Shown: positions 1 through 56,669 of the stretch, piece after piece | How the letters are laid out: each line of letters opens with the position of its first letter | How positions within the stretch are numbered: the first letter of the stretch is position 1 | Assembly: GCA_023212695.1 (NCBI GenBank) | Contig: JALCCG010000139.1 | Location: 1-56,669, forward strand | Direction: 5' to 3' | DNA length: 56,669 nucleotides | DNA from: Sporisorium sorghi | Taxonomy: Eukaryota; Basidiomycota; Ustilaginomycetes; Ustilaginales; Ustilaginaceae | Position numbers and translations under genes: made by a program | The notes under the pieces: generated by a model | What the model saw: the letters and a program-made list of their open reading frames with translations, nothing else | The model's database searches: none | What the model was told of the DNA's origin: nothing

Positions 1-7
1 AAAGGAG

Positions 8-77
<70 letters not shown>
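8..77. repeat. 70-base poly(A) tract at the left edge
   Basis: An uninterrupted run of A begins at base 8 and ends at base 77, far longer than other homopolymers in the window. It could be the poly(A) tail of a plus-strand retroposon whose body lies to the left, or an assembly-edge artefact. The sequence from 78 to about 430 shows no recognisable gene. Confidence 0.9.
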
Positions 78-79
<2 letters not shown>

Positions 80-431
80 CCATTGTGATCAGGAGCCGAC
101 TGGAAATGATAAAGTGGAAACGCGCGCATCTTGAGAACAAAAAGAGCAAGGGGAACATAGAAGTAGCAATTGCAGCGGTAGAGCAGGAGTGAAGGGAGCC
201 GAAAAGGACCAGCGAGGTCATCCCGGAGCCGGAGACAGCGATTCAAAACATACGGAAGCTCGAGTAGAGACGAAAGGGGCACTTTTAGGATTGGCCAGCT
301 CCACACCTGGCTCGTTTCGTGGCTCGAGCAGCGCGACAGTCGATCTCTGCATGACCCCGCAGGCAACAAGTGGCGCAAGGCTTCCGCTTGCACTCCTCCG
401 TCTTGTGATATTGGAGCTTCGCCACGTACTC

Positions 432-859
432 TCAGCACCAGGTGTAGCTGTCGGGACGGCCTATAGATGCCGGTGCAGGTCTTGACCCAACCAGGAACAT
501 ACAATCCGGTCGATACCATCCTCCATCAGGGTCGCGCTTGTAGCAGGCGATGGCCATAACCGACACGCCTTTGAGCGTGGAATTCTTTCCGTTGAGTGTG
601 ACAGTCTGGTCAAGTCTCCACATGTTTTCGATGGTCATGAACCTTTCCACCGTGCCAATATGCGCAGGGGCCAGAGCTGCGCAACTACTCTGGCAGCAAG
701 ACTCATGCCGTCATGAGTATGCTCGAGTTCTGCGAGCAGCAGCGCGAGTCGAACGTCGTGGTGAATCATCGGTGTGCTCGTCGGAATCGTTGGCTTCTTG
801 ACGTTGAGGAGCACGTCTTTGTCGCTTGTTGTTGGGCAGATCGTGATGATCTCGAGCAA
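432..859 (-). pseudogene. Coding-like remnant, two frames, unidentified
   Basis: On the minus strand two overlapping frames (859 to 635, and about 690 to 432) read as ordinary protein-like sequence. They connect only if one frame change near 660-690 is allowed; the second frame then reads through HIGTVERF and GWYRPDC. This lies directly downstream of the dioxygenase-like remnant on the same strand, so it may be more of the same degraded gene or a separate relic. No family was recognised, and the assignment as coding rests only on open frames. Confidence 0.25.
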
Positions 860-2389
860 GAGGACGAGGGTCCATCAAGTCATTTATAAGCTGACGCAAT
901 CGACGATGCAGGTCGAGATTGTTTGGATAGGTCGGCGGCTGGGCGTGCTCGTGAATCCTGTTTTGGAAGAAGCAGCTCACACAGCCCACCGGTCGGAATC
1001 TGGTCCAGGATAGCTAGGATTAGAATACGTATAATGCCAGACTGCGGCGTTGAAGAAGATGACTTCGCCAGGTTGCAGGTCGACAATAGTATGGTACTCG
1101 GGAAGGTAGAGACGAGTGTAGCCAAAGTTGAGCAGGGTGGTGGGTGAGGAGGCGTCATGGGAGTCTGGATGTCGTTTTCCACTAAAGCCTCGGAAAGCCG
1201 AGCAGGTACTGTAGAGCGGATGACACAGATCCTCGTTCACGGGTACCTGAGTAGTCAGCCACTGAGAGTCGGTCTTTCGTTTCTGCAGGCTTGTGCGAAA
1301 TGAGGGGTGGAGTGCAAAAAGGGCGTGCTGGCATGTTGTTGTCCTTGCTAGATCAGTGGTCGTATCGAGTATGGGTTTGACGTGCGACTCGACGTAGCCA
1401 CGAAGCCAGATCATGAACAACAGCACTTTGATCATGGGCTCTTTGCGATCACCTTGCCTGGTATCCGAGGAAACAACAGGGTACAGCTGTCCTTGAGGGT
1501 ACCACACGCCAAAGTGGTAGTGACTGGTATCCTCGTCCGCTAAAGCGGTTCGATTGCCTTCGCCGGAATGCCGAGTTGGAGAGGTGATGGAGATGATGTC
1601 GTCCAGAAGCTGACGGCCGTCAAGAGCCTCTTTGAGAATGTTGATGTGCTCATGTCGGTGGCGAGGAGCAAATCGTTGCAGAATGGGGTCCGAGGTGGCC
1701 TGATCCAGCAAGGTCATGCTGCGACGAATGGACAAGCCAAAGAGGTTGTCTTGAAATCTTTCCGAAAGGCCAACAACTTCGTCCAACTCGTAGCCAGGAT
1801 AGCCAGTGACAGAAGGCAATGCAGATGCACAAGCTTGTCGAGCTTGATTGCGATGCCATACTAGGAAGTTTGTGACTGCTTCGTCACGAGGCTTGGCAAT
1901 AGTAGCGGGATTGAGGTAAGCTTCGTTGTACACTGCAATCTGTACAGCACAGCGCTCTCGTTGAGATGCAAATGGCAAAGGCTTCTCCATGATGGTGAGG
2001 CGAGGCCCAGCACTGAGCTTGAGCACGGTGGATGTGTTGAAGCAAGGTAAATGGTGTCTAGGCCGTGGTTTTTGTGCTTGACACGATGTATGCTTCTTCG
2101 ATGCAAACGTCGAAGAGGAGGCCGAGCTTTCCGTCGATGAAAACATCGATAAGAAAGCCGGGGTGTTAATCGATGAAAACGTCGATGAGATAACCGAGCT
2201 TTTGTTCAAACGTCGAATACGCAGGAGGGCTGATCTGATCATAACTACCTGGAGTGCCCTCACTTCCGTAGAGTTTGGCCAGCGTTGGCCGACGCGATTG
2301 TTGCCGTTGCTGGTGAGCCGGCTCCTGCCCAGCAGGATTGGAGCAAGGATCGCAAGAGTCCGAGGATTTGTCGTTGCTGCGCTACGCAT
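711..2389 (-). pseudogene. TET/JBP-like 2-oxoglutarate/Fe(II) dioxygenase, frameshifted
   Basis: An ATG at 2389 opens a 470-codon minus-strand frame. Its C-terminal part has the layout of a double-stranded beta-helix dioxygenase of the TET/JBP type: an H-x-D pair (H407, D409), a distal His (H452, in AVWHYT) and an Arg (R467) for 2-oxoglutarate, with L-x-L-P-E and L-Q-P-G-E strands between. The frame stops at 977-979 right after DRWAV. If the extra TG in a CACACA run (plus strand 978-983) is ignored, translation continues as SCFFQNRI and on to a basic KRQRR region ending near 711. This looks like a two-base slippage in a once intact gene. Basidiomycetes are known to carry expanded TET/JBP families linked with KDZ transposons. 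The N-terminal third contains a tandem repeat (see 2098-2205). The true start may be further in, for example the Met near residue 134. A sequencing error at the TG run is an alternative to a real mutation. Confidence 0.5.
2098..2205. repeat. 36-bp tandem repeat, three units, in coding frame
   Basis: Three imperfect 36-base units occupy 2098-2133, 2134-2169 and 2170-2205, each beginning TCGATG and sharing AAACRTCGAWRAG. Because 36 is a multiple of three, they encode a 12-residue repeat in the minus-strand dioxygenase-like ORF (units ending TFSS, MFSS, TFAS). Such minisatellites change copy number without breaking the frame. Confidence 0.8.
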
Positions 2390-2686
2390 TCCCCGGTCTG
2401 GGAGCGCACCACGGTTCTCTGTGCGGGCTGCTTTGTTGTTCGCTTTCCGGACGCGGACCTCGATCGGGCTGCTTGCCGCTCATACAACACCATGAAGCGT
2501 ACTTGCAAGACTTGCGGTGGTGGTGAGGGTGCTCGGGCCATGACATGGAACTCCAATGCCAAAGACTACCACTGCAAGTGCTGTGGCAAGCAGAAGCTGC
2601 GCATGGAGCGCAAGAGTCAGACCTGCGATGGCTGCTTTGAGTGCAACACAGTGTCGACCGTTACCGGCCGGGTTTCCATCAGCTGA
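2234..2686 (+). pseudogene. Cys-rich ORF with duplicated GATA-like zinc unit
   Basis: A plus-strand open frame runs from the codon after a stop at 2231 to a stop at 2684-2686. It has two copies of the same spaced motif, C-x-C-C-x7-E-R-x4-C-x-G-C-F, with an additional C-x2-C between them. The first copy (with T-H-S-P-V-W) recalls a short GATA finger, though the loop is 13 residues rather than 17-18. There is no ATG before the first copy; the first Met (codon at 2489) lies between the two, so this is probably an internal exon or a relic. It overlaps the 5' end of the divergent dioxygenase-like ORF by about 150 bases. No specific family is claimed; a role in nucleic-acid binding is only suggested by the cysteine spacing. 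Confidence 0.4.
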
Positions 2687-3019
2687 CAAGCGTGCCCGGC
2701 CCTGCCCGGAATTGCCCTCCTGCCCAGCCGTCCTTGGCTGGGAGCGGTGCCATCGCCGGTCCCTCGCAGCGACGTTCGAGCGGGGTCGCTGGCCCTTCCG
2801 CTCCATCCGTCTGACCCCGCGCCTCCTTGCTCGTGGCCTCTCCCGTCGTTGACTCTCGACCCTTTTCGACATCGTCGCCTTCTTCTTCGTCCTGGCGGGA
2901 TTTGGCCCGTCCGACCCCTTCGTGCTTGGCTGTTCTACCTTGCTCTTCTAGCCGGGCTCGTTCCTCCAAAGGGGCAGGATCGATGTCCTCCTTGACTCGA
3001 GCCTCTCTCTTGGATGTCA

Positions 3020-4524
3020 AGGGGCGACCCGGTCGCGTGGAGTGTCCTCGGCTGTGGCGACACGGCCGAGGCGGCGACGGCCAACGTCCAGGCCTGGGTG
3101 GACCGGTTGTAACGATGGTGCGAGAAATGCGACCTCACGCTGGACAAGCCCAGCTTCCTCGTCGAAGAGGCCGACTCGACCGTCGTCTGGCGCCTCTCGG
3201 ATACGCCTCCACTCGAGCAGGCAGTGGAGGGCTTTGGACAGACGCGAGCGCAGCCGCACCCCGAACCGCTCCACTCGCGCGAGCCTCCCACGCTTCGACT
3301 GATGGACAGTGTTCGCCAACGGCCGCAACTTGCGGTGCGGGTCCTGAGGGTGGACATTGGGGCTCGCCTGTCGGTGACGTCTCGTATCGAACAGACTGCG
3401 CTCAAGGTGCTCAAGATGGCCAAGGCGTTGCACAGCAGCACCAAAGAGGTCGGCCACCGTACTATGCAGGCCCGCATCCGGCTGGTCCAGGCTGTGTGCC
3501 GGACCACAATGGACCATGCTTGTCCGGCTCTGCTGCCGTTGTCCTCGCGCGCCGAACAGGCTCTAGAGACCGTCGACCGGGCCTTGTTCAGGCTTGTGTT
3601 TGGCGAGGATGACGAGCGCATGCCGAGCGCAGACGCACTCGCGCAGGAGCTTGGGCGACTGTCGACCCAGCATCGGTGGTGGCGCCTTGCCATGCGGCAG
3701 GTCTGCAAGCAGCTCGGTGCTGATTCGTACCTGGGGAGGCAGATGCGACAGCGAAAGGCATAGGAAGAGGGGGACGGTGCCGCAACGGACCTCCTTGCGC
3801 CGACAGATGCGACTGCGATCTGTGGCAGGGGAAAATGAGCGAGTTTATGGGTGTGGCCTTGGAGGTATGCGGTGATGGGGCAGGTGCGACCGCTGGAGAC
3901 GACCGCAACGCCTGCAACACCACCGTGGCTCTGGACGGTACCGACCGTCGTTATCGAAGAGAGAGAGTCGGCGTTACGCACCGCCAAGGCCACTAGTCGA
4001 TCGCATGCCTGCGGCGAAGGCGGTGCTGTTCACCGACGGGTTCAGACAAGAGGCAGGGGTGGGAGCGGCGGCGGTGGGCAGCAGCAAGCGAACGCGCGCC
4101 TCGTGGACGTACACGCAGGCGCTGCCCGGCGACCGAGCCGACGTTTTCGATGCCGAACTGTGGGCCATCCATCTAGGTCTGAAGTCGACTGTGGAGCTCT
4201 GCGAGGCACACTGGCAGGAGCGGAGCTTGTCTCGAGTGTATCGAGGCGACTACCACATCGCACGGTGGAAACGCATCGAGGTGCTCAGCGACTCGCAAGC
4301 CGCGTTGCAGCGGCTGCAAGCGGGCTGGAAGAAGGATCGCGCCCCAGGACAATCCGTGTGCGATCGTATAAGAAGTTCCTTGCGTAGATTGGAAGCCGCG
4401 TGCCCGGGGGTATAGGCGACCTTTCAAGGGTGCCCTCGCATACGGACGCACAAGGCAACGAGGCAGTAGACGCACCTGCCAAAGAAGCGGCGATGCAGCC
4501 GGTCGAAGAGAAGATACCATACTA
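3020..4524 (+). mobile_element. LINE (non-LTR) retrotransposon fragment, RT end plus RNase H, decayed
   Basis: Plus-strand frames give the distal part of a LINE ORF2. From about 3030 the frame reads as the C-terminal side of a reverse transcriptase (LTLDKPSF following WCEKC) with an in-frame TAA at 3110-3112. It then runs open to 3763 through the thumb/connection region. After further frame breaks, 4005-4415 is an RNase H domain with D11 (LFTDG), E51 (FDAELWA) and D96 (LSDSQAAL). Another frame change leads to SHTDAQGNEAVDAPAKEA near 4450-4500, the usual RNase H end motif. The 5' part of the RT, including the catalytic YxDD box, is absent. The combination of RT and RNase H suits I/Tad1-type LINEs of basidiomycetes. 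It is clearly inactive. Confidence 0.7.
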
Positions 4525-4696
4525 GCATGGCCATGCACACTGTCACACGAATCAGCGAGGGCCAATGGGAACACGAAAACTTCAAGTCAATTCACGAAGC
4601 TCAACAAGGGCGGGGGAAGCTACAGTACAGTAAATTTACAACAGCCAGATGAGTGAAGGGGTCGACTGACTGAGAGAATCAACGACGGGCTGGACG

Positions 4697-4720
4697 GAAG
4701 AAAAGACCGAGGGTGGTCTG
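4697..4720 (-). other. PIP-box (PCNA-interacting) motif at protein C-terminus
   Basis: The eight residues QTTLGLFF (456-463 of the 468-residue frame) fit Q-x-x-[LIM]-x-x-[FY]-[FY] exactly and lie five residues from the end, followed by basic residues. A terminal position is typical of functional PIP boxes. Binding of PCNA is an inference. Confidence 0.6.
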
Positions 4721-6169
4721 GTCTTCTGCCTCTGCAGCCTTCTCCAGAGCTCTCTGGTTGGCTGACTTGCGCGCCGCAGGCTTGGATCGAGCCACCTCGT
4801 TTGAAGCCCGCAGTCCCAGAGTGGGATCCGGGGGAGGTCGCTGCATAGAGGGTCCAGCCTCAGCACCCAGTGTGGTTTGCGTGTGCATTTCTGCTGGACG
4901 CTTCCTCTTGTTGCTTCCTGTCGCCGCTGATCCACTAAGCCCTGCCTGGTCAGCATCGAAGGCCCTTTCTTTGCCCTTGCTGCTCCTGACGACCCTCTGC
5001 ACTTTAAAGTCTTCATCCTCCTGCGATCTTTCCACAGCATCTCCTGTGTCACTGCTATCATCAATGACGACGGCAGCATCATCGACGATCTCGTCGAGCC
5101 ATTGCTCCATGCCTTCTGACTCGACCGCCAACAGTCTGCTTTCGGTAGCTGCGGTAGTCGGAGCAGGTCCCGAGCTCGAAGCAGCTGCAGAAGTTGAAGG
5201 CGCTGCAGAGCTCGAGGCAGCCGTGGACGTCGAGGCAGGCGGCGAATGCTGGGTCTGGCGAGGGAAGTACAGGTAAGGGACCGCGGTAAATGTGTACCTG
5301 ATCTCCCCGAACGCAGTGTCAAGCCATAGAGATCTGAACACAGCCACCTGATCCTCGTCGTGCTGGCTTTCAACCTGCTTCCAGGCCAGACGAATGCTGT
5401 CCTGGATCTTGCCAGTGATCCACGCCTGAGGATTGTGCTGCCTGTGGCGCCACCTGAGCGGAGCAGACGAACGTCTGGCATTGGCGATCCCCCTCTCCCC
5501 GAAGTGGGACAGGAAAGAGATGGTGGCTGCATGCCAGACGAGGAGTCGATGTCGCCTGGCCGTCCAGATGGTGGGGAAGCCAAGCACGACGTCCTGAATT
5601 GTCAAATGCTGCAACGCAACATCAGCAGCAAGCTCGGGACAGAAGCGGGCCAGAACCTCAGCGGACTCTTTCCAGACTTCTTTGGCAAGGGGACACTCCC
5701 AAAACCCATGAGAAGGTGTGTCGTGAGAAGCACAACCTTCAGGGCAACGGTCGGTTCGTCCATCGGGCATCTGCTCTTCCTCTGGGCCAAAGGTCGGTCT
5801 ATCACCAGCATGCTGGAACGCAGAAGGTCGATGTGTTGGGCCAGCTGGTGCTCTGCTGGCTGCCATCGCCCCAAAGAGCGCAAGCTTTGGCTGGTGGAGG
5901 AGGAAGAGCCGCAGATGGGCCATGACAGAGCCAGGCAGCGGGACTTGCCGAGCATCCTGCCAAATGCGCGGCCACTGCTCTGTCGAAATGCCGTGCCAGG
6001 CTGGAGTAAGGACCGGTCCAGCCTGGATCCAGCCAAGGATGGCGTCAAAGTCGACCAATGCCAGCGGGGATGAAGCAATCGACAAATGCCTCCATGGAAG
6101 CTCAGACCGAGCTGGCTCCCAATTGAAAGGCCTGGATTGCTGCCCTCGCTGGCGGTGCTGTCGTCGCTG

Positions 6170-6225
6170 CCTGTGTCGCTACCCGTGTCACTTTCCGTGT
6201 CACTTTCCGTGTCGGTGTCGCTGCT
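6170..6225. repeat. Short tandem repeat, GTGTCACTTTCC-like
   Basis: Repeated GTGTC[AG]CT blocks encode the minus-strand Asp/Thr/Glu/Ser repeat at the N-terminal end of the LINE-associated frame. The units are imperfect. Confidence 0.5.
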
Positions 6226-6330
6226 GCTGTTGATGACCTCCAGACTGACATCATTGCCATTGGCGCTGTCACGGGACTGACTGCTTGACGAACGAAGCGT
6301 GTACTCAGCCACACTGCGGGTGAGGTCCAC

Positions 6331-7049
6331 GCAGGTGGCTCGAGCAAAGACGCGAAGAGCAGCATAACCCCAAATTGGGAGGAGAAGCGGCGAAAGGTCG
6401 ATCTAATCTAACATTGTACAAATTTCCGCCACGCATCAGAAAAAAAAAAGGTGGCGTTTTCGGGAAAAAAACACGAAAAAAGCTTGCTCGCCATCAAACG
6501 CCATTGTCCTACATCATCTCAATCAAAGGCTTCTACACCATCTCTTGCATCCAAAAAGTTGCAAAAACATAGTTGCTTTCCGTAGAAAGCTTCTCTTCTG
6601 ATCAAGTAGGGTCATCCATCTGCTGGGACACTGCTAATCTTCTCTGTATCGTTTATTTGTTAGATCATATGTCGAGCCCCTCTCGGGGCCGACAAGACGG
6701 TTCTGAGGGTGTATGCGTGACTATATGCGGTCATACACTTGTACGACTTAGAAGGGCTGTGCGATCGGAAGGCCTTTGATTCACTGATGGAAATGGTACA
6801 AGCCTGCTGATCGTGAATAAAAGCCAAACTTTTTCGAGGGTCTTTTTTCAAAATTTGTTAGATTCTAAGAGCGTTGATGTTCCGAGTCGCGAACATGTGG
6901 AGGCTGATCCGGGAAAAAAAAAAAAAAAAAAAAAAAAAGTTCTTGGACCCTGAAGAAAATTTGTTCCTCCTTGACGAAGACCAACACCATCCAACCCACA
7001 CTCCAATGACCTCGATGGGCTCGACTTGGTCTGTCCGCATACATCACGT
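6331..7049. other. Intergenic stretch between LINE remnant and F-box gene
   Basis: No convincing gene. The first part (about 6400-6560) is A-rich with short A runs. A 23-base poly(A) tract lies at 6916-6938. The last 110 bases presumably hold the promoter and leader of the plus-strand F-box gene. Confidence 0.5.
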
Positions 7050-8399
7050 ATGAGTGCAGACCGAGGAAGCAGCAACATTTCCGGTCCATCCCTAATGCAG
7101 CAGGATCCCGCTGGCATCCAGCATCTGCCTGCCGAGGTCCTGCAGCGAATCCTCGTCTTCTCTCGCTCTTCTGAATTTCCCGTCGTCTGTCGGCACTTTC
7201 GTCAAGTGTGCCACAACGCTAACCTCGACGACAAAGCCGAATTCATCTTTGGACGATGGATGGACCGGTTCGTCGCGTTCGCGACCGCCCATCCCTGCCG
7301 CAAGCACAAAGCCTGCAAGAATACGGCCAACCGTCTGGCAGCAATCGAGCGGCAAGATGAAGCAGATAGCTTCGAGCTCACGGATTGCATTATCAAAGGG
7401 ATCTGCGTAAATCACCTCGACGTCGTCACCTTCGCAGCCAAGTCGGATGTATGCACTGTCAAGGTCCTGAAACGGGTCGTCTTTCTGGCCAAGGTGTCTC
7501 TGCCGCCGTCGCTCGCAAACTGCGTGCTTCCGCTTTTCGAACGAGCCTGCCCTAGACCAGAAAATTACGATCCTGCGTGGGCGTTGGGTTCACGAACCGG
7601 TGCGCCCCTTCCCAGGACCCAGCTGCCGAAGAGGCTGTTTCGGCGCATGGCTCAATCGGACGATCCGGCATCTTTGTCGTCTTCAGCAGCAACAGAGACA
7701 GCGCCCGAACAGTCTCGGCCCAGGAAGAGACGGAGGCGTCACCAAGACGCCATCGCTGACGAGGCAACCCTTACCACGGTCGCAGAGGAAGAGGAAGAGC
7801 AACTGTTTCCGGAATGCACGAGGACTCTGGCACAGCTCAAAGACCTCGTGTGGAGCGTTGCAAAAGTACCTCCCTACACCGAGATCGAGCAGGATCCCAC
7901 CTCTAAATCAACGCTCGCGGTGTCCATTCCCGGATTAGAAGACAAGGTTGCAAGCATAGCTGGACCGATGCCGAGCCCAAAGGATCTCGATATGATCTTG
8001 ACTCTGCTCGTGTACTACAGCGCGGATGGCGGGTCACATGAGGGCTACCCTCTAGCAATGGCGGCGCACCATCGCGCTTATGCTCTCGCTCATCTTCTGC
8101 TTCTCTTCGGTGCACATCCGAGGGACAAAGAAGAATTAGCGGTGCAGCTGGCGATACGCAATGGATCGCAGGATATCTTGCATCTCTTCGTCACAGGCCC
8201 CTACCATAGCAACTTCGTCGATGAAGCGCTGGGAGTGCTTCCGACACTTAGTCCAGCGGGCCCCCTCCGACTCGATCAGACCCATTTGCGACTCGCCATC
8301 GAATGTCGTCAGTGGGATCTAGTCGATTACATCTGGCACGAGCAGCAAGTCGCTCCTGATATGTCATGTCTACGCCTCCTCGACAGAAACAGGCGGTAA
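7050..8399 (+). CDS. F-box protein with ankyrin-like C-terminal region
   Basis: The first ATG of the open frame is at 7050 (449 residues). Near residue 24-50 is a typical F-box core: LPAEVLQRIL, then VCRHFRQV. This suggests a substrate receptor of an SCF ubiquitin ligase through Skp1 binding. The middle has a basic cluster (RPRKRRRRH, a likely nuclear signal) beside a run of Glu. The C-terminal 150 residues contain weak helix-turn-helix repeats of ankyrin type (PLAMAAHHRAYALAHLLLLFGAH and similar), likely to bind the substrate. No intron is needed. Neighbours give no functional clue. The F-box call is good; the ankyrin call and any substrate are tentative. Confidence 0.75.
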   Translation: MSADRGSSNISGPSLMQQDPAGIQHLPAEVLQRILVFSRSSEFPVVCRHFRQVCHNANLDDKAEFIFGRWMDRFVAFATAHPCRKHKACKNTANRLAAIERQDEADSFELTDCIIKGICVNHLDVVTFAAKSDVCTVKVLKRVVFLAKVSLPPSLANCVLPLFERACPRPENYDPAWALGSRTGAPLPRTQLPKRLFRRMAQSDDPASLSSSAATETAPEQSRPRKRRRRHQDAIADEATLTTVAEEEEEQLFPECTRTLAQLKDLVWSVAKVPPYTEIEQDPTSKSTLAVSIPGLEDKVASIAGPMPSPKDLDMILTLLVYYSADGGSHEGYPLAMAAHHRAYALAHLLLLFGAHPRDKEELAVQLAIRNGSQDILHLFVTGPYHSNFVDEALGVLPTLSPAGPLRLDQTHLRLAIECRQWDLVDYIWHEQQVAPDMSCLRLLDRNRR

Positions 8400-8635
8400 T
8401 CTAGCTTAAGCGTTCATTTCCATTCATGTTGTTTGTCGTCTCTGGAGCGTAGCATTGCAACTTTGTTCCTGCCTGCTGCCGCAAAAATCTCGCATTCCGA
8501 CCTTTTGCAAGTCTAACAAAGCGCTCGGCCGAAAAAATCTCTCCGGCGCGAGACTTCTGCTTGAGAGTCGATTCGGCACCGGCAGCAAAGAGGACCGGTT
8601 GATGCGTGCGTGTTGTGCTTGGATTTCTTGGGGAC

Positions 8636-8667
<32 letters not shown>

Positions 8668-9222
8668 AGAAACAAGAAAGTTTGCTGCGAACCGGAGAGG
8701 CCGTTTTCACGCTCAGGATCGCGCGCACATCCTGCCTCATCAGAGAACAACACGCGGGACGGCACACCCGAGTCGAGAACGAGGGCGAGAGCGAGTGTGA
8801 GTGTGAATCTGACTCCGCTTTTTATTCACGACGACAGCATTCCATCACTCCTTTCGCTCAGACGGTATAGCCGACCGACCCGCCCTAGTCACAAACGAGT
8901 CTTCGATCGGCTTCTCCGCACTGCCAACTCATCGCCTTTCCAAGCAGCAAAGCAGCAGCCAAACACAGCCAAACACAGCCAAACACAGCCAACCATTCTC
9001 TGCGCTGATCCCACGCTCGGCTACTCGACCAAAGAAGCGTCTCTTTCTCAAACCGGTATAGTGCCTTTCCCCCGTTCGTCTCCCCTTTCTTCTTCCCCCT
9101 TGACAGGTCTCTTCTCCGCTCCTCAAGCACGTCGCTCTGTCAAGCAACCACCATCCACCACCACTTTCAACACACAATACATCCCCCGCCTCCCGCGCCC
9201 ACGTCGAGAGACGATCGTATTG
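8400..9222. other. Intergenic/5' leader region of CAT2 with poly(A) tract
   Basis: No gene is supported. The stretch holds a 29-base poly(A) run at 8636-8664, a purine-rich GAGCGAGTGTGAG stretch near 8790-8810, a 10-bp tandem repeat at 8961-8990, and pyrimidine-rich DNA from about 9060 to 9220 that leads into the CAT2 start codon. Confidence 0.5.
8961..8990. repeat. 10-bp tandem repeat, three perfect units
   Basis: AAACACAGCC occurs three times without change at 8961-8970, 8971-8980 and 8981-8990, about 230 bases upstream of the CAT2 start codon, with CC before and AACC after. Function unknown; it may be promoter DNA. Confidence 0.85.
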
Positions 9223-11745
9223 ATGTTGCTCAGCAGACAACGAAAGGGTTTCGAGGTCAGTATCCTTTCCTTCCCCTGCAACTCAATGCAAGCTCCCATC
9301 GCCATAGCTGACACGCTCTTTCCATCTTCCAGCTTCTTTCCACCGGCCGCCTCTCATCCTCACGATCCCTGCTGCTGGAGCGCGCCACCGTTGCAGCTCC
9401 ACGAACTCTGCATACTTCCTCGCCTGCCATGTTCGCTCTCACACCTTGGCGCGGCACGCCAGGCACCCAGCCCAAGACCTTACGCCAGCAAAAGAACCTC
9501 CCGCGCTTGCCCGTCCCCACGCTCGAGCAGACCTTTGACAAATACCTCAAGTCGCTCTCGCCCTTCTTGCGCCAGCTCGAAGAGCAGGGCAAGCTCCAAG
9601 GCAGCACCGCAGAAAAGGAGCTTGCCAAGCGTTCTCAGTGGGTGCAGGACTTCCTCGCAAAAGGCGGTCTCGGTTCCAAGCTGCAGCAGAGGCTCATCGA
9701 CGTCGACCGCACCACCGACAACAACTGGCTCGATGACCGCTGGTGGCTTCAGAAGGCCTACCACGAATGGCGCGTGCCTCTACTCATCAACAGCAACTGG
9801 TGGTTGATGTTTACCCACGACCAAAACATGCCCACCGATCTCAAAGAGCACCGCGGTCACGACGCCTACCCCATCAGCGGTCTTGGTACGCAGGCCTGGG
9901 ATGATGCTGCGTGGGGAGTCCGACGTGCCGCTTGGCTCACTTCGCGTTTCTTGCAGTTCAAGAAGCGTCTCGACGAGTAAGTTCTTGTATCGAGAGAGCG
10001 CTACGTGGTATCTCGTGTTGGCATACATAGCGCTGACAACGTTTCTCCTTCCCTTCTGCGCCTTACTAACCGTCCGCTCCCATCACTGGTAGCGAGGACA
10101 TCATGCCTGACTCTTCCCGTGCCGGTCCGTTCTGCATGCATCAGTACACGCGGTGAGTGACCGAGCAGCATGCTGACCCTATGCCCCCTTTTTCTTCTGC
10201 ATTCACTCGGACACGCTTGACTGACCCATTAGGCCGCTGGTTCAACCGTCCCGCTCGCAGTCTCTACGGAATCACGCGTATCCCGGCCCTCCCGCACGAC
10301 TGGAACACCGCGACGCCACACCCTGCCGTTGCACGACACATTACCGTGATTGCGCGTGACAACTACTACGAGCTCGAGGTGGTTCGCAAGGACGGCACTT
10401 TGCTTGGCGTCGACTCGGTCGAGAAGGCGCTCTGGGACATTGTGGCTGACGCACAAAAGCGCGACGGTGCCGGTGTTGGCGTGCTGAGCTCCGACAACCG
10501 CGACACCTGGACAAAGGTAAGAGAGCTTGCGAATGGTTTGCAGCAGTTGCTCCGCGAGATTGCGCTGACCCTGTTTCTGTTCTCTTCAAATAGACCCGTG
10601 AACACTTGTTGAGCGTTTCGCCGATCAACCGCAAGAGCATCAACTCGATCGAAGACAGCATCCTGTGCCTCTCGCTCGATTCCAGCGTGCTCGCCCTTTC
10701 TCCCGATCACCCTGCTCCCGCACACGAGTCGACGCCCGTCTGGGTGGACGCGCTGGCACGCAACTGCAGCGGTGCGGGACGAGGCGGACACAACCGCTGG
10801 TTCGACAAGGCGCTCACCATCGTCGTCGAGCCCAACGGACGCGCGGGCATCATGGGTGAGCACTCGCCGTGCGATGCGCTCATCCCCAGCATCCTGTGCG
10901 ACTTTGCAGCTGCCGAGTCCTGCCCTCCTCCGGGATCGAGCGTCCCTGCAGAGCTGAGCTCGCCCAACGAGTCGGCTGCCTGGCGCAAGCTTGAGTGGGC
11001 GGTCGACGACGTGACGCAAAAGTCGATCGCACAGTCGGAACAGGCGGCGCTGCAGGCTGCCAAGGAGTCGGACATCCGCACGCTCTGGTACGACGAGTAC
11101 GGCGCCGACTGGATCAAGAAGGTGGGCAAGCACAGTCCGGATGCCTATCTGCAGATGGCGCTGCAGCTTGCGTACGCCAAGGCGCACGGCCAGCAGGTGT
11201 CGACGTACGAGACGGCGTCGACTCGGCTGTTCAAGCACGGCCGTACCGATGTCATCCGCTCGTTCAGCGACGAGGCGTACGACTTTGTGCGCGGCGCGCG
11301 CGAGGGCAAGGATGCCAAGACGCTGTACGCGCTGCTCACGGCGGCGACCAAGGCGCACAACACGCAGACGCGCGAGAGCTCGACGGGCAAGGGCATCGAC
11401 CGACACATGACGGGTTTGCGCCTGCTGCTGCGAGCAGAGGACGGCGAGACCCCCGCCGTGTTTGCCGACCCGCTCTTTGGCGAGTCGCAGTCGTGGCGCC
11501 TGAGCACGAGCGGGTTGAGTGCCGGCGATCGCTTTGCGGGCACTGGGTTCGGTACGGGCTATCCGACCGAGTCGTACGGTATCAACTACCTTGCGGGTGC
11601 TCAGCTGCTCAAGTTTGGCATAGAGTCCAAGAACGGCGCGACGACCGGCTTTGCCAAGTGTTTGGTGGAGGCGCTGCGGGACATGCGACGTATCTGCGAA
11701 CAGGGTGGGCCTCCGCCGCAGGCTACTGAGGCTCCCAAGCTGTAG
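9223..11745 (+). CDS. CAT2: Carnitine O-acetyltransferase, mitochondrial/peroxisomal
   Basis: Transfers acetyl groups between CoA and carnitine so that acetyl units can cross organelle membranes. Five exons are read from splice sites and family alignment: 9223-9255, 9334-9977, 10093-10152, 10261-10516 and 10594-11745, giving 714 residues. The third intron must end at CAG 10258-10260, because only that gives the family motif FCMHQYTRLYG-TRIP; the earlier TAG at 10229-10231 shifts the frame. The catalytic His is H421 in GEHSPCDA. The carnitine/CoA-site blocks STRLFKHGRTD and DRHMTGLRLL follow. The first 43 residues are Arg/Ser/Leu-rich with no acid except two Glu and look like a mitochondrial presequence. 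The first exon has only 11 codons. A second Met (codon at 9430) just before the conserved region could start a form without it. The protein ends PKL, a weak PTS1-like tripeptide. Confidence 0.93.
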
Positions 11746-12022
11746 TGCAGAGATAGAAGATCACATTGTCGCTTGGATGTGAGCGAGTGGATGATGACGT
11801 CGAATCCAAAATGACGGATAAGAAGAGCTCGTTCGATCAATGCGCGCGTGTGAGATTGCGAGTAGATAGCCGAGAGGCGCCTGCCGTCGGCCGTGAGTGA
11901 GAAAGTGACTCAAAGGAAAGGATCGCAATTCCAATTCCCCGCACGGCTTCTGATCGCTCCACCATGTCGCATCTCGTCTTTTCTTCTTTCCTCATCCCTC
12001 CTCGCGATCTACTTCAGCAATC

Positions 12023-13597
12023 ATGGCCAACCTCATGACCGTCTTCGCCCCGCGCGAGGGCCTCGAGGCGACGACCACGGCGATCATCCTGCCACCCTCG
12101 TCGCCGACCCCCTTCACCTTCACCTACGCACGACTGCACGAACTCGTGCTCGACCTGCAATCGCAGCTGGCGTCGTTCAACCTGCCGCCCGGTACGGCGG
12201 TGAGCTCGTCGCTCGTCAACGGCATTGAGTTCACGTTGGCCTTCCTGGCGACGGGAGCGGAGCGGCTGGTGGCTGCGCCGCTGAACCCGAACTACTCGCC
12301 TGGCGAGGTGGAGTTCTACCTGCAGGACACGCAGTCGAAGCTGCTGCTTTTGCCTCGCGGTGCGCTGAAGCAGGGGCACGCTGCGGTCGAGGCGGCCAAC
12401 AAAGTGGGCGGTGTCGAGGTGGTCGAGATCGTGTTCGACCCGAGCGGCGTCGGGAGCGTCTCGCTCGTCCGCGGGGACGGCACGACCGTGGGACGCAAAC
12501 CGCAGCTGCGCAAGCCGCACGACGACGACGTCGCGCTCGTGCTCCACACCAGCGGCACCACCGGCCGCCCCAAAGGCGTCCCCCTCACCCACCGCAACCT
12601 CTACACCACCATGGGCAACATCATCGCCACCTACAGCCTCACCCCGCGCGATCGGACGTACCTCGTCATGCCGCTGTTCCACGTGCACGGCCTGCTGTGC
12701 GGCCTGCTCGCCACGCTGCTCTCCGGCGGCAGTGCGGTCATCCCGCCCAAGTTCTCCGCCAGCGTGTTTTGGAGCGAACTGGGCGGGAATAAGTGTAACT
12801 GGTACACGGCGGTGCCTACGATCCACCAGATGCTGCTGAACACGCCGGTGCCGCAGCCGGTGCCGCAGTTGCGGTTCATTCGGTCGTGCTCGTCCGCGCT
12901 GTCGCCGTCGACGTTCCGCGCGATCGAGGAGACGTTCAAGGCGCCCGTGCTCGAAGCGTACGCTATGACCGAGGCCGCACACCAGATGACGTCGAACCCG
13001 CTCCCCCCTGCCAAGCGCAAGCCCGGCACCGTGGGTGTAGGACACGGCGTCGAGATCCGCATCCTCGACGAGCAAGGCCACGAGGTCCCCCAAGGCACCA
13101 TCGGCGAAGTCTGCGTCCGCGGCGCCAACGTCACCAAAGGCTACCTGAACAACCCCAAAGCCAACGAGGAGTCGTTCGTCACCCTCCCCGCCAACAAGGG
13201 CTTCTTCCGCACCGGCGACCAGGGCCGCAAAGACCAAGACGGCTACGTCCAGCTCGTCGGCCGCATCAAGGAGCTCATCAATCGTTCGGGGGAAAAGATC
13301 TCCCCGCTCGAAGTCGACGCTGCCCTCCTGGCCGTGGATGGCGTCAAGGAGGCCGTGTCGTTCGCAATGCCCGATAAGCTGTACGGCGACAAGGTGGGCG
13401 CGGTTGTTGTTTTGCACAAGGGCAAAGAGGCGTTGGGCGAGAAGGAGGTTCAGGCGGCCATGCAGGGCAAGCTGACCAAGTTCAAGATCCCAGAGCGCAT
13501 CTGGGTGACCGACGCCATCCCCAAGACGGCGACGGGCAAGATTCAGCGCAAGAATGTGGCCGCGACCTTCTTGCGCAAGGACGGCGCCAAGCTGTAA
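12023..13597 (+). CDS. PCS60: Pcs60/Fat2-type peroxisomal acyl-CoA (oxalyl-CoA) synthetase
   Basis: A member of the adenylate-forming (ANL) superfamily: ATP plus a carboxylic acid gives an acyl-AMP, then an acyl-CoA. The 524-residue intronless frame has the P-loop-like LHTSGTTGRPKG at about 174-185, an A5-type YAMTEAAHQM, FRTGDQGRKDQDGYVQLVGRIKE (ATP-binding Asp and hinge) and PKTATGKIQRK near the end with the catalytic Lys. The order and the MPLFHVHG block match yeast Pcs60, which has oxalyl-CoA synthetase activity. The C-terminus AKL is a canonical PTS1, so the enzyme should be peroxisomal. It lies 278 bases downstream of CAT2 on the same strand and is convergent with POL3 (156 bases between stops). 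The exact substrate cannot be read from the sequence. Confidence 0.93.
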   Translation: MANLMTVFAPREGLEATTTAIILPPSSPTPFTFTYARLHELVLDLQSQLASFNLPPGTAVSSSLVNGIEFTLAFLATGAERLVAAPLNPNYSPGEVEFYLQDTQSKLLLLPRGALKQGHAAVEAANKVGGVEVVEIVFDPSGVGSVSLVRGDGTTVGRKPQLRKPHDDDVALVLHTSGTTGRPKGVPLTHRNLYTTMGNIIATYSLTPRDRTYLVMPLFHVHGLLCGLLATLLSGGSAVIPPKFSASVFWSELGGNKCNWYTAVPTIHQMLLNTPVPQPVPQLRFIRSCSSALSPSTFRAIEETFKAPVLEAYAMTEAAHQMTSNPLPPAKRKPGTVGVGHGVEIRILDEQGHEVPQGTIGEVCVRGANVTKGYLNNPKANEESFVTLPANKGFFRTGDQGRKDQDGYVQLVGRIKELINRSGEKISPLEVDAALLAVDGVKEAVSFAMPDKLYGDKVGAVVVLHKGKEALGEKEVQAAMQGKLTKFKIPERIWVTDAIPKTATGKIQRKNVAATFLRKDGAKL

Positions 13598-13752
13598 GAA
13601 AGGCGGGCGGGCGTGCAGAGAAAAAGAGATCCTTTCGAGTTCAAGGAATGCAAAAACAGTGTGCGGATGAGAGAGAGTGTGTGAATGCGATTGCTGGTGC
13701 GTCACTGGACAATAGAGTGCGGAATAAGAAACGCTCGCCCGCCACCGCCCGA

Positions 13753-16700
13753 TCACCACGCCGTATCGAAGCGCTGCACGACATGCACCGCATCCTCGAC
13801 GTCCTTCTGCGCCCTTTTACGCTTGAAGAAGATCGGACAGTCCTTGTTGGTACACAGCACGTCCTGCGCCAAACTGCCCTGGCAGCGCTGGCAGCACGTC
13901 CACAGCCTGGCAAACTCGACCTCGAGCGCCGAGGCGCGCGCCAGCTTCTCGTGGTACAGCTGCGACACCCTCGGCCGGCAGTTCTTGCACACGGGCGCAC
14001 TCTGGTCCTTCAACGGCGTACGACAGCCGAGACACTGCACTGTTTTGACGGCAAACTTCATCAAGGCGCCGACGTTCGAGGTGGCCACTTGCACCACGCG
14101 CGTGTGCTCGCCGTTGAGCATCGTGCTCGCCTTGGGGCCCATGATGGGCTCAAAGATACGCAGCAGCGGCTTTGCGAGTTGGTTCTCGAGGTAGTAGCGC
14201 GTATCGATGGGGATGTTGTGGTCCAGAACATAGATGGGGTCTTCGGACCGCTCGTACGCCGCCGCACCCTTCGCAGCCTTGACGATGACGTACGCGACAC
14301 GATCGCCGAGCGCCGGCGCCGAACCGGCATCGCGCTTGCGCATGCGCTCGGCGAGCTCGACGTGCGCCTGCTTGGCCGCATAGTCCGCCTTAGCCAACGC
14401 CTTGGTGATGACGAGCTGCGACATGTCGACCTTGTTCTGCAGCAAATCGCTGATGATATTCTTGGCGTACTCTTCGGCGCCCTTGACGTCGCGGTCGATG
14501 AGCATCTTGCGCAGACACGTGTCGATGACGGTCTGCACGAGCCGACAGTTGTCGCGACGCACCGTCTCGATGCCCTTGGTGTCCATCTTGTCGTACTTTT
14601 CGGGACGTGTCCAGTAGAGCCCCGCGTATCGCTTCTTGCTGATGAGGAGGTAAGGGAAGTAGACCTTTTCGAACTCGAGCTTGATGGGATCGACAAAGGT
14701 TTTTGAGACGAGGCCGGCCGCCTCGGCACCGAGCTGCATCGCCTTGCCGAGGTCCGGCACGCCGAATTTGATCATGACCGAGTCGGTGTCGCCGTAGACG
14801 ACCTCGGCGTCGTGTTCGTAGCCGTTGGCGATGGTGTAGTGCCTTTCGACGTACGTCTTTGTCTGCTCGATCATCTGTCGTCCGTAGGCGGTGGTGCTCA
14901 TCGAGATCTCGAGACAGGGCAGCTTGCCGATGGTGGCGCCAGTGAAACCGTAGACCGAATTGGCACTGATCTTGAGCGCCAGCTGACGACCATCCAGCAC
15001 AGCTCGTTTGAATGGGTCGGTTTCCTTTTTCAAATCAGCTTTGGCGCGCTTTCGTGCAGCCAGCAAGTTCTCGAGGACGGTGGGCAAGAGACCTTTGCGC
15101 AACTTCTTGGTGGCAAAGTAGTTGTTGTTGGGCGTGATGACGTAGTCTTCGTCCTGCTTGAGCTCGAGCCGATCGATGGTCTTCTTGTCGAGCAGCGTCG
15201 TGTAGCAGAGGTTGTGCGCCATCATGACGGAAGGGTAAAGCGACGCGAAATCGAGCGTGGCGATAGGTCGATCGTAGTAGCCGGCCTTGGGCTCGAGGAC
15301 GGTGGCGCCTTCGTACTGGTCTTCGGTTCCCTCGCCCTTGTAGGCGGGGACGAGGTAGTTGTCTTCATTAGCTTTGCGGAAGAGCTGCGAGACGACCTTG
15401 ATCTGCTGACCGCGGGAGAGGAGGTAGTTGAAGGGGACGCCAGTGACCCTGGCCATCTCGATATAGTTGATAAAACACATGAGCTTGTCCATGAGTCGCT
15501 GCGGGAGGTAGGCGTCCTTGAGACAGTAGACGGCGAGACGGCGACGCGACTCTGGGCCGGCGTTTTGGAGCTCGGTGATGAGCGAGTGGTGGACGTCCTC
15601 CTTCTGCTCGCCGAGGAACTCGAACGAGACCGAGTTGAGCGAGTAGGATCGGAGCTTGTAGTCGCGCTGCATGACTTGAAGCATGTCGAGCTGAAGACGG
15701 CCCTGCAACTCGGTGTTTTTCGAGTCGCGCGTGCCATAGGCTTTTGAGGAGAAGTGGGTGTCCTTGGCTTCGGTACGGACGCCTCGCTCTCGGCCGAGGT
15801 AGGCAAACTTGGTCGACTTGAGCGCCTTTGCTCGATCGAGGAGGTAGGGGAAATCAAAGTTGGCGATGTTGTAGCCGATGACGACATCCGGGTCGACCTC
15901 TTGGACGAATTTGGTCCAAGCCTCGAGCATGTCGATCTCCTTGTTGAACGAGAGCACCTGACTGCCGACAATGTGCGAACATGTGTTGAGTGTAAAGACG
16001 TTCTTGACAAAGGGCGTGGATTCGCCCTGCCGTGTGACCATGTTGGCGATCTGAATGACGGGGTCGATGGATGGCTCTGGGAAGACGCCTTTACGGCCAG
16101 CGCACTCGATATCGAAGCTGAGGATGCGGAGGGGTGCGACCTTGGACCACTCGTCGTCGGGTGCATGCGAGAGGATGGCGTCGCAGCTGCAGTCAAGCTC
16201 GATCTGGCAGAGCGAGACCTTTTGGCTTTCGGGACGGAGTTTGTAGTTGGCGGCTTGGACACGGATCCAGTTCATGCCGACGATCTTGAGATCGATCATG
16301 AAGCGCAAGGTGTATGCGATGTTCTCGTAAGTGAGGCAGGCATCGCCGGGGGTGAAAAGATCACGGAAGCCGATCTCGCCGCGTTCAAAGGAGCCACGGA
16401 TCCTGGCAACGCTTCGCAGATCGGAGATGGTGAGTTTGATGAAAGCGACATTCTCCTGCCCTGCATAGCCCATGAGACTCTTTTTGCTGACGATCTCGGA
16501 CTTGTGAACGGTGCGTCCGCCAAAGAGGACGTTGAGGTGGTTGGTGAAGTCGTTGCAGGTGTTGGCGGTGAAGCCGCGTGGAGCGTGGATGTAAAAGTAA
16601 GGGAGAAAGCCGTGGATGTGGGCGCAGACCGAGTGACCTTCGATGGTGACGCCGTACATGCGAATGGCGGGTGGTTGGCCCACAGCTTGATGCTCCTCGA

Positions 16701-16929
16701 TATCGATCTGTTGGAAGGTGACGTGGTCATGGTCGACGTCGAGTGGTTCGAGATAAGGACGTGGCCAGAGTGCTTGGTCATCGACCTCTTGATTCCAGTC
16801 GGCTTCCTCCTTGAGCTTTTTGAGTGTGTCGGTGAAGGCCGAAGTGTGATGCTCGTCGATCTTGCGTTTATGGGAAGACGGCCCTGCCGAAGATGGCTGT
16901 GTGAGCGTTGCTGTTGATACGGGTGCCAT
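13753..16929 (-). CDS. POL3: DNA polymerase delta catalytic subunit
   Basis: Replicative family B polymerase for the lagging strand and repair, 1058 residues, with no intron. The 3'-5' exonuclease motif I is FDIECAGRKG (D273, E275) and motif II is GYNIANFDFPYLL (about 352-364). Polymerase motif A is LDFASLYPS (D560), motif B is ISANSVYGFTG (654-664), and motif C is YGDTDS (D714, D716). The tail holds CysA (C966, C969, C981, C984) and CysB (C1013, C1016, C1026, C1031), the zinc and iron-sulfur modules that bind PCNA and the B subunit. An N-terminal KRK may be the nuclear signal. The length equals the usual 1050-1100. Upstream DNA carries triplet repeats and one ACGCGT site. All catalytic residues are intact. 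Confidence 0.98.
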   Translation of the reverse strand: MAPVSTATLTQPSSAGPSSHKRKIDEHHTSAFTDTLKKLKEEADWNQEVDDQALWPRPYLEPLDVDHDHVTFQQIDIEEHQAVGQPPAIRMYGVTIEGHSVCAHIHGFLPYFYIHAPRGFTANTCNDFTNHLNVLFGGRTVHKSEIVSKKSLMGYAGQENVAFIKLTISDLRSVARIRGSFERGEIGFRDLFTPGDACLTYENIAYTLRFMIDLKIVGMNWIRVQAANYKLRPESQKVSLCQIELDCSCDAILSHAPDDEWSKVAPLRILSFDIECAGRKGVFPEPSIDPVIQIANMVTRQGESTPFVKNVFTLNTCSHIVGSQVLSFNKEIDMLEAWTKFVQEVDPDVVIGYNIANFDFPYLLDRAKALKSTKFAYLGRERGVRTEAKDTHFSSKAYGTRDSKNTELQGRLQLDMLQVMQRDYKLRSYSLNSVSFEFLGEQKEDVHHSLITELQNAGPESRRRLAVYCLKDAYLPQRLMDKLMCFINYIEMARVTGVPFNYLLSRGQQIKVVSQLFRKANEDNYLVPAYKGEGTEDQYEGATVLEPKAGYYDRPIATLDFASLYPSVMMAHNLCYTTLLDKKTIDRLELKQDEDYVITPNNNYFATKKLRKGLLPTVLENLLAARKRAKADLKKETDPFKRAVLDGRQLALKISANSVYGFTGATIGKLPCLEISMSTTAYGRQMIEQTKTYVERHYTIANGYEHDAEVVYGDTDSVMIKFGVPDLGKAMQLGAEAAGLVSKTFVDPIKLEFEKVYFPYLLISKKRYAGLYWTRPEKYDKMDTKGIETVRRDNCRLVQTVIDTCLRKMLIDRDVKGAEEYAKNIISDLLQNKVDMSQLVITKALAKADYAAKQAHVELAERMRKRDAGSAPALGDRVAYVIVKAAKGAAAYERSEDPIYVLDHNIPIDTRYYLENQLAKPLLRIFEPIMGPKASTMLNGEHTRVVQVATSNVGALMKFAVKTVQCLGCRTPLKDQSAPVCKNCRPRVSQLYHEKLARASALEVEFARLWTCCQRCQGSLAQDVLCTNKDCPIFFKRKRAQKDVEDAVHVVQRFDTAW

Positions 16930-16987
16930 TGTGAGGGAAGATTCGGCGCGATGCCGATGTGGATGACGAGGCTGTTGTGGTGGATGA

Positions 16988-17023
<36 letters not shown>
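16988..17023. repeat. (GCT)12 microsatellite upstream of POL3
   Basis: About twelve perfect GCT units begin 59 bases upstream of the POL3 ATG, so they may lie in its 5' leader. The minus strand reads (AGC)n. They are complementary to the (GCA)n tract at 17193-17221. Confidence 0.85.
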
Positions 17024-17026
<3 letters not shown>

Positions 17027-17182
17027 CGTCGATGGTGGTTGCAATGGAAGTGCGAGCGACACTGTTCTCTGTTCTTCTTGCTCTGAGCGTTCTCGTCAGG
17101 GTCCTCAGCTCTCTCAGCCGGGCCAGCAGAGAGTCGAGTTGTGCGCTCTTGGGCTCAGTCGGATCGATGGCTGCTCTGCGCG

Positions 17183-17188
17183 ACGCGT
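17183..17188. promoter_or_regulatory. MCB-like ACGCGT upstream of POL3
   Basis: A palindromic ACGCGT lies about 254 bases upstream of the POL3 start codon. MCB elements bound by MBF drive G1/S genes in fungi. One copy alone could be chance. Confidence 0.4.
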
Positions 17189-17192
17189 GCGG

Positions 17193-17221
<29 letters not shown>
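17193..17221. repeat. (GCA)9 microsatellite upstream of POL3
   Basis: Nine to ten GCA units, reverse-complementary to the (GCT)12 tract 170 bases away. A (GGA)n tract follows at 17431-17456. All three are outside coding sequence. Confidence 0.85.
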
Positions 17222-17223
<2 letters not shown>

Positions 17224-17430
17224 AAGAAAGAGCACTGTGACTCCTCGGGTTGAGGCGCGCGCGAGACGAGAGAAACCAACACCAAGCCGGAAAAATTGAG
17301 CGAGTTTGTGAGATCGCGGGAGGCAGACAACTTGGCTGATTTTTCGTGTTTCTTTTGAAACTCAGCCTTGGCGAAGTGGCTTTTTTGACGTGCGTTTGAC
17401 ACTTTCCGCCGTTTTGCTGTAGCGAGTTGA

Positions 17431-17456
17431 AGGAGGAGGAGGAGGAGGAGGAGGAG
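17431..17456. repeat. (AGG)n microsatellite
   Basis: About eight to nine AGG units in the POL3/HMG-box intergenic region, purine-only on the plus strand. Confidence 0.8.
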
Positions 17457-17632
17457 CATGTGTCGACATGTCGATCATTCTCAACGCAGAACTTATGCTG
17501 TTTGCAGCAGACTGGCACGCATTCTGAAGATCCTTGCTCGGCGATTTTCCAGATTTGACCGCTCTGTCCCAGCCTCTGAAACCTTGATGGCGGCAGAGTC
17601 ACCGTCCAGAGGCGAAAAGCAATTTGAGCGCT

Positions 17633-17641
17633 TCCCTTTGT
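17633..17641 (-). promoter_or_regulatory. Candidate pheromone response element (ACAAAGGGA)
   Basis: The plus strand reads TCCCTTTGT, the reverse complement of ACAAAGGGA, which is the binding site established for the HMG-box factor Prf1 in Ustilago maydis. It lies about 1 kb upstream of the HMG-box gene start. A near match, TTCCTTTGT, is at 17801-17809. Function is inferred. Confidence 0.45.
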
Positions 17642-17800
17642 TGTTGCGGCTGTGTCTCTCTTTCCCTCGGCACGAGGGCGCAAGGTCCGGTGTCTTGCTG
17701 GAGTGGTCCCGCACTTTTTTTTTCTGTTACAATTGCCGTTGATGCATGCATGCATGAGCTGCAGCTGCAGCCCACTCTGGTGGAGCTTGGATCGCTCTTC

Positions 17801-17809
17801 TTCCTTTGT
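17801..17809 (-). promoter_or_regulatory. Near-match HMG-box site (one mismatch to ACAAAGGGA)
   Basis: TTCCTTTGT differs from the element at 17633 at one position and keeps the CCTTTGT core bound by sequence-specific HMG proteins. It is 160 bases closer to the HMG-box gene. Confidence 0.3.
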
Positions 17810-18634
17810 TCGTCACATTACGGCTTGCCTTTCCACGCTCGACTCTTTTGCAAGTTTCAGCCGTCGACCAAGGGGACAAAGATGCGTATCTTTCTGCTTG
17901 TCGTCCCGCAATCATCTGTCATCTCAGAGGCAGTCGGGAGCGATATTCTGGGGAGCGCATCGATCACAACGACCAAGATCAGATCATCAACAGCATCTGC
18001 TTCACCTTGCCTGTCGCGCTCCTTCCGAACGTCGACCGAGACCTCTGCTCAATCACCACCGCGCCACATTGCAAGTCACAGCCCTCTTTCACTTTGGTCA
18101 CAACCTACTCGGTGGGTTCAGTCGAGATCTGCGCATACGCTCGCCACTTGATCTGTCAGCCACTCGATCAACTAAAATAAGCTCTCGCGCGTGCAGCTAC
18201 CCATCATCACCCCATTCTCGCCTTGTTTAGCTCTTGAGCGCCTTGTCTGCTCTTGGATTTCCGCACAACCTCTTTCGAAACAATCAGTCCAGCTGCCACG
18301 CACTTTTCCGCTTCAGTCAAAGCAAAGTGCGCTGCGATGCGGCACGATTGCCCTACGGTGCGGGATTGCACGCGCTGAAGCCGTCGCTTCTCCGACTCGA
18401 CTCATTTACGCCTTTAAGAGGCTGGCTTGATTGCGCTGCAAAGCAACCCTCAGTGATCCACCGCCTCTTCATTCCACGTTCCTTACCTGCGTGGGCTCTC
18501 CTTCTTTTCAATCACTTGCAACATTCCTCTTCTTGACTCCACCATATCCGTGCCCATAGCCATACGATACACCACTCGATCAACATTTTCCAAGACATCA
18601 CAAGATCAGCTCTACGATCCTTGCAACCATCAAA

Positions 18635-21226
18635 ATGGATCCCGTCGCTGTGCAGGATCATGGCGCTAATGATGCAGGCCCTTCCGTTGCTCCTCCCGTC
18701 CTGCGCAAGATCCCTCGTCCACCCAACGCCTTTATCCTCTATCGATCCAACAAGATGAAGGAACTCAAGAACAAGAAAAACTCCAATTCCTTGGCAGATA
18801 CTGGCCTCGACAAACTCGACTATCAGCGTCAGCTCAGCAAAGTCATTGGCCAACTCTGGCGCGACGAGTCCGAACAGGTCAAGGCTACCTTTTACGAAAA
18901 AGCACAGCAAGCTGCTAGGGAACATAAAGAGAGATACCCCGAGTATCGCTTCAAGCCTGCTGGCGTCAAGAAGGCGTCTTCGCGAGAAACCGAGATTCCT
19001 GCTATTGCTGCTGGTGCTGCTCCGAATATCACGCCGCCCGAGAGCAAGGGCGATACCGACTTTTCTCCTGGCCATCTCAGCGGTCCTTTGTCCGGTTCAG
19101 GCTCTGGCAGCGGCCGCAAGAGGGCTTCGCTCGAAGGCGCCAGGTCCAAAACTTCTCCCTATTCCACTACAAGTCGTCATCGCCGCACTTCGTCCACCGA
19201 TCCTTCCTCGCCGACGGCACATCGACCCAGTCTTAGCCAGAGCCAGCAAGGCGCTCCTGCCCTGGTGTACGCTGCTGATGATCCAGCTGGACGTCCTGCT
19301 GATGGTGTTCCACTCACTCGTTCCGTCTCGTTTGGCGCTCCGAGCCAGAGATCCAGTCAGAGGCGTTCTACCAAAGCTCCTGCCAGGAGATCGTTGGATG
19401 GACAAATCGCACAGGCTACCAATGCGAACCATTCCTTCGACACGCTCGTTCCCCAGCATCTGCGCGACAATCGCGTGTTCTTGGCGCCACATCAACCACC
19501 GCCCCTTCCGATCGGCCTTGCAATCACCACCGACGAGCCTAGCACTTTTCACGAGGTGCACGAGCAGCAGCAGCACAGAGTGCAAAAGCCGAAATGCAGT
19601 CTCTTTGACGCTGTCAGGAGCGCACTCCCGCCCGAGCGTCGTGCTTTTCTCGAACAGTCGTTGGCTATGAAGGGGCTCTCGTACGCAGTCGAAGCCAATG
19701 CTCACGACAGAGCAGCTCCGAGCTGGACACGGAATGAATCTACCGCACCATTTGCGCAGAGCGACTCTTGGAACTCCATGACCAGTGCCGCCTCGGAAAT
19801 GGGCACTTCGCATACTTGGCAGAGCCAGGAGATCACCAGCAACCCCTCCAGTCAAAGCTCGTACTCGACACCGTTTTCGGAATTGCCTCCCCACTTGGAC
19901 CCTGCCAACCAAGCTCCCGTCGACGCGTCTGTTTATACCGGGCACCACGTGAACCTTCACATGAGTGCCTCTGACAGCGCGAAGTACGCTGGTCTCGCTG
20001 AATGGAGCCAGCCAGACCCAAGCTTTCTCGGCCACGCTCAGTCCTATCCTTCGTCCTCTGCCAACGGCGCACCTCCGCCTCCTTTTGGTTGCAACATCTA
20101 TACTGGCCATTCCGGCGCTGACGGGCGTGTTCAGCAATCGCAAAACGCTCACTACGAGCCTCAGTTCCACTATGCTCAGCCCTTACCTTGTTTCGGGTAC
20201 GTCGACACTGCGCAGGACGCGCCATCGAACTACGAGATCAATCATTCAAATTCTGCCTTCGTGGCGCTGTCCGAGCCTGACAGCACCGGACAGGTTTATG
20301 GCCATTTTTATGGTCTCGATGGCCAGCTGATCGGTCAAGGAACGGTCCCTGGTACGGATCTTGGTTCGCACGGTAGCCAAGAGTATCTCGACGAGGAGGC
20401 ACGTCAACGAAGAGCGGTCGACCAGCTCTTGATGCAGATGATGACGTCCAGCAACCCGTCTGGCGCCGCCTTGGACTGTCCTCTGCACCCGGACCTGGTC
20501 GACATGGGAGCCTCACAGGTGCAGGGCGAGACACAAGAACCGTCCAGCTCAGCTTACGATCCAGCCCAGTGGCAGAGCTGGTCGCAACAGCCAAGCGTCA
20601 AGCTCGAGGACAACGTCGATCAAGGCGTCAGTCAGTTGCGCCTGGTCAATGCAAGCTCGCAAGCTGAATGTTTCGAGCCGAATGCTTTCGAGCTACACTC
20701 TCCTTCGGTGGTGCCTGTTCCGACGAGTCAAGAATGGATGGACGCCTCGACTCAGGTTCAAGACCATGCACAGCTCGCTTCCCCAAGGACAAGCCGAAAC
20801 TTCAGCCGGCCCATGATCTACGACGCATCGCCGCAAGAATTCAAATCACATAGCTCAACGGCCACCACATCGACACCTTCTCCTCCCTCTATCGCAAATG
20901 CACAAGTGCAGCATGAAGCTGCTCAGGACCAACCAGCGACGATCGATCCAGCTCAGTTGACGCGCAGACCGGAACCGGAGCCAGACCAACTTGGCCAAGA
21001 GCCGCAACATCAAGCCACGGAATCGGATCCAGAGCGAAGTAGCGAAGAGCCGCAGCCTCAAGCCAAGGAAAACCTCCCGCAAAGTGTCCACCAATCGCTG
21101 CGAAACTGGAAAGCCAATAGGCTGAGTTCGTTCAAGGACAAGCTGGCTCGTGTAAGGCACAAGGCGACGCCGTCGACGTCGTCTCTCGATCAGGTGAAGG
21201 ATCGAGATGCGAAGGATGGCGTCTGA
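18635..21226 (+). CDS. HMG-box transcription factor (MATA-HMG type, Prf1/Rop1-like)
   Basis: A sequence-specific HMG-box regulator of 863 residues in one exon. The box spans about residues 25-109: KIPRPPNAFILYR opens helix 1, QLSKVIGQLWRDE forms helix 2, and a long third helix ends REHKERYPEYRFKPAG. This is the MATA-HMG pattern of fungal mating and development regulators. Between helices 1 and 2 there is a Lys/Asn/Ser-rich insertion making the box longer than usual. The rest is low-complexity, rich in Ser, Gln, Pro and His, with many S/T-P sites that could be MAP-kinase targets. Size and architecture resemble smut pheromone response factor Prf1 and its regulator Rop1; which of these, if either, is not settled. 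The upstream region of at least 1 kb has HMG-type sites, which would allow autoregulation. Confidence 0.85.
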   Translation: MDPVAVQDHGANDAGPSVAPPVLRKIPRPPNAFILYRSNKMKELKNKKNSNSLADTGLDKLDYQRQLSKVIGQLWRDESEQVKATFYEKAQQAAREHKERYPEYRFKPAGVKKASSRETEIPAIAAGAAPNITPPESKGDTDFSPGHLSGPLSGSGSGSGRKRASLEGARSKTSPYSTTSRHRRTSSTDPSSPTAHRPSLSQSQQGAPALVYAADDPAGRPADGVPLTRSVSFGAPSQRSSQRRSTKAPARRSLDGQIAQATNANHSFDTLVPQHLRDNRVFLAPHQPPPLPIGLAITTDEPSTFHEVHEQQQHRVQKPKCSLFDAVRSALPPERRAFLEQSLAMKGLSYAVEANAHDRAAPSWTRNESTAPFAQSDSWNSMTSAASEMGTSHTWQSQEITSNPSSQSSYSTPFSELPPHLDPANQAPVDASVYTGHHVNLHMSASDSAKYAGLAEWSQPDPSFLGHAQSYPSSSANGAPPPPFGCNIYTGHSGADGRVQQSQNAHYEPQFHYAQPLPCFGYVDTAQDAPSNYEINHSNSAFVALSEPDSTGQVYGHFYGLDGQLIGQGTVPGTDLGSHGSQEYLDEEARQRRAVDQLLMQMMTSSNPSGAALDCPLHPDLVDMGASQVQGETQEPSSSAYDPAQWQSWSQQPSVKLEDNVDQGVSQLRLVNASSQAECFEPNAFELHSPSVVPVPTSQEWMDASTQVQDHAQLASPRTSRNFSRPMIYDASPQEFKSHSSTATTSTPSPPSIANAQVQHEAAQDQPATIDPAQLTRRPEPEPDQLGQEPQHQATESDPERSSEEPQPQAKENLPQSVHQSLRNWKANRLSSFKDKLARVRHKATPSTSSLDQVKDRDAKDGV

Positions 21227-21469
21227 GACAGGAACGCTCGTTTTGCTCGATACACCTTCTCGTACAGACTTTCCCTCCCCCATCGCTCAAACTACATTCG
21301 CCCAACTGGGCCTCATTCTGTTCTACCTAGCTCCGTCTTAATCTCAGTGTCGTCGTTTCGCCTCTCTCCTCCTCTTGTGAGCTCCCGTGGAAGCGTTCGC
21401 AAAGCGGAAAGAATCATGCATTGATATTCAACCGAGACCGAGAACAAAAATGGAACCCTTGACAAGACA

Positions 21470-24013
21470 TCAGCCAGCTTGTCTCCGATTCTGCTGCTGG
21501 TCCTGCATTATGTACACGTCGCCCAGCAGACCCGCCATGAGCTGCTGCTGTTGTTGCAGGTCGAACGGGAGGCCTTGTGACTGTGAGGGGATTACTGGGC
21601 TGTGTTGCTGTTGCTGTTGTTGCTGCTGCTGCGGAGTCGGAAAGCCGACGCTGGGCGGGGGAGCGTTTAAAAAGGCGTTCAAGCTGGCCATTTCGCCGTT
21701 CGCTGGCTGCCTGCCGTCATGTGAAGACCACTGCATCTCCGCACCGAAAGAAGGAGGCGCAGGGTGCGGGTAGAATACTGACATTGTCCCTGCGTCGGCA
21801 GTGTGGCTGGACGCGGTGGAAAGCGAAGGCGGAGCGGGCTGCTCGAGCGGCACAGGCGGTGCAGTCTCAGCGCGCTGGATGGGTGAAATGGCCACCTGCG
21901 TGGGCGCGTGCGGCATCGTAGCTGCGCGGATGCGCTTGTCGCCGCCGCCGCCAGTGATCACCGCCGCACCTCTCCCGCCTTCGCCACCGGTGTGGTCAGA
22001 GAGAGCTTTCCTCTTCCTCTCCGCTTTAGCGTCGTCGTTGTCGTGGACATTGCGGATGGCGCCGAGGAGCCTGCCCAGCTGCGCACGCACGTCGCCGACG
22101 CCGGGCAGGCTGCGCTCGAGCTGTTGCAGCCCAGCAAGGGCGACATCGACCTCGCCCAGCAGGCTGGGGACGTTGCACCCGGGCACGCGGACCGCCGTGA
22201 GCGCGAGGAACGCCGCCGAAGCCGCGAGGCACTGCGCATACGCCGCCAGCCACGGGCTGGGCGGCAGGTGGCGAGTGAGGGTGAGGAAGCGGCGCACCGT
22301 CTCGCCGGCGAGGTGCAGCGTGCGTGCGAGGTCCGCGCGGCGCTCTGGATCCGCTGTATCGTTGTGCGAGATGTGCTGCTGCGCGAGGTGCACGCGTACG
22401 CGTTCGGTTTGGAGGGATACAAAAGCTATGCACGCGGCGACGGCGGCGGTGGCGTCGGAGGCAGGCGACGGAGTGCTGCGGTACGTGGGCGGGAGTGATG
22501 CGTACCACGCGAGCAGCTGCGCGTCGGCATCACGCGCCACGGCAGAGACATCGGTCGCGCTGGAGGGGCAGCGAAGGACAAGATCGCGCACGGTGCGCCC
22601 GACGACACCCGCCGTGCTGCAGAGCGTCGAGAGGTCGTGCAGCGCGCTCAGCAGGCCCCCGCCCAGATGGTGCTGGGAAAAGACCACGCTCTGCTCCTGC
22701 GTGGCCATCTTGCCCAAAGAGGAGCGCACGAGGCGGTCGAGCAGCTCGATCGATGTGCACAGCCGCGCGTACTCGGCAGCTTGCTGCTCTCCCAGCGACT
22801 GGAGTAAGCTGCGCGCCTTGAGGATGTGCTCGAAAGCTAAGCGTGACTCGCCCCGCCCAGCAGCGTGGTACGCCAGCAGCGCGTGCACCTGCGCGTGTCT
22901 CGTCGCTTCAACGCCATCGCGGTGGGGAGGGTCGGACATTCTGTGTGCCCAGGCGCGCGCGTGTGCGTCCAGCTCCGTAGACGTGAAGTGTACACTCGCT
23001 GCTGACTGGGTGGTGACTGCCTGCGCGCCGCACGCCATGACGGCGAAGACGAGCGCTGCGTCTGAAGCGCGCTGCACGGGCAGCGACGGGTCGGCCGAGG
23101 CTACCCTGACCCACGCCGCGTGCGCGTCCGAGGGCGCAGCGACGGCGCAGAAGGGAAACACGCGCTGGGCGTAGGATTCGAGGTGCGCGATGAACTCGGT
23201 TTCAGCGGGTAGAGAGGGTGCGGTGGCTGCGTAGCCAGTTTCGCGCTTGAGGTTGGAGAGGTGGAAGGCTGACGTTGTAGCCGCTTGCTGTTGTGCTGCC
23301 GCTGGGACCGGGTCGGAGGTCGTGGTGAAGTGGAACGGGTGCAGCGCAGCGTTGGCCTGCTCGATAAGGTACGCCGCCGAGAGGCAGCTCAGATCAATGG
23401 AATGCTCGAGGCCCAACCTACCTTGCATACCATCGCGCTCCGCATGCACCACCGCTCCACCATGCTGCCCTCCCCGCTGCCACACACCCACTTGCTCGCC
23501 CTGCTGCCTTCCCTCACTCGCGTGCTGCCGCAACAGAAACGCCACATGGCTCTCCACCCCCGCCAGTCTTGCCTCGAGCGACTCGACATACCGCCTACTG
23601 TACGCCGACCTATCCTTCACATCGACGTAGTTGCACTCTTCCGCGAAAGCAATGCACTGGCTGCACGGTTTTTGGCCGTTGCATTTGACTTTTTTGCGAC
23701 GGCACACTTCGCAGGCTCGGCCGACGCGTTTGCGCGTGGAGCCTTCGGAGGTGGTGATGGTGTCCGGGGGAATGGCGGGGAAGAGCTGGGTGGGGAGCGT
23801 GGCGAGCGGTTGGGTGGGGGATGAGTTGGTCGTGTCGGTGGTGGGGGTGTGTGGGGTAATGGTGCTGAAGCACATGTTGACGGGGATGCGACCTGCTATG
23901 AAGGGAAGAGGATGGGAGCTGTTGAAAGGATGACTGGGAAGGGCATCTCGAGGATGGTGAACGAGGGCTTTTATGGACGAGCTGATCAAGACAGTTCGAA
24001 GCGTACTCAGCAT
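21470..24013 (-). CDS. Zn2Cys6 fungal transcription factor
   Basis: The binuclear zinc cluster is C-x2-C-x6-C-x5-C-x2-C-x6-C in RACEVCRRKKVKC and following, at residues 101-127 if the ATG at 24013 is used. A short linker and the helix RYVESLEARLAGVESHVAFLL (dimerisation coiled coil) follow. The middle 400 residues are helical with repeated LDRLVRSSLGKMA-like elements of the fungal-specific regulatory domain. The C-terminus is Pro/Gln-rich with a run of about nine Gln, a likely activation region. The start is uncertain. An ATG at 23875 (801 residues) is also good, and a TTCATAG acceptor lies just upstream of it, so the extra N-terminal part may be leader or intron. Convergent with the HMG gene. 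Target genes cannot be predicted. Confidence 0.88.
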   Translation of the reverse strand: MLSTLRTVLISSSIKALVHHPRDALPSHPFNSSHPLPFIAGRIPVNMCFSTITPHTPTTDTTNSSPTQPLATLPTQLFPAIPPDTITTSEGSTRKRVGRACEVCRRKKVKCNGQKPCSQCIAFAEECNYVDVKDRSAYSRRYVESLEARLAGVESHVAFLLRQHASEGRQQGEQVGVWQRGGQHGGAVVHAERDGMQGRLGLEHSIDLSCLSAAYLIEQANAALHPFHFTTTSDPVPAAAQQQAATTSAFHLSNLKRETGYAATAPSLPAETEFIAHLESYAQRVFPFCAVAAPSDAHAAWVRVASADPSLPVQRASDAALVFAVMACGAQAVTTQSAASVHFTSTELDAHARAWAHRMSDPPHRDGVEATRHAQVHALLAYHAAGRGESRLAFEHILKARSLLQSLGEQQAAEYARLCTSIELLDRLVRSSLGKMATQEQSVVFSQHHLGGGLLSALHDLSTLCSTAGVVGRTVRDLVLRCPSSATDVSAVARDADAQLLAWYASLPPTYRSTPSPASDATAAVAACIAFVSLQTERVRVHLAQQHISHNDTADPERRADLARTLHLAGETVRRFLTLTRHLPPSPWLAAYAQCLAASAAFLALTAVRVPGCNVPSLLGEVDVALAGLQQLERSLPGVGDVRAQLGRLLGAIRNVHDNDDAKAERKRKALSDHTGGEGGRGAAVITGGGGDKRIRAATMPHAPTQVAISPIQRAETAPPVPLEQPAPPSLSTASSHTADAGTMSVFYPHPAPPSFGAEMQWSSHDGRQPANGEMASLNAFLNAPPPSVGFPTPQQQQQQQQQHSPVIPSQSQGLPFDLQQQQQLMAGLLGDVYIMQDQQQNRRQAG
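21600..21640. repeat. CAG/CTG-type triplet run coding polyglutamine
   Basis: TGCTGTTGCTGTTGTTGCTGCTGCTG on the plus strand encodes the Gln run near the C-terminus of the Zn2Cys6 factor on the minus strand. Mixed CAA/CAG codons make it less prone to expansion. Confidence 0.7.
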
Positions 24014-24876
24014 GCGAAGAGACAAAATTTTCCGAAGAGCTCTCCCCGATCTCGTGCATTCTTCTTCTGCACACCAGCAGCGTGCGGTGCAGTTGGGTGC
24101 CAGCAGATCTTCTCAAGTGGCTGACGCTCTGGCTGAGCTGACGACATGGCTGAGCGGACGAGCGGGGGCGGCGTGGCTTGAGTTGTGCTGTCTAAGTTGA
24201 CCGATCGTGAGCCTAAATTGTGACTTCGACCGAGCTGACCACCAGCCAACCGGGCAGCAGCAGCAGCGACGGCGAAAGTGGTCAGCAGCGAACGTTCCTC
24301 TGCTCTGGAACTTCTTTGCTCCCCATTTTTTTGCGGCGAGGAGAGCGACGACTGCTGGTTGACGTTCTGGGATATGCATGCAAAAAGAAGGTTTGGCGGT
24401 TCTCTGTAAACGTTGATGGTATCACAGTGCCCCCGCCACAAGCATGAGAGAGTCTGGGCAGTGGCAGCAGCGAAAAAAGTTCCCATGCTTTTGCCGTCCA
24501 AAGCAGACGAGATGAAGCTTGGCTCTGGACAAGCACGCGCACGTCGCTCGACGTAAAACAAGATTAAGTCACAGACCGAAACGAGACCGAGGACGCCCTG
24601 TGGCGACAAGACGTGGTTCGAGCTCTGTCCCCACTCGGGTGAACTTTTCTGGCTGCACTGCCAAGCCACAGCTTCCGTCGGGTTGTGGCTTTGCCAGCTG
24701 GCGATAGAGAGATCGTCGTATGAAGGTGTTGCGAAGAGAAGCTCCGCGATGCCGAAGCGTGGGTCGGGGGGAGCAGCATGGCGTCGACAGTCTAATTGCA
24801 GAGCAAAAGCGTTTTTTGACGGCCATCTCCGTGTCAGAAAGCTTCTTGATGAAATGAAATCGCAACGGTGGTGGTA

Positions 24877-24907
<31 letters not shown>

Positions 24908-25393
24908 GCGATCTTTTTTTTTTTCCAAAGCATGCATGACGATTTACACTACTCGGCGCGAACAAAACAAACTCTGATCGTGACGAAGTTGCGACAACAG
25001 TGTCTGCTGAAGATCAAGTGCCGTGTACCTAATTTATCCCACCCACCAACAGCAGCCGTCGAGAGATGGATCACTTGAAGTTTTTCCGAGCTGGCAAAGT
25101 TGTCTGCGCCCCCGACGGAGCCCACAGTGATCGACGTTTTTCTTCACCTCGTGGATGCGGAGCACTCCGCTCTCCTCATGTGTGCCGCTGTTGATGTGGA
25201 CATATTGAGTCTCTTTGCTCCGACGGTCTCGACTGATTTCATTCGACGGCTAGTCGAGGGGGGGGGCATGCAGCACAACGGTCCGTTATCCGGCGAGATA
25301 GTGTCTGCACAAAGAGCAGTATGATCCATTGCGGACCGTGCTGGAGAATGCTGTGTGATTCGACGGGTAAAAGTACAATGTGCATGCTGTTGG
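24014..25393. other. 1.4-kb intergenic region upstream of the Zn2Cys6 gene
   Basis: No supported gene. A (GGC)n tract lies at about 24877-24906, next to a T run at 24914-24925, and a G run at 25258-25265. Open frames here (one of about 300 codons on the minus strand) gain length from the GGC tract and show no family feature. It presumably contains the promoter of the Zn2Cys6 gene and the 3' end of HGH1. Confidence 0.5.
24877..24906. repeat. (GGC)n microsatellite
   Basis: About ten GGC units, non-coding, between HGH1 and the Zn2Cys6 factor. Confidence 0.8.
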
Positions 25394-26986
25394 TCAAAGC
25401 TCTTCAATCTGCAGATCTTCATCATCGCTGTCCTCGTGCTCCTGCACCTCAGCGCCAACATCCTCCTCGTTGGCCTCGGCATCGTCCTCCAGATCCTTTG
25501 CTGTGGCGGCCGACTCGTCCCTCTTGAGAATGTTGACCAGCCTGAGCACGGCCTCTGCGATCTTTTCGTCCGCTTCGACCAGATGCGCCGACCTGACCAC
25601 GACATACGCACCCCGTGCACGCAGACACTGTCGGCCGTACAGGTTGGTGCAGAGCAAAAGCAGGCTCTCTACAAGCATGAGTCGCAGCGCAGGGTCCTTC
25701 TCGCGCTTCTTGTCCTCGGGCAGCATCTGGCACTCTTCGGGCAGCTCCTCTTGATCTTCCAGATCGACCTCGGAGAGCTCCTTGCCATCGCACAGCGGCA
25801 GCAGGAGGTACGGCAAAATGTCAACCGAAGAGGGCGGTCGCGTGGTGGCACGCAGCGCACCGGCGAGCATCTCATCCTCGCCATCGCGAGCGGGTGGCGG
25901 TGCGACGAGCAGCTTGTGTGCCGATTTGATGAAGAGAACATTCTTGAGCGTGCTGATGACGCCGCCTCGACGGATGAGGTTGGGATGCTCGGTAAACGCC
26001 ATGATGCGCGCGATGGGGTATTCGGTCGCTGCGGGTACCGCACCTTGCTCGTCGACGCCGCGAGCCAGGGCTGCCTGTGCTGTTGCTGAGGCTGCTGCGG
26101 AAGAGGCGGACAGTGGCGTCACGAACCAGTCCCTCCCGCGAGGCAGCACGGTGACGTTGGCAAAGACGCTCGCGAGAAAGTTGCAGTTGGTCTTGCGCTT
26201 GATACGCGGTCTTCCATCGGGACCTCGTTCCACTTTTTCTGGTTGGTTGTCCTTCTCCGCTTGAGTGGCGGCCTCTTTTGCGCGCTCCTTCATGGCCTCG
26301 AGATCGCTTCCCTGAGAAGCGACGGTGGCACCTTCCTCGAAAGCGTCGAGCAGCCTCGCCATGGCAGGCACCTTTTCATCCATCTTTTTCGCCTGCTCCG
26401 CCACTTTTCGCGCATACTCTTCCGCCTTTGCCTTCTTGGCTGCATACTCTGGATCGTTCGGCTCGACGTCCATACCATTGAGCGCACCCTCCATCTCCTC
26501 GGACGCCATAAAGCTGTAAAACGGACGAGCCTGCACTTGCAAATCGAGCAAAATGGCACAAATCGACTCGAGCTTGGTCAAGTTTGACAACAGCATACAC
26601 GCGAGATCCGCCAGCAGCGACACCGGATCAGCGATGTACCGCACCAGGAACTCAAGGAACGCCTTGTCGCCAATCTTGCGCGCCAGCACCAAGCTATCCG
26701 AGATGTTGATCAGTGCGCTGAATGCATCATGCGCAGTGATGGGCTGGTCCTGGCACAGTCGCTTGAGATCCTCGACCGTGTCCACCTCCTTGCCATCGCG
26801 GCCGAGCAAAGGCGAACCATCACGGTTCTTGTGCTTCGAGATGAGCAGCGATCGTTGCGGACTGCCCTTTGCGCTGAAGCCTACGATGTTGCTGAGGGCG
26901 ACCTGTCGGACCTGTGCGTTGGGATCCGAGAGGAAGGTGAGCACCTCGAGCTCTGGTGGTGGTGGTGTTGTTGTGGTTGATGGCAT
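25394..26986 (-). CDS. HGH1: HGH1, eEF2-folding chaperone adaptor
   Basis: An armadillo/HEAT-like protein of 530 residues with the two family domains in order. The N-terminal one (DUF383) contains LEVLTFLSDPNAQVRQVALSNIVGFS, ITAHDAFSALINISD and the block CNFLASVFANVTVLPRGRDWF. The C-terminal one (DUF384) contains DILPYLLLPLCDGKEL, LPEECQML, LRLMLVESLLLLC and a final helix ending in an acidic tail. In yeast Hgh1 acts with the chaperonin TRiC and Hsp90 to fold translation factor eEF2 in the cytosol. The insertion around residues 170-240 is highly charged (EYARKVAEQAKKMDEK) and may be coiled coil. Start ATG at 26986; the alternative frames are shadows. It is divergent from BUD6 with about 400 bases between the starts. 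Confidence 0.93.
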   Translation of the reverse strand: MPSTTTTPPPPELEVLTFLSDPNAQVRQVALSNIVGFSAKGSPQRSLLISKHKNRDGSPLLGRDGKEVDTVEDLKRLCQDQPITAHDAFSALINISDSLVLARKIGDKAFLEFLVRYIADPVSLLADLACMLLSNLTKLESICAILLDLQVQARPFYSFMASEEMEGALNGMDVEPNDPEYAAKKAKAEEYARKVAEQAKKMDEKVPAMARLLDAFEEGATVASQGSDLEAMKERAKEAATQAEKDNQPEKVERGPDGRPRIKRKTNCNFLASVFANVTVLPRGRDWFVTPLSASSAAASATAQAALARGVDEQGAVPAATEYPIARIMAFTEHPNLIRRGGVISTLKNVLFIKSAHKLLVAPPPARDGEDEMLAGALRATTRPPSSVDILPYLLLPLCDGKELSEVDLEDQEELPEECQMLPEDKKREKDPALRLMLVESLLLLCTNLYGRQCLRARGAYVVVRSAHLVEADEKIAEAVLRLVNILKRDESAATAKDLEDDAEANEEDVGAEVQEHEDSDDEDLQIEEL

Positions 26987-27391
26987 TGTGAACAGTCAGC
27001 TAGTGACAGATGGTGATGATGATGGTGGTGGTGGTGGTGGTACGGATCAAAAAAAAAAAAGCTTCTCGAGCGAAAAATTTGAGCAATATTCCACCGCGCT
27101 AATCACCGGCGGCTATCAGAAACAGTCTTTCCTCGGCCTTCGGAGGAGTGCCATTGCCAGAAAATCAAAAAGAAAATCCGGTCATTTTATTCTTTGCCCA
27201 CATCGGGGATGGATCGGGAGATGTGACAGGCACGGAAGCAGTTTGTGAGTTTGAGCAGCAAGCAAACACGCTTTGACCACTCACTGACTTGCTATCCTCA
27301 TCTCCTCTCCCTCATCGTCCTCATCGCAAGGCCTTCTTCTCGCACTCCACCTTTGCGGTGAGAAGACTGCTCGGTGATCGCAGCAGCAGCC
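26987..27391. promoter_or_regulatory. Divergent promoter region HGH1/BUD6
   Basis: The 405 bases between the two start codons include a (GGT)n run near 27020-27040 and an A run at 27049-27060. No gene. Both promoters must lie here. Confidence 0.5.
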
Positions 27392-30300
27392 ATGTTCTCC
27401 AACCTCATCAATAGCCGCAAAGGCTCAGGCGGCGATCGATCCAACAACCGTCTCTCTGGTTCTAGCCAGCCCGTCACCGCAGACCGCATCCGTCATCCTC
27501 AGCATGTATATGCACAGCAGGAGGGACCTGGATCGCCGTTGTACGATAACAGCCGCGATGGCTCCTCGTCGTCGTACATGTCACGCCAGGACAGTGCAGG
27601 TTCCACTTCAGCAGCACCGGGCTATAACAGTCCAGGCGGCACCAGTCAATACTCGCGCTCCCCCGCTCAGCTCCCCGAAGAGATGCGGGCGCGCGAAAAG
27701 CAGAAGCAGGCCGAAAGGGATCGAGAGCGACGAGAGCGTCAGTCCAGCCAGTCGTCGCTTCAGGCATCAGCAGCACCCAGCCCAGCGCCACCGATCCCAT
27801 CGAGCATCGCCGCCGACTCTCCCGCAAAGTATTCGTCGAGCCACATGGAGTCGTCAGTGACACGTCTGCTTGTAGCCACAAAGATGCTGCTCGAGTCCCT
27901 CACCAAATGGTCTGTGGGTCAACGCAGCGAAGAGGACGTCTCCGACATCTATGTGCGTCTCGGCAACGATTTCAACTCGGCCAAGCTCGCTTTTGGCTCG
28001 TATGGCATTGACATGAGCGATCTCAACTCGGTCCCCGATGACCTTCGCGACTGCCTCGAGCGCTGTCTATCCGAAGAGGCTTCGCCTAGTGTGCTCGAAG
28101 TGCACCTGCCTCGCATTCGCGAGATCATCATTAATCTGCTGCAGGGTCTCAAGATGAAGCAGGCCGAGTACAAGCAGTTTCTCGTTCAGCAGCGTGCAGC
28201 CAAAGAGGCGAAACGATCCAGCATCTTGCCGGAAGCTCCTTATGCATCGACTCCACCACCGCAGCAGCAGTCGAAAACAAATCGTGTACTAGGTCCCCGT
28301 GCTTCCCGACAAGGATTCAGCGAAAGTGCGGCACTTCCACCCACCGCAGAGCAGTCTGCAGCTGCGTCCAATGTGACTGCTTCGGATTCACTGCAGCGCG
28401 CTGGTTCGGCGGGTGCCGCATTGCACTTGGATCGTACCACTGCTCAGACATCTGCTGACGATGCCGATTCGTCAACGACGCCTCCAGCTAATGCAGCCAC
28501 GAGTCGCGGCAGTATCATTCGACCGCCCAGCCGCGTCTCGCGCACCGCAAGCGATCGATCGACAAACAAACGCGCCAGCGAGCAGCAGCCATCACCCGCC
28601 TTGCCCTCCAACACTTTCTCGTCTCCCGATGCAGCAGAGAGCGAGTCCGGTCAGGCGACACCGCGCATGCAGAGCGTTGAACGCCACACGCTCACCGACG
28701 ACGGTGCTGTGGGGACAAACCGTGACGCTGCGTCGAGCGAAGAGGAACACTCTGCGGACCAGCCCGGCCCTCTCACCAGCGTGACACCGCAACGTCTGAG
28801 CACGCGCTCGCCTCGACATACGCCCAAGTCGTCCATCGACACGAATGCCGACTTTACCGAACACGATCCCAGCTTGAAGGCGCTCAAGAATCGAGACGCA
28901 CTCGAGCGTCGCGCTAGTAAGCGTTTCAGTGCCTACACTTTCAATAAAATGGGCGTCGGGCAGAGCTACACCCAAGGCATGGGCATCAACATGTTCCCCT
29001 CCAGCAGCAGCGCCGCTGGCAGTCCGCTTGCCGAGCGCAAACCCACAGAACGACGAGGCAGTGGTGCACGTCGTGTGGTGCGGCCTCCGCTGCCCGAGGC
29101 GAGTCCAGCGCTTGAAGGTGCTGCGAGTCCGTCCACGTTTGCGCGCACTGCCGACTACTTTGGCTCTTCCAATACCAGCAACAGCATCAGCAGCAGCAGT
29201 GCACGGCCCATGCCTCGCTCCAGGAGCACCGCCACCGTCGACAGCAAGTTTGAATCCATCGAAGAAGTCAAGACACCCACCTCGTCTACGTTTGCTCGCG
29301 ATGGCCGCACGCCTTCGCCCGAGCCTAGCTCGGTGGTTTCGCAGGAGCCCTCGTCGTCGACGTCGTCGGCCGCTGACAAGCAGTCAAGAGAATTGCTGGC
29401 GCCTACTGCAACCGGCCAGCGCGTCGTTTCGCAGGCTGCCAGTTCGACAGAGTCGCTGCCCTTTGTCGATGCCCAGGCTCCTCCCTCTGAGGGAAGCGAT
29501 GCAGCAGAGGCGGAAATCAAGCACGCTACCGTTGCTGGCTCTGCGATCGACACTCTGGTGCCCGCAACGCCGCGCGCCCGTTCCAGCGCAGCGACTACGG
29601 CATCATCCTCGATCAACATCTTCCTCCAACTCGGCCGCCAGACTCGAAAGGCTGCCATTGAACTCGACACATCCAACTCGCTCACCCGCGGCATCAGTGT
29701 CGCAAGACTGCGCATGCTTTTCATCGACCGCTTCGCCTACTCGCCCGGCATGGACGACTTCCCCACAATCTACGTCAAAGACCCCGCCAGCGGTGTCACG
29801 TACGAGCTCGAGGATCTCAATGACGTCCAAGACGGCAGCCTGCTTACGCTTAACATCGAGCCGCTCGACCAGGTCAAGCAGCACCTCGACTTGTCTCTTG
29901 GGACCATCTCGCGCGAGATTCGAGAGCTCAAGGCGGCTCTTGCCGAGCGCGATCGCGATGCGCGTCGCATGTCGTTTGTCAACAATGATGCGCTGCTGAC
30001 GGCGCATGCTACGCCGACCAAGATCAGCGACTCGCAGTTCCAGGCTGCGGGGCAGCGTGTTGCGCAGCTCAAGCGTGCCAACACGCGTGCGGCGGGAGGC
30101 GGAGGCGATGCGGAAGGATCGTCTGCTTCGGATGCCTCTTCGAGCAGCAGTCTAGCGGGTCCATCGTCAGCGTTGGCAGGCTCGCGCATCGCACACGAAC
30201 TCAAAGTGCAATTCGACGAGCTGCAAAACCTCCGACGCGAGTTCGCCATCACGCGCCAGCTGCAGACGGACTTTGAGGGCGATGTCAAGTCCATCCTCGC

Positions 30301-31231
30301 CACGGTCCGGGAGCAGTCCGGCGCCGTCCGCGCAATCGCGTCGACCAAAGTAGCCGCGGAGCGCAACTTCATCGTCGCAGGCAAAGCGCGGCTCGACAAC
30401 CAGTCTCAGGACCTGCTGACGCTCATCGAGGATCTGCAGGATACAGTCGACGACCTGCGCGTCGACGTGATCCAGCGCGGCGTGAAACCGCGGCCGATCC
30501 TGATCAAGCAGATCGTCGACGACGTCGACCGCGCCACCAACGGTTTGCTCGAGCTCGAGGGCTACGTGCAGACCGTCAAGCCGAGCTGGAAGAAGACGTG
30601 GGAGTCGGAGCTGCAGAACATCGTCGACGAGCAGGAGTTTCTCAATCACGAGGAGGGGCTGCTGTCTGATCTGCGCGATGATTTGGGTGCGCTCAAGGAG
30701 GTGTTTAGCAATATCCAGCAGGTGGTCAAGCTGCGCGGGGGGTCTGGGAAGGGCGGCAAATATATTCCGCCGCTACCGGAGGAGGGTCATGAGGGGTTGT
30801 CGACTGTGATGCTCGAGGTCAAGTCGCAGGCGGTGAACCACGAGAAGCGACTGCGCGCGCTGCAGGCGGTGGAGCGGCAGAGGCAGAAGGATCTGTTGGC
30901 GAGCAAGACGAACGATGAGTTCAGCGAGGAGCTGGCGGGCTTTGTGGATAAAAAGGTGCTGCGCAAGACGGGCGGCGTCTTGGAGGCGGAGCGGGTGAGG
31001 CAGAAGCGAGATCATGCTACGTGGAAGGCGATGTTTGGAGGGGGTGGGCCAGGGGGTGTGCCGATGACGCCGAGCGGGAGTGGCGGGGTCGAGGCCAAGC
31101 CGAAGAAGCTTATTTTGGGCGGGAAGAAGGGGAAGGATGCGGCCGCGGCCAATGCATCGTCGTCGAGTGGGGCGAACACAGGTACGAGCACGAGCACGAG
31201 CACCGTGGCGGATGATGATACCACACTCTGA
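27392..31231 (+). CDS. BUD6: Bud6/Aip3 actin and formin regulator
   Basis: A polarity protein that binds actin monomers and formins and helps nucleate actin cables at growth sites. The first ATG of the frame is at 27392 (1279 residues). Residues about 155-275 (SSVTRLLVATKMLLESLTKW and following) are the conserved N-terminal Aip3 block. The middle 450 residues are Ser/Pro/Arg-rich and poorly conserved. From about 740 the AIP3 domain begins: INIFLQLGRQTRKAAIEL, ARLRMLFIDRFAYSPGM, FPTIYVKD and LEDLNDVQDGSLLTL. A long coiled coil and the 'core/flank' actin-formin region follow up to about 1170. The end is Ser/Thr-rich. It is longer than yeast Bud6 (788) because of the disordered middle. No intron. 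Convergent with the phosphatase-like gene, 104 bases apart. Confidence 0.92.
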   Translation: MFSNLINSRKGSGGDRSNNRLSGSSQPVTADRIRHPQHVYAQQEGPGSPLYDNSRDGSSSSYMSRQDSAGSTSAAPGYNSPGGTSQYSRSPAQLPEEMRAREKQKQAERDRERRERQSSQSSLQASAAPSPAPPIPSSIAADSPAKYSSSHMESSVTRLLVATKMLLESLTKWSVGQRSEEDVSDIYVRLGNDFNSAKLAFGSYGIDMSDLNSVPDDLRDCLERCLSEEASPSVLEVHLPRIREIIINLLQGLKMKQAEYKQFLVQQRAAKEAKRSSILPEAPYASTPPPQQQSKTNRVLGPRASRQGFSESAALPPTAEQSAAASNVTASDSLQRAGSAGAALHLDRTTAQTSADDADSSTTPPANAATSRGSIIRPPSRVSRTASDRSTNKRASEQQPSPALPSNTFSSPDAAESESGQATPRMQSVERHTLTDDGAVGTNRDAASSEEEHSADQPGPLTSVTPQRLSTRSPRHTPKSSIDTNADFTEHDPSLKALKNRDALERRASKRFSAYTFNKMGVGQSYTQGMGINMFPSSSSAAGSPLAERKPTERRGSGARRVVRPPLPEASPALEGAASPSTFARTADYFGSSNTSNSISSSSARPMPRSRSTATVDSKFESIEEVKTPTSSTFARDGRTPSPEPSSVVSQEPSSSTSSAADKQSRELLAPTATGQRVVSQAASSTESLPFVDAQAPPSEGSDAAEAEIKHATVAGSAIDTLVPATPRARSSAATTASSSINIFLQLGRQTRKAAIELDTSNSLTRGISVARLRMLFIDRFAYSPGMDDFPTIYVKDPASGVTYELEDLNDVQDGSLLTLNIEPLDQVKQHLDLSLGTISREIRELKAALAERDRDARRMSFVNNDALLTAHATPTKISDSQFQAAGQRVAQLKRANTRAAGGGGDAEGSSASDASSSSSLAGPSSALAGSRIAHELKVQFDELQNLRREFAITRQLQTDFEGDVKSILATVREQSGAVRAIASTKVAAERNFIVAGKARLDNQSQDLLTLIEDLQDTVDDLRVDVIQRGVKPRPILIKQIVDDVDRATNGLLELEGYVQTVKPSWKKTWESELQNIVDEQEFLNHEEGLLSDLRDDLGALKEVFSNIQQVVKLRGGSGKGGKYIPPLPEEGHEGLSTVMLEVKSQAVNHEKRLRALQAVERQRQKDLLASKTNDEFSEELAGFVDKKVLRKTGGVLEAERVRQKRDHATWKAMFGGGGPGGVPMTPSGSGGVEAKPKKLILGGKKGKDAAAANASSSSGANTGTSTSTSTVADDDTTL

Positions 31232-31335
31232 GGGCGAATGTGGTTGGAAAAGTGGTAATACAGCAGCATCGCCCAACAATGGGTTCGAGTGGTACTTTGT
31301 GTGACGCAGCAGGAAGCGTAGGTACATTGAGAGAA

Positions 31336-33591
31336 TCAGTAGCCTTCCAGATCAAGCGCTTCCAATGCGAGATCGTCTTCATCTTCGTCGTCGTCTTCTT
31401 CCTCTTCCTCTTCTTCTTCCTCCTCTTCCTCCTCTTCCTCCTCTTGTTCCTCTTGTTCCACTTGTTCCTCTTCCTCTTCCTCCCCTTCCTCCTCCTCCTG
31501 TTCCTGCTCGTGCCCGCCCTCAACATCCTCCCCTTCTACCTGCGCCTGCTCCTCGTCGCTTCCCTGCTGGTCCTCGTCTTCATTCCGATTCCCCTCCGCC
31601 CTCTCACCCGCATCGGAAGCGCGATCCTCATCGTCAGGCCCGTACGTCGTCGGCGACTGCACCATCTCCTCATCCCGCCCTTCGCTTCCTTTATCAAACG
31701 AGCTGCGTGAGCTCGCCACACTTCCCAGAGACGCCTCCTTCGCCCGTATCGCACTTTGCGCTTGAGCATCTGCACCGCCCGCCCGCGCCACCACCACACT
31801 CGCCTTGGTCGGCGTCTGCTCTCCATCCAGCACCTCGTCCCGCACGCCTGCGCGCCGCCTTCGCTGCTCGAGCGGCACCACCGCCCCTCTTGCCGTCGTA
31901 CCCACCATACCTGCCCGCCGGCCCGGAAGCGCATGCTGCTCGCCCTCGCCGTCGGTGATATCGTCGTGGTGGTGGAAAATCGTGCCTGCGATGCCAACGC
32001 TGAAGTTGCTCGAGGTGGTCGGGCGCGCGCGCGGGGTGCTGACGTCGAGCTCGTCTGTGTCTGCGTCCGCGGTTGTCGGGGCGGGCTGTGCAGAGGCGGC
32101 AAGTTGCGCTGGAGTTGAACGCGACGGCTTCGACGGAGGCAGCTCGAGGCCGAGGTCGGAGCGCGACCGTCTGGTAGGCGACTCACTTTCGTCCCGCTGA
32201 GTAGAGAAGGATTCGGCCACGGCGCGATCCTGCACCTGATCCTCGAGAAACGCCGCGACGCTGGGGATCGCACTGGCCGGAAGCTGCCGCGTAGGCGATG
32301 GGGGCCTGGAGCTGACCAGCGATGCTGCAACCGCATTCCGCGGCGTGCTTGCCGATCCGCGCCCCACCCCCTCCTCCGGCGCCAAGGACGCAGACCGGCT
32401 CGCGGCGTGGTGCGAGCTACTCGCAGACGCTCGACCAGCCCGACTGGCAGGCCGCGAGTGCGGCGGAGTGCGCACGCTCGCATGTACATTTTGCGCTGCA
32501 GCAAGCGACGGATGCTGCGGTGGTGGACGCGAGGGTGTCATCGGTCGCTGTGCTGACGACGCCGATGCAGAAGCTGTTGAAGTGGATGACGAAGCGACAG
32601 GCTCGGGTGGCAGGTCCGGGTCGTGCTCGAAGTGGAGCTTGAGCGTGGGATGGTGGATGGGCAGCTGGCGATCGCGTCGCAGATGCGGCTGTATTGGTGG
32701 GGGATGAGGCGATGTCGACGAGGGAGCGGCGCTGGTGTGGCTGTCAGACGAGCCATTGTTGGTGGCGTGGGATGGATTGCGAGACATGGAAGTTTCGTGT
32801 ATAGACGCGCTGGACGAGCTCGCTCCATTCGCGCCGTGACCAGCGACGAGCTGTGCCGACCCCGCCCACGCATATGGATCAGCCAGAATCGACAGCGGGT
32901 TCGGCGCAGGCCACAGCCACGACGGAATATGATTGCGCGGTGGCAGCCGTATCCCATCCGGCTGACCGAACTTGGCGAGAAACGACAAGAGGTGGGAAGG
33001 CACCTCTGTCCATTCGGACGAGTTCGAGTCGCGCAGTGCCCGCCCCAGCTCGGCGAGTATAGCAGGGTTGGACCACGCCTGCACCTTGCGCATGCACGCC
33101 ACGAGCGTGCTGGTCACCTCGACGCCGTCCAAGCAGTGGATGTAGATCGGGTGGTAGCGTCTGTCCAGCAGGAAAGAAAGCGCTCGAGCAGCGCCTTCGC
33201 GCGTGAGGCCGCCGCTTTCGTCCTTGGGCTTTTCACAGCGCACGTGGAGCAGCTGGATGCCCGCCTTGGATACCTTGTCTGCTACAGTCGTTGAAGAGGG
33301 GGACGAAGATGGCTCTGCAGCCGATGTGGACCATTCCATGAGGGCGGTGTCATTGTCGAGCGGTCTGGGAGTGAGGCTAAGCACGGTACGCAGGTGTAGT
33401 CGTGAGAGGAAGGAGAGGTTCCTCGCCTTGGGATAGGCACCTCGGTAGACCGACTCGCGATGGTGCGGATGGGTACGCGGGTCTGCATCGTCTTCAGCGG
33501 TGTGGGACTGCCAATGCGGTGGTGGCTGATCGGTGACCGCAAAGGCCACGGTCGAGAAGCGCAGCGGTGGCGTGAGTGGCTTGAGCGACAT
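31336..33591 (-). CDS. Oca/Siw14-family phosphatase-like protein lacking the P-loop Arg
   Basis: The N-terminal 180 residues match the atypical dual-specificity phosphatase family of Siw14 and the Oca proteins: SVYRGAYPKARNLSFLSRLHLRTVLSLTPRP at about 47-77, then IYIHCLDGVEVTSTLVACMRKVQAW at about 150-173. The active-site loop should be H-C-x5-R; here it is HC followed by LDGVEV, so Val159 replaces the Arg that binds phosphate. Cys153 is kept. Yeast Oca4/Oca6-type relatives have similarly altered loops, so a scaffolding role is more likely than catalysis. The remaining 550 residues are disordered, ending in a Glu run (31385-31500) of more than forty acidic residues. The first ATG of the frame is at 33591. 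Divergent from BRL1. Confidence 0.8.
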   Translation of the reverse strand: MSLKPLTPPLRFSTVAFAVTDQPPPHWQSHTAEDDADPRTHPHHRESVYRGAYPKARNLSFLSRLHLRTVLSLTPRPLDNDTALMEWSTSAAEPSSSPSSTTVADKVSKAGIQLLHVRCEKPKDESGGLTREGAARALSFLLDRRYHPIYIHCLDGVEVTSTLVACMRKVQAWSNPAILAELGRALRDSNSSEWTEVPSHLLSFLAKFGQPDGIRLPPRNHIPSWLWPAPNPLSILADPYAWAGSAQLVAGHGANGASSSSASIHETSMSRNPSHATNNGSSDSHTSAAPSSTSPHPPPIQPHLRRDRQLPIHHPTLKLHFEHDPDLPPEPVASSSTSTASASASSAQRPMTPSRPPPQHPSLAAAQNVHASVRTPPHSRPASRAGRASASSSHHAASRSASLAPEEGVGRGSASTPRNAVAASLVSSRPPSPTRQLPASAIPSVAAFLEDQVQDRAVAESFSTQRDESESPTRRSRSDLGLELPPSKPSRSTPAQLAASAQPAPTTADADTDELDVSTPRARPTTSSNFSVGIAGTIFHHHDDITDGEGEQHALPGRRAGMVGTTARGAVVPLEQRRRRAGVRDEVLDGEQTPTKASVVVARAGGADAQAQSAIRAKEASLGSVASSRSSFDKGSEGRDEEMVQSPTTYGPDDEDRASDAGERAEGNRNEDEDQQGSDEEQAQVEGEDVEGGHEQEQEEEEGEEEEEEQVEQEEQEEEEEEEEEEEEEEEEDDDEDEDDLALEALDLEGY
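31372..31500. repeat. CTT/CTC pyrimidine tract coding poly-Glu
   Basis: A long strand-asymmetric run of CTCTTCCTC-like units on the plus strand; the minus strand reads GAG/GAA and gives the acidic C-terminal tail of the phosphatase-like protein. Confidence 0.8.
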
Positions 33592-33923
33592 GCTGGGCGT
33601 CGGCGAGGGGTGCAATTTGCCCTCTGTTTAGTGTGCGTTCGACATTTCCGTAGTTGCTCCTTGCTTTGAGCAGCCTTGACCGCCAAGAGATGGTGGTTGG
33701 GAGGTGAAGAAGATCAATCTGCTCGTCATCTGCGATGTGCCTTTCAGGGTCCAACCGCGTGGAGAATTTTTCAAGATGTTAGATCAAAAAGCGAGACCAA
33801 CACTCAACACGACGACGAAGAAAAAGTTGTGTTGGCATTCAAAGTGCTTCTTGATCAACGACCATCACCCATCTCTTCGAGCAGCGGTTTCGGCTTTGGC
33901 TCACTGAGCTTCGCTGGCTCATA
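33592..33923. promoter_or_regulatory. Divergent promoter region, phosphatase-like gene/BRL1
   Basis: The 332 bases between start codons contain no gene; the promoters of both flanking genes must lie here. No defined motif was recognised. Confidence 0.4.
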
Positions 33924-35352
33924 ATGCTTTGGCAGCGCGGCACAGAAGCTCCTATGGACACATCACCAGCTGGACCTCGTCAACGTAAGTTTGCTTGCTT
34001 GCCTGAAATCGATTGGCATGCTCGTTGCTGATCACTTGACCGCTTCTTCTGTTCTGCCACACACAGCCAGCATATTCGATAGTGACGGCCCGCAAGCATG
34101 GTCAGCTCAACCAACTGCCTCAGAGCTACCACCAGACACAGTTTTGACGGACGTGGAAATGTCGAGTCTCACTCCACCTTCACACAAAATGACCAACTTG
34201 CGCTCTCACGTCGCTGATCCCAGCGAAGAGCTAGCTGACGACTCGATGAGCAATGCCGACGCTCTCGCTCAAAGCGGCTCTTCATCAAGACCTGGTCGAT
34301 CGGAGGCAGCTGCAGCACCATCGCAGCATGCACGACGTAAACGCAGCGTTCTCAGCAGGAAAGGCAAGCGTTTGGCTCATTTGCAGAGTCGTGATCTCGT
34401 GCCCGCTTCCAAGAGCCTGTACTCAACGTTCGGCGATAATGGAGACGACGACGATGACGACGATGGAGCAAGCTACGGCACTGACGATGACAACGACGAG
34501 GATGATGGCGATGACGACAACGCTTCAAGCCGCCGCAAAGGAACGCCGAGCCGCATTCGGTCCATCACCAAGTATGCCGTCAACTACATCCTCCCCAACG
34601 CCGTCTCGCCGTTACCTCATCAGCCCGTCGCCTCATCAGCGTCTTCTGCGATACATCACATGGACAAACCCGAGCTGCTGCTGGGCTACGCACAACTCAT
34701 TTTCAACGCCAGCATTCTCTCGACTTTCCTCTACCTTCTCTATCACGTGGTTCGCACTGTGCAGAAGGACGTCGCAGAAAAAGTGCGAGCGTACGAAATG
34801 GATACGCTGTCCGAGATCACGGCTTGTGCTTCTGCATACACGGCCAACCGCTGTGGTACGGATCTGCAGGCGCCTGCGTTGGCGAGCGCATGCAAGAACT
34901 GGGAGCGATGTTCGGCGCGGGATCCAGCCGTGGTAGGCACAGCTCGCGTCACTGCTGAAACCTTCGCCGAGATCCTCAATGGCTTCGTTGATTCGGTGAG
35001 CTGGAAGACAATGTTCTTTACTCTCATTTGCTTTTCGATCGTGGTCGGAGCCACCAACTCGTTCCTCTCGTTCTTTCGGATCAAGTCACGATCGCGCACC
35101 CACGACTCGGATCGCACCTCGCAGCGGCCTCAGCATGCGTCAGGAGTCCACATTCCCGCCAATCCACCTACGCATGCCATTGCTGGAAGACCATCGCAAG
35201 ACGGTACACACGCCAGCGGCATCGCGCCTTACTACCACCCTCATCAGCATCATCCAGACTACGCACCGGCTCACCACTACGCCTATCCGACATGGCAGCA
35301 CCAGCTTCCGCCGTCGACGCCCTCGCGCAGGCGGACCCGCCCAGCCGCATAA
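33924..35352 (+). CDS. BRL1: Brl1/Brr6 nuclear-envelope protein
   Basis: An integral membrane protein of the nuclear envelope and ER that helps assemble nuclear pores and control membrane lipid. Two exons: 33924-33984, then an 82-base intron with GTAAGT and CACACAG, then 34067-35352, giving 448 residues. Exon 1 supplies the missing start (MLWQRG...). The N-terminal half is disordered with an Asp-rich run. From about residue 230 the family domain follows: YAQLIFNASILSTFLYLLYHVV (first membrane span), a lumenal loop with four Cys (ITAC, NRCGT, SACKNW, RCSARD) expected to form two disulfides, then TMFFTLICFSIVVGATNSFLSFF (second span). The tail is His/Pro-rich. The domain matches the 'Brl1/Brr6 disulfide-bridge' family; whether it is Brl1 or Brr6 is not resolved. 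Confidence 0.92.
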
Positions 35353-35483
35353 TCACGGGCGGATCCAGCCATCAGAGATGGAAATGGATAGATCACTTCT
35401 CATTGATGCAATTGCGAAACGCTTGCCAAAGTCCTAGATGTGACAGGATGCATTCGGCGAGAGCGACGTGTTGGTTGCTCGCT

Positions 35484-35902
35484 CTACTTGCTGCCAGCAT
35501 GGGATTGCGAAGCGTGCTTTGCGTTGTTGACGGCCTGTTGCGAGTGCAGCCGTAGAAAGATGGGTCAGTTGAGAAAAGCTTAGCGTTGTATGAGCGGAGA
35601 AGAAAAAAGCGACTTACCTCGCCGAGGTTTCCGGCCCCGCTGTTCGAGTCGCCTGCCTGGCCGCTCTCGGCGCCCTTGTTCTCGCCACCGCCGAATACAC
35701 CGCCGCGCTGCTGCTCGTCCGGGATTGCTTGCGACGACTTGCCGGGCGCCGACTGTTGAGACGCAGATAGAGCAAGCACCAGTCAGTCAGCCACTGTCTC
35801 TACTCAACGGACGTTGCAGCTATATGGCACACTCACCTGACCGATGGGGTCGTTCTCACGGCCCTGGAGAGGAGGAGACTGTGTACCGCCCTGGTTCGAC
35901 AT
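35484..35902 (-). CDS. Small hydrophilic protein, three exons, unknown function
   Basis: I assembled this gene from splice sites. Exon 1 is 35902-35837 (ATG at 35902), exon 2 is 35752-35618, exon 3 is 35534-35484 ending TAG, giving 83 residues. Both introns are phase 0 with GTGAGT/ACAG and GTAAGT/ACAG borders (84 and 83 bases). The protein begins MSNQGGTQSPPLQG and ends KHASQSHAGSK. It is rich in Gly, Ser, Gln, Asn and charged residues, with no Cys, no signal peptide and no membrane span. This composition recalls LEA- or Hsp12-like stress proteins, but no family motif is recognised. Every exon has a length divisible by three, so exon skipping would keep the frame. Convergent with BRL1; divergent from the MCU-COQ2 gene, 700 bases away. 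Confidence 0.75.
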
Positions 35903-36602
35903 TGCTGGATGTGTGTTGCGTTTGAGAAAGTTGCTGGTGTGGATGGAAGAGGTGATGGCGTCGAAAGAGAAGCGATGAAGAGGCTCTCTTTTTATATAGC
36001 ACAAGGCTCTACGGCTCTACACGGCTGCAGCCACTCGGCGAAGACTCGTCAAGGCTTCACATGACAAGGGTCCTTCTGAAGAGTGGCTAGAATGACGAAT
36101 GCGCTCGATGCTCAGTGATGAGCGTGTTGCAGCAGCAGCAGCGGCAGCTTCTCTGCAGATGACCCAGAAAGCCAGTCAACAACTGCACGGACCCCGTCAC
36201 AACTGTTCAGCATTCGAGAGCTGCCTTCACAGCACAGCTTGATTGCGAAATGTGTGTTGCTGTGAAGTGGGAGAGCGAGAGATGAATCAGCCACAGCGCT
36301 CGATGCCCGAACACACTGTTCCACTGCCGAGGCGAAGAACAACACAGCAACGGATGATTCAGCCTTGCGCAGACAGACGCACCGCCGTCAAGCACCCTGC
36401 GTTTCGTGTGCCATCATCCTCCGGAATTTTTTTTGCTGCATTTTGTTAGGCCGCCTTCAGACCCCTTCCTGCCTCGTCGAAAAATCCCTCATCGTCGGAA
36501 GAAAGCCTTTGTGGCGTTGTCGGGTCTCATGCAGAGTGATGCCTGCCAGCCGAAAGTCATCCTGTGTGACAGATCTGCACGAACCATCTTGAATGCTAAC
36601 TT
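35903..36602. promoter_or_regulatory. Divergent intergenic region, small-protein gene/MCU-COQ2
   Basis: About 700 bases without a convincing gene. A TATATAG-like sequence at about 35992-35999 lies 90 bases upstream of the small-protein ATG (minus strand reads CTATATAAA) and could be its TATA box. A (CAG)n of five to six units is near 36130-36145. Confidence 0.45.
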
Positions 36603-39600
36603 ATGGCTGTCCTTTCATTCTATCACTTTTGCTGCTACCATGTCAACGACGGCAACGACAAACCTCCTCTGAACGGCTCTTCATCACTCCCAGGGACTGT
36701 TCGGCTCGCGTCGCTGCAACCGTTGCTGGCTTCCCACACGCCGTCGGAAGCCATGCCGACCATGTCCAGGCTGTCAACGCTTCGGTCGTTCCGAACGGGA
36801 TGGAGCTCGCTCGATCATCACACGCCGTGCTGTAAAGGTCCAGCAGCAGTAGCCAGCGCGAATCCATCGGCACGGCTCCTGTCTCCTCCAGCCTGGCCAC
36901 GCCTCTCGCCCGCGACGCTGCGAGCCTATGCCACCACTCCATCTGGTGTCAAGACGACCTATCCAAGCACAGCACCACCAGCTAGCGAGAACAGTCAACA
37001 CCACAGCAACGCCAAGCTGGGCAAGGAGAGAGATCAGGGCTACCTCGCATTCACAAAGTCGAGCCTGTTCAAGCTCACGCTCCCGCTGCAACCGCCAAGC
37101 TCGGATCCGCACTCTCCCTCTTCCAAATATTCTTCGCCACGAGCCAGAGCGGAACGCAAAGACGACTCGCAACGGTCCGAAATTGAAGAGATCGAACGGA
37201 AGAGCGTCTCGGAAAGCCCGTGGGAACGAGCCGCAGAGACTCCCGGTCCACCCGTCTCGCAGGTCAACCATCGACCGCATTCGCATCTCCATGGTCCGGA
37301 GAATGGCGAGCCTGCAGACGTCGAGGCTGACGAGTACGATGCCGATGCTCCAGCACATAGCGTCGTCTTTCTCCTGCACAGTGCTCAGCCGCTGAGCTAT
37401 ATTGCCAATCTCATCCGTGCAGAAGGCCCCAGTCCGGAACCGAGCAAGCACCAGATCGAGCAGGAGAAACAGGAGCGATTGCGCAGCAAGCAGGGCGATG
37501 ACGACGGCGACGACGACGACAAGGACAAGGTCAGCGTGCCTGTCGGTCCGCGATCCTCTCCCGAGCGCAAGGACAAGCGCGTCAACCTCACCAAGGAGCA
37601 GCTCGAGATGCGCGAAATGCTCCTCCGTCAAGGTTTCCTCGACCCGCTCGGAGATCCGCCCATCTCGTTCCATACACGCGCCGCCGACGGCAAGCGGTGG
37701 TCGCCCGCGACGGGTATTGGCGACTTTCTGCGCGATGCTGCACGTATAGGCTCGTTCGTCATCCGCATCGGCGACCGCAACGTCTACGTGACAGTGCCCT
37801 CCTTTGAGGACCGTACACGCTTCCTCCGTGCTAGCCTTTATGCAAAAACTGAGCAGATCGAGAGGCTCGTCCACCTCAAGGCTGAGTGCGACCGTATCGC
37901 GCATTCGGGCACCAAACGGCTTTCCTTCGCTGGTGTGGGCATCTTGAGCGCCTGGTGGGGCTCCGTCGCTTTCCTGACCTTTGGCACCTCACTCGGCTGG
38001 GACGTCATGGAGCCCGTCACCTACCTCACCGGTCTCGGCACCATCCTGGGCGGCTACATCTGGTTCCTCATCCACAACCGCGAGGTTTCTTATCGCGCAG
38101 TGCTCAACGAGACCACTTCGAGGCGACAGCAGAAGCAGTATATCGAAAAGGGCTTCAACATCGAGCGCTATCAGGAGCTCATCGAAGAGGTCAAAGACCT
38201 GCGCAAGACGATCAAGAAGGTTGCTGAAGACTACGACCTCGAATGGGACCAGGGGGAGACCAAGGCGGGAAAGCAGAACAAAAAGGCGCTCAAGATCATT
38301 CGCAAGCAGGAAGAGGCCAGCTACCGCTCAAAGAGGGAGGATGTGCGCGAGGATGAGGAGGGCGATGCGGATGATAAGGATGACAAGGGGGTTGCGAGTC
38401 CTTCGCACGAGGCTGAGGATAAGGATGGAGATGGTCAGCCGGATAATGTGCAGGCTGACAACTCGAAGCTCAAGGTGCGCAAGAAGAAGGCGAATGGCAG
38501 CGAGGCCAGGCGTCACTTTTCCACTTCGGCGCGATGCAGCACCGCTCGAGCAGGCTCAGCGTCGATTCGTGGTATCCGACACTACAGCAGCAGCAGCACA
38601 AGGTGCAACACATCAGCTGCAAAGGACGTCGTCGACTCTTCGACTAAGTCGTTGCAGACGTCGGCCAGCGCGTCTACAGCTCCCACCAAAAAGCCCTTCA
38701 GCATCAAGCCATACCTCGCACTCAGCCGCATCGACAAGCCCATCGGCACCTGGCTGCTGTACTGGCCGTGTGCCTGGTCCATCGTCCTGGCCTCGCACAC
38801 GCTCGGCCTATCCTACACCACACCGCTCTTCTACACTGTGCTCTTTGGTGTCGGCGCCATCGTCATGCGCGGTGCAGGCTGCACCATCAACGACATGTGG
38901 GACGTCAAGATGGACCGCATGGTCGAGCGCACCAAAACCCGCCCGCTCGCCGCCGGCGACATTACGCAGTTCCAGGCGCTCTGCTTTCTCGGCGTGCAGC
39001 TGAGTGCCGGCCTGGCGGTGCTGGTCAACCTGAACCTGTATAGCATCGTGCTCGGCGCGTGCTCGCTCGGGGTGGTGGTGTTGTATCCGTTGATGAAGCG
39101 CGTGACGTACTGGCCGCAGCTGGTGCTCGGGTTTGCGTTCAACTGGGGGGCGATGCTGGGCTGGTCGGCGGTGGCGGGGGTGGTGGATTGGGGCGTGGTG
39201 CTGCCGCTGTATGCTGGGTCGATTTGTTGGACGCTGGTGTACGATACGATCTATGCGCATCAGGACAAGACGGACGACGTGCATGCAGGCGTCAAGTCGA
39301 CCGCGCTGCTGTTTGGCGAGCGCACCAAGCCGGTGCTCTCGGCGTTCTCGGCCAGCACAGTGGGCTTGTTCGCGTACAGCGCATCCCGCGCAGTACCCCC
39401 GGCGATCGGTGCCGCGCCCACAGCAGCTGAGGTGCTGAATCCGGCCCACAGCGCGACGTGCGTCGGCGACCTCGTCCTCTCGCCTGCGTCCCTGGACACG
39501 CTCGCTGCCGCTTCGCCCGTGCTGGATACGCTGTTGCACCACCATCCGTTCTTCTGCATCGCTCTGGCGGGTGCGGCGAGCCACCTGGCATGGCAGATCC

Positions 39601-39761
39601 GAAGCGTCCAGCTTGACGATCGACCGGATTGCTGGCGCAAGTTTTGCTCCAACACCACTTTCGGCTGGATCGTCGTCTCGGGTTTGGTGGCTGACTATGC
39701 CGCTTGGCTCTACCTCGACAAACAGCAGGCAAAGAAGGAGGACGCCGAGGCTCAAAAGTGA
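36603..39761 (+). CDS. MCU-COQ2: Fusion of mitochondrial calcium uniporter (MCU) and 4-hydroxybenzoate polyprenyltransferase (COQ2)
   Basis: One uninterrupted 1052-codon frame carries two inner-membrane proteins. The start may be the Met at 36603 or, better as a presequence, those at 36753/36762 ([11 protein letters not shown]); R107-A-Y-A fits a processing site. Residues 251-545 are MCU: an N-terminal domain ([23 protein letters not shown]), two membrane spans around the selectivity motif WDVMEP (D467, E470), and a final coiled coil. Residues 697-1052 are COQ2: [16 protein letters not shown], the first Asp-rich motif [11 protein letters not shown] (N763, D764, D767, D771), the second [13 protein letters not shown] (D881, D888, D891, D892), and about eight membrane spans. 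The joining segment is acidic at 575-620, then basic and free of Asp/Glu at 635-674, with RRHF-S and IRHY-S sites typical of mitochondrial processing. No Met occurs from residue 471 to 755 except inside MCU, so COQ2 has no start of its own. Both halves look intact. Confidence 0.9.
38505..38624 (+). other. Internal presequence-like segment between MCU and COQ2
   Basis: Residues 635-674 contain seven Arg, about seventeen Ser/Thr and no Asp or Glu. They include R637-H-F-S640 and R659-H-Y-S662, which match the R-3 cleavage pattern (R-x-[F/Y] before S) of mitochondrial processing followed by Icp55. This is what a separate COQ2 presequence would look like. Cleavage is an inference. Confidence 0.55.
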
Positions 39762-39933
39762 GCCATTTCGACTCGTTATCATCCCGAAGAGGGCGTAATC
39801 ATATATCGCATTAGGATGCGGGCAGTACATGGAGCGTGTTGACTGAGCGGTGGAGAGGGAGTTGCAGATGGCAGTTCCATCGGGGAAAGAAACGAGATGG
39901 CGACGTGAAAAGGTGTTATTCGAGCGAGACAGT

Positions 39934-41112
39934 CTAAGCGGTGGAAGTTGTCGTTGTCGCCGCGGGTTTCGGCTGGTTCTCAGCAGCAAACGCAGCAAAG
40001 AAGCCCTGGCCCTGCTTCCACTCCTGGAACCCTTTCTGCAGCCTGACACTCAGGCTCTCTATCGAATCCAGAGCGGGCCGCACGTCGAGCACGAACTCGG
40101 GCTCGTCCTTGTCCGGGTCGTCGGGCACGCTGTAATAGTCAATAACATAGCGCACCTCTTTGCCCTGCTGGTCGGGTCTGCGGACGATCCAGTCGTGGCG
40201 GTCGAACGGCGGCTCGGTGCTGAACGTGTTCGGCATGATCTGGCCCAGCCAGCCAAACAGGCGCGCCTTGGGCGTGAGCGTGCCCGGCTTGCCCTGGAAG
40301 CGCGCGAGTTCGGCGCGCGTCGAGTCGGCGCCGGCGAGCTTCTCCCACTCGAGCACCTCGAGCCACGCCTGCTCGTTGAGAAAGTTGTGCACGAGCACCA
40401 TGGTCTCGACGTGCTCCTCGGGGGTCTCCCAGCCCTTGCGGACGAGGGCGTTGTAGAATTGTTGCGGGGAAGGGTACTCCCACTTTTCGGTCTGCTCTTG
40501 CGAGGGCTGGCTGCTGTCGTGCTTGACGGGGCAGGCAGAGGGCGCGTCGTAGGGCGAGGCGCCGGGCGCGGCGGAGGTGCGCGAACGTGGGATGGACGAG
40601 ACGACGCGCTCGGTGGATAGTTCGATTTTTTGCTCGGGTGCCTGCGCCTGGCTGAAGCTGGGCATCATGTTGAGCGGATTGAGCGTCGACGACCATGGCG
40701 TGGAGGATGAAGAGGCAGACGACGAGGGCGCCATCGAGCCCGTGCTGGCCGAAGAGGAAGAGGACTGGCCAGATTTGGCTGCGAGATACTTGTCACGGTC
40801 CTCGTGAGGGATGGGACACTGCCCTCCGGACGAGGCCACCATCTTGGGCGGCGGCGAAGGCTTAGGTGGCGCTGGCGCTGATGGTGCGCTGCTGCTGCCA
40901 CTCGCGTGCATCGGACAGCCCGGAGGCGGTGTAGAGGAGGAAGAGGCACCTGCTGACGACGAGCCATCAGTCATGGAGCGGAGAATCTCGTCGCGATGTT
41001 GGGAGAGCTTGTAGGCCATGAGCGCGGCCACCGCCTGCTGATTGTCAGCATTCGGTCTCTGCTCCGAGGCAGCCTGAGCGCGGATGGCGCGCACGATCTC
41101 GGCAGGGTTCAT
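39934..41112 (-). CDS. CYC3: Holocytochrome c synthase (cytochrome c heme lyase)
   Basis: Joins heme covalently to apocytochrome c in the mitochondrial intermembrane space. 392 residues, no intron. Three Cys-Pro heme-regulatory motifs are visible: C66-P (GCPMH), C99-P (QCPIPH) and C194-P (ACPVKH). The conserved catalytic core starts at about 211: WEYPSPQQFYNALVRKGWETP, then MVLVHNFLNEQAWLEVLEWE with H242 at the position of the heme-ligating His, then PFDRHDWIVRRP and VRYVIDYY. The first 200 residues, rich in Ser/Pro/Ala, are longer than in yeast or human enzymes and separate the CP motifs widely. No cleavable presequence is seen, as expected for this family. Convergent with the MCU-COQ2 gene (172 bases between stops). 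Confidence 0.95.
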   Translation of the reverse strand: MNPAEIVRAIRAQAASEQRPNADNQQAVAALMAYKLSQHRDEILRSMTDGSSSAGASSSSTPPPGCPMHASGSSSAPSAPAPPKPSPPPKMVASSGGQCPIPHEDRDKYLAAKSGQSSSSSASTGSMAPSSSASSSSTPWSSTLNPLNMMPSFSQAQAPEQKIELSTERVVSSIPRSRTSAAPGASPYDAPSACPVKHDSSQPSQEQTEKWEYPSPQQFYNALVRKGWETPEEHVETMVLVHNFLNEQAWLEVLEWEKLAGADSTRAELARFQGKPGTLTPKARLFGWLGQIMPNTFSTEPPFDRHDWIVRRPDQQGKEVRYVIDYYSVPDDPDKDEPEFVLDVRPALDSIESLSVRLQKGFQEWKQGQGFFAAFAAENQPKPAATTTTSTA

Positions 41113-41732
41113 TGTCGGCGAGTCGTCCGAGGTGATGAGAAGGTCAAGAGTAGGCGTCTAGTGACGGAGGCGACGAGGTGGTGGATGTAGGATGCGATGG
41201 TGTTCGTGGTCGGATGTGTCCGCGTGTGTTGCTCTTTCGGATTGACCGATAACTACCTTTTTGAAGGGTGGAGGCGTTTGCTGAGGCAGGCAGACACTCT
41301 GCGAGAACAGATTCGAAATTTCGCTCTCTTCCGTTGCTCTGAAAAAAAATTCAACTCGGAAGCCACTGTCTCGGAAACACCGACTTCCGAAACGAACTCC
41401 CTCGACAAGGCTTTCTGACAAATCAAGCTGTCTTCGACGGCTCTCTCGCTCTATCTTGAAGATCGCCTTTGATAGGGTGCTTGCGGATCATTAACGTTTC
41501 GCTGCTAGACATGTTCTTGTCATGCTGTGAGATTAGAGGCAAGGTTTCCTGTCAGATTCGACTGACAAGAGGCTGAGCAAAGCCTAGAACGGCAGGGGTT
41601 ACAAGAAGAAATCGGGATCGGCCAATTTCCTGGCAGAAAGATCGGGGCCGATTTCACCTTCACGCTTTGATGACGAACGACGGCCTCCTCATCGGTCTTT
41701 TGTTTGGTCGTCGAAGTGTGCATTGTGATACG

Positions 41733-41758
41733 GCTTGGCTTGGCTTGGCTCGACTCGG
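41733..41758. repeat. TTGGC pentanucleotide repeat
   Basis: Three to four GGCTT units followed by degenerate copies (CTCGACTCGG). Confidence 0.7.
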
Positions 41759-42153
41759 CTTTCAGCTTCGGTCTCTTGGGCGCGATTGAGATGCTTGGAA
41801 GCCAGAGCAGCGGTGAAATTGCTCAAGCTGCACGTCTAGATCGGAGGCCAAAGCCGAGGTCGCCTTCTGAGCAGAGCATGATCCGAGGCTCTGGATTATA
41901 TTTTTTTTTCTTCTTCGAGCGTTGCGTCGTCTGTGTTTCGGATTCGTCGGTACAGCCGAGCGAACGAGTGTCGCAGCCGATGATGCTCAATTGCTGCTAC
42001 AGTAATTTATTAAGGCGATTCATGGCACTTTGCTTTCGTTGTTGCGATTGTCGAGCTTCGAAACTTCTCGAAAGAATGGCAGCAACAAACGTCACACAAT
42101 GAAAAGAGCGAGAGCGGTTGTCGCCTTTCTCGGCCAAGGGTCTAACTCAAGTT

Positions 42154-42171
42154 GAGAGAGAGAGAGAGAGC
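42154..42171. repeat. (GA)9 dinucleotide repeat
   Basis: A run of about nine GA units, non-coding. Confidence 0.75.
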
Positions 42172-43011
42172 TTTTCATGCCCTTTTTGAGTTGGTGCTTT
42201 GGTGGGCGTAGAATGCGTATCGCGCTGCAACCGTTGCGTCCGAATCTCGAGATTGAGCGTGAGTTGCAGCAGAGGCGGCGAAGAGGGGGGAAATCACGAC
42301 TTTTTGGTGATGTGACTGAGACAGTGCGTCGGTCACCAAAAAATCAAAAAATCAAAATCAAAAAAAAAATAAAAAAATCAATGCAACTGTGGCCCGCTTC
42401 CGAAGCTCTCTCACAGCCTTTTTCTTTTTGGCCTCGATTCAAGCATCGCGAGCGACTCTGTTGGCTGCTGCAGCTGCACCCTGTGACACATGCTCGACAG
42501 TCGATACTGTGTCCTCAATCGGCTCTTCCAGCTCTTGTTGCCATCGTTCCGTTTCGCTTGCTTGCTTGCTCAGCCACACGTCCAACGCATCGCAGACCTC
42601 CTTCTCGTCTTTCTTTGCTCGCGACCATCACTATCGGCTCACACCAGCAACGATCGCGTTCCATTCGAAGGACGAGAGACTCGGCAGCCATCGCAACCTC
42701 ATCCTTCGCTCGCTCGCTCTCTCGCTCGTCTTCTCGCGCCTTTACGCTCTCCACCTTCTGGGCCTTCCTTCATCCGTCTCCTTAGACTCGACTTGAATCT
42801 TGAGCGTTCGACAACCTCAGTCTCACCTCTTTCACTTCATCTCTAACGGCTCAGTTACCAACCACCCCTTTGTCAACGAACGGCTGCATTCGGATCGATC
42901 GCGCGTTGTCTTGTACCAACAATGGATCCGTCACCTTGATTCTTGTACAGTCTTGTCCGCCTCGGCGCCGCATCTTCTACAGTCCAACACCGACTCAAAT
43001 CGTATACAGCC

Positions 43012-46000
43012 ATGGCCTCGCAAAGCACCCAGGACTTGTTGGCGGCTGCTCCAACAGCTGTGGACTCGACATCTGTACCTACCGACACGGCGACTGCCAG
43101 CGACGCACCCACTCAGACGCAAACGCAACCCGTTCTGTCTGCTTCTCCGGACGGCGCGACCTCGGACGGTGCTGCGACCGAGAGCAGCAGCAGTAGCAAC
43201 AGCGCATCTGCCGTCAGCCCTGCATACACCTCTCTCAGCCTCGCCATGACCGGACACGTATTGGGCGCCGTAGGGTCTTCTTCCACCGCCACGCACGCCG
43301 CTTCTTCCACCGATGCCAATGGTATAGCATCTCCCGTCAACCTGTACAGCTCGCCCGCTCTGCCATCCGACACCAAAGAGCTCGCTCACCCCGTCTTGAT
43401 CGTACCCGGCCACGATGCAAACGCACGCGTTCCCGCAGCTGGCGGCACATCGCCCGCCCATCTCAGCGTGGAAGATCCCTCAAGCCACTCTGCATCTGCC
43501 TCCGCCTCTCCTTCCGCCATTCCAGGATCCTCAACGTCAGCGCGCTCCGCAGTCAACGAGCTCCATCTCTACGCCCAGCAGATCCAGCAGCAGCTTCTCC
43601 ATCAGCACATGCATCAACAGCTGTCAGCTGGCAGAGCCAACCCGTCTTCCGGATCGCCCCCTTCTCACCCTCCACAGCATAGCCAGGCAACCTCCACCAA
43701 CGTCAGCGCCGTCACTTCGCCGCCAGACTCGGGGCGCTCATCGCCCAACCATTACGGCTCTGTCCGCTCTCAGCGCACTCCTCACGTGCTCGAGACCCAC
43801 CGTCTCGACATTCAGACGCACACGAGCGGCCGTCGCATGGTCAATCAGTACCTCATCGAGGGCGAACTCGGCCGTGGCGTTCATGGCAAAGTCCGTCTCG
43901 CCCGAGATCTCGAAACAGGCGAGCGCGTCGCTGTCAAGATCGTCGAGCGAGAGGCTCGCAAGCGTCTCGGTGCTGGACTTGGCCTGCTCAATCGAAGCAA
44001 TCGCAAGAAGGACCCGTTCCGCCTATCCGGAGCACCGCTCGACCCATCACCATCATCGAGCAATGTGCTTGCTACAGATTCGAAAGAGACCCAGGCTCAA
44101 CACGGCTCCGAGTCGCCGCAGGACGACGCCAGCGGCTCTGCTTCCACCACCGTCAAAGGCGTTCCCACCACAGCTTCCACACAGTTCGCTCCCTTGCCCA
44201 GCGTTCCACGCTCGCCCTCCGCCTCTGCTCTCGGTCTTGCACGCCGCGGTCAGTCAGAAAAGGACGCCGAGCGTCGTCGCGAAAAGGAGCGCGAGAAGGC
44301 TCGAAAGGCGCTCCTCTGGACTACAGATCAAAAGGTTCGCCGCGAGATTGCCATCATGAAGAAGTGCAGCCACGACAATGTCGTCCAGCTCAAAGAGGTG
44401 ATTGACGATCCGCAGAGCAAAAAGATCTTTATGGTGCTCGAATACATGGAGGGCGGCGAAGTCGTCTGGAAGGACGACCGAGGTCAGCCGGCCCTCACCG
44501 TCGACGAGGCGCGCAGTGTGCTTCGTGACGTCGTGTGCGGCCTCGAGTATCTCCACTACCAAGGCATCATTCACCGCGACATCAAGCCGGCCAACCTGCT
44601 GTGGGACGAGCATCACAGGGTCAAGATCTCAGACTTTGGCGTCTCTCATTTCAGCTATGCCATGATGATTGCCAACGATCATGCTGCTGCCTCTGCCTCA
44701 TCATCCTCCTCTTCGGCGGGCAAGCTTGGCGCTCAAGCAGAAGCGACAACCGACTCGAGCCTCGCCGACGACCGCGAGCTGGCCAAGACCGCCGGCAGTC
44801 CTGCCTTCTTCGCCCCGGAACTCTGCATGTCTTCCTTCTCCTCAGCTTCTCCCTCCATCGACCCCACCAAGGGCCCCCACGCAGCTTCCCTTGCCGACAT
44901 GGCGGACGGGAAAGTTTCATCTCCACCCGCCCGGCCCAAAGTGACGAAAGCCATCGATGTGTGGGCTCTCGGTGTCACACTCTATTGCCTGTTGTTCGGT
45001 ACCACGCCCTTTACAGCAGAGTCCGAGTACGCCCTGTTCGCCGTGATCCCCAGCACCGACTACTCCATCCCCACGTTTATGGGAGCAGACCGCGTCCGTG
45101 TCGGGCCCAGAAAGCCCCGATGGCACTCGCGATCGCAGTGGATCGACGAGGAGGCCGACGCTCAGCCCGCAACTCCTTCCGAGCTCTGTCCAGACGCCAA
45201 AGTCGAGAGTCTAAGCGAAGATGCCCAGCAGTTGCGCGATCTGTTGGACCGCTTGCTCGAGAAGGATCCTGCCAAGCGCATCACGTTGGAAGACGTCAAG
45301 AAGCATCCCTGGGTCACGCGCGGTCTGCAAGACGCGCCGGCGTGGCTGTCCGAAACGGACCCTCAACACATGCCATTCGTCGAAATCTCGCACGCCGACG
45401 TCGAAGATGCCTTGACCGGCTTCTCCAAGCTCAAGCAGCGCGTCAAGAGGTGGCAATCCAGGCTGCTCGATTCGTTCAGTGGCGGTCGCAGACGCGCCAA
45501 ATCCGTCAACCACTCGTTAGCAGCCTCCTCCTTCCATGGCGATGCGCAGACCGACTCGGGCACCAGTTCACCCAAACCTGGTCGTTTTGGTGGTGGTGCA
45601 GACAATGCCTCTTCCACACCGGTCACGCCTTTGGACTCGTCAAGTCAGTCGGGCCCTTCCACTTCCTCGATTCGGACACCACGCACGCCTCTCAAGGGCC
45701 CCATGTTCTTTTCGCGGCAAAAGAGCGCCACGTCCGTAGGCCGACGCGATGGCACTGCCGCTGTTCGTGCCCTCACCGCAGCTCACCGCAACGACGACGT
45801 TGAATCGGACATCGTATCCTCCAACAGGCCCAGCGCGATCCAAGCGCTCTCCGCTCTCCAGACGTCTCCTCGCACGTTTGAAGAGAGTGAGGCCGAGGTG
45901 CAAAACCCAAGTTCCCAATTGTCGCCCATGTTGCCACCTCCTGTGGTCGTCGATGATGCAGCAGGCGGCGCTATGAAGCCACCCGAGCTAGCATCGCTCC

Positions 46001-47778
46001 GAAGGGCCTCCGCGCAATCTACGGGCAGCGCCGGTCTCAGACCGGATGCAGGGCCTGAAATCCCGCAGCGCACGTCTTCTGACACGCACGGCGCAGCACG
46101 TCGCATGGGTGGAACGGCCTCGCCTTCGCTCAACACTTCGTCGCCGCAGATGCCTCAGATGCACCGGATGGCGAGTCGTCAAGGCTCGAGCAGTAACGAT
46201 TCGCATCCGCAGCGTGCCTCGTCACCGCGACGGTCAGTAGACTCAGAAGGCAGGTCTTCAACGTTGAGCATCTCGCAAGCCTCGCGCGTCTCTGGTCGTC
46301 ATCGTCTCGGCGATTTTCTCAGGGGCAGCTGGCTCATGACTGGAGGCGATGAACGCAACCGCAGCTCGTCCAGGCCCAGCACGCGAGGTTCGAGGGACGC
46401 GCCGCCGGTCCTTCCGAGTCTGCAGACCACAAGTCTGTCCCAAAGAAGCGTTAGCATTGGCAGTACCGCCAGCAGCGTCCGACCCGGCGTTGTGTCAGTT
46501 GCAGAGGCCTCAGGACCACTCTCTGTCGATACTCGAAGCGCTATCGAGCAGGCCGGCGCTCGACCCAAGTCCGGCACACCGACGAGTGCGCCTGTCCTCG
46601 GCAGCAACAGCAGTGGTGGCATCAACGGTGCTCCGAGCTTGCCAGAGCTGCTCACCGAGCCGGTAGAGAGTGCCAGCATGGCCCGCACTGCATTCAGTGC
46701 GCTCAGCCAACCCTCTTCGCCCGTTGCCTCGTCGGATGCCGGCCAGCCTTTTGCGTTCGATCGACTCGGACGTCGTCGTCACTTCGAAGCGCCACTCGAG
46801 GACCTCGAATCCGAACACGACGATGTGGATCTCGAGCTCGAGCTTTCGGATGATGATTTGTCGGACGACTTGCATGGCGGAGTTGGCAGCGTCCGCGGCC
46901 CGATGCTCGTCAATTCTGGTCATGGCTGGACGGTGCGTGACGGGGATCACGACGGCGCTGGCGAAGATGGCGACGCAGCAGGTGAAAGCTTCCTTCCAGA
47001 GGCTTACGTCCGCAAAGGGTCGAGCGGCAGCGATAACTCGAACGACATCCTGACGCCCTCTGTTGAAGGCGGCTACAACGTCTTCAAGCCGCCCTACCAG
47101 CACATTCTGACGCCGTCGGAGCCCTTGGCGGATGGAAATGGTCTTGCCGATGTCACAGATCTTGAAGCTCAAGGCGATCACGCTAAAGCCAGCGCAAGTG
47201 GCGTCTTGGATGATTCGGCAAACGCCGGCGCTGCCAGTGGCTGCCAGACATTTTCGATTGACGCTACGCTCTCGACAGAAGCAGACGCGCTGCGAAAGGC
47301 CGAAATCACCGAGCTGAACACAACCAGCGTTGTAGTCACCGGTGCGGTGGCGGAAGAGGCCACAGAGAATGAGGAGACGCCCTACAGCTCAGGCAGTGTA
47401 TCTCGTTCGGATTCGCATCGCCAGCGCGGCACAGACGAGTCGTCAGCAGCTCCATCGGCGACAGAGACGCAGGCGACGCGTTCCGATATCGAGGCTCTGC
47501 ATCCGGAAGAGGATGGGCAGAAATCGATCGGGACCCATACGCTGAATGCATTGCCGGCGACGGAAGAGTCGCAATTCGCAGATGCTGAAGAAGATGCATC
47601 TCCTCGCAATGGAGGTGCTGATCCCGTTGCTATCAAGCAAGCTCACGCCCGCCTCACGCCCGCTTCAGCTGCCTTGGTCGAGGAGGAAGACGACGACAGC
47701 GACGATCAGTGCGTGAGTTTTCAAGCTCGACGAAAGCGTTCGACGCGCTTCCGCACTACGCCAGCCTCAGCTGCATGA
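43012..47778 (+). CDS. CaMKK/Sak1-Ssp1-type Ser/Thr kinase (SNF1/AMPK upstream kinase candidate)
   Basis: First ATG of the frame at 43012, 1588 residues, no intron. Kinase domain about 280-770: GELGRGVHGKVR (glycine loop, 284), VAVKIVE (Lys), IHRDIKPANLLWD (D523), KISDFGVSHF (D541) and PAFFAPEL (E603). Between beta-3 and the alpha-C region there is an insertion of about 115 residues rich in Ser/Pro, and about 45 further residues lie in the activation loop before LAKTAGSPAFFAPE. A TAGSPAF activation segment and the inserted loop are hallmarks of the CaMKK group, which in fungi contains Sak1, Tos3, Elm1 and S. pombe Ssp1, the kinases that activate SNF1/AMPK. The catalytic residues are complete. 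The 820-residue tail is Ser-rich and acidic, probably regulatory. Function is inferred from the group. Confidence 0.88.
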   Translation: MASQSTQDLLAAAPTAVDSTSVPTDTATASDAPTQTQTQPVLSASPDGATSDGAATESSSSSNSASAVSPAYTSLSLAMTGHVLGAVGSSSTATHAASSTDANGIASPVNLYSSPALPSDTKELAHPVLIVPGHDANARVPAAGGTSPAHLSVEDPSSHSASASASPSAIPGSSTSARSAVNELHLYAQQIQQQLLHQHMHQQLSAGRANPSSGSPPSHPPQHSQATSTNVSAVTSPPDSGRSSPNHYGSVRSQRTPHVLETHRLDIQTHTSGRRMVNQYLIEGELGRGVHGKVRLARDLETGERVAVKIVEREARKRLGAGLGLLNRSNRKKDPFRLSGAPLDPSPSSSNVLATDSKETQAQHGSESPQDDASGSASTTVKGVPTTASTQFAPLPSVPRSPSASALGLARRGQSEKDAERRREKEREKARKALLWTTDQKVRREIAIMKKCSHDNVVQLKEVIDDPQSKKIFMVLEYMEGGEVVWKDDRGQPALTVDEARSVLRDVVCGLEYLHYQGIIHRDIKPANLLWDEHHRVKISDFGVSHFSYAMMIANDHAAASASSSSSSAGKLGAQAEATTDSSLADDRELAKTAGSPAFFAPELCMSSFSSASPSIDPTKGPHAASLADMADGKVSSPPARPKVTKAIDVWALGVTLYCLLFGTTPFTAESEYALFAVIPSTDYSIPTFMGADRVRVGPRKPRWHSRSQWIDEEADAQPATPSELCPDAKVESLSEDAQQLRDLLDRLLEKDPAKRITLEDVKKHPWVTRGLQDAPAWLSETDPQHMPFVEISHADVEDALTGFSKLKQRVKRWQSRLLDSFSGGRRRAKSVNHSLAASSFHGDAQTDSGTSSPKPGRFGGGADNASSTPVTPLDSSSQSGPSTSSIRTPRTPLKGPMFFSRQKSATSVGRRDGTAAVRALTAAHRNDDVESDIVSSNRPSAIQALSALQTSPRTFEESEAEVQNPSSQLSPMLPPPVVVDDAAGGAMKPPELASLRRASAQSTGSAGLRPDAGPEIPQRTSSDTHGAARRMGGTASPSLNTSSPQMPQMHRMASRQGSSSNDSHPQRASSPRRSVDSEGRSSTLSISQASRVSGRHRLGDFLRGSWLMTGGDERNRSSSRPSTRGSRDAPPVLPSLQTTSLSQRSVSIGSTASSVRPGVVSVAEASGPLSVDTRSAIEQAGARPKSGTPTSAPVLGSNSSGGINGAPSLPELLTEPVESASMARTAFSALSQPSSPVASSDAGQPFAFDRLGRRRHFEAPLEDLESEHDDVDLELELSDDDLSDDLHGGVGSVRGPMLVNSGHGWTVRDGDHDGAGEDGDAAGESFLPEAYVRKGSSGSDNSNDILTPSVEGGYNVFKPPYQHILTPSEPLADGNGLADVTDLEAQGDHAKASASGVLDDSANAGAASGCQTFSIDATLSTEADALRKAEITELNTTSVVVTGAVAEEATENEETPYSSGSVSRSDSHRQRGTDESSAAPSATETQATRSDIEALHPEEDGQKSIGTHTLNALPATEESQFADAEEDASPRNGGADPVAIKQAHARLTPASAALVEEEDDDSDDQCVSFQARRKRSTRFRTTPASAA

Positions 47779-47913
47779 AGCTTTCAGAACACGTTTCTGC
47801 TCTACACCCGTCGACTCTCCCTTGCATTTACTCTTGCAGACACACTCATGTAACATTATACCTGTATCCCTTGGCACGATGGTTGCAAAATCGCTTCGAC
47901 GAGAAGCTTTGAT

Positions 47914-48914
47914 TCACTCTTTCGACATGGTGAGATTGGAGGCGAGCGCAATGTCGTCGAGGGTTGACCGCGAGGTCTCGGGTGAGTGTGAGGATCCGTT
48001 TCGGTCGGAAGAGGACGAAGTGAAGAGCTCGGAGCCGGCTGCAAGGGCATCGATGAAGAGTGGAAGCCTGGTTCCGCCGTCTGCTCCGAGTGTGGGTTCG
48101 CGCTGTTTGAGAACATGATAAGCAAGGAGGAGAAGAGTAAGCGAATCCGAACAACAAATCTAAACGACTGAGTCGGTTTGTCACTTACAGTTCGGATGGC
48201 ATCGAGCTCGTCGCCAAACTCGTCTGCGACCGCCTTGAGCCAGAGTGAGCGGAAAGCTTGTTGACGCTTTTCCTTCTGCGCTTGCGTGTGCTGTGATGCC
48301 GAATTGCTATCCGCATTCGAGTGCTTGCGAGACGAAGGGGAGGACGTTTTCGCATCGACAATGCGCTGCAAATGAGGCGGTAGTTGCGGAGCGGCTGGCT
48401 CGAGCGCTGGGAGTGTGCGGCTGTGAGCGGTCTTTGACTTCTTTTGAGAACGTCTTTCGAGCTCAGCTGCATCTGGTTCCGGGGTGAGGCGGAAGATGTG
48501 CCTTTTGGTGGTTGTTGATGACGCTGTAGTGTCGTGGGCGTCGGTCGTTGCTGTTTTGCGCCGGCGCCGAGTAGATGGATGTGTATCAGAGTCAGAGGAG
48601 GAAGATTCATCGCTTGATGATGAACTGTCCGACGAGGAAGATGAGGACGAGGATGAAGACGAAGAATCCGATGAGGAAGAGGAGGAAGATGAAGACGATG
48701 AAGATGAGGAAGAAGACCTGCTCCTACCAGTACCTTTCGCAGGCTGCTCTTGCGTCTGTTCTACATCGGAATCGTCGCTGCTGGACTCGGACGAGGAGTC
48801 AGACGAAGAAGAAGAGTCGTCATCGGACGACACGGCAAGCGTCCTTGTCTTTCTCGTGCGTCGTCGACGAGTATTCGCCGATGCATTGCCGGCTTTTCTC
48901 TTGGCTGCTGCCAT
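47914..48914 (-). CDS. RSA3: Ribosome assembly protein 3 (Rsa3) with long Ser-rich N-terminal region
   Basis: A nucleolar factor for 60S subunit assembly. Two exons: 48914-48189 and 48102-47914, joined across an 86-base intron (GTAAGTGA ... CAAACAG), giving 304 residues. The conserved Rsa3 domain is split by this intron: FRSLWLKAVADEFGDELDAIR before it and LPLFIDALAAGSELFTS after it. Reading through the intron gives an unrelated tail, which supports the splice. The N-terminal 150 residues are basic (KRK, RRRRTRK) then a Ser/Asp/Glu run of about 80 residues resembling Nopp140/SRP40 regions, a likely CK2 substrate and nucleolar tether. Divergent from MCM2, about 620 bases apart. Confidence 0.85.
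48600..48720. repeat. GAGGAAGATGAG-type run coding Ser/Asp repeat
   Basis: A purine-rich imperfect triplet run; the minus strand reads TCT/TCC/TCA and codes the poly-Ser region of the RSA3 protein. Confidence 0.75.
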
Positions 48915-49533
48915 CTCGTGGCAAGATACTTTGGAAAGTAGTGTCCGTGGTGGAGCTTAAAAAGGAAAGGCGAGCGCTTCGCTGCTGTCGACTAGATGAT
49001 ACTGTATGGAAAGCTGCACGAGGAAGTTCGAAGTGGAGCCGCACAACTTTTTTTTTCTCGAAAAGGGTTCAGCAACAGCAACCGAATCCCGAACCCTTCT
49101 CGCTTCTCGTGCGAATGCAGATGGAACGCGTCTCGTCCCCTCGCGCGTCTTTTTGATCATTCCATTTACGCGTCGAACATCAGACCGACGTGTAAATGAG
49201 GTTCGCGTCAAGTCGAGGAAAAAGAGGCGCGCGCTGTGTGCTGATGGGGCGCGAAAGGGACTGCGAAGGAGAGAGCAGTCAATTCCAACAGTCGTGGTGC
49301 CTTGCAGAATTTGCAGAGAGAGCAACACACTTTGCTTTGTTTTCGTCGGTAGATTCGGCAGAGCGCGCTCCGCTTCTCATCACCACCATCGATCGATCAT
49401 CCCTTTGTAGCTCGCCGTCGCTTCAAATCCTTCCTCAACAACGTGCTGCGTCTACGAGGCATCCTTGCCACGATAATACTTGATCCGCAGCAAGACAGCA
49501 CTCTCGCAGCATCGATCACACACAAAGCCCATC
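48915..49533. promoter_or_regulatory. Divergent promoter region RSA3/MCM2
   Basis: 619 bases between the two start codons. Two ACGCGT sites lie at 49126-49131 and 49168-49173 (about 400 and 360 bases upstream of the MCM2 ATG), with a GCGCGT between them. No gene is seen here. Confidence 0.55.
49126..49173. promoter_or_regulatory. Pair of MCB elements (ACGCGT) upstream of MCM2
   Basis: Two exact ACGCGT palindromes (49126-49131 and 49168-49173), 42 bases apart, plus a near copy (CGCGCGTC) at about 49142. In fungi such clusters bind MBF (Mbp1-Swi6 type) and time MCM and polymerase genes to G1/S. Confidence 0.6.
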
Positions 49534-52506
49534 ATGGTAAGCAATCTCAAAACACGATTCGTGCCACGACGGACGATGAAACTGACTCTTATTTGAACAT
49601 ACCACTTCGTCAAATCACAGGCCGACTCTTCCCAGAATAACGCAAATCGCAAGCGTCGTCGCTCCCAGCAGCTCCAGCAGCGAGACGATCCCTTCGATGC
49701 TTCCTCGCCTCTCCCGGGACCATCGACAGCAAACACACCAGCCGGTCGATCTTCACCGCCGCCTTCCTCCCTGCCTCCCTCGAGTCCTCCTGCTGCCTTC
49801 TCTGATTTTACCGATGGAGAACTCGATGATGCAGACGTTGTCGATGAGGAACACGAGGCAAGGCGACTCGGCGACGACTTCCAAGCCAATGCCGATTCCG
49901 ACGACGAGGGTGAGGATCTCTTTGGCGAAAACATGGACAACGACTACACCGAGAACGCAGCACTCGACCGATACGACACCACGCTCGACATCGACGACGA
50001 GAACCAGTATGATCAGATGGACGCCAACGCACGTCGCCTTGCTGAACTCCGCATGAGCCGCCGTGACCGCACAGAAGCCGCCAACCGTGGCAGCCGATCG
50101 CGCGCTCCCGAGTTCCTCCACAGCGACGATGGCGCCAGCGATGCCGACGACGGTGTCGCCATCCTCAATCGTCGCAGGCGCCGACACTACGACGAGGCTG
50201 CCGCCGGTGTCGACGCGGCGGCTTTCGCAGACGACCTTCCGCTCGAGCAGCTCGGCGACGTCAAGACCGACAGCATCGCCAGCTGGGTCGCTACCGAGAA
50301 TGTCCGCCGTGCCATCGTGCGCGAGTTCCGCAACTTCCTCGTCACCTACGTCGACGAGAACGGTGTCAGTGTCTACGGTCAGCGCATCAAGACGCTCGGT
50401 GAGACCAACGCAGAGTCGCTCGAGGTCTCGTTCTTGCACCTCGTCGACTCCAAAGCCATCCTTGCCTACTTTTTGGCTAACTCGCCCGCTAGCATGCTGC
50501 CCATCTTTGACGAGGTCGCCTTCGACGTCATCATGCTCTACTACCCTTCGTACGACCACATCCACTCCGAGGTGCACGTTCGTATCGCAGATCTGCCCAC
50601 CTCGTCCACCTTGCGCGATCTGCGTCAGGGTCATCTCAACTCGCTCGTTCGTGTCAGCGGTGTTGTGACGCGCCGCAGCGGTGTCTTCCCACAGCTCAAG
50701 TACGTCAAGTTCGACTGCCTCCGTTGCGGTGCTGTTCTGGGTCCCTTCTGGCAAGACGCCAACCAGGAGATCAAGCTCAGCTACTGCTCCAACTGCGAGC
50801 AACGCGGCCCGTTCCGCATCAACTCGGAGCAGACCGTCTACCGCAACTACCAAAAGATGACGCTTCAAGAGTCGCCTGGAAGCGTGCCCCCCGGTCGTCT
50901 GCCGCGCCACCGAGAGGTGATCCTGCTCTGGGATCTCATCGACTCGGCCAAGCCAGGCGAGGAGGTCGAGATCACCGGCGTCTATCGCAACAACTTTGAC
51001 GCCTCGCTAAACACCAAGAACGGCTTCCCCGTCTTTGCCACCGTGCTCGAAGCCAACCACATTGCCAAGCGCGACGATGCCTACTCGGCCTTCCGCCTCA
51101 CCGAGGAGGACGAGCGCCAGATCAAGACGCTGGCCAAGGACGAGCGCATCGGCAAACGTATCATCAAGAGTATTGCGCCTTCCATCTATGGACACGAGGA
51201 CATCAAGACTGCCATCGCGCTCAGCCTGTTCGGCGGTGTGCCCAAGGACATTGGCGGCAAGCACCGCATTCGTGGTGATATTAACGTCTTGCTGCTCGGT
51301 GACCCCGGTACCGCAAAGTCGCAGTTCCTCAAGTACGTCGAAAAGACGGCCTCGCGCGCTGTATTCACGACAGGTCAGGGTGCTTCCGCCGTCGGTCTCA
51401 CGGCGTCGGTGCGCAAGGACCCCGTCACGCGCGAGTGGACGCTCGAAGGAGGTGCGCTCGTGCTCGCCGACAAGGGTGTCTGCCTGATCGACGAGTTTGA
51501 CAAGATGAACGACGCCGACCGCACTTCGATCCACGAGGCCATGGAGCAGCAGCAGATCAGTATCTCCAAGGCCGGCATCGTCACCACGCTGCAAGCTCGA
51601 TGTGCCATTGTGGCAGCAGCCAACCCGATCCGCGGTCGCTACAACCCCACGATCCCGTTCAACCAGAACGTCGAGCTCACCGAGCCCATCCTGTCGCGTT
51701 TCGACGCCTTGTGTGTTGTCAAAGACACGGTCGACCCAGTGAAGGACGACATGCTGGCTCGCTTTGTGGTTGGCTCGCATCTGCGATCGCACCCCAAGTT
51801 TGACGACGAGACCGACGAGCAGCTCGTGGCCACGTCGCTCGACGCCGACATTTTGCCGCAGGATCTGCTGAAGAAGTACATCATGTACGCACGCGACCAC
51901 GTGCGTCCGTCGCTCAACGCGCTCGACCAGGACCGCATCTCTCGCCTGTACGCGGACCTGCGTCGCGAGTCGATCTCGACGGGCAGCTTCCCCATCACGG
52001 TGCGTCACTTGGAGAGCATGATCCGCATGGCCGAGGCGTCGGCCAAGATGCACCTGCGCGACTATGTGCGTACGGACGACATTGACGTGGCCATCCGGGC
52101 TACTGTCGAGTCGTTTGTCTCTGCGCAAAAGATGAGCGTCAAGAAGACGCTCGAGCGCGGATTCCGCAAGTATCTGCACCAGAGTCGCGACCACGACGAG
52201 CTGCTTTCGTTCATTCTGGGCTCGATCGTCAAGGACCGCATGCGATTTGTTCAGCTCTCGAATGGTGCTCGTCGCGGTGGTGCGGCTCAGTCGGGTACGG
52301 TGGTGACCGTGCCCGTTTCGGAGCTCGAGACGCGTGCCAAAGAGGTCGACGTGTTTGACATCCGACCGTATCTTGCCTCGAAGCTGTTCCACGCCAACGG
52401 CTACACGTTCAACGCTGTTGATCGATCCATCACCAAGACGTTTGGGGCTGGTCGTGGCGGTGTGACGGGCGGCGCTGCTACGGCTGCTGCTGCGATGGCG
52501 GCCTGA
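49534..52506 (+). CDS. MCM2: MCM2 subunit of the replicative helicase
   Basis: Two exons: the first is only the start codon (49534-49536), then an 84-base intron (GTAAGC ... CACAG), then 49621-52506; 962 residues. The resulting N-terminus, MADSSQNNANRKRRRS, suits Mcm2, followed by the acidic histone-binding tail (YTENAALDRYDTTLDID). The zinc finger is C-x2-C-x18-C-x2-C at about 367-391. The AAA+ core has Walker A GDPGTAKSQ (from 561), Walker B CLIDEFD (from 622) and the arginine finger SRFD (from 693). The order and the FSRFDLLCVVKD-type block identify Mcm2 rather than another MCM. The C-terminus ends in a Gly/Ala-rich tail. Convergent with ERG20. Upstream ACGCGT sites suggest G1/S expression. 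Confidence 0.97.
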
Positions 52507-52837
52507 GCTGGCGTTCTTGCCTGTCAATCTTCTCACGCCCAGACTTCGAGTGATACCTTCTTGCAGTGACTGCTTGCTTCTTCCATTTCCGTTTCCAGTT
52601 TCAGTTTCTGTTCCCGATTCCGTTTCCTGTACGCTGTATTTCGTTGCTTTCCGTCGGGCTCAAGTCACAAACACTCAATCACCGTCTATTCTCCATTGGC
52701 GCAAGCTTTGGTGTGAACCCGGACCGCTCTGCGAGTCGCTCGCAATGACGATCAGAATCCTGTTGTTGGTTTCTTGTGATCCTGTGCATTGAAGGACAAC
52801 ATGTAGACACAGCGAGCAGCTTATTATGCTTTTGCTT
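52507..52837. other. Convergent 3' region MCM2/ERG20
   Basis: 331 bases with no gene. A TTTCC-rich pyrimidine stretch occupies 52576-52630 (TTTCCATTTCCGTTTCC and similar). It probably holds both 3' ends. Confidence 0.5.
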
Positions 52838-53959
52838 TCACTTGGATCGCTTGTAGACCTTTTCGAGGAAGGAGCGGAAGACGTCGCGACGCAGGCCTTG
52901 CGACTCGGGGAGGTTGTTGATGAGCGTGTTGATCTGTTCGTACGACTCGGCCTCGTACTTTTGGAAGCGGGTGCGAAGGTCGATGTTGGGCTGGTTGAAG
53001 ACGTCCTTGACGCGCTTCTCACATTCCGGGTCCTTCTTTCCATAGTTGGCGTCGAGGATCTGACGCTGCTCAGGGGTAGCGTTCTGGAGAGCGACGTTGA
53101 TGTTCCAGGAGCACTTGTTGTCGAAAATGTCGGTGCCGATCTTGCCAATCTGTTCCGGAGTGCCGTAGCAGTCGAGGAAGTCGTCCTGGACCTGGAAGTA
53201 CTCGCCCATGGGAAGCAGAATGTCGAGCGCCTGCTTGTAGAGCGACTCGTCGGTGACGCCGGCCATGCGCATGGCGAGGGCGACGGGGAGGTAGAACGAG
53301 TAGAAGGCGGTCTTGTAGACGACGATGAGGTGGTGCTTTTGCAGCGAAAACTTGGACAGGTCCACCGAGTCCTCCGGGGCGGTGATGAGGTCGATGAGCT
53401 GACCCAACTCGGTCTGGAAGGTGACGTCGTGGAAGAGTTCGAGCAGCATGCCGTAGTAGGGTTCGGAGCGGAAGTGTTTCTTGAGCAAAAAGTAGATGGC
53501 GGCTTCCAACATGAAGGCGTCGTTGATGGCAATGTTGCCGACGCCCTCGACGCGATACCAGCAGGGCTGGCCTCTGCGGGTTACGCTGGCATCCATCATG
53601 TCATCGGCAACGAGGAAGTAGGCCTGGAGTAGCTCGATGCACCAGCCGAGAATGGCAGCCTTGAGGTATTCGGGCTCGGTGAGCTGACGCGAGAGCTTGC
53701 CAGTAGCAGCATCGGTGCAGAGGAGGATCTCGACCGTGTCAACGACGGAAAGACCGCGGTTGAGCTTGCCACCGGGCGTGTTGTAGTCGAGGTTGCGACG
53801 GAACCAGTCGATGGCCTCGGCAGGCATGTTTTCCGAGGCGAGGTAGGCGGTGAGTTCCTCGACGAGGAGGGGGAAGACGGCCTCGAAGCGTTTGCGCTTC
53901 TGGATCTTGAGCTGGGCCTTGTCGGCCAGAGCCTGTGTGTCGACGTTGGAAGCGGACAT
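52838..53959 (-). CDS. ERG20: Farnesyl diphosphate synthase
   Basis: Condenses IPP with DMAPP and then GPP to FPP, the branch point to sterols, dolichol, heme A and ubiquinone side chains. The start at 53959 (MSASNVD) gives 373 residues, the usual 350-375; the frame extends further upstream to 54220 but without family similarity. The first Asp-rich motif is DDMMD (119-123), preceded by Y114-F115, aromatic residues at the chain-length-determining positions that fix the product at C15. RRGQPCW follows, then the second motif DDFLD (259-263). Conserved QDDFLDCYG and KIGTDI blocks are present. A MITE-like inverted repeat lies 180 bases upstream. Confidence 0.97.
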   Translation of the reverse strand: MSASNVDTQALADKAQLKIQKRKRFEAVFPLLVEELTAYLASENMPAEAIDWFRRNLDYNTPGGKLNRGLSVVDTVEILLCTDAATGKLSRQLTEPEYLKAAILGWCIELLQAYFLVADDMMDASVTRRGQPCWYRVEGVGNIAINDAFMLEAAIYFLLKKHFRSEPYYGMLLELFHDVTFQTELGQLIDLITAPEDSVDLSKFSLQKHHLIVVYKTAFYSFYLPVALAMRMAGVTDESLYKQALDILLPMGEYFQVQDDFLDCYGTPEQIGKIGTDIFDNKCSWNINVALQNATPEQRQILDANYGKKDPECEKRVKDVFNQPNIDLRTRFQKYEAESYEQINTLINNLPESQGLRRDVFRSFLEKVYKRSK

Positions 53960-54140
53960 CTTTGTAGAGGCGCTGTAGAAAAGAAAGCGTTGACGAACGA
54001 GATGGTGTCCAGGCGAGAAGAAGAAAGCGCAAGCGTGTTGGACTCGCTCTTGCTGTCTGTCTCTTTGCGCTGCTCCTCTTTTGGCCCGCGTTGCGTGTTT
54101 CTTTCCTGCGCTTCTTCGCTTCTTCGCTTCTTCGCCAAAA

Positions 54141-54244
54141 GGGGGTATCAAAATTTCGGGGTTTTGGAAATCCCGGAGAGTCACTGTGGATCGGGTGTGA
54201 CAAAAATCACAGGATTCCAAAACCCCGAAATTTTGATACCCCCC
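54141..54244. repeat. MITE-like inverted repeat, 29-bp arms
   Basis: The left arm (54141-54169) begins GGGGGTATCAAAATTTCGG and ends GGTTTTGGAA. The same 29 bases appear reverse-complemented at the right (about 54216-54244), with a 46-base spacer. The arms differ only just inside them (ATCC versus TCC), so they pair almost perfectly. Flanks read CCAAAA and TAAAAG, which may contain a short target duplication. It stands between ERG20 and the dynactin gene, in the likely ERG20 promoter. It is too short to code; a small non-autonomous terminal-inverted-repeat element is the best guess. Confidence 0.7.
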
Positions 54245-54485
54245 TAAAAGTGGTCTGATCTCTCGGGTGAGTCGAGAAGCGCTCGTCCAAAAAAAAAAAA
54301 AATCTAAAGATGTTAGGTCGTGCCTTTCTAGTCGCTGTTGAGTTTTCTTTTCCTTGGTTGCGACACGAAGCTGAGCTCGAGATCAACACTTCGACACTCC
54401 CACCAACACCAACACCTTCTCATCCAGCCGTTTTCGGCACATCAGCTTGCAGAGCGAGTAGAGAGCTTCTACGACGGCGCGGATC
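54245..54485. promoter_or_regulatory. Leader region of the dynactin p62 gene
   Basis: 241 bases between the inverted repeat and the dynactin ATG, with a 14-base poly(A) run ending at 54301. No gene; promoter by position. Confidence 0.4.
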
Positions 54486-56669
54486 ATGGCGACTCCGCAC
54501 GTCCTCTACTATTGCCCCTGCAACCAGGCCCACAGCCACGCCAACACTCCATCGACCTCTTCGTCGCTGACATCGCCGCCGGCGGGCTTGCCTGCCTATT
54601 CGCCCGCTTCACGATATGCCTTTCATCCACTCGATACCCTCTACTTTTGCGACGAATGCGACCAGATCAGATGCAATCGATGCGTCACCGTCGATATCGC
54701 CAGCTACTACTGCCCCAACTGCCTTTTCGAGGTACCGGGTGCCAGTGTCAAGGCTGAAAAGAACCGCTGCGCACGAAACTGTTTCGAATGCCCTTGCTGC
54801 CAACATACCCTCTCGGTCGTAGCCAGCGACCTCAACTCACAGGCAGCTCGCAGTCTCGATCCCGCTGATCCCGCGGCCAGCCAAGGCGAACCTCCATACT
54901 ATCTCGCCTGCTCATTCTGCCGCTGGGACTCCAAATCCGTCGGTCTCATCTTCGAAAAGCCTACAGGACTCAGCTTGCAGCTCCAACGCAGCGAGGATGG
55001 CGCGCCAGATGTACACGAATTCGAACGTCTCAAGGACCACTTTGACCCTTACCTCAAGGCGCAAACCCAAGCAGCCATCACCTCGGCTGCCGTCGGTTCC
55101 GGCAGCTCCTCCCGTTCTCGCTCGTTGCCCACTTCGACGGCCTCTGCAGCGATAGCTTCATCCTCCACCGCATCTGCTTCCGGTCGAAGCGCAAGGGCCA
55201 CAGCCGCACGCAACGCTGCCCATGCTGCTCTGCAATCATCCAAGCTCGTCCGCGATTTGCCGCATCTGGCACACTCCAAGCATCTCGCCCCGAGCGGTCT
55301 TGCGAACTCAGCCCGCTCAGGGCCCATTGAGCCAGACGAGCTCAAGACCTACCGCGCCCTCAACCCGTGGCAGCCTCCCGCAGATGCTCGCAGCAGTTCA
55401 GACGGCCATGCCTCTACATCGATGGGTGTCGTGGCCAAACGCGAGAAACATCGAAGAGACTACATCGCCCGCTTGCAATCCGCTCCCAGCCAGCCTTTCG
55501 CATCGTTGGATGACAAGATCTCTTCGCTCGAACAGCGATGGTCCTCAGCTTCCATAGCAGATCAGCCGGTGCGCGCGGCCGAGCTGCGTCCAACCAGAGT
55601 AGCGCTCAAGTCAAAACTCTCAAAGAGGTGTCCCGCCTGTCGACATATCGTGATCAAGCCAGACATAAAAGCTGCCTCCAACCGCTTCAAGATCAAGCTC
55701 GTCGCCACCAACTTTCTGCCCGGGATCCAGGTCCGACTCGCCGACCAGCAGCCGTATCTCGATCCGCTCCGTTTCCGGCCCAGTGGCAGTCTCATGGGCG
55801 CAGGCACAGGCTCGGCAGCAAGCACTCTCAGGCGAAGGCCTCAATCCGTGCGCATCTCGGCAACAGATTCGGGTAATGCCGTCTCGTCTCAAGACATTGA
55901 CGTCAATAGACTCGTCGCCGGTCAAACCTACAGCTTCGAAATCGCCGTGTCGAATCCCTTGGACGATCCGGTGCAGGTCGACGTGAGCTTTGTGCGCTTC
56001 GCCGATCCTTCCGCTTCCCGAGGTACCACCAGGACAGCAGCGCTCGGTGAACTTCCTGCGGGCGTGCAGCCATTCCCAGAACCGAAGCACATTTTCTCTT
56101 CCAAGCCAACAGCCGATGTCTTGTCAGCACTTCCGACTGAGACCAGTGCTAGCACACAGCCACCTCCGACGACCAAAAGGCCTCGGCTCGGGTGGCAAGT
56201 ATACCCTTCGGCCACCAGCGTTCCACTAAACGCTTTCAACGAGGTCTGGGAGCTCGAAGACGCCGAAGATCTCTACGGCTCCAAGGTCGAGTCTGACGCG
56301 CAGCCTCAGTCTTCTTCCGATCTTGCGCAGAATCGTCACGCTGTCAAGACTGCATTCGTCAGCAGCGCCGATCGAGCTGGCGCGGTCTACGAATCGACGT
56401 GGGTGATCCAGGAGCAGGACGATGACGAGGATGATGACGAGGATGCTGAAGAAAGCAACGATGACGACGTGGCAGAGGTAGCGGAAGAGGACGAGCAAGG
56501 TGGAGAGACAACAGCCGGAGATCAGCAGCGACGTCAGGAACTGAAGAGCGCATCTCATCGCCGGCGTCGAACAGCACCTGGGACGCTGAGCAAAGGACGT
56601 CGATTGGACTACCGCTCCAGACTATCATCCAGCAGCACTGTACAGCGTAAACCGTTCGTCCAGAAAGGC
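54486..56669 (+). CDS. DCTN4: Dynactin subunit p62 (DCTN4), 3' end outside the window
   Basis: A component of the pointed-end complex of dynactin, the dynein activator. The ATG at 54486 starts MATPHVLYYCPC, and 728 codons run open to the window edge with no stop. Cys pairs fit the family zinc module: YYCPC, YFCDECDQIRCNRCV, YYCPNC, FECPCC, then ACSFCRWDS near residue 140. A second conserved block is RCPACRHIVIKPDIKAASNRFKIKLVATNFLPGIQVR at about residues 379-415. An immunoglobulin-like region follows (YSFEIAVSNPLDDPVQVDVSFVRFA). From about 640 the sequence is acidic and disordered, longer than in animal p62 (about 460 residues). No intron is seen so far. Confidence 0.88.
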   Translation, partial: MATPHVLYYCPCNQAHSHANTPSTSSSLTSPPAGLPAYSPASRYAFHPLDTLYFCDECDQIRCNRCVTVDIASYYCPNCLFEVPGASVKAEKNRCARNCFECPCCQHTLSVVASDLNSQAARSLDPADPAASQGEPPYYLACSFCRWDSKSVGLIFEKPTGLSLQLQRSEDGAPDVHEFERLKDHFDPYLKAQTQAAITSAAVGSGSSSRSRSLPTSTASAAIASSSTASASGRSARATAARNAAHAALQSSKLVRDLPHLAHSKHLAPSGLANSARSGPIEPDELKTYRALNPWQPPADARSSSDGHASTSMGVVAKREKHRRDYIARLQSAPSQPFASLDDKISSLEQRWSSASIADQPVRAAELRPTRVALKSKLSKRCPACRHIVIKPDIKAASNRFKIKLVATNFLPGIQVRLADQQPYLDPLRFRPSGSLMGAGTGSAASTLRRRPQSVRISATDSGNAVSSQDIDVNRLVAGQTYSFEIAVSNPLDDPVQVDVSFVRFADPSASRGTTRTAALGELPAGVQPFPEPKHIFSSKPTADVLSALPTETSASTQPPPTTKRPRLGWQVYPSATSVPLNAFNEVWELEDAEDLYGSKVESDAQPQSSSDLAQNRHAVKTAFVSSADRAGAVYESTWVIQEQDDDEDDDEDAEESNDDDVAEVAEEDEQGGETTAGDQQRRQELKSASHRRRRTAPGTLSKGRRLDYRSRLSSSSTVQRKPFVQKG

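What the first reader, a model, noticed from the sequence alone, without database searches (positions are those of the whole stretch)
36603..39761. MCU and COQ2 encoded as one polypeptide, with an internal presequence-like segment
The sequence shows one open frame of 1052 codons with a complete MCU (WDVMEP between two membrane spans) followed by a complete COQ2 (both Asp-rich motifs). No stop and no Met lies between the MCU coiled coil and the first COQ2 span, so COQ2 cannot start by itself on this mRNA. At the junction an acidic linker is followed by 40 residues (635-674) with seven Arg, many Ser/Thr and no acidic residue, with RHF-S and RHY-S processing-type sites. Inference: a gene fusion that kept the downstream presequence, giving a precursor cut in the matrix into a calcium channel and a ubiquinone-synthesis enzyme, made in equal amounts. 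I know of no described MCU-COQ2 fusion, but I could not search.
Basis: partly seen in the sequence, partly recalled or inferred. Interest (0 to 1): 0.88.

Follow-up and report, generated by a model that had tools for sequence, protein, structure and literature searches.

The report
Calcium channel fused to ubiquinone enzyme
In smut fungi a single gene encodes, end to end, the mitochondrial calcium-uniporter protein and a key coenzyme-Q enzyme, with what looks like a second mitochondrial import signal kept between them, so the long protein is probably cut in two inside the mitochondrion.

Summary
One uninterrupted 1052-codon frame (36603-39761, +) carries an MCU domain and a COQ2-type UbiA enzyme, with no Met between residues 469 and 755. 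It is no local artefact: 20 further database proteins have the same order, among them named Ustilaginales and Violaceomyces. In other Ustilaginomycotina the two were found as separate proteins, and 10 of 33 standalone MCUs inspected end in the D-x-x-G-x-PD acidic tail seen in the fusions, so the join lies just after the old MCU C-terminus. All 21 junctions hold at least one R-x-[FYL]-[ST] site (36 seen, 3.6 expected from shuffles) although the junction varies about as much as the N-terminal presequence; R659 is the only residue invariant between 615 and 702. No consensus intron donor was seen there.

Best reading: a composite mitochondrial precursor of the Arg5,6 / Rsm22-Cox11 kind, made 1:1 and cut at the internal sites by the mitochondrial processing peptidase. 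Cleavage is inferred, not shown. Three junctions (P0014, P0017, P0021) lack the strict presequence-like window, and 9 of 21 have a Met somewhere in the stretch, 3 of them before the first site. I found no paper describing this fusion in the searches run.

The parts
36603..39761 (+). whole open frame, MCU-COQ2 fusion, 1052 codons plus stop
   Evidence: 20 database proteins of the same order
36762..36929 (+). probable N-terminal presequence (residues 54-109; start Met51 or Met54), ending in R107-A-Y109|A110-T
   Evidence: N-terminal comparison; R-x-[YFH]-A-T type site in 17 of 21 fusions
36930..38309 (+). MCU body: N-terminal domain, two membrane spans, coiled coil (residues 110-569)
   Evidence: Pfam MCU 402-526; MCU structures by sequence and fold
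37998..38015 (+). WDVMEP selectivity-filter motif (466-471)
38310..38444 (+). acidic MCU tail ending in DGDGQPD (residues 570-614)
   Evidence: DGDGxPD near the C-terminus of 5 of 33 standalone MCUs inspected, D[AG][DN]GxPD in 10 of 33
38445..38708 (+). junction (residues 615-702): basic, Ser/Thr-rich, predicted disordered; presequence-like part 635-674
   Evidence: pLDDT under 50 over 590-692
38511..38525 (+). first internal processing-type site R637-H-F|S640-T
   Evidence: 22 residues after the DGDGQPD tail in 16 of 21
38577..38591 (+). second internal processing-type site R659-H-Y|S662-S; R659 invariant in the 21-row alignment
38709..39758 (+). COQ2 (4-hydroxybenzoate polyprenyltransferase), residues 703-1052
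   Evidence: Pfam UbiA; NCBIfam TIGR01474 335 bits, cut-off 275.45; UbiA folds
38889..38915 (+). first Asp-rich motif NDMWDVKMD (763-771)
39240..39278 (+). second Asp-rich motif [13 protein letters not shown] (880-892)

Best explanation
A composite mitochondrial precursor. In an ancestor of Ustilaginales and Violaceomycetales the MCU gene lost its stop and joined COQ2, which kept its presequence but lost its start Met. One mRNA gives one precursor that is imported by the N-terminal presequence. The C-terminus of MCU and the N-terminus of COQ2 both face the matrix (recalled topology), so the junction is exposed there and the mitochondrial processing peptidase (with Icp55 trimming) cuts at the R-x-F/Y|S sites near 640 and 662, giving a separate MCU and a separate COQ2. 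Shown: one frame, conservation, site conservation, domain identity. Inferred: the order of events at the fusion, single mRNA, import, cleavage, separate products.
For: One frame in raw DNA. Both domains in one protein in 20 relatives, with 18 distinct junction lengths among 21 sequences. MCU tail like that of standalone MCUs (10 of 33). R-x-[FYL]-[ST] motifs: 36 in 21 junctions against 3.58 by shuffling, at least one in each; two sites 18-24 residues apart in 14 of 21. Junction mean pairwise identity 0.32 per column, like the N-terminal presequence (0.27), against 0.69 for the MCU tail and 0.88-0.92 for the cores, yet R659 is invariant. Acid-free 24-residue windows with 4 or more Arg lie in the junction in 18 of 21 proteins, in the MCU body in 1 and in COQ2 in 0. 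No GTRNGT donor in 38150-38760. Precedents of internal MPP cutting: PMC8847149 section 6.
Against: No RNA, proteome or N-terminal data. P0014, P0017 and P0021 have no strict presequence-like window in the junction, and the acid-free runs of P0011 and P0014 are no longer than chance (483 and 559 of 1000 shuffles). The same window test rings at the N-terminal presequence itself in only 6 of 21 (some of these N-termini are truncated), so it is a weak detector. Codon usage does not favour frame 0 over frame 2 in the window 641-680. The relatives are not independent, so the motif excess is not a probability. No trained presequence predictor was available. Standalone COQ2s show this site type in only 18 of 46 scored (72 of 118 not scored).
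Confidence: 0.72

Rival explanations
1. The polypeptide stays whole: a bifunctional inner-membrane protein, so that each MCU tetramer carries four COQ2 enzymes, and the basic junction is only a flexible tether.
For: Topology permits it (recalled); the model shows two folded parts joined by a disordered linker; the fusion is kept in every named Ustilaginales species found with a long hit.
Against: A tether has no evident need to keep R-x-F/Y-S sites and a basic stretch while everything around them changes.
Confidence: 0.17
2. COQ2 is also, or only, made from its own shorter transcript, by an internal promoter with an intron, a near-cognate start, or, in some species, a Met in the junction.
For: The +1 frame has ATGs and is open through the junction; 9 of 21 fusions have a Met between the MCU YDLEW motif and COQ2, 3 of them (P0002, P0013, P0017) before the first site. 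Frame 0 is not favoured by codon usage over 641-680.
Against: 12 of 21, this one included, have no such Met; no GTRNGT donor in the junction, only two loose GTRNG sites and one CTRAY; the first Met in this COQ2 (755) lies in span 2.
Confidence: 0.09
3. Assembly or gene-model artefact that joins two neighbouring genes.
For: The assembly G000 is mixed, with contigs that I read as bacterial. Many other COQ2 joins (with helicase, kinase or mannosyltransferase domains and others) look like merged gene models.
Against: The frame is open in raw DNA without any intron, and the same join with conserved flanks is in 20 other database proteins.
Confidence: 0.02

Closest known systems
Arg5,6 of Saccharomyces cerevisiae; Rsm22-Cox11 and Etp1 of Schizosaccharomyces pombe (composite mitochondrial precursors)
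   Same: Two mitochondrial proteins in one frame, with internal targeting-like stretch and MPP-type sites between them (PMC8847149, section 6 read; the primary paper, Friedl et al. 2020, not seen).
   Different: Other partners. Here both halves are multi-span inner-membrane proteins, one of an ion-channel family and one a ubiquinone enzyme; cleavage is shown for Arg5,6 and not here.
Fungal-specific MCU paralogue (MCUP)
   Same: MCU domain and WDVMEP; closest solved relatives include two named as fungal. PMC7423614 (section 6 read) says most fungi keep only this paralogue.
   Different: Here it is the first half of a longer protein. I did not place it in that paper's tree, so its paralogue status is inferred.
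COQ2 / UbiA 4-hydroxybenzoate polyprenyltransferase
   Same: TIGR01474 above cut-off, both Asp-rich motifs.
   Different: No start codon of its own in this species; the presequence-like stretch is internal.

Membership tests
Composite mitochondrial precursor (Arg5,6 type) | two complete mitochondrial proteins in one frame | tested here: met
   mitochondrial location itself is by family, not tested
Composite mitochondrial precursor (Arg5,6 type) | internal MPP-type motif at the junction | tested here: met
   at least one R-x-[FYL]-[ST] in 21 of 21 junctions
Composite mitochondrial precursor (Arg5,6 type) | internal targeting-like stretch by a trained predictor | not testable with these tools
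   only composition, charge and hydrophobic moment were measured
Composite mitochondrial precursor (Arg5,6 type) | cleavage into two proteins in mitochondria | not testable with these tools
   needs an import assay or blot
MCU (PF04678) | Pfam score over the curated cut-off | tested here: met
   98.1 against 30.8 bits
MCU (PF04678) | WDxxEP filter between two spans | tested here: met
   WDVMEP at 466; helices 401-461 and 466-491, the second at modest confidence
MCU (PF04678) | calcium conduction | not testable with these tools
   needs a transport assay
COQ2 (TIGR01474) | equivalog score over the cut-off | tested here: met
   335 against 275.45 bits
COQ2 (TIGR01474) | two Asp-rich motifs | tested here: met
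   763-771 and 880-892
COQ2 (TIGR01474) | prenyl transfer to 4-hydroxybenzoate | not testable with these tools
   needs an enzyme assay or complementation

The most novel reading that the evidence does not exclude
Cleavage is partial or regulated, so that smut mitochondria hold an uncut MCU-COQ2 complex in which an MCU-type channel tetramer carries ubiquinone-synthesis enzymes, physically coupling ion entry to ubiquinone production; and the fusion to an essential gene has kept the fungal MCU from being lost in this clade.
Probability: 0.1. Interest if true: 0.85.

Novelty: new variant of a known kind. Interest (0 to 1): 0.62.

Why it matters
It is a conserved fusion of a calcium-uniporter family protein with an essential ubiquinone enzyme, carried under COQ2 or polyprenyltransferase names in several records, which hides the MCU half. 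PMC7423614 reports that most fungi have MCU without MICU or EMRE, and calls MCU in fungi without calcium uptake a paradox; a smut MCU that cannot be lost without losing COQ2 gives a handle on it. It also adds a case where both products are multi-span inner-membrane proteins, a harder import problem than the soluble Arg5,6, and 21 natural junctions on which rules of internal MPP cutting can be tested.

Tried and rejected
Assembly error and merged gene model: rejected (raw open frame, 20 relatives). A junction intron: no GTRNGT donor in 38150-38760; two loose GTRNG sites and one CTRAY site. Split genes in a close relative: P0175 (MCU) and P0059 (COQ2) come from contigs of the same length (170187); P0175 leaves the MCU frame after DQGETKA and P0059 starts after COQ2 span 1, so a frameshift or sequence error is likely, but I could not see the DNA. 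P0057, P0058, P0064 and P0066 also start after span 1 and are fragments; P0066 falls in the fused clade and its missing N-terminus leaves open whether it is fused. MCU-only long hits: P0023 groups with Microstromatales-type MCUs, P0038 and P0039 lie outside the 20-row fused clade on a long branch; all three are unnamed. A second COQ2 in the assembly: the six other UbiA matches score as heme o synthase (two), UbiA-like/MqnP-like (two), MenA-like and phosphoribosyltransferase in NCBIfam, and I read their contigs as bacterial from G+C and neighbours. No fungal COX10 was among the seven UbiA matches, so assembly or search is not exhaustive and single copy is not proven; chaperonin and actin searches did find many matches. 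One MCU match in the assembly. EMRE search: no match, but its control also failed, so it says nothing. COQ2 tree: with all 51 rows the fused set needs 2 changes, P0066 counted as unfused; after I left out three long-branch rows (P0152, P0071, P0083) the 21 fusions plus P0066 are one side of a branch, support 92, not starred. MCU tree: one change, support only 20.

Full report
The observation. The + strand frame 36603-39761 is open for 1052 codons. Pfam finds MCU at residues 402-526 and UbiA at 720-941, both well above cut-off. Comparison with Sporisorium proteins puts the likely start at Met51 or Met54; the first hundred codons show little coding bias.

Identity of the halves. By sequence the MCU half matches 6dnf, 6dt0, 6d7w and 6c5w best; one search names two of these as fungal (Cyphellophora, N. 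fischeri), the other two are fungal by recall. The COQ2 half passes the NCBIfam equivalog TIGR01474. A model from a 58-row alignment has pLDDT of 89 or more in most blocks of the COQ2 half, 80-93 in the MCU matrix parts, 48-70 around the second MCU span, and under 50 over 590-692 and 1-138. Foldseek finds MCUs and UbiA enzymes (24 matches with E of 0.001 or less). Mean pLDDT is 69 and pTM 0.49, so the relative placement of the halves is not informative.

How widespread. A search over residues 330-1052 gave 55 proteins; 20 (P0002-P0021) have both domains over 97-100% of the query. Twelve bear names: Sporisorium reilianum, S. scitamineum, S. graminicola, Kalmanozyma, Pseudozyma hubeiensis, Ustilago trichophora, U. 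bromivora, U. loliicola, Melanopsichium, Moesziomyces, Testicularia (Ustilaginales) and Violaceomyces (Violaceomycetales); eight do not. Of the other 35, three are MCU only (P0023, P0038, P0039) and the rest carry UbiA without MCU. The COQ2-half search (best 120 of 615 listed) and the MCU-half search (best 120 of 217 listed) gave separate proteins elsewhere in the subphylum: in Sympodiomycopsis kandeliae (Exobasidiomycetes) MCU and COQ2 lie on contigs of different length (4498260 and 3765011); COQ2 without MCU in Tilletia, Tilletiaria, Exobasidium, Ceraceosorus guamensis and Malassezia; MCU without UbiA in Ceraceosorus bombacis, Acaromyces and Parajaminaea. No intact standalone COQ2 of a fused-clade species was listed; the short hits are fragments. 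Ustilago maydis did not appear by name; PMC3410928 (passages seen) lists an MCU homologue in it, and the passages do not mention COQ2. No Urocystidales sequence was seen by name.

Where the join lies. Of 33 standalone MCUs inspected, 10 end in an acidic tail with D[AG][DN]GxPD 5-19 residues before their end (5 of 33 with DGDGxPD); 20 of 21 fusions have DGDGQPD, and the first R-x-[FYL]-[ST] site follows 22 residues later in 16 of 21. So MCU seems complete and COQ2 brought an N-terminal extension with it. Trees agree with one origin but do not prove it.

The junction. Its columns are about as variable as the N-terminal presequence (mean pairwise identity 0.32 and 0.27) and far more so than the MCU tail (0.69), the MCU spans and coiled coil (0.92) or COQ2 699-940 (0.88). 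Yet each of 21 junctions keeps an R-x-[FYL]-[ST] site, 36 in all against 3.58 in shuffles, two of them 18-24 residues apart in 14 of 21. R659 is the only invariant residue between 615 and 702; R637 and T641 are at 90% or more, as are Q617, D619, K622, L623, K624, K628, K629, K697 and F699, which flank the variable part. The N-terminal presequence ends in the like site R-x-[YFH]-A-T in 17 of 21 (of the four without, P0005 and P0015 have truncated N-termini, P0014 and P0021 do not match). This is the -3R consensus R-X-F/Y/L|A/S of PMC8847149 section 6. A 22nd junction, in fragment P0207, has both sites. Against: P0014, P0017 and P0021 lack a strict acid-free Arg-rich window in the junction, P0011 and P0014 have ordinary acid-free runs, and the same test rings at the N-terminus in only 6 of 21.

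Ways round a single precursor. No in-frame Met in 12 of 21; nine have one, before the first site in P0002, P0013 and P0017 and after it in six. No consensus donor in this junction. Codon usage favours frame 0 over the other forward frames in windows from 541 to 660, and ties or loses to frame 2 in 641-680; in 661-700 the two measures disagree. RNA is the missing test.

Mechanism. From established topology of the two families (recalled, not tested here), the MCU C-terminus and the COQ2 N-terminus face the matrix, where MPP acts. PMC8847149 reports that MPP makes Arg5 and Arg6 from one precursor and that like signals were found in silico in Etp1, Rsm22-Cox11, Atp25 and others. For Etp1, PMC7140478 (passages) names the partners as Yah1 and Arh1; from recall they are Cox15 and a ferredoxin; I did not resolve this. 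I commit to matrix cleavage, at about 0.72.

Print. No paper held all of MCU, COQ2, fusion, Ustilago or calcium uniporter, hydroxybenzoate polyprenyltransferase, fused. Six hold Ustilago maydis and calcium uniporter; I saw passages of two, neither on this. One holds MCU, COQ2 and coenzyme Q biosynthesis, a ferroptosis review (listing and abstract start only). Searches listed none whose title or abstract start tells of it; 15 of 56 were listed. PMC7423614: abstract, passages and section 6 seen. Subscription papers and supplements were not searched.

Noticed in passing
39934-41112 (-): Cytochrome c/c1 heme lyase gene, convergent with the fusion, the two frames ending about 170 bases apart.
   Followed up: no
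52838-53959 (-): Farnesyl diphosphate synthase by best solved relatives, an enzyme upstream of the ubiquinone side chain, 13 kb from the COQ2 half; probably coincidence.
   Followed up: partly
G000 contigs C30, C111, C309, C331, C460 (L007-L010, L012, L013): The window's assembly holds contigs that I read as bacterial (heme o synthase, menaquinone-type genes), so it seems a mixed assembly; no fungal COX10 was among the UbiA matches.
   Followed up: partly
P0180 (Ceraceosorus bombacis) and P0187: MCU-only proteins named 'related to coq2' and '4-hydroxybenzoate polyprenyltransferase' in the database, apparently names carried over from the smut fusion.
   Followed up: no
P0192 (Adiantum nelumboides): A protein in a fern record groups with the MCU of Acaromyces and unnamed relatives, suggesting fungal contamination of that record.
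   Followed up: no
P0175 and P0059: In one unnamed record (two proteins from contigs of equal length) the fusion is broken into two frames; the MCU part leaves frame in the tail.
   Followed up: partly
P0027, P0040, P0041 (Sanghuangporus); P0026, P0029, P0049, P0159 (Grifola, Multifurca, Steccherinum, Lyophyllum): COQ2 joined to an amidase domain in three records of one genus, and to PF02115 in four records of four genera: repeated merged gene models of neighbours, or further fusions.
   Followed up: no
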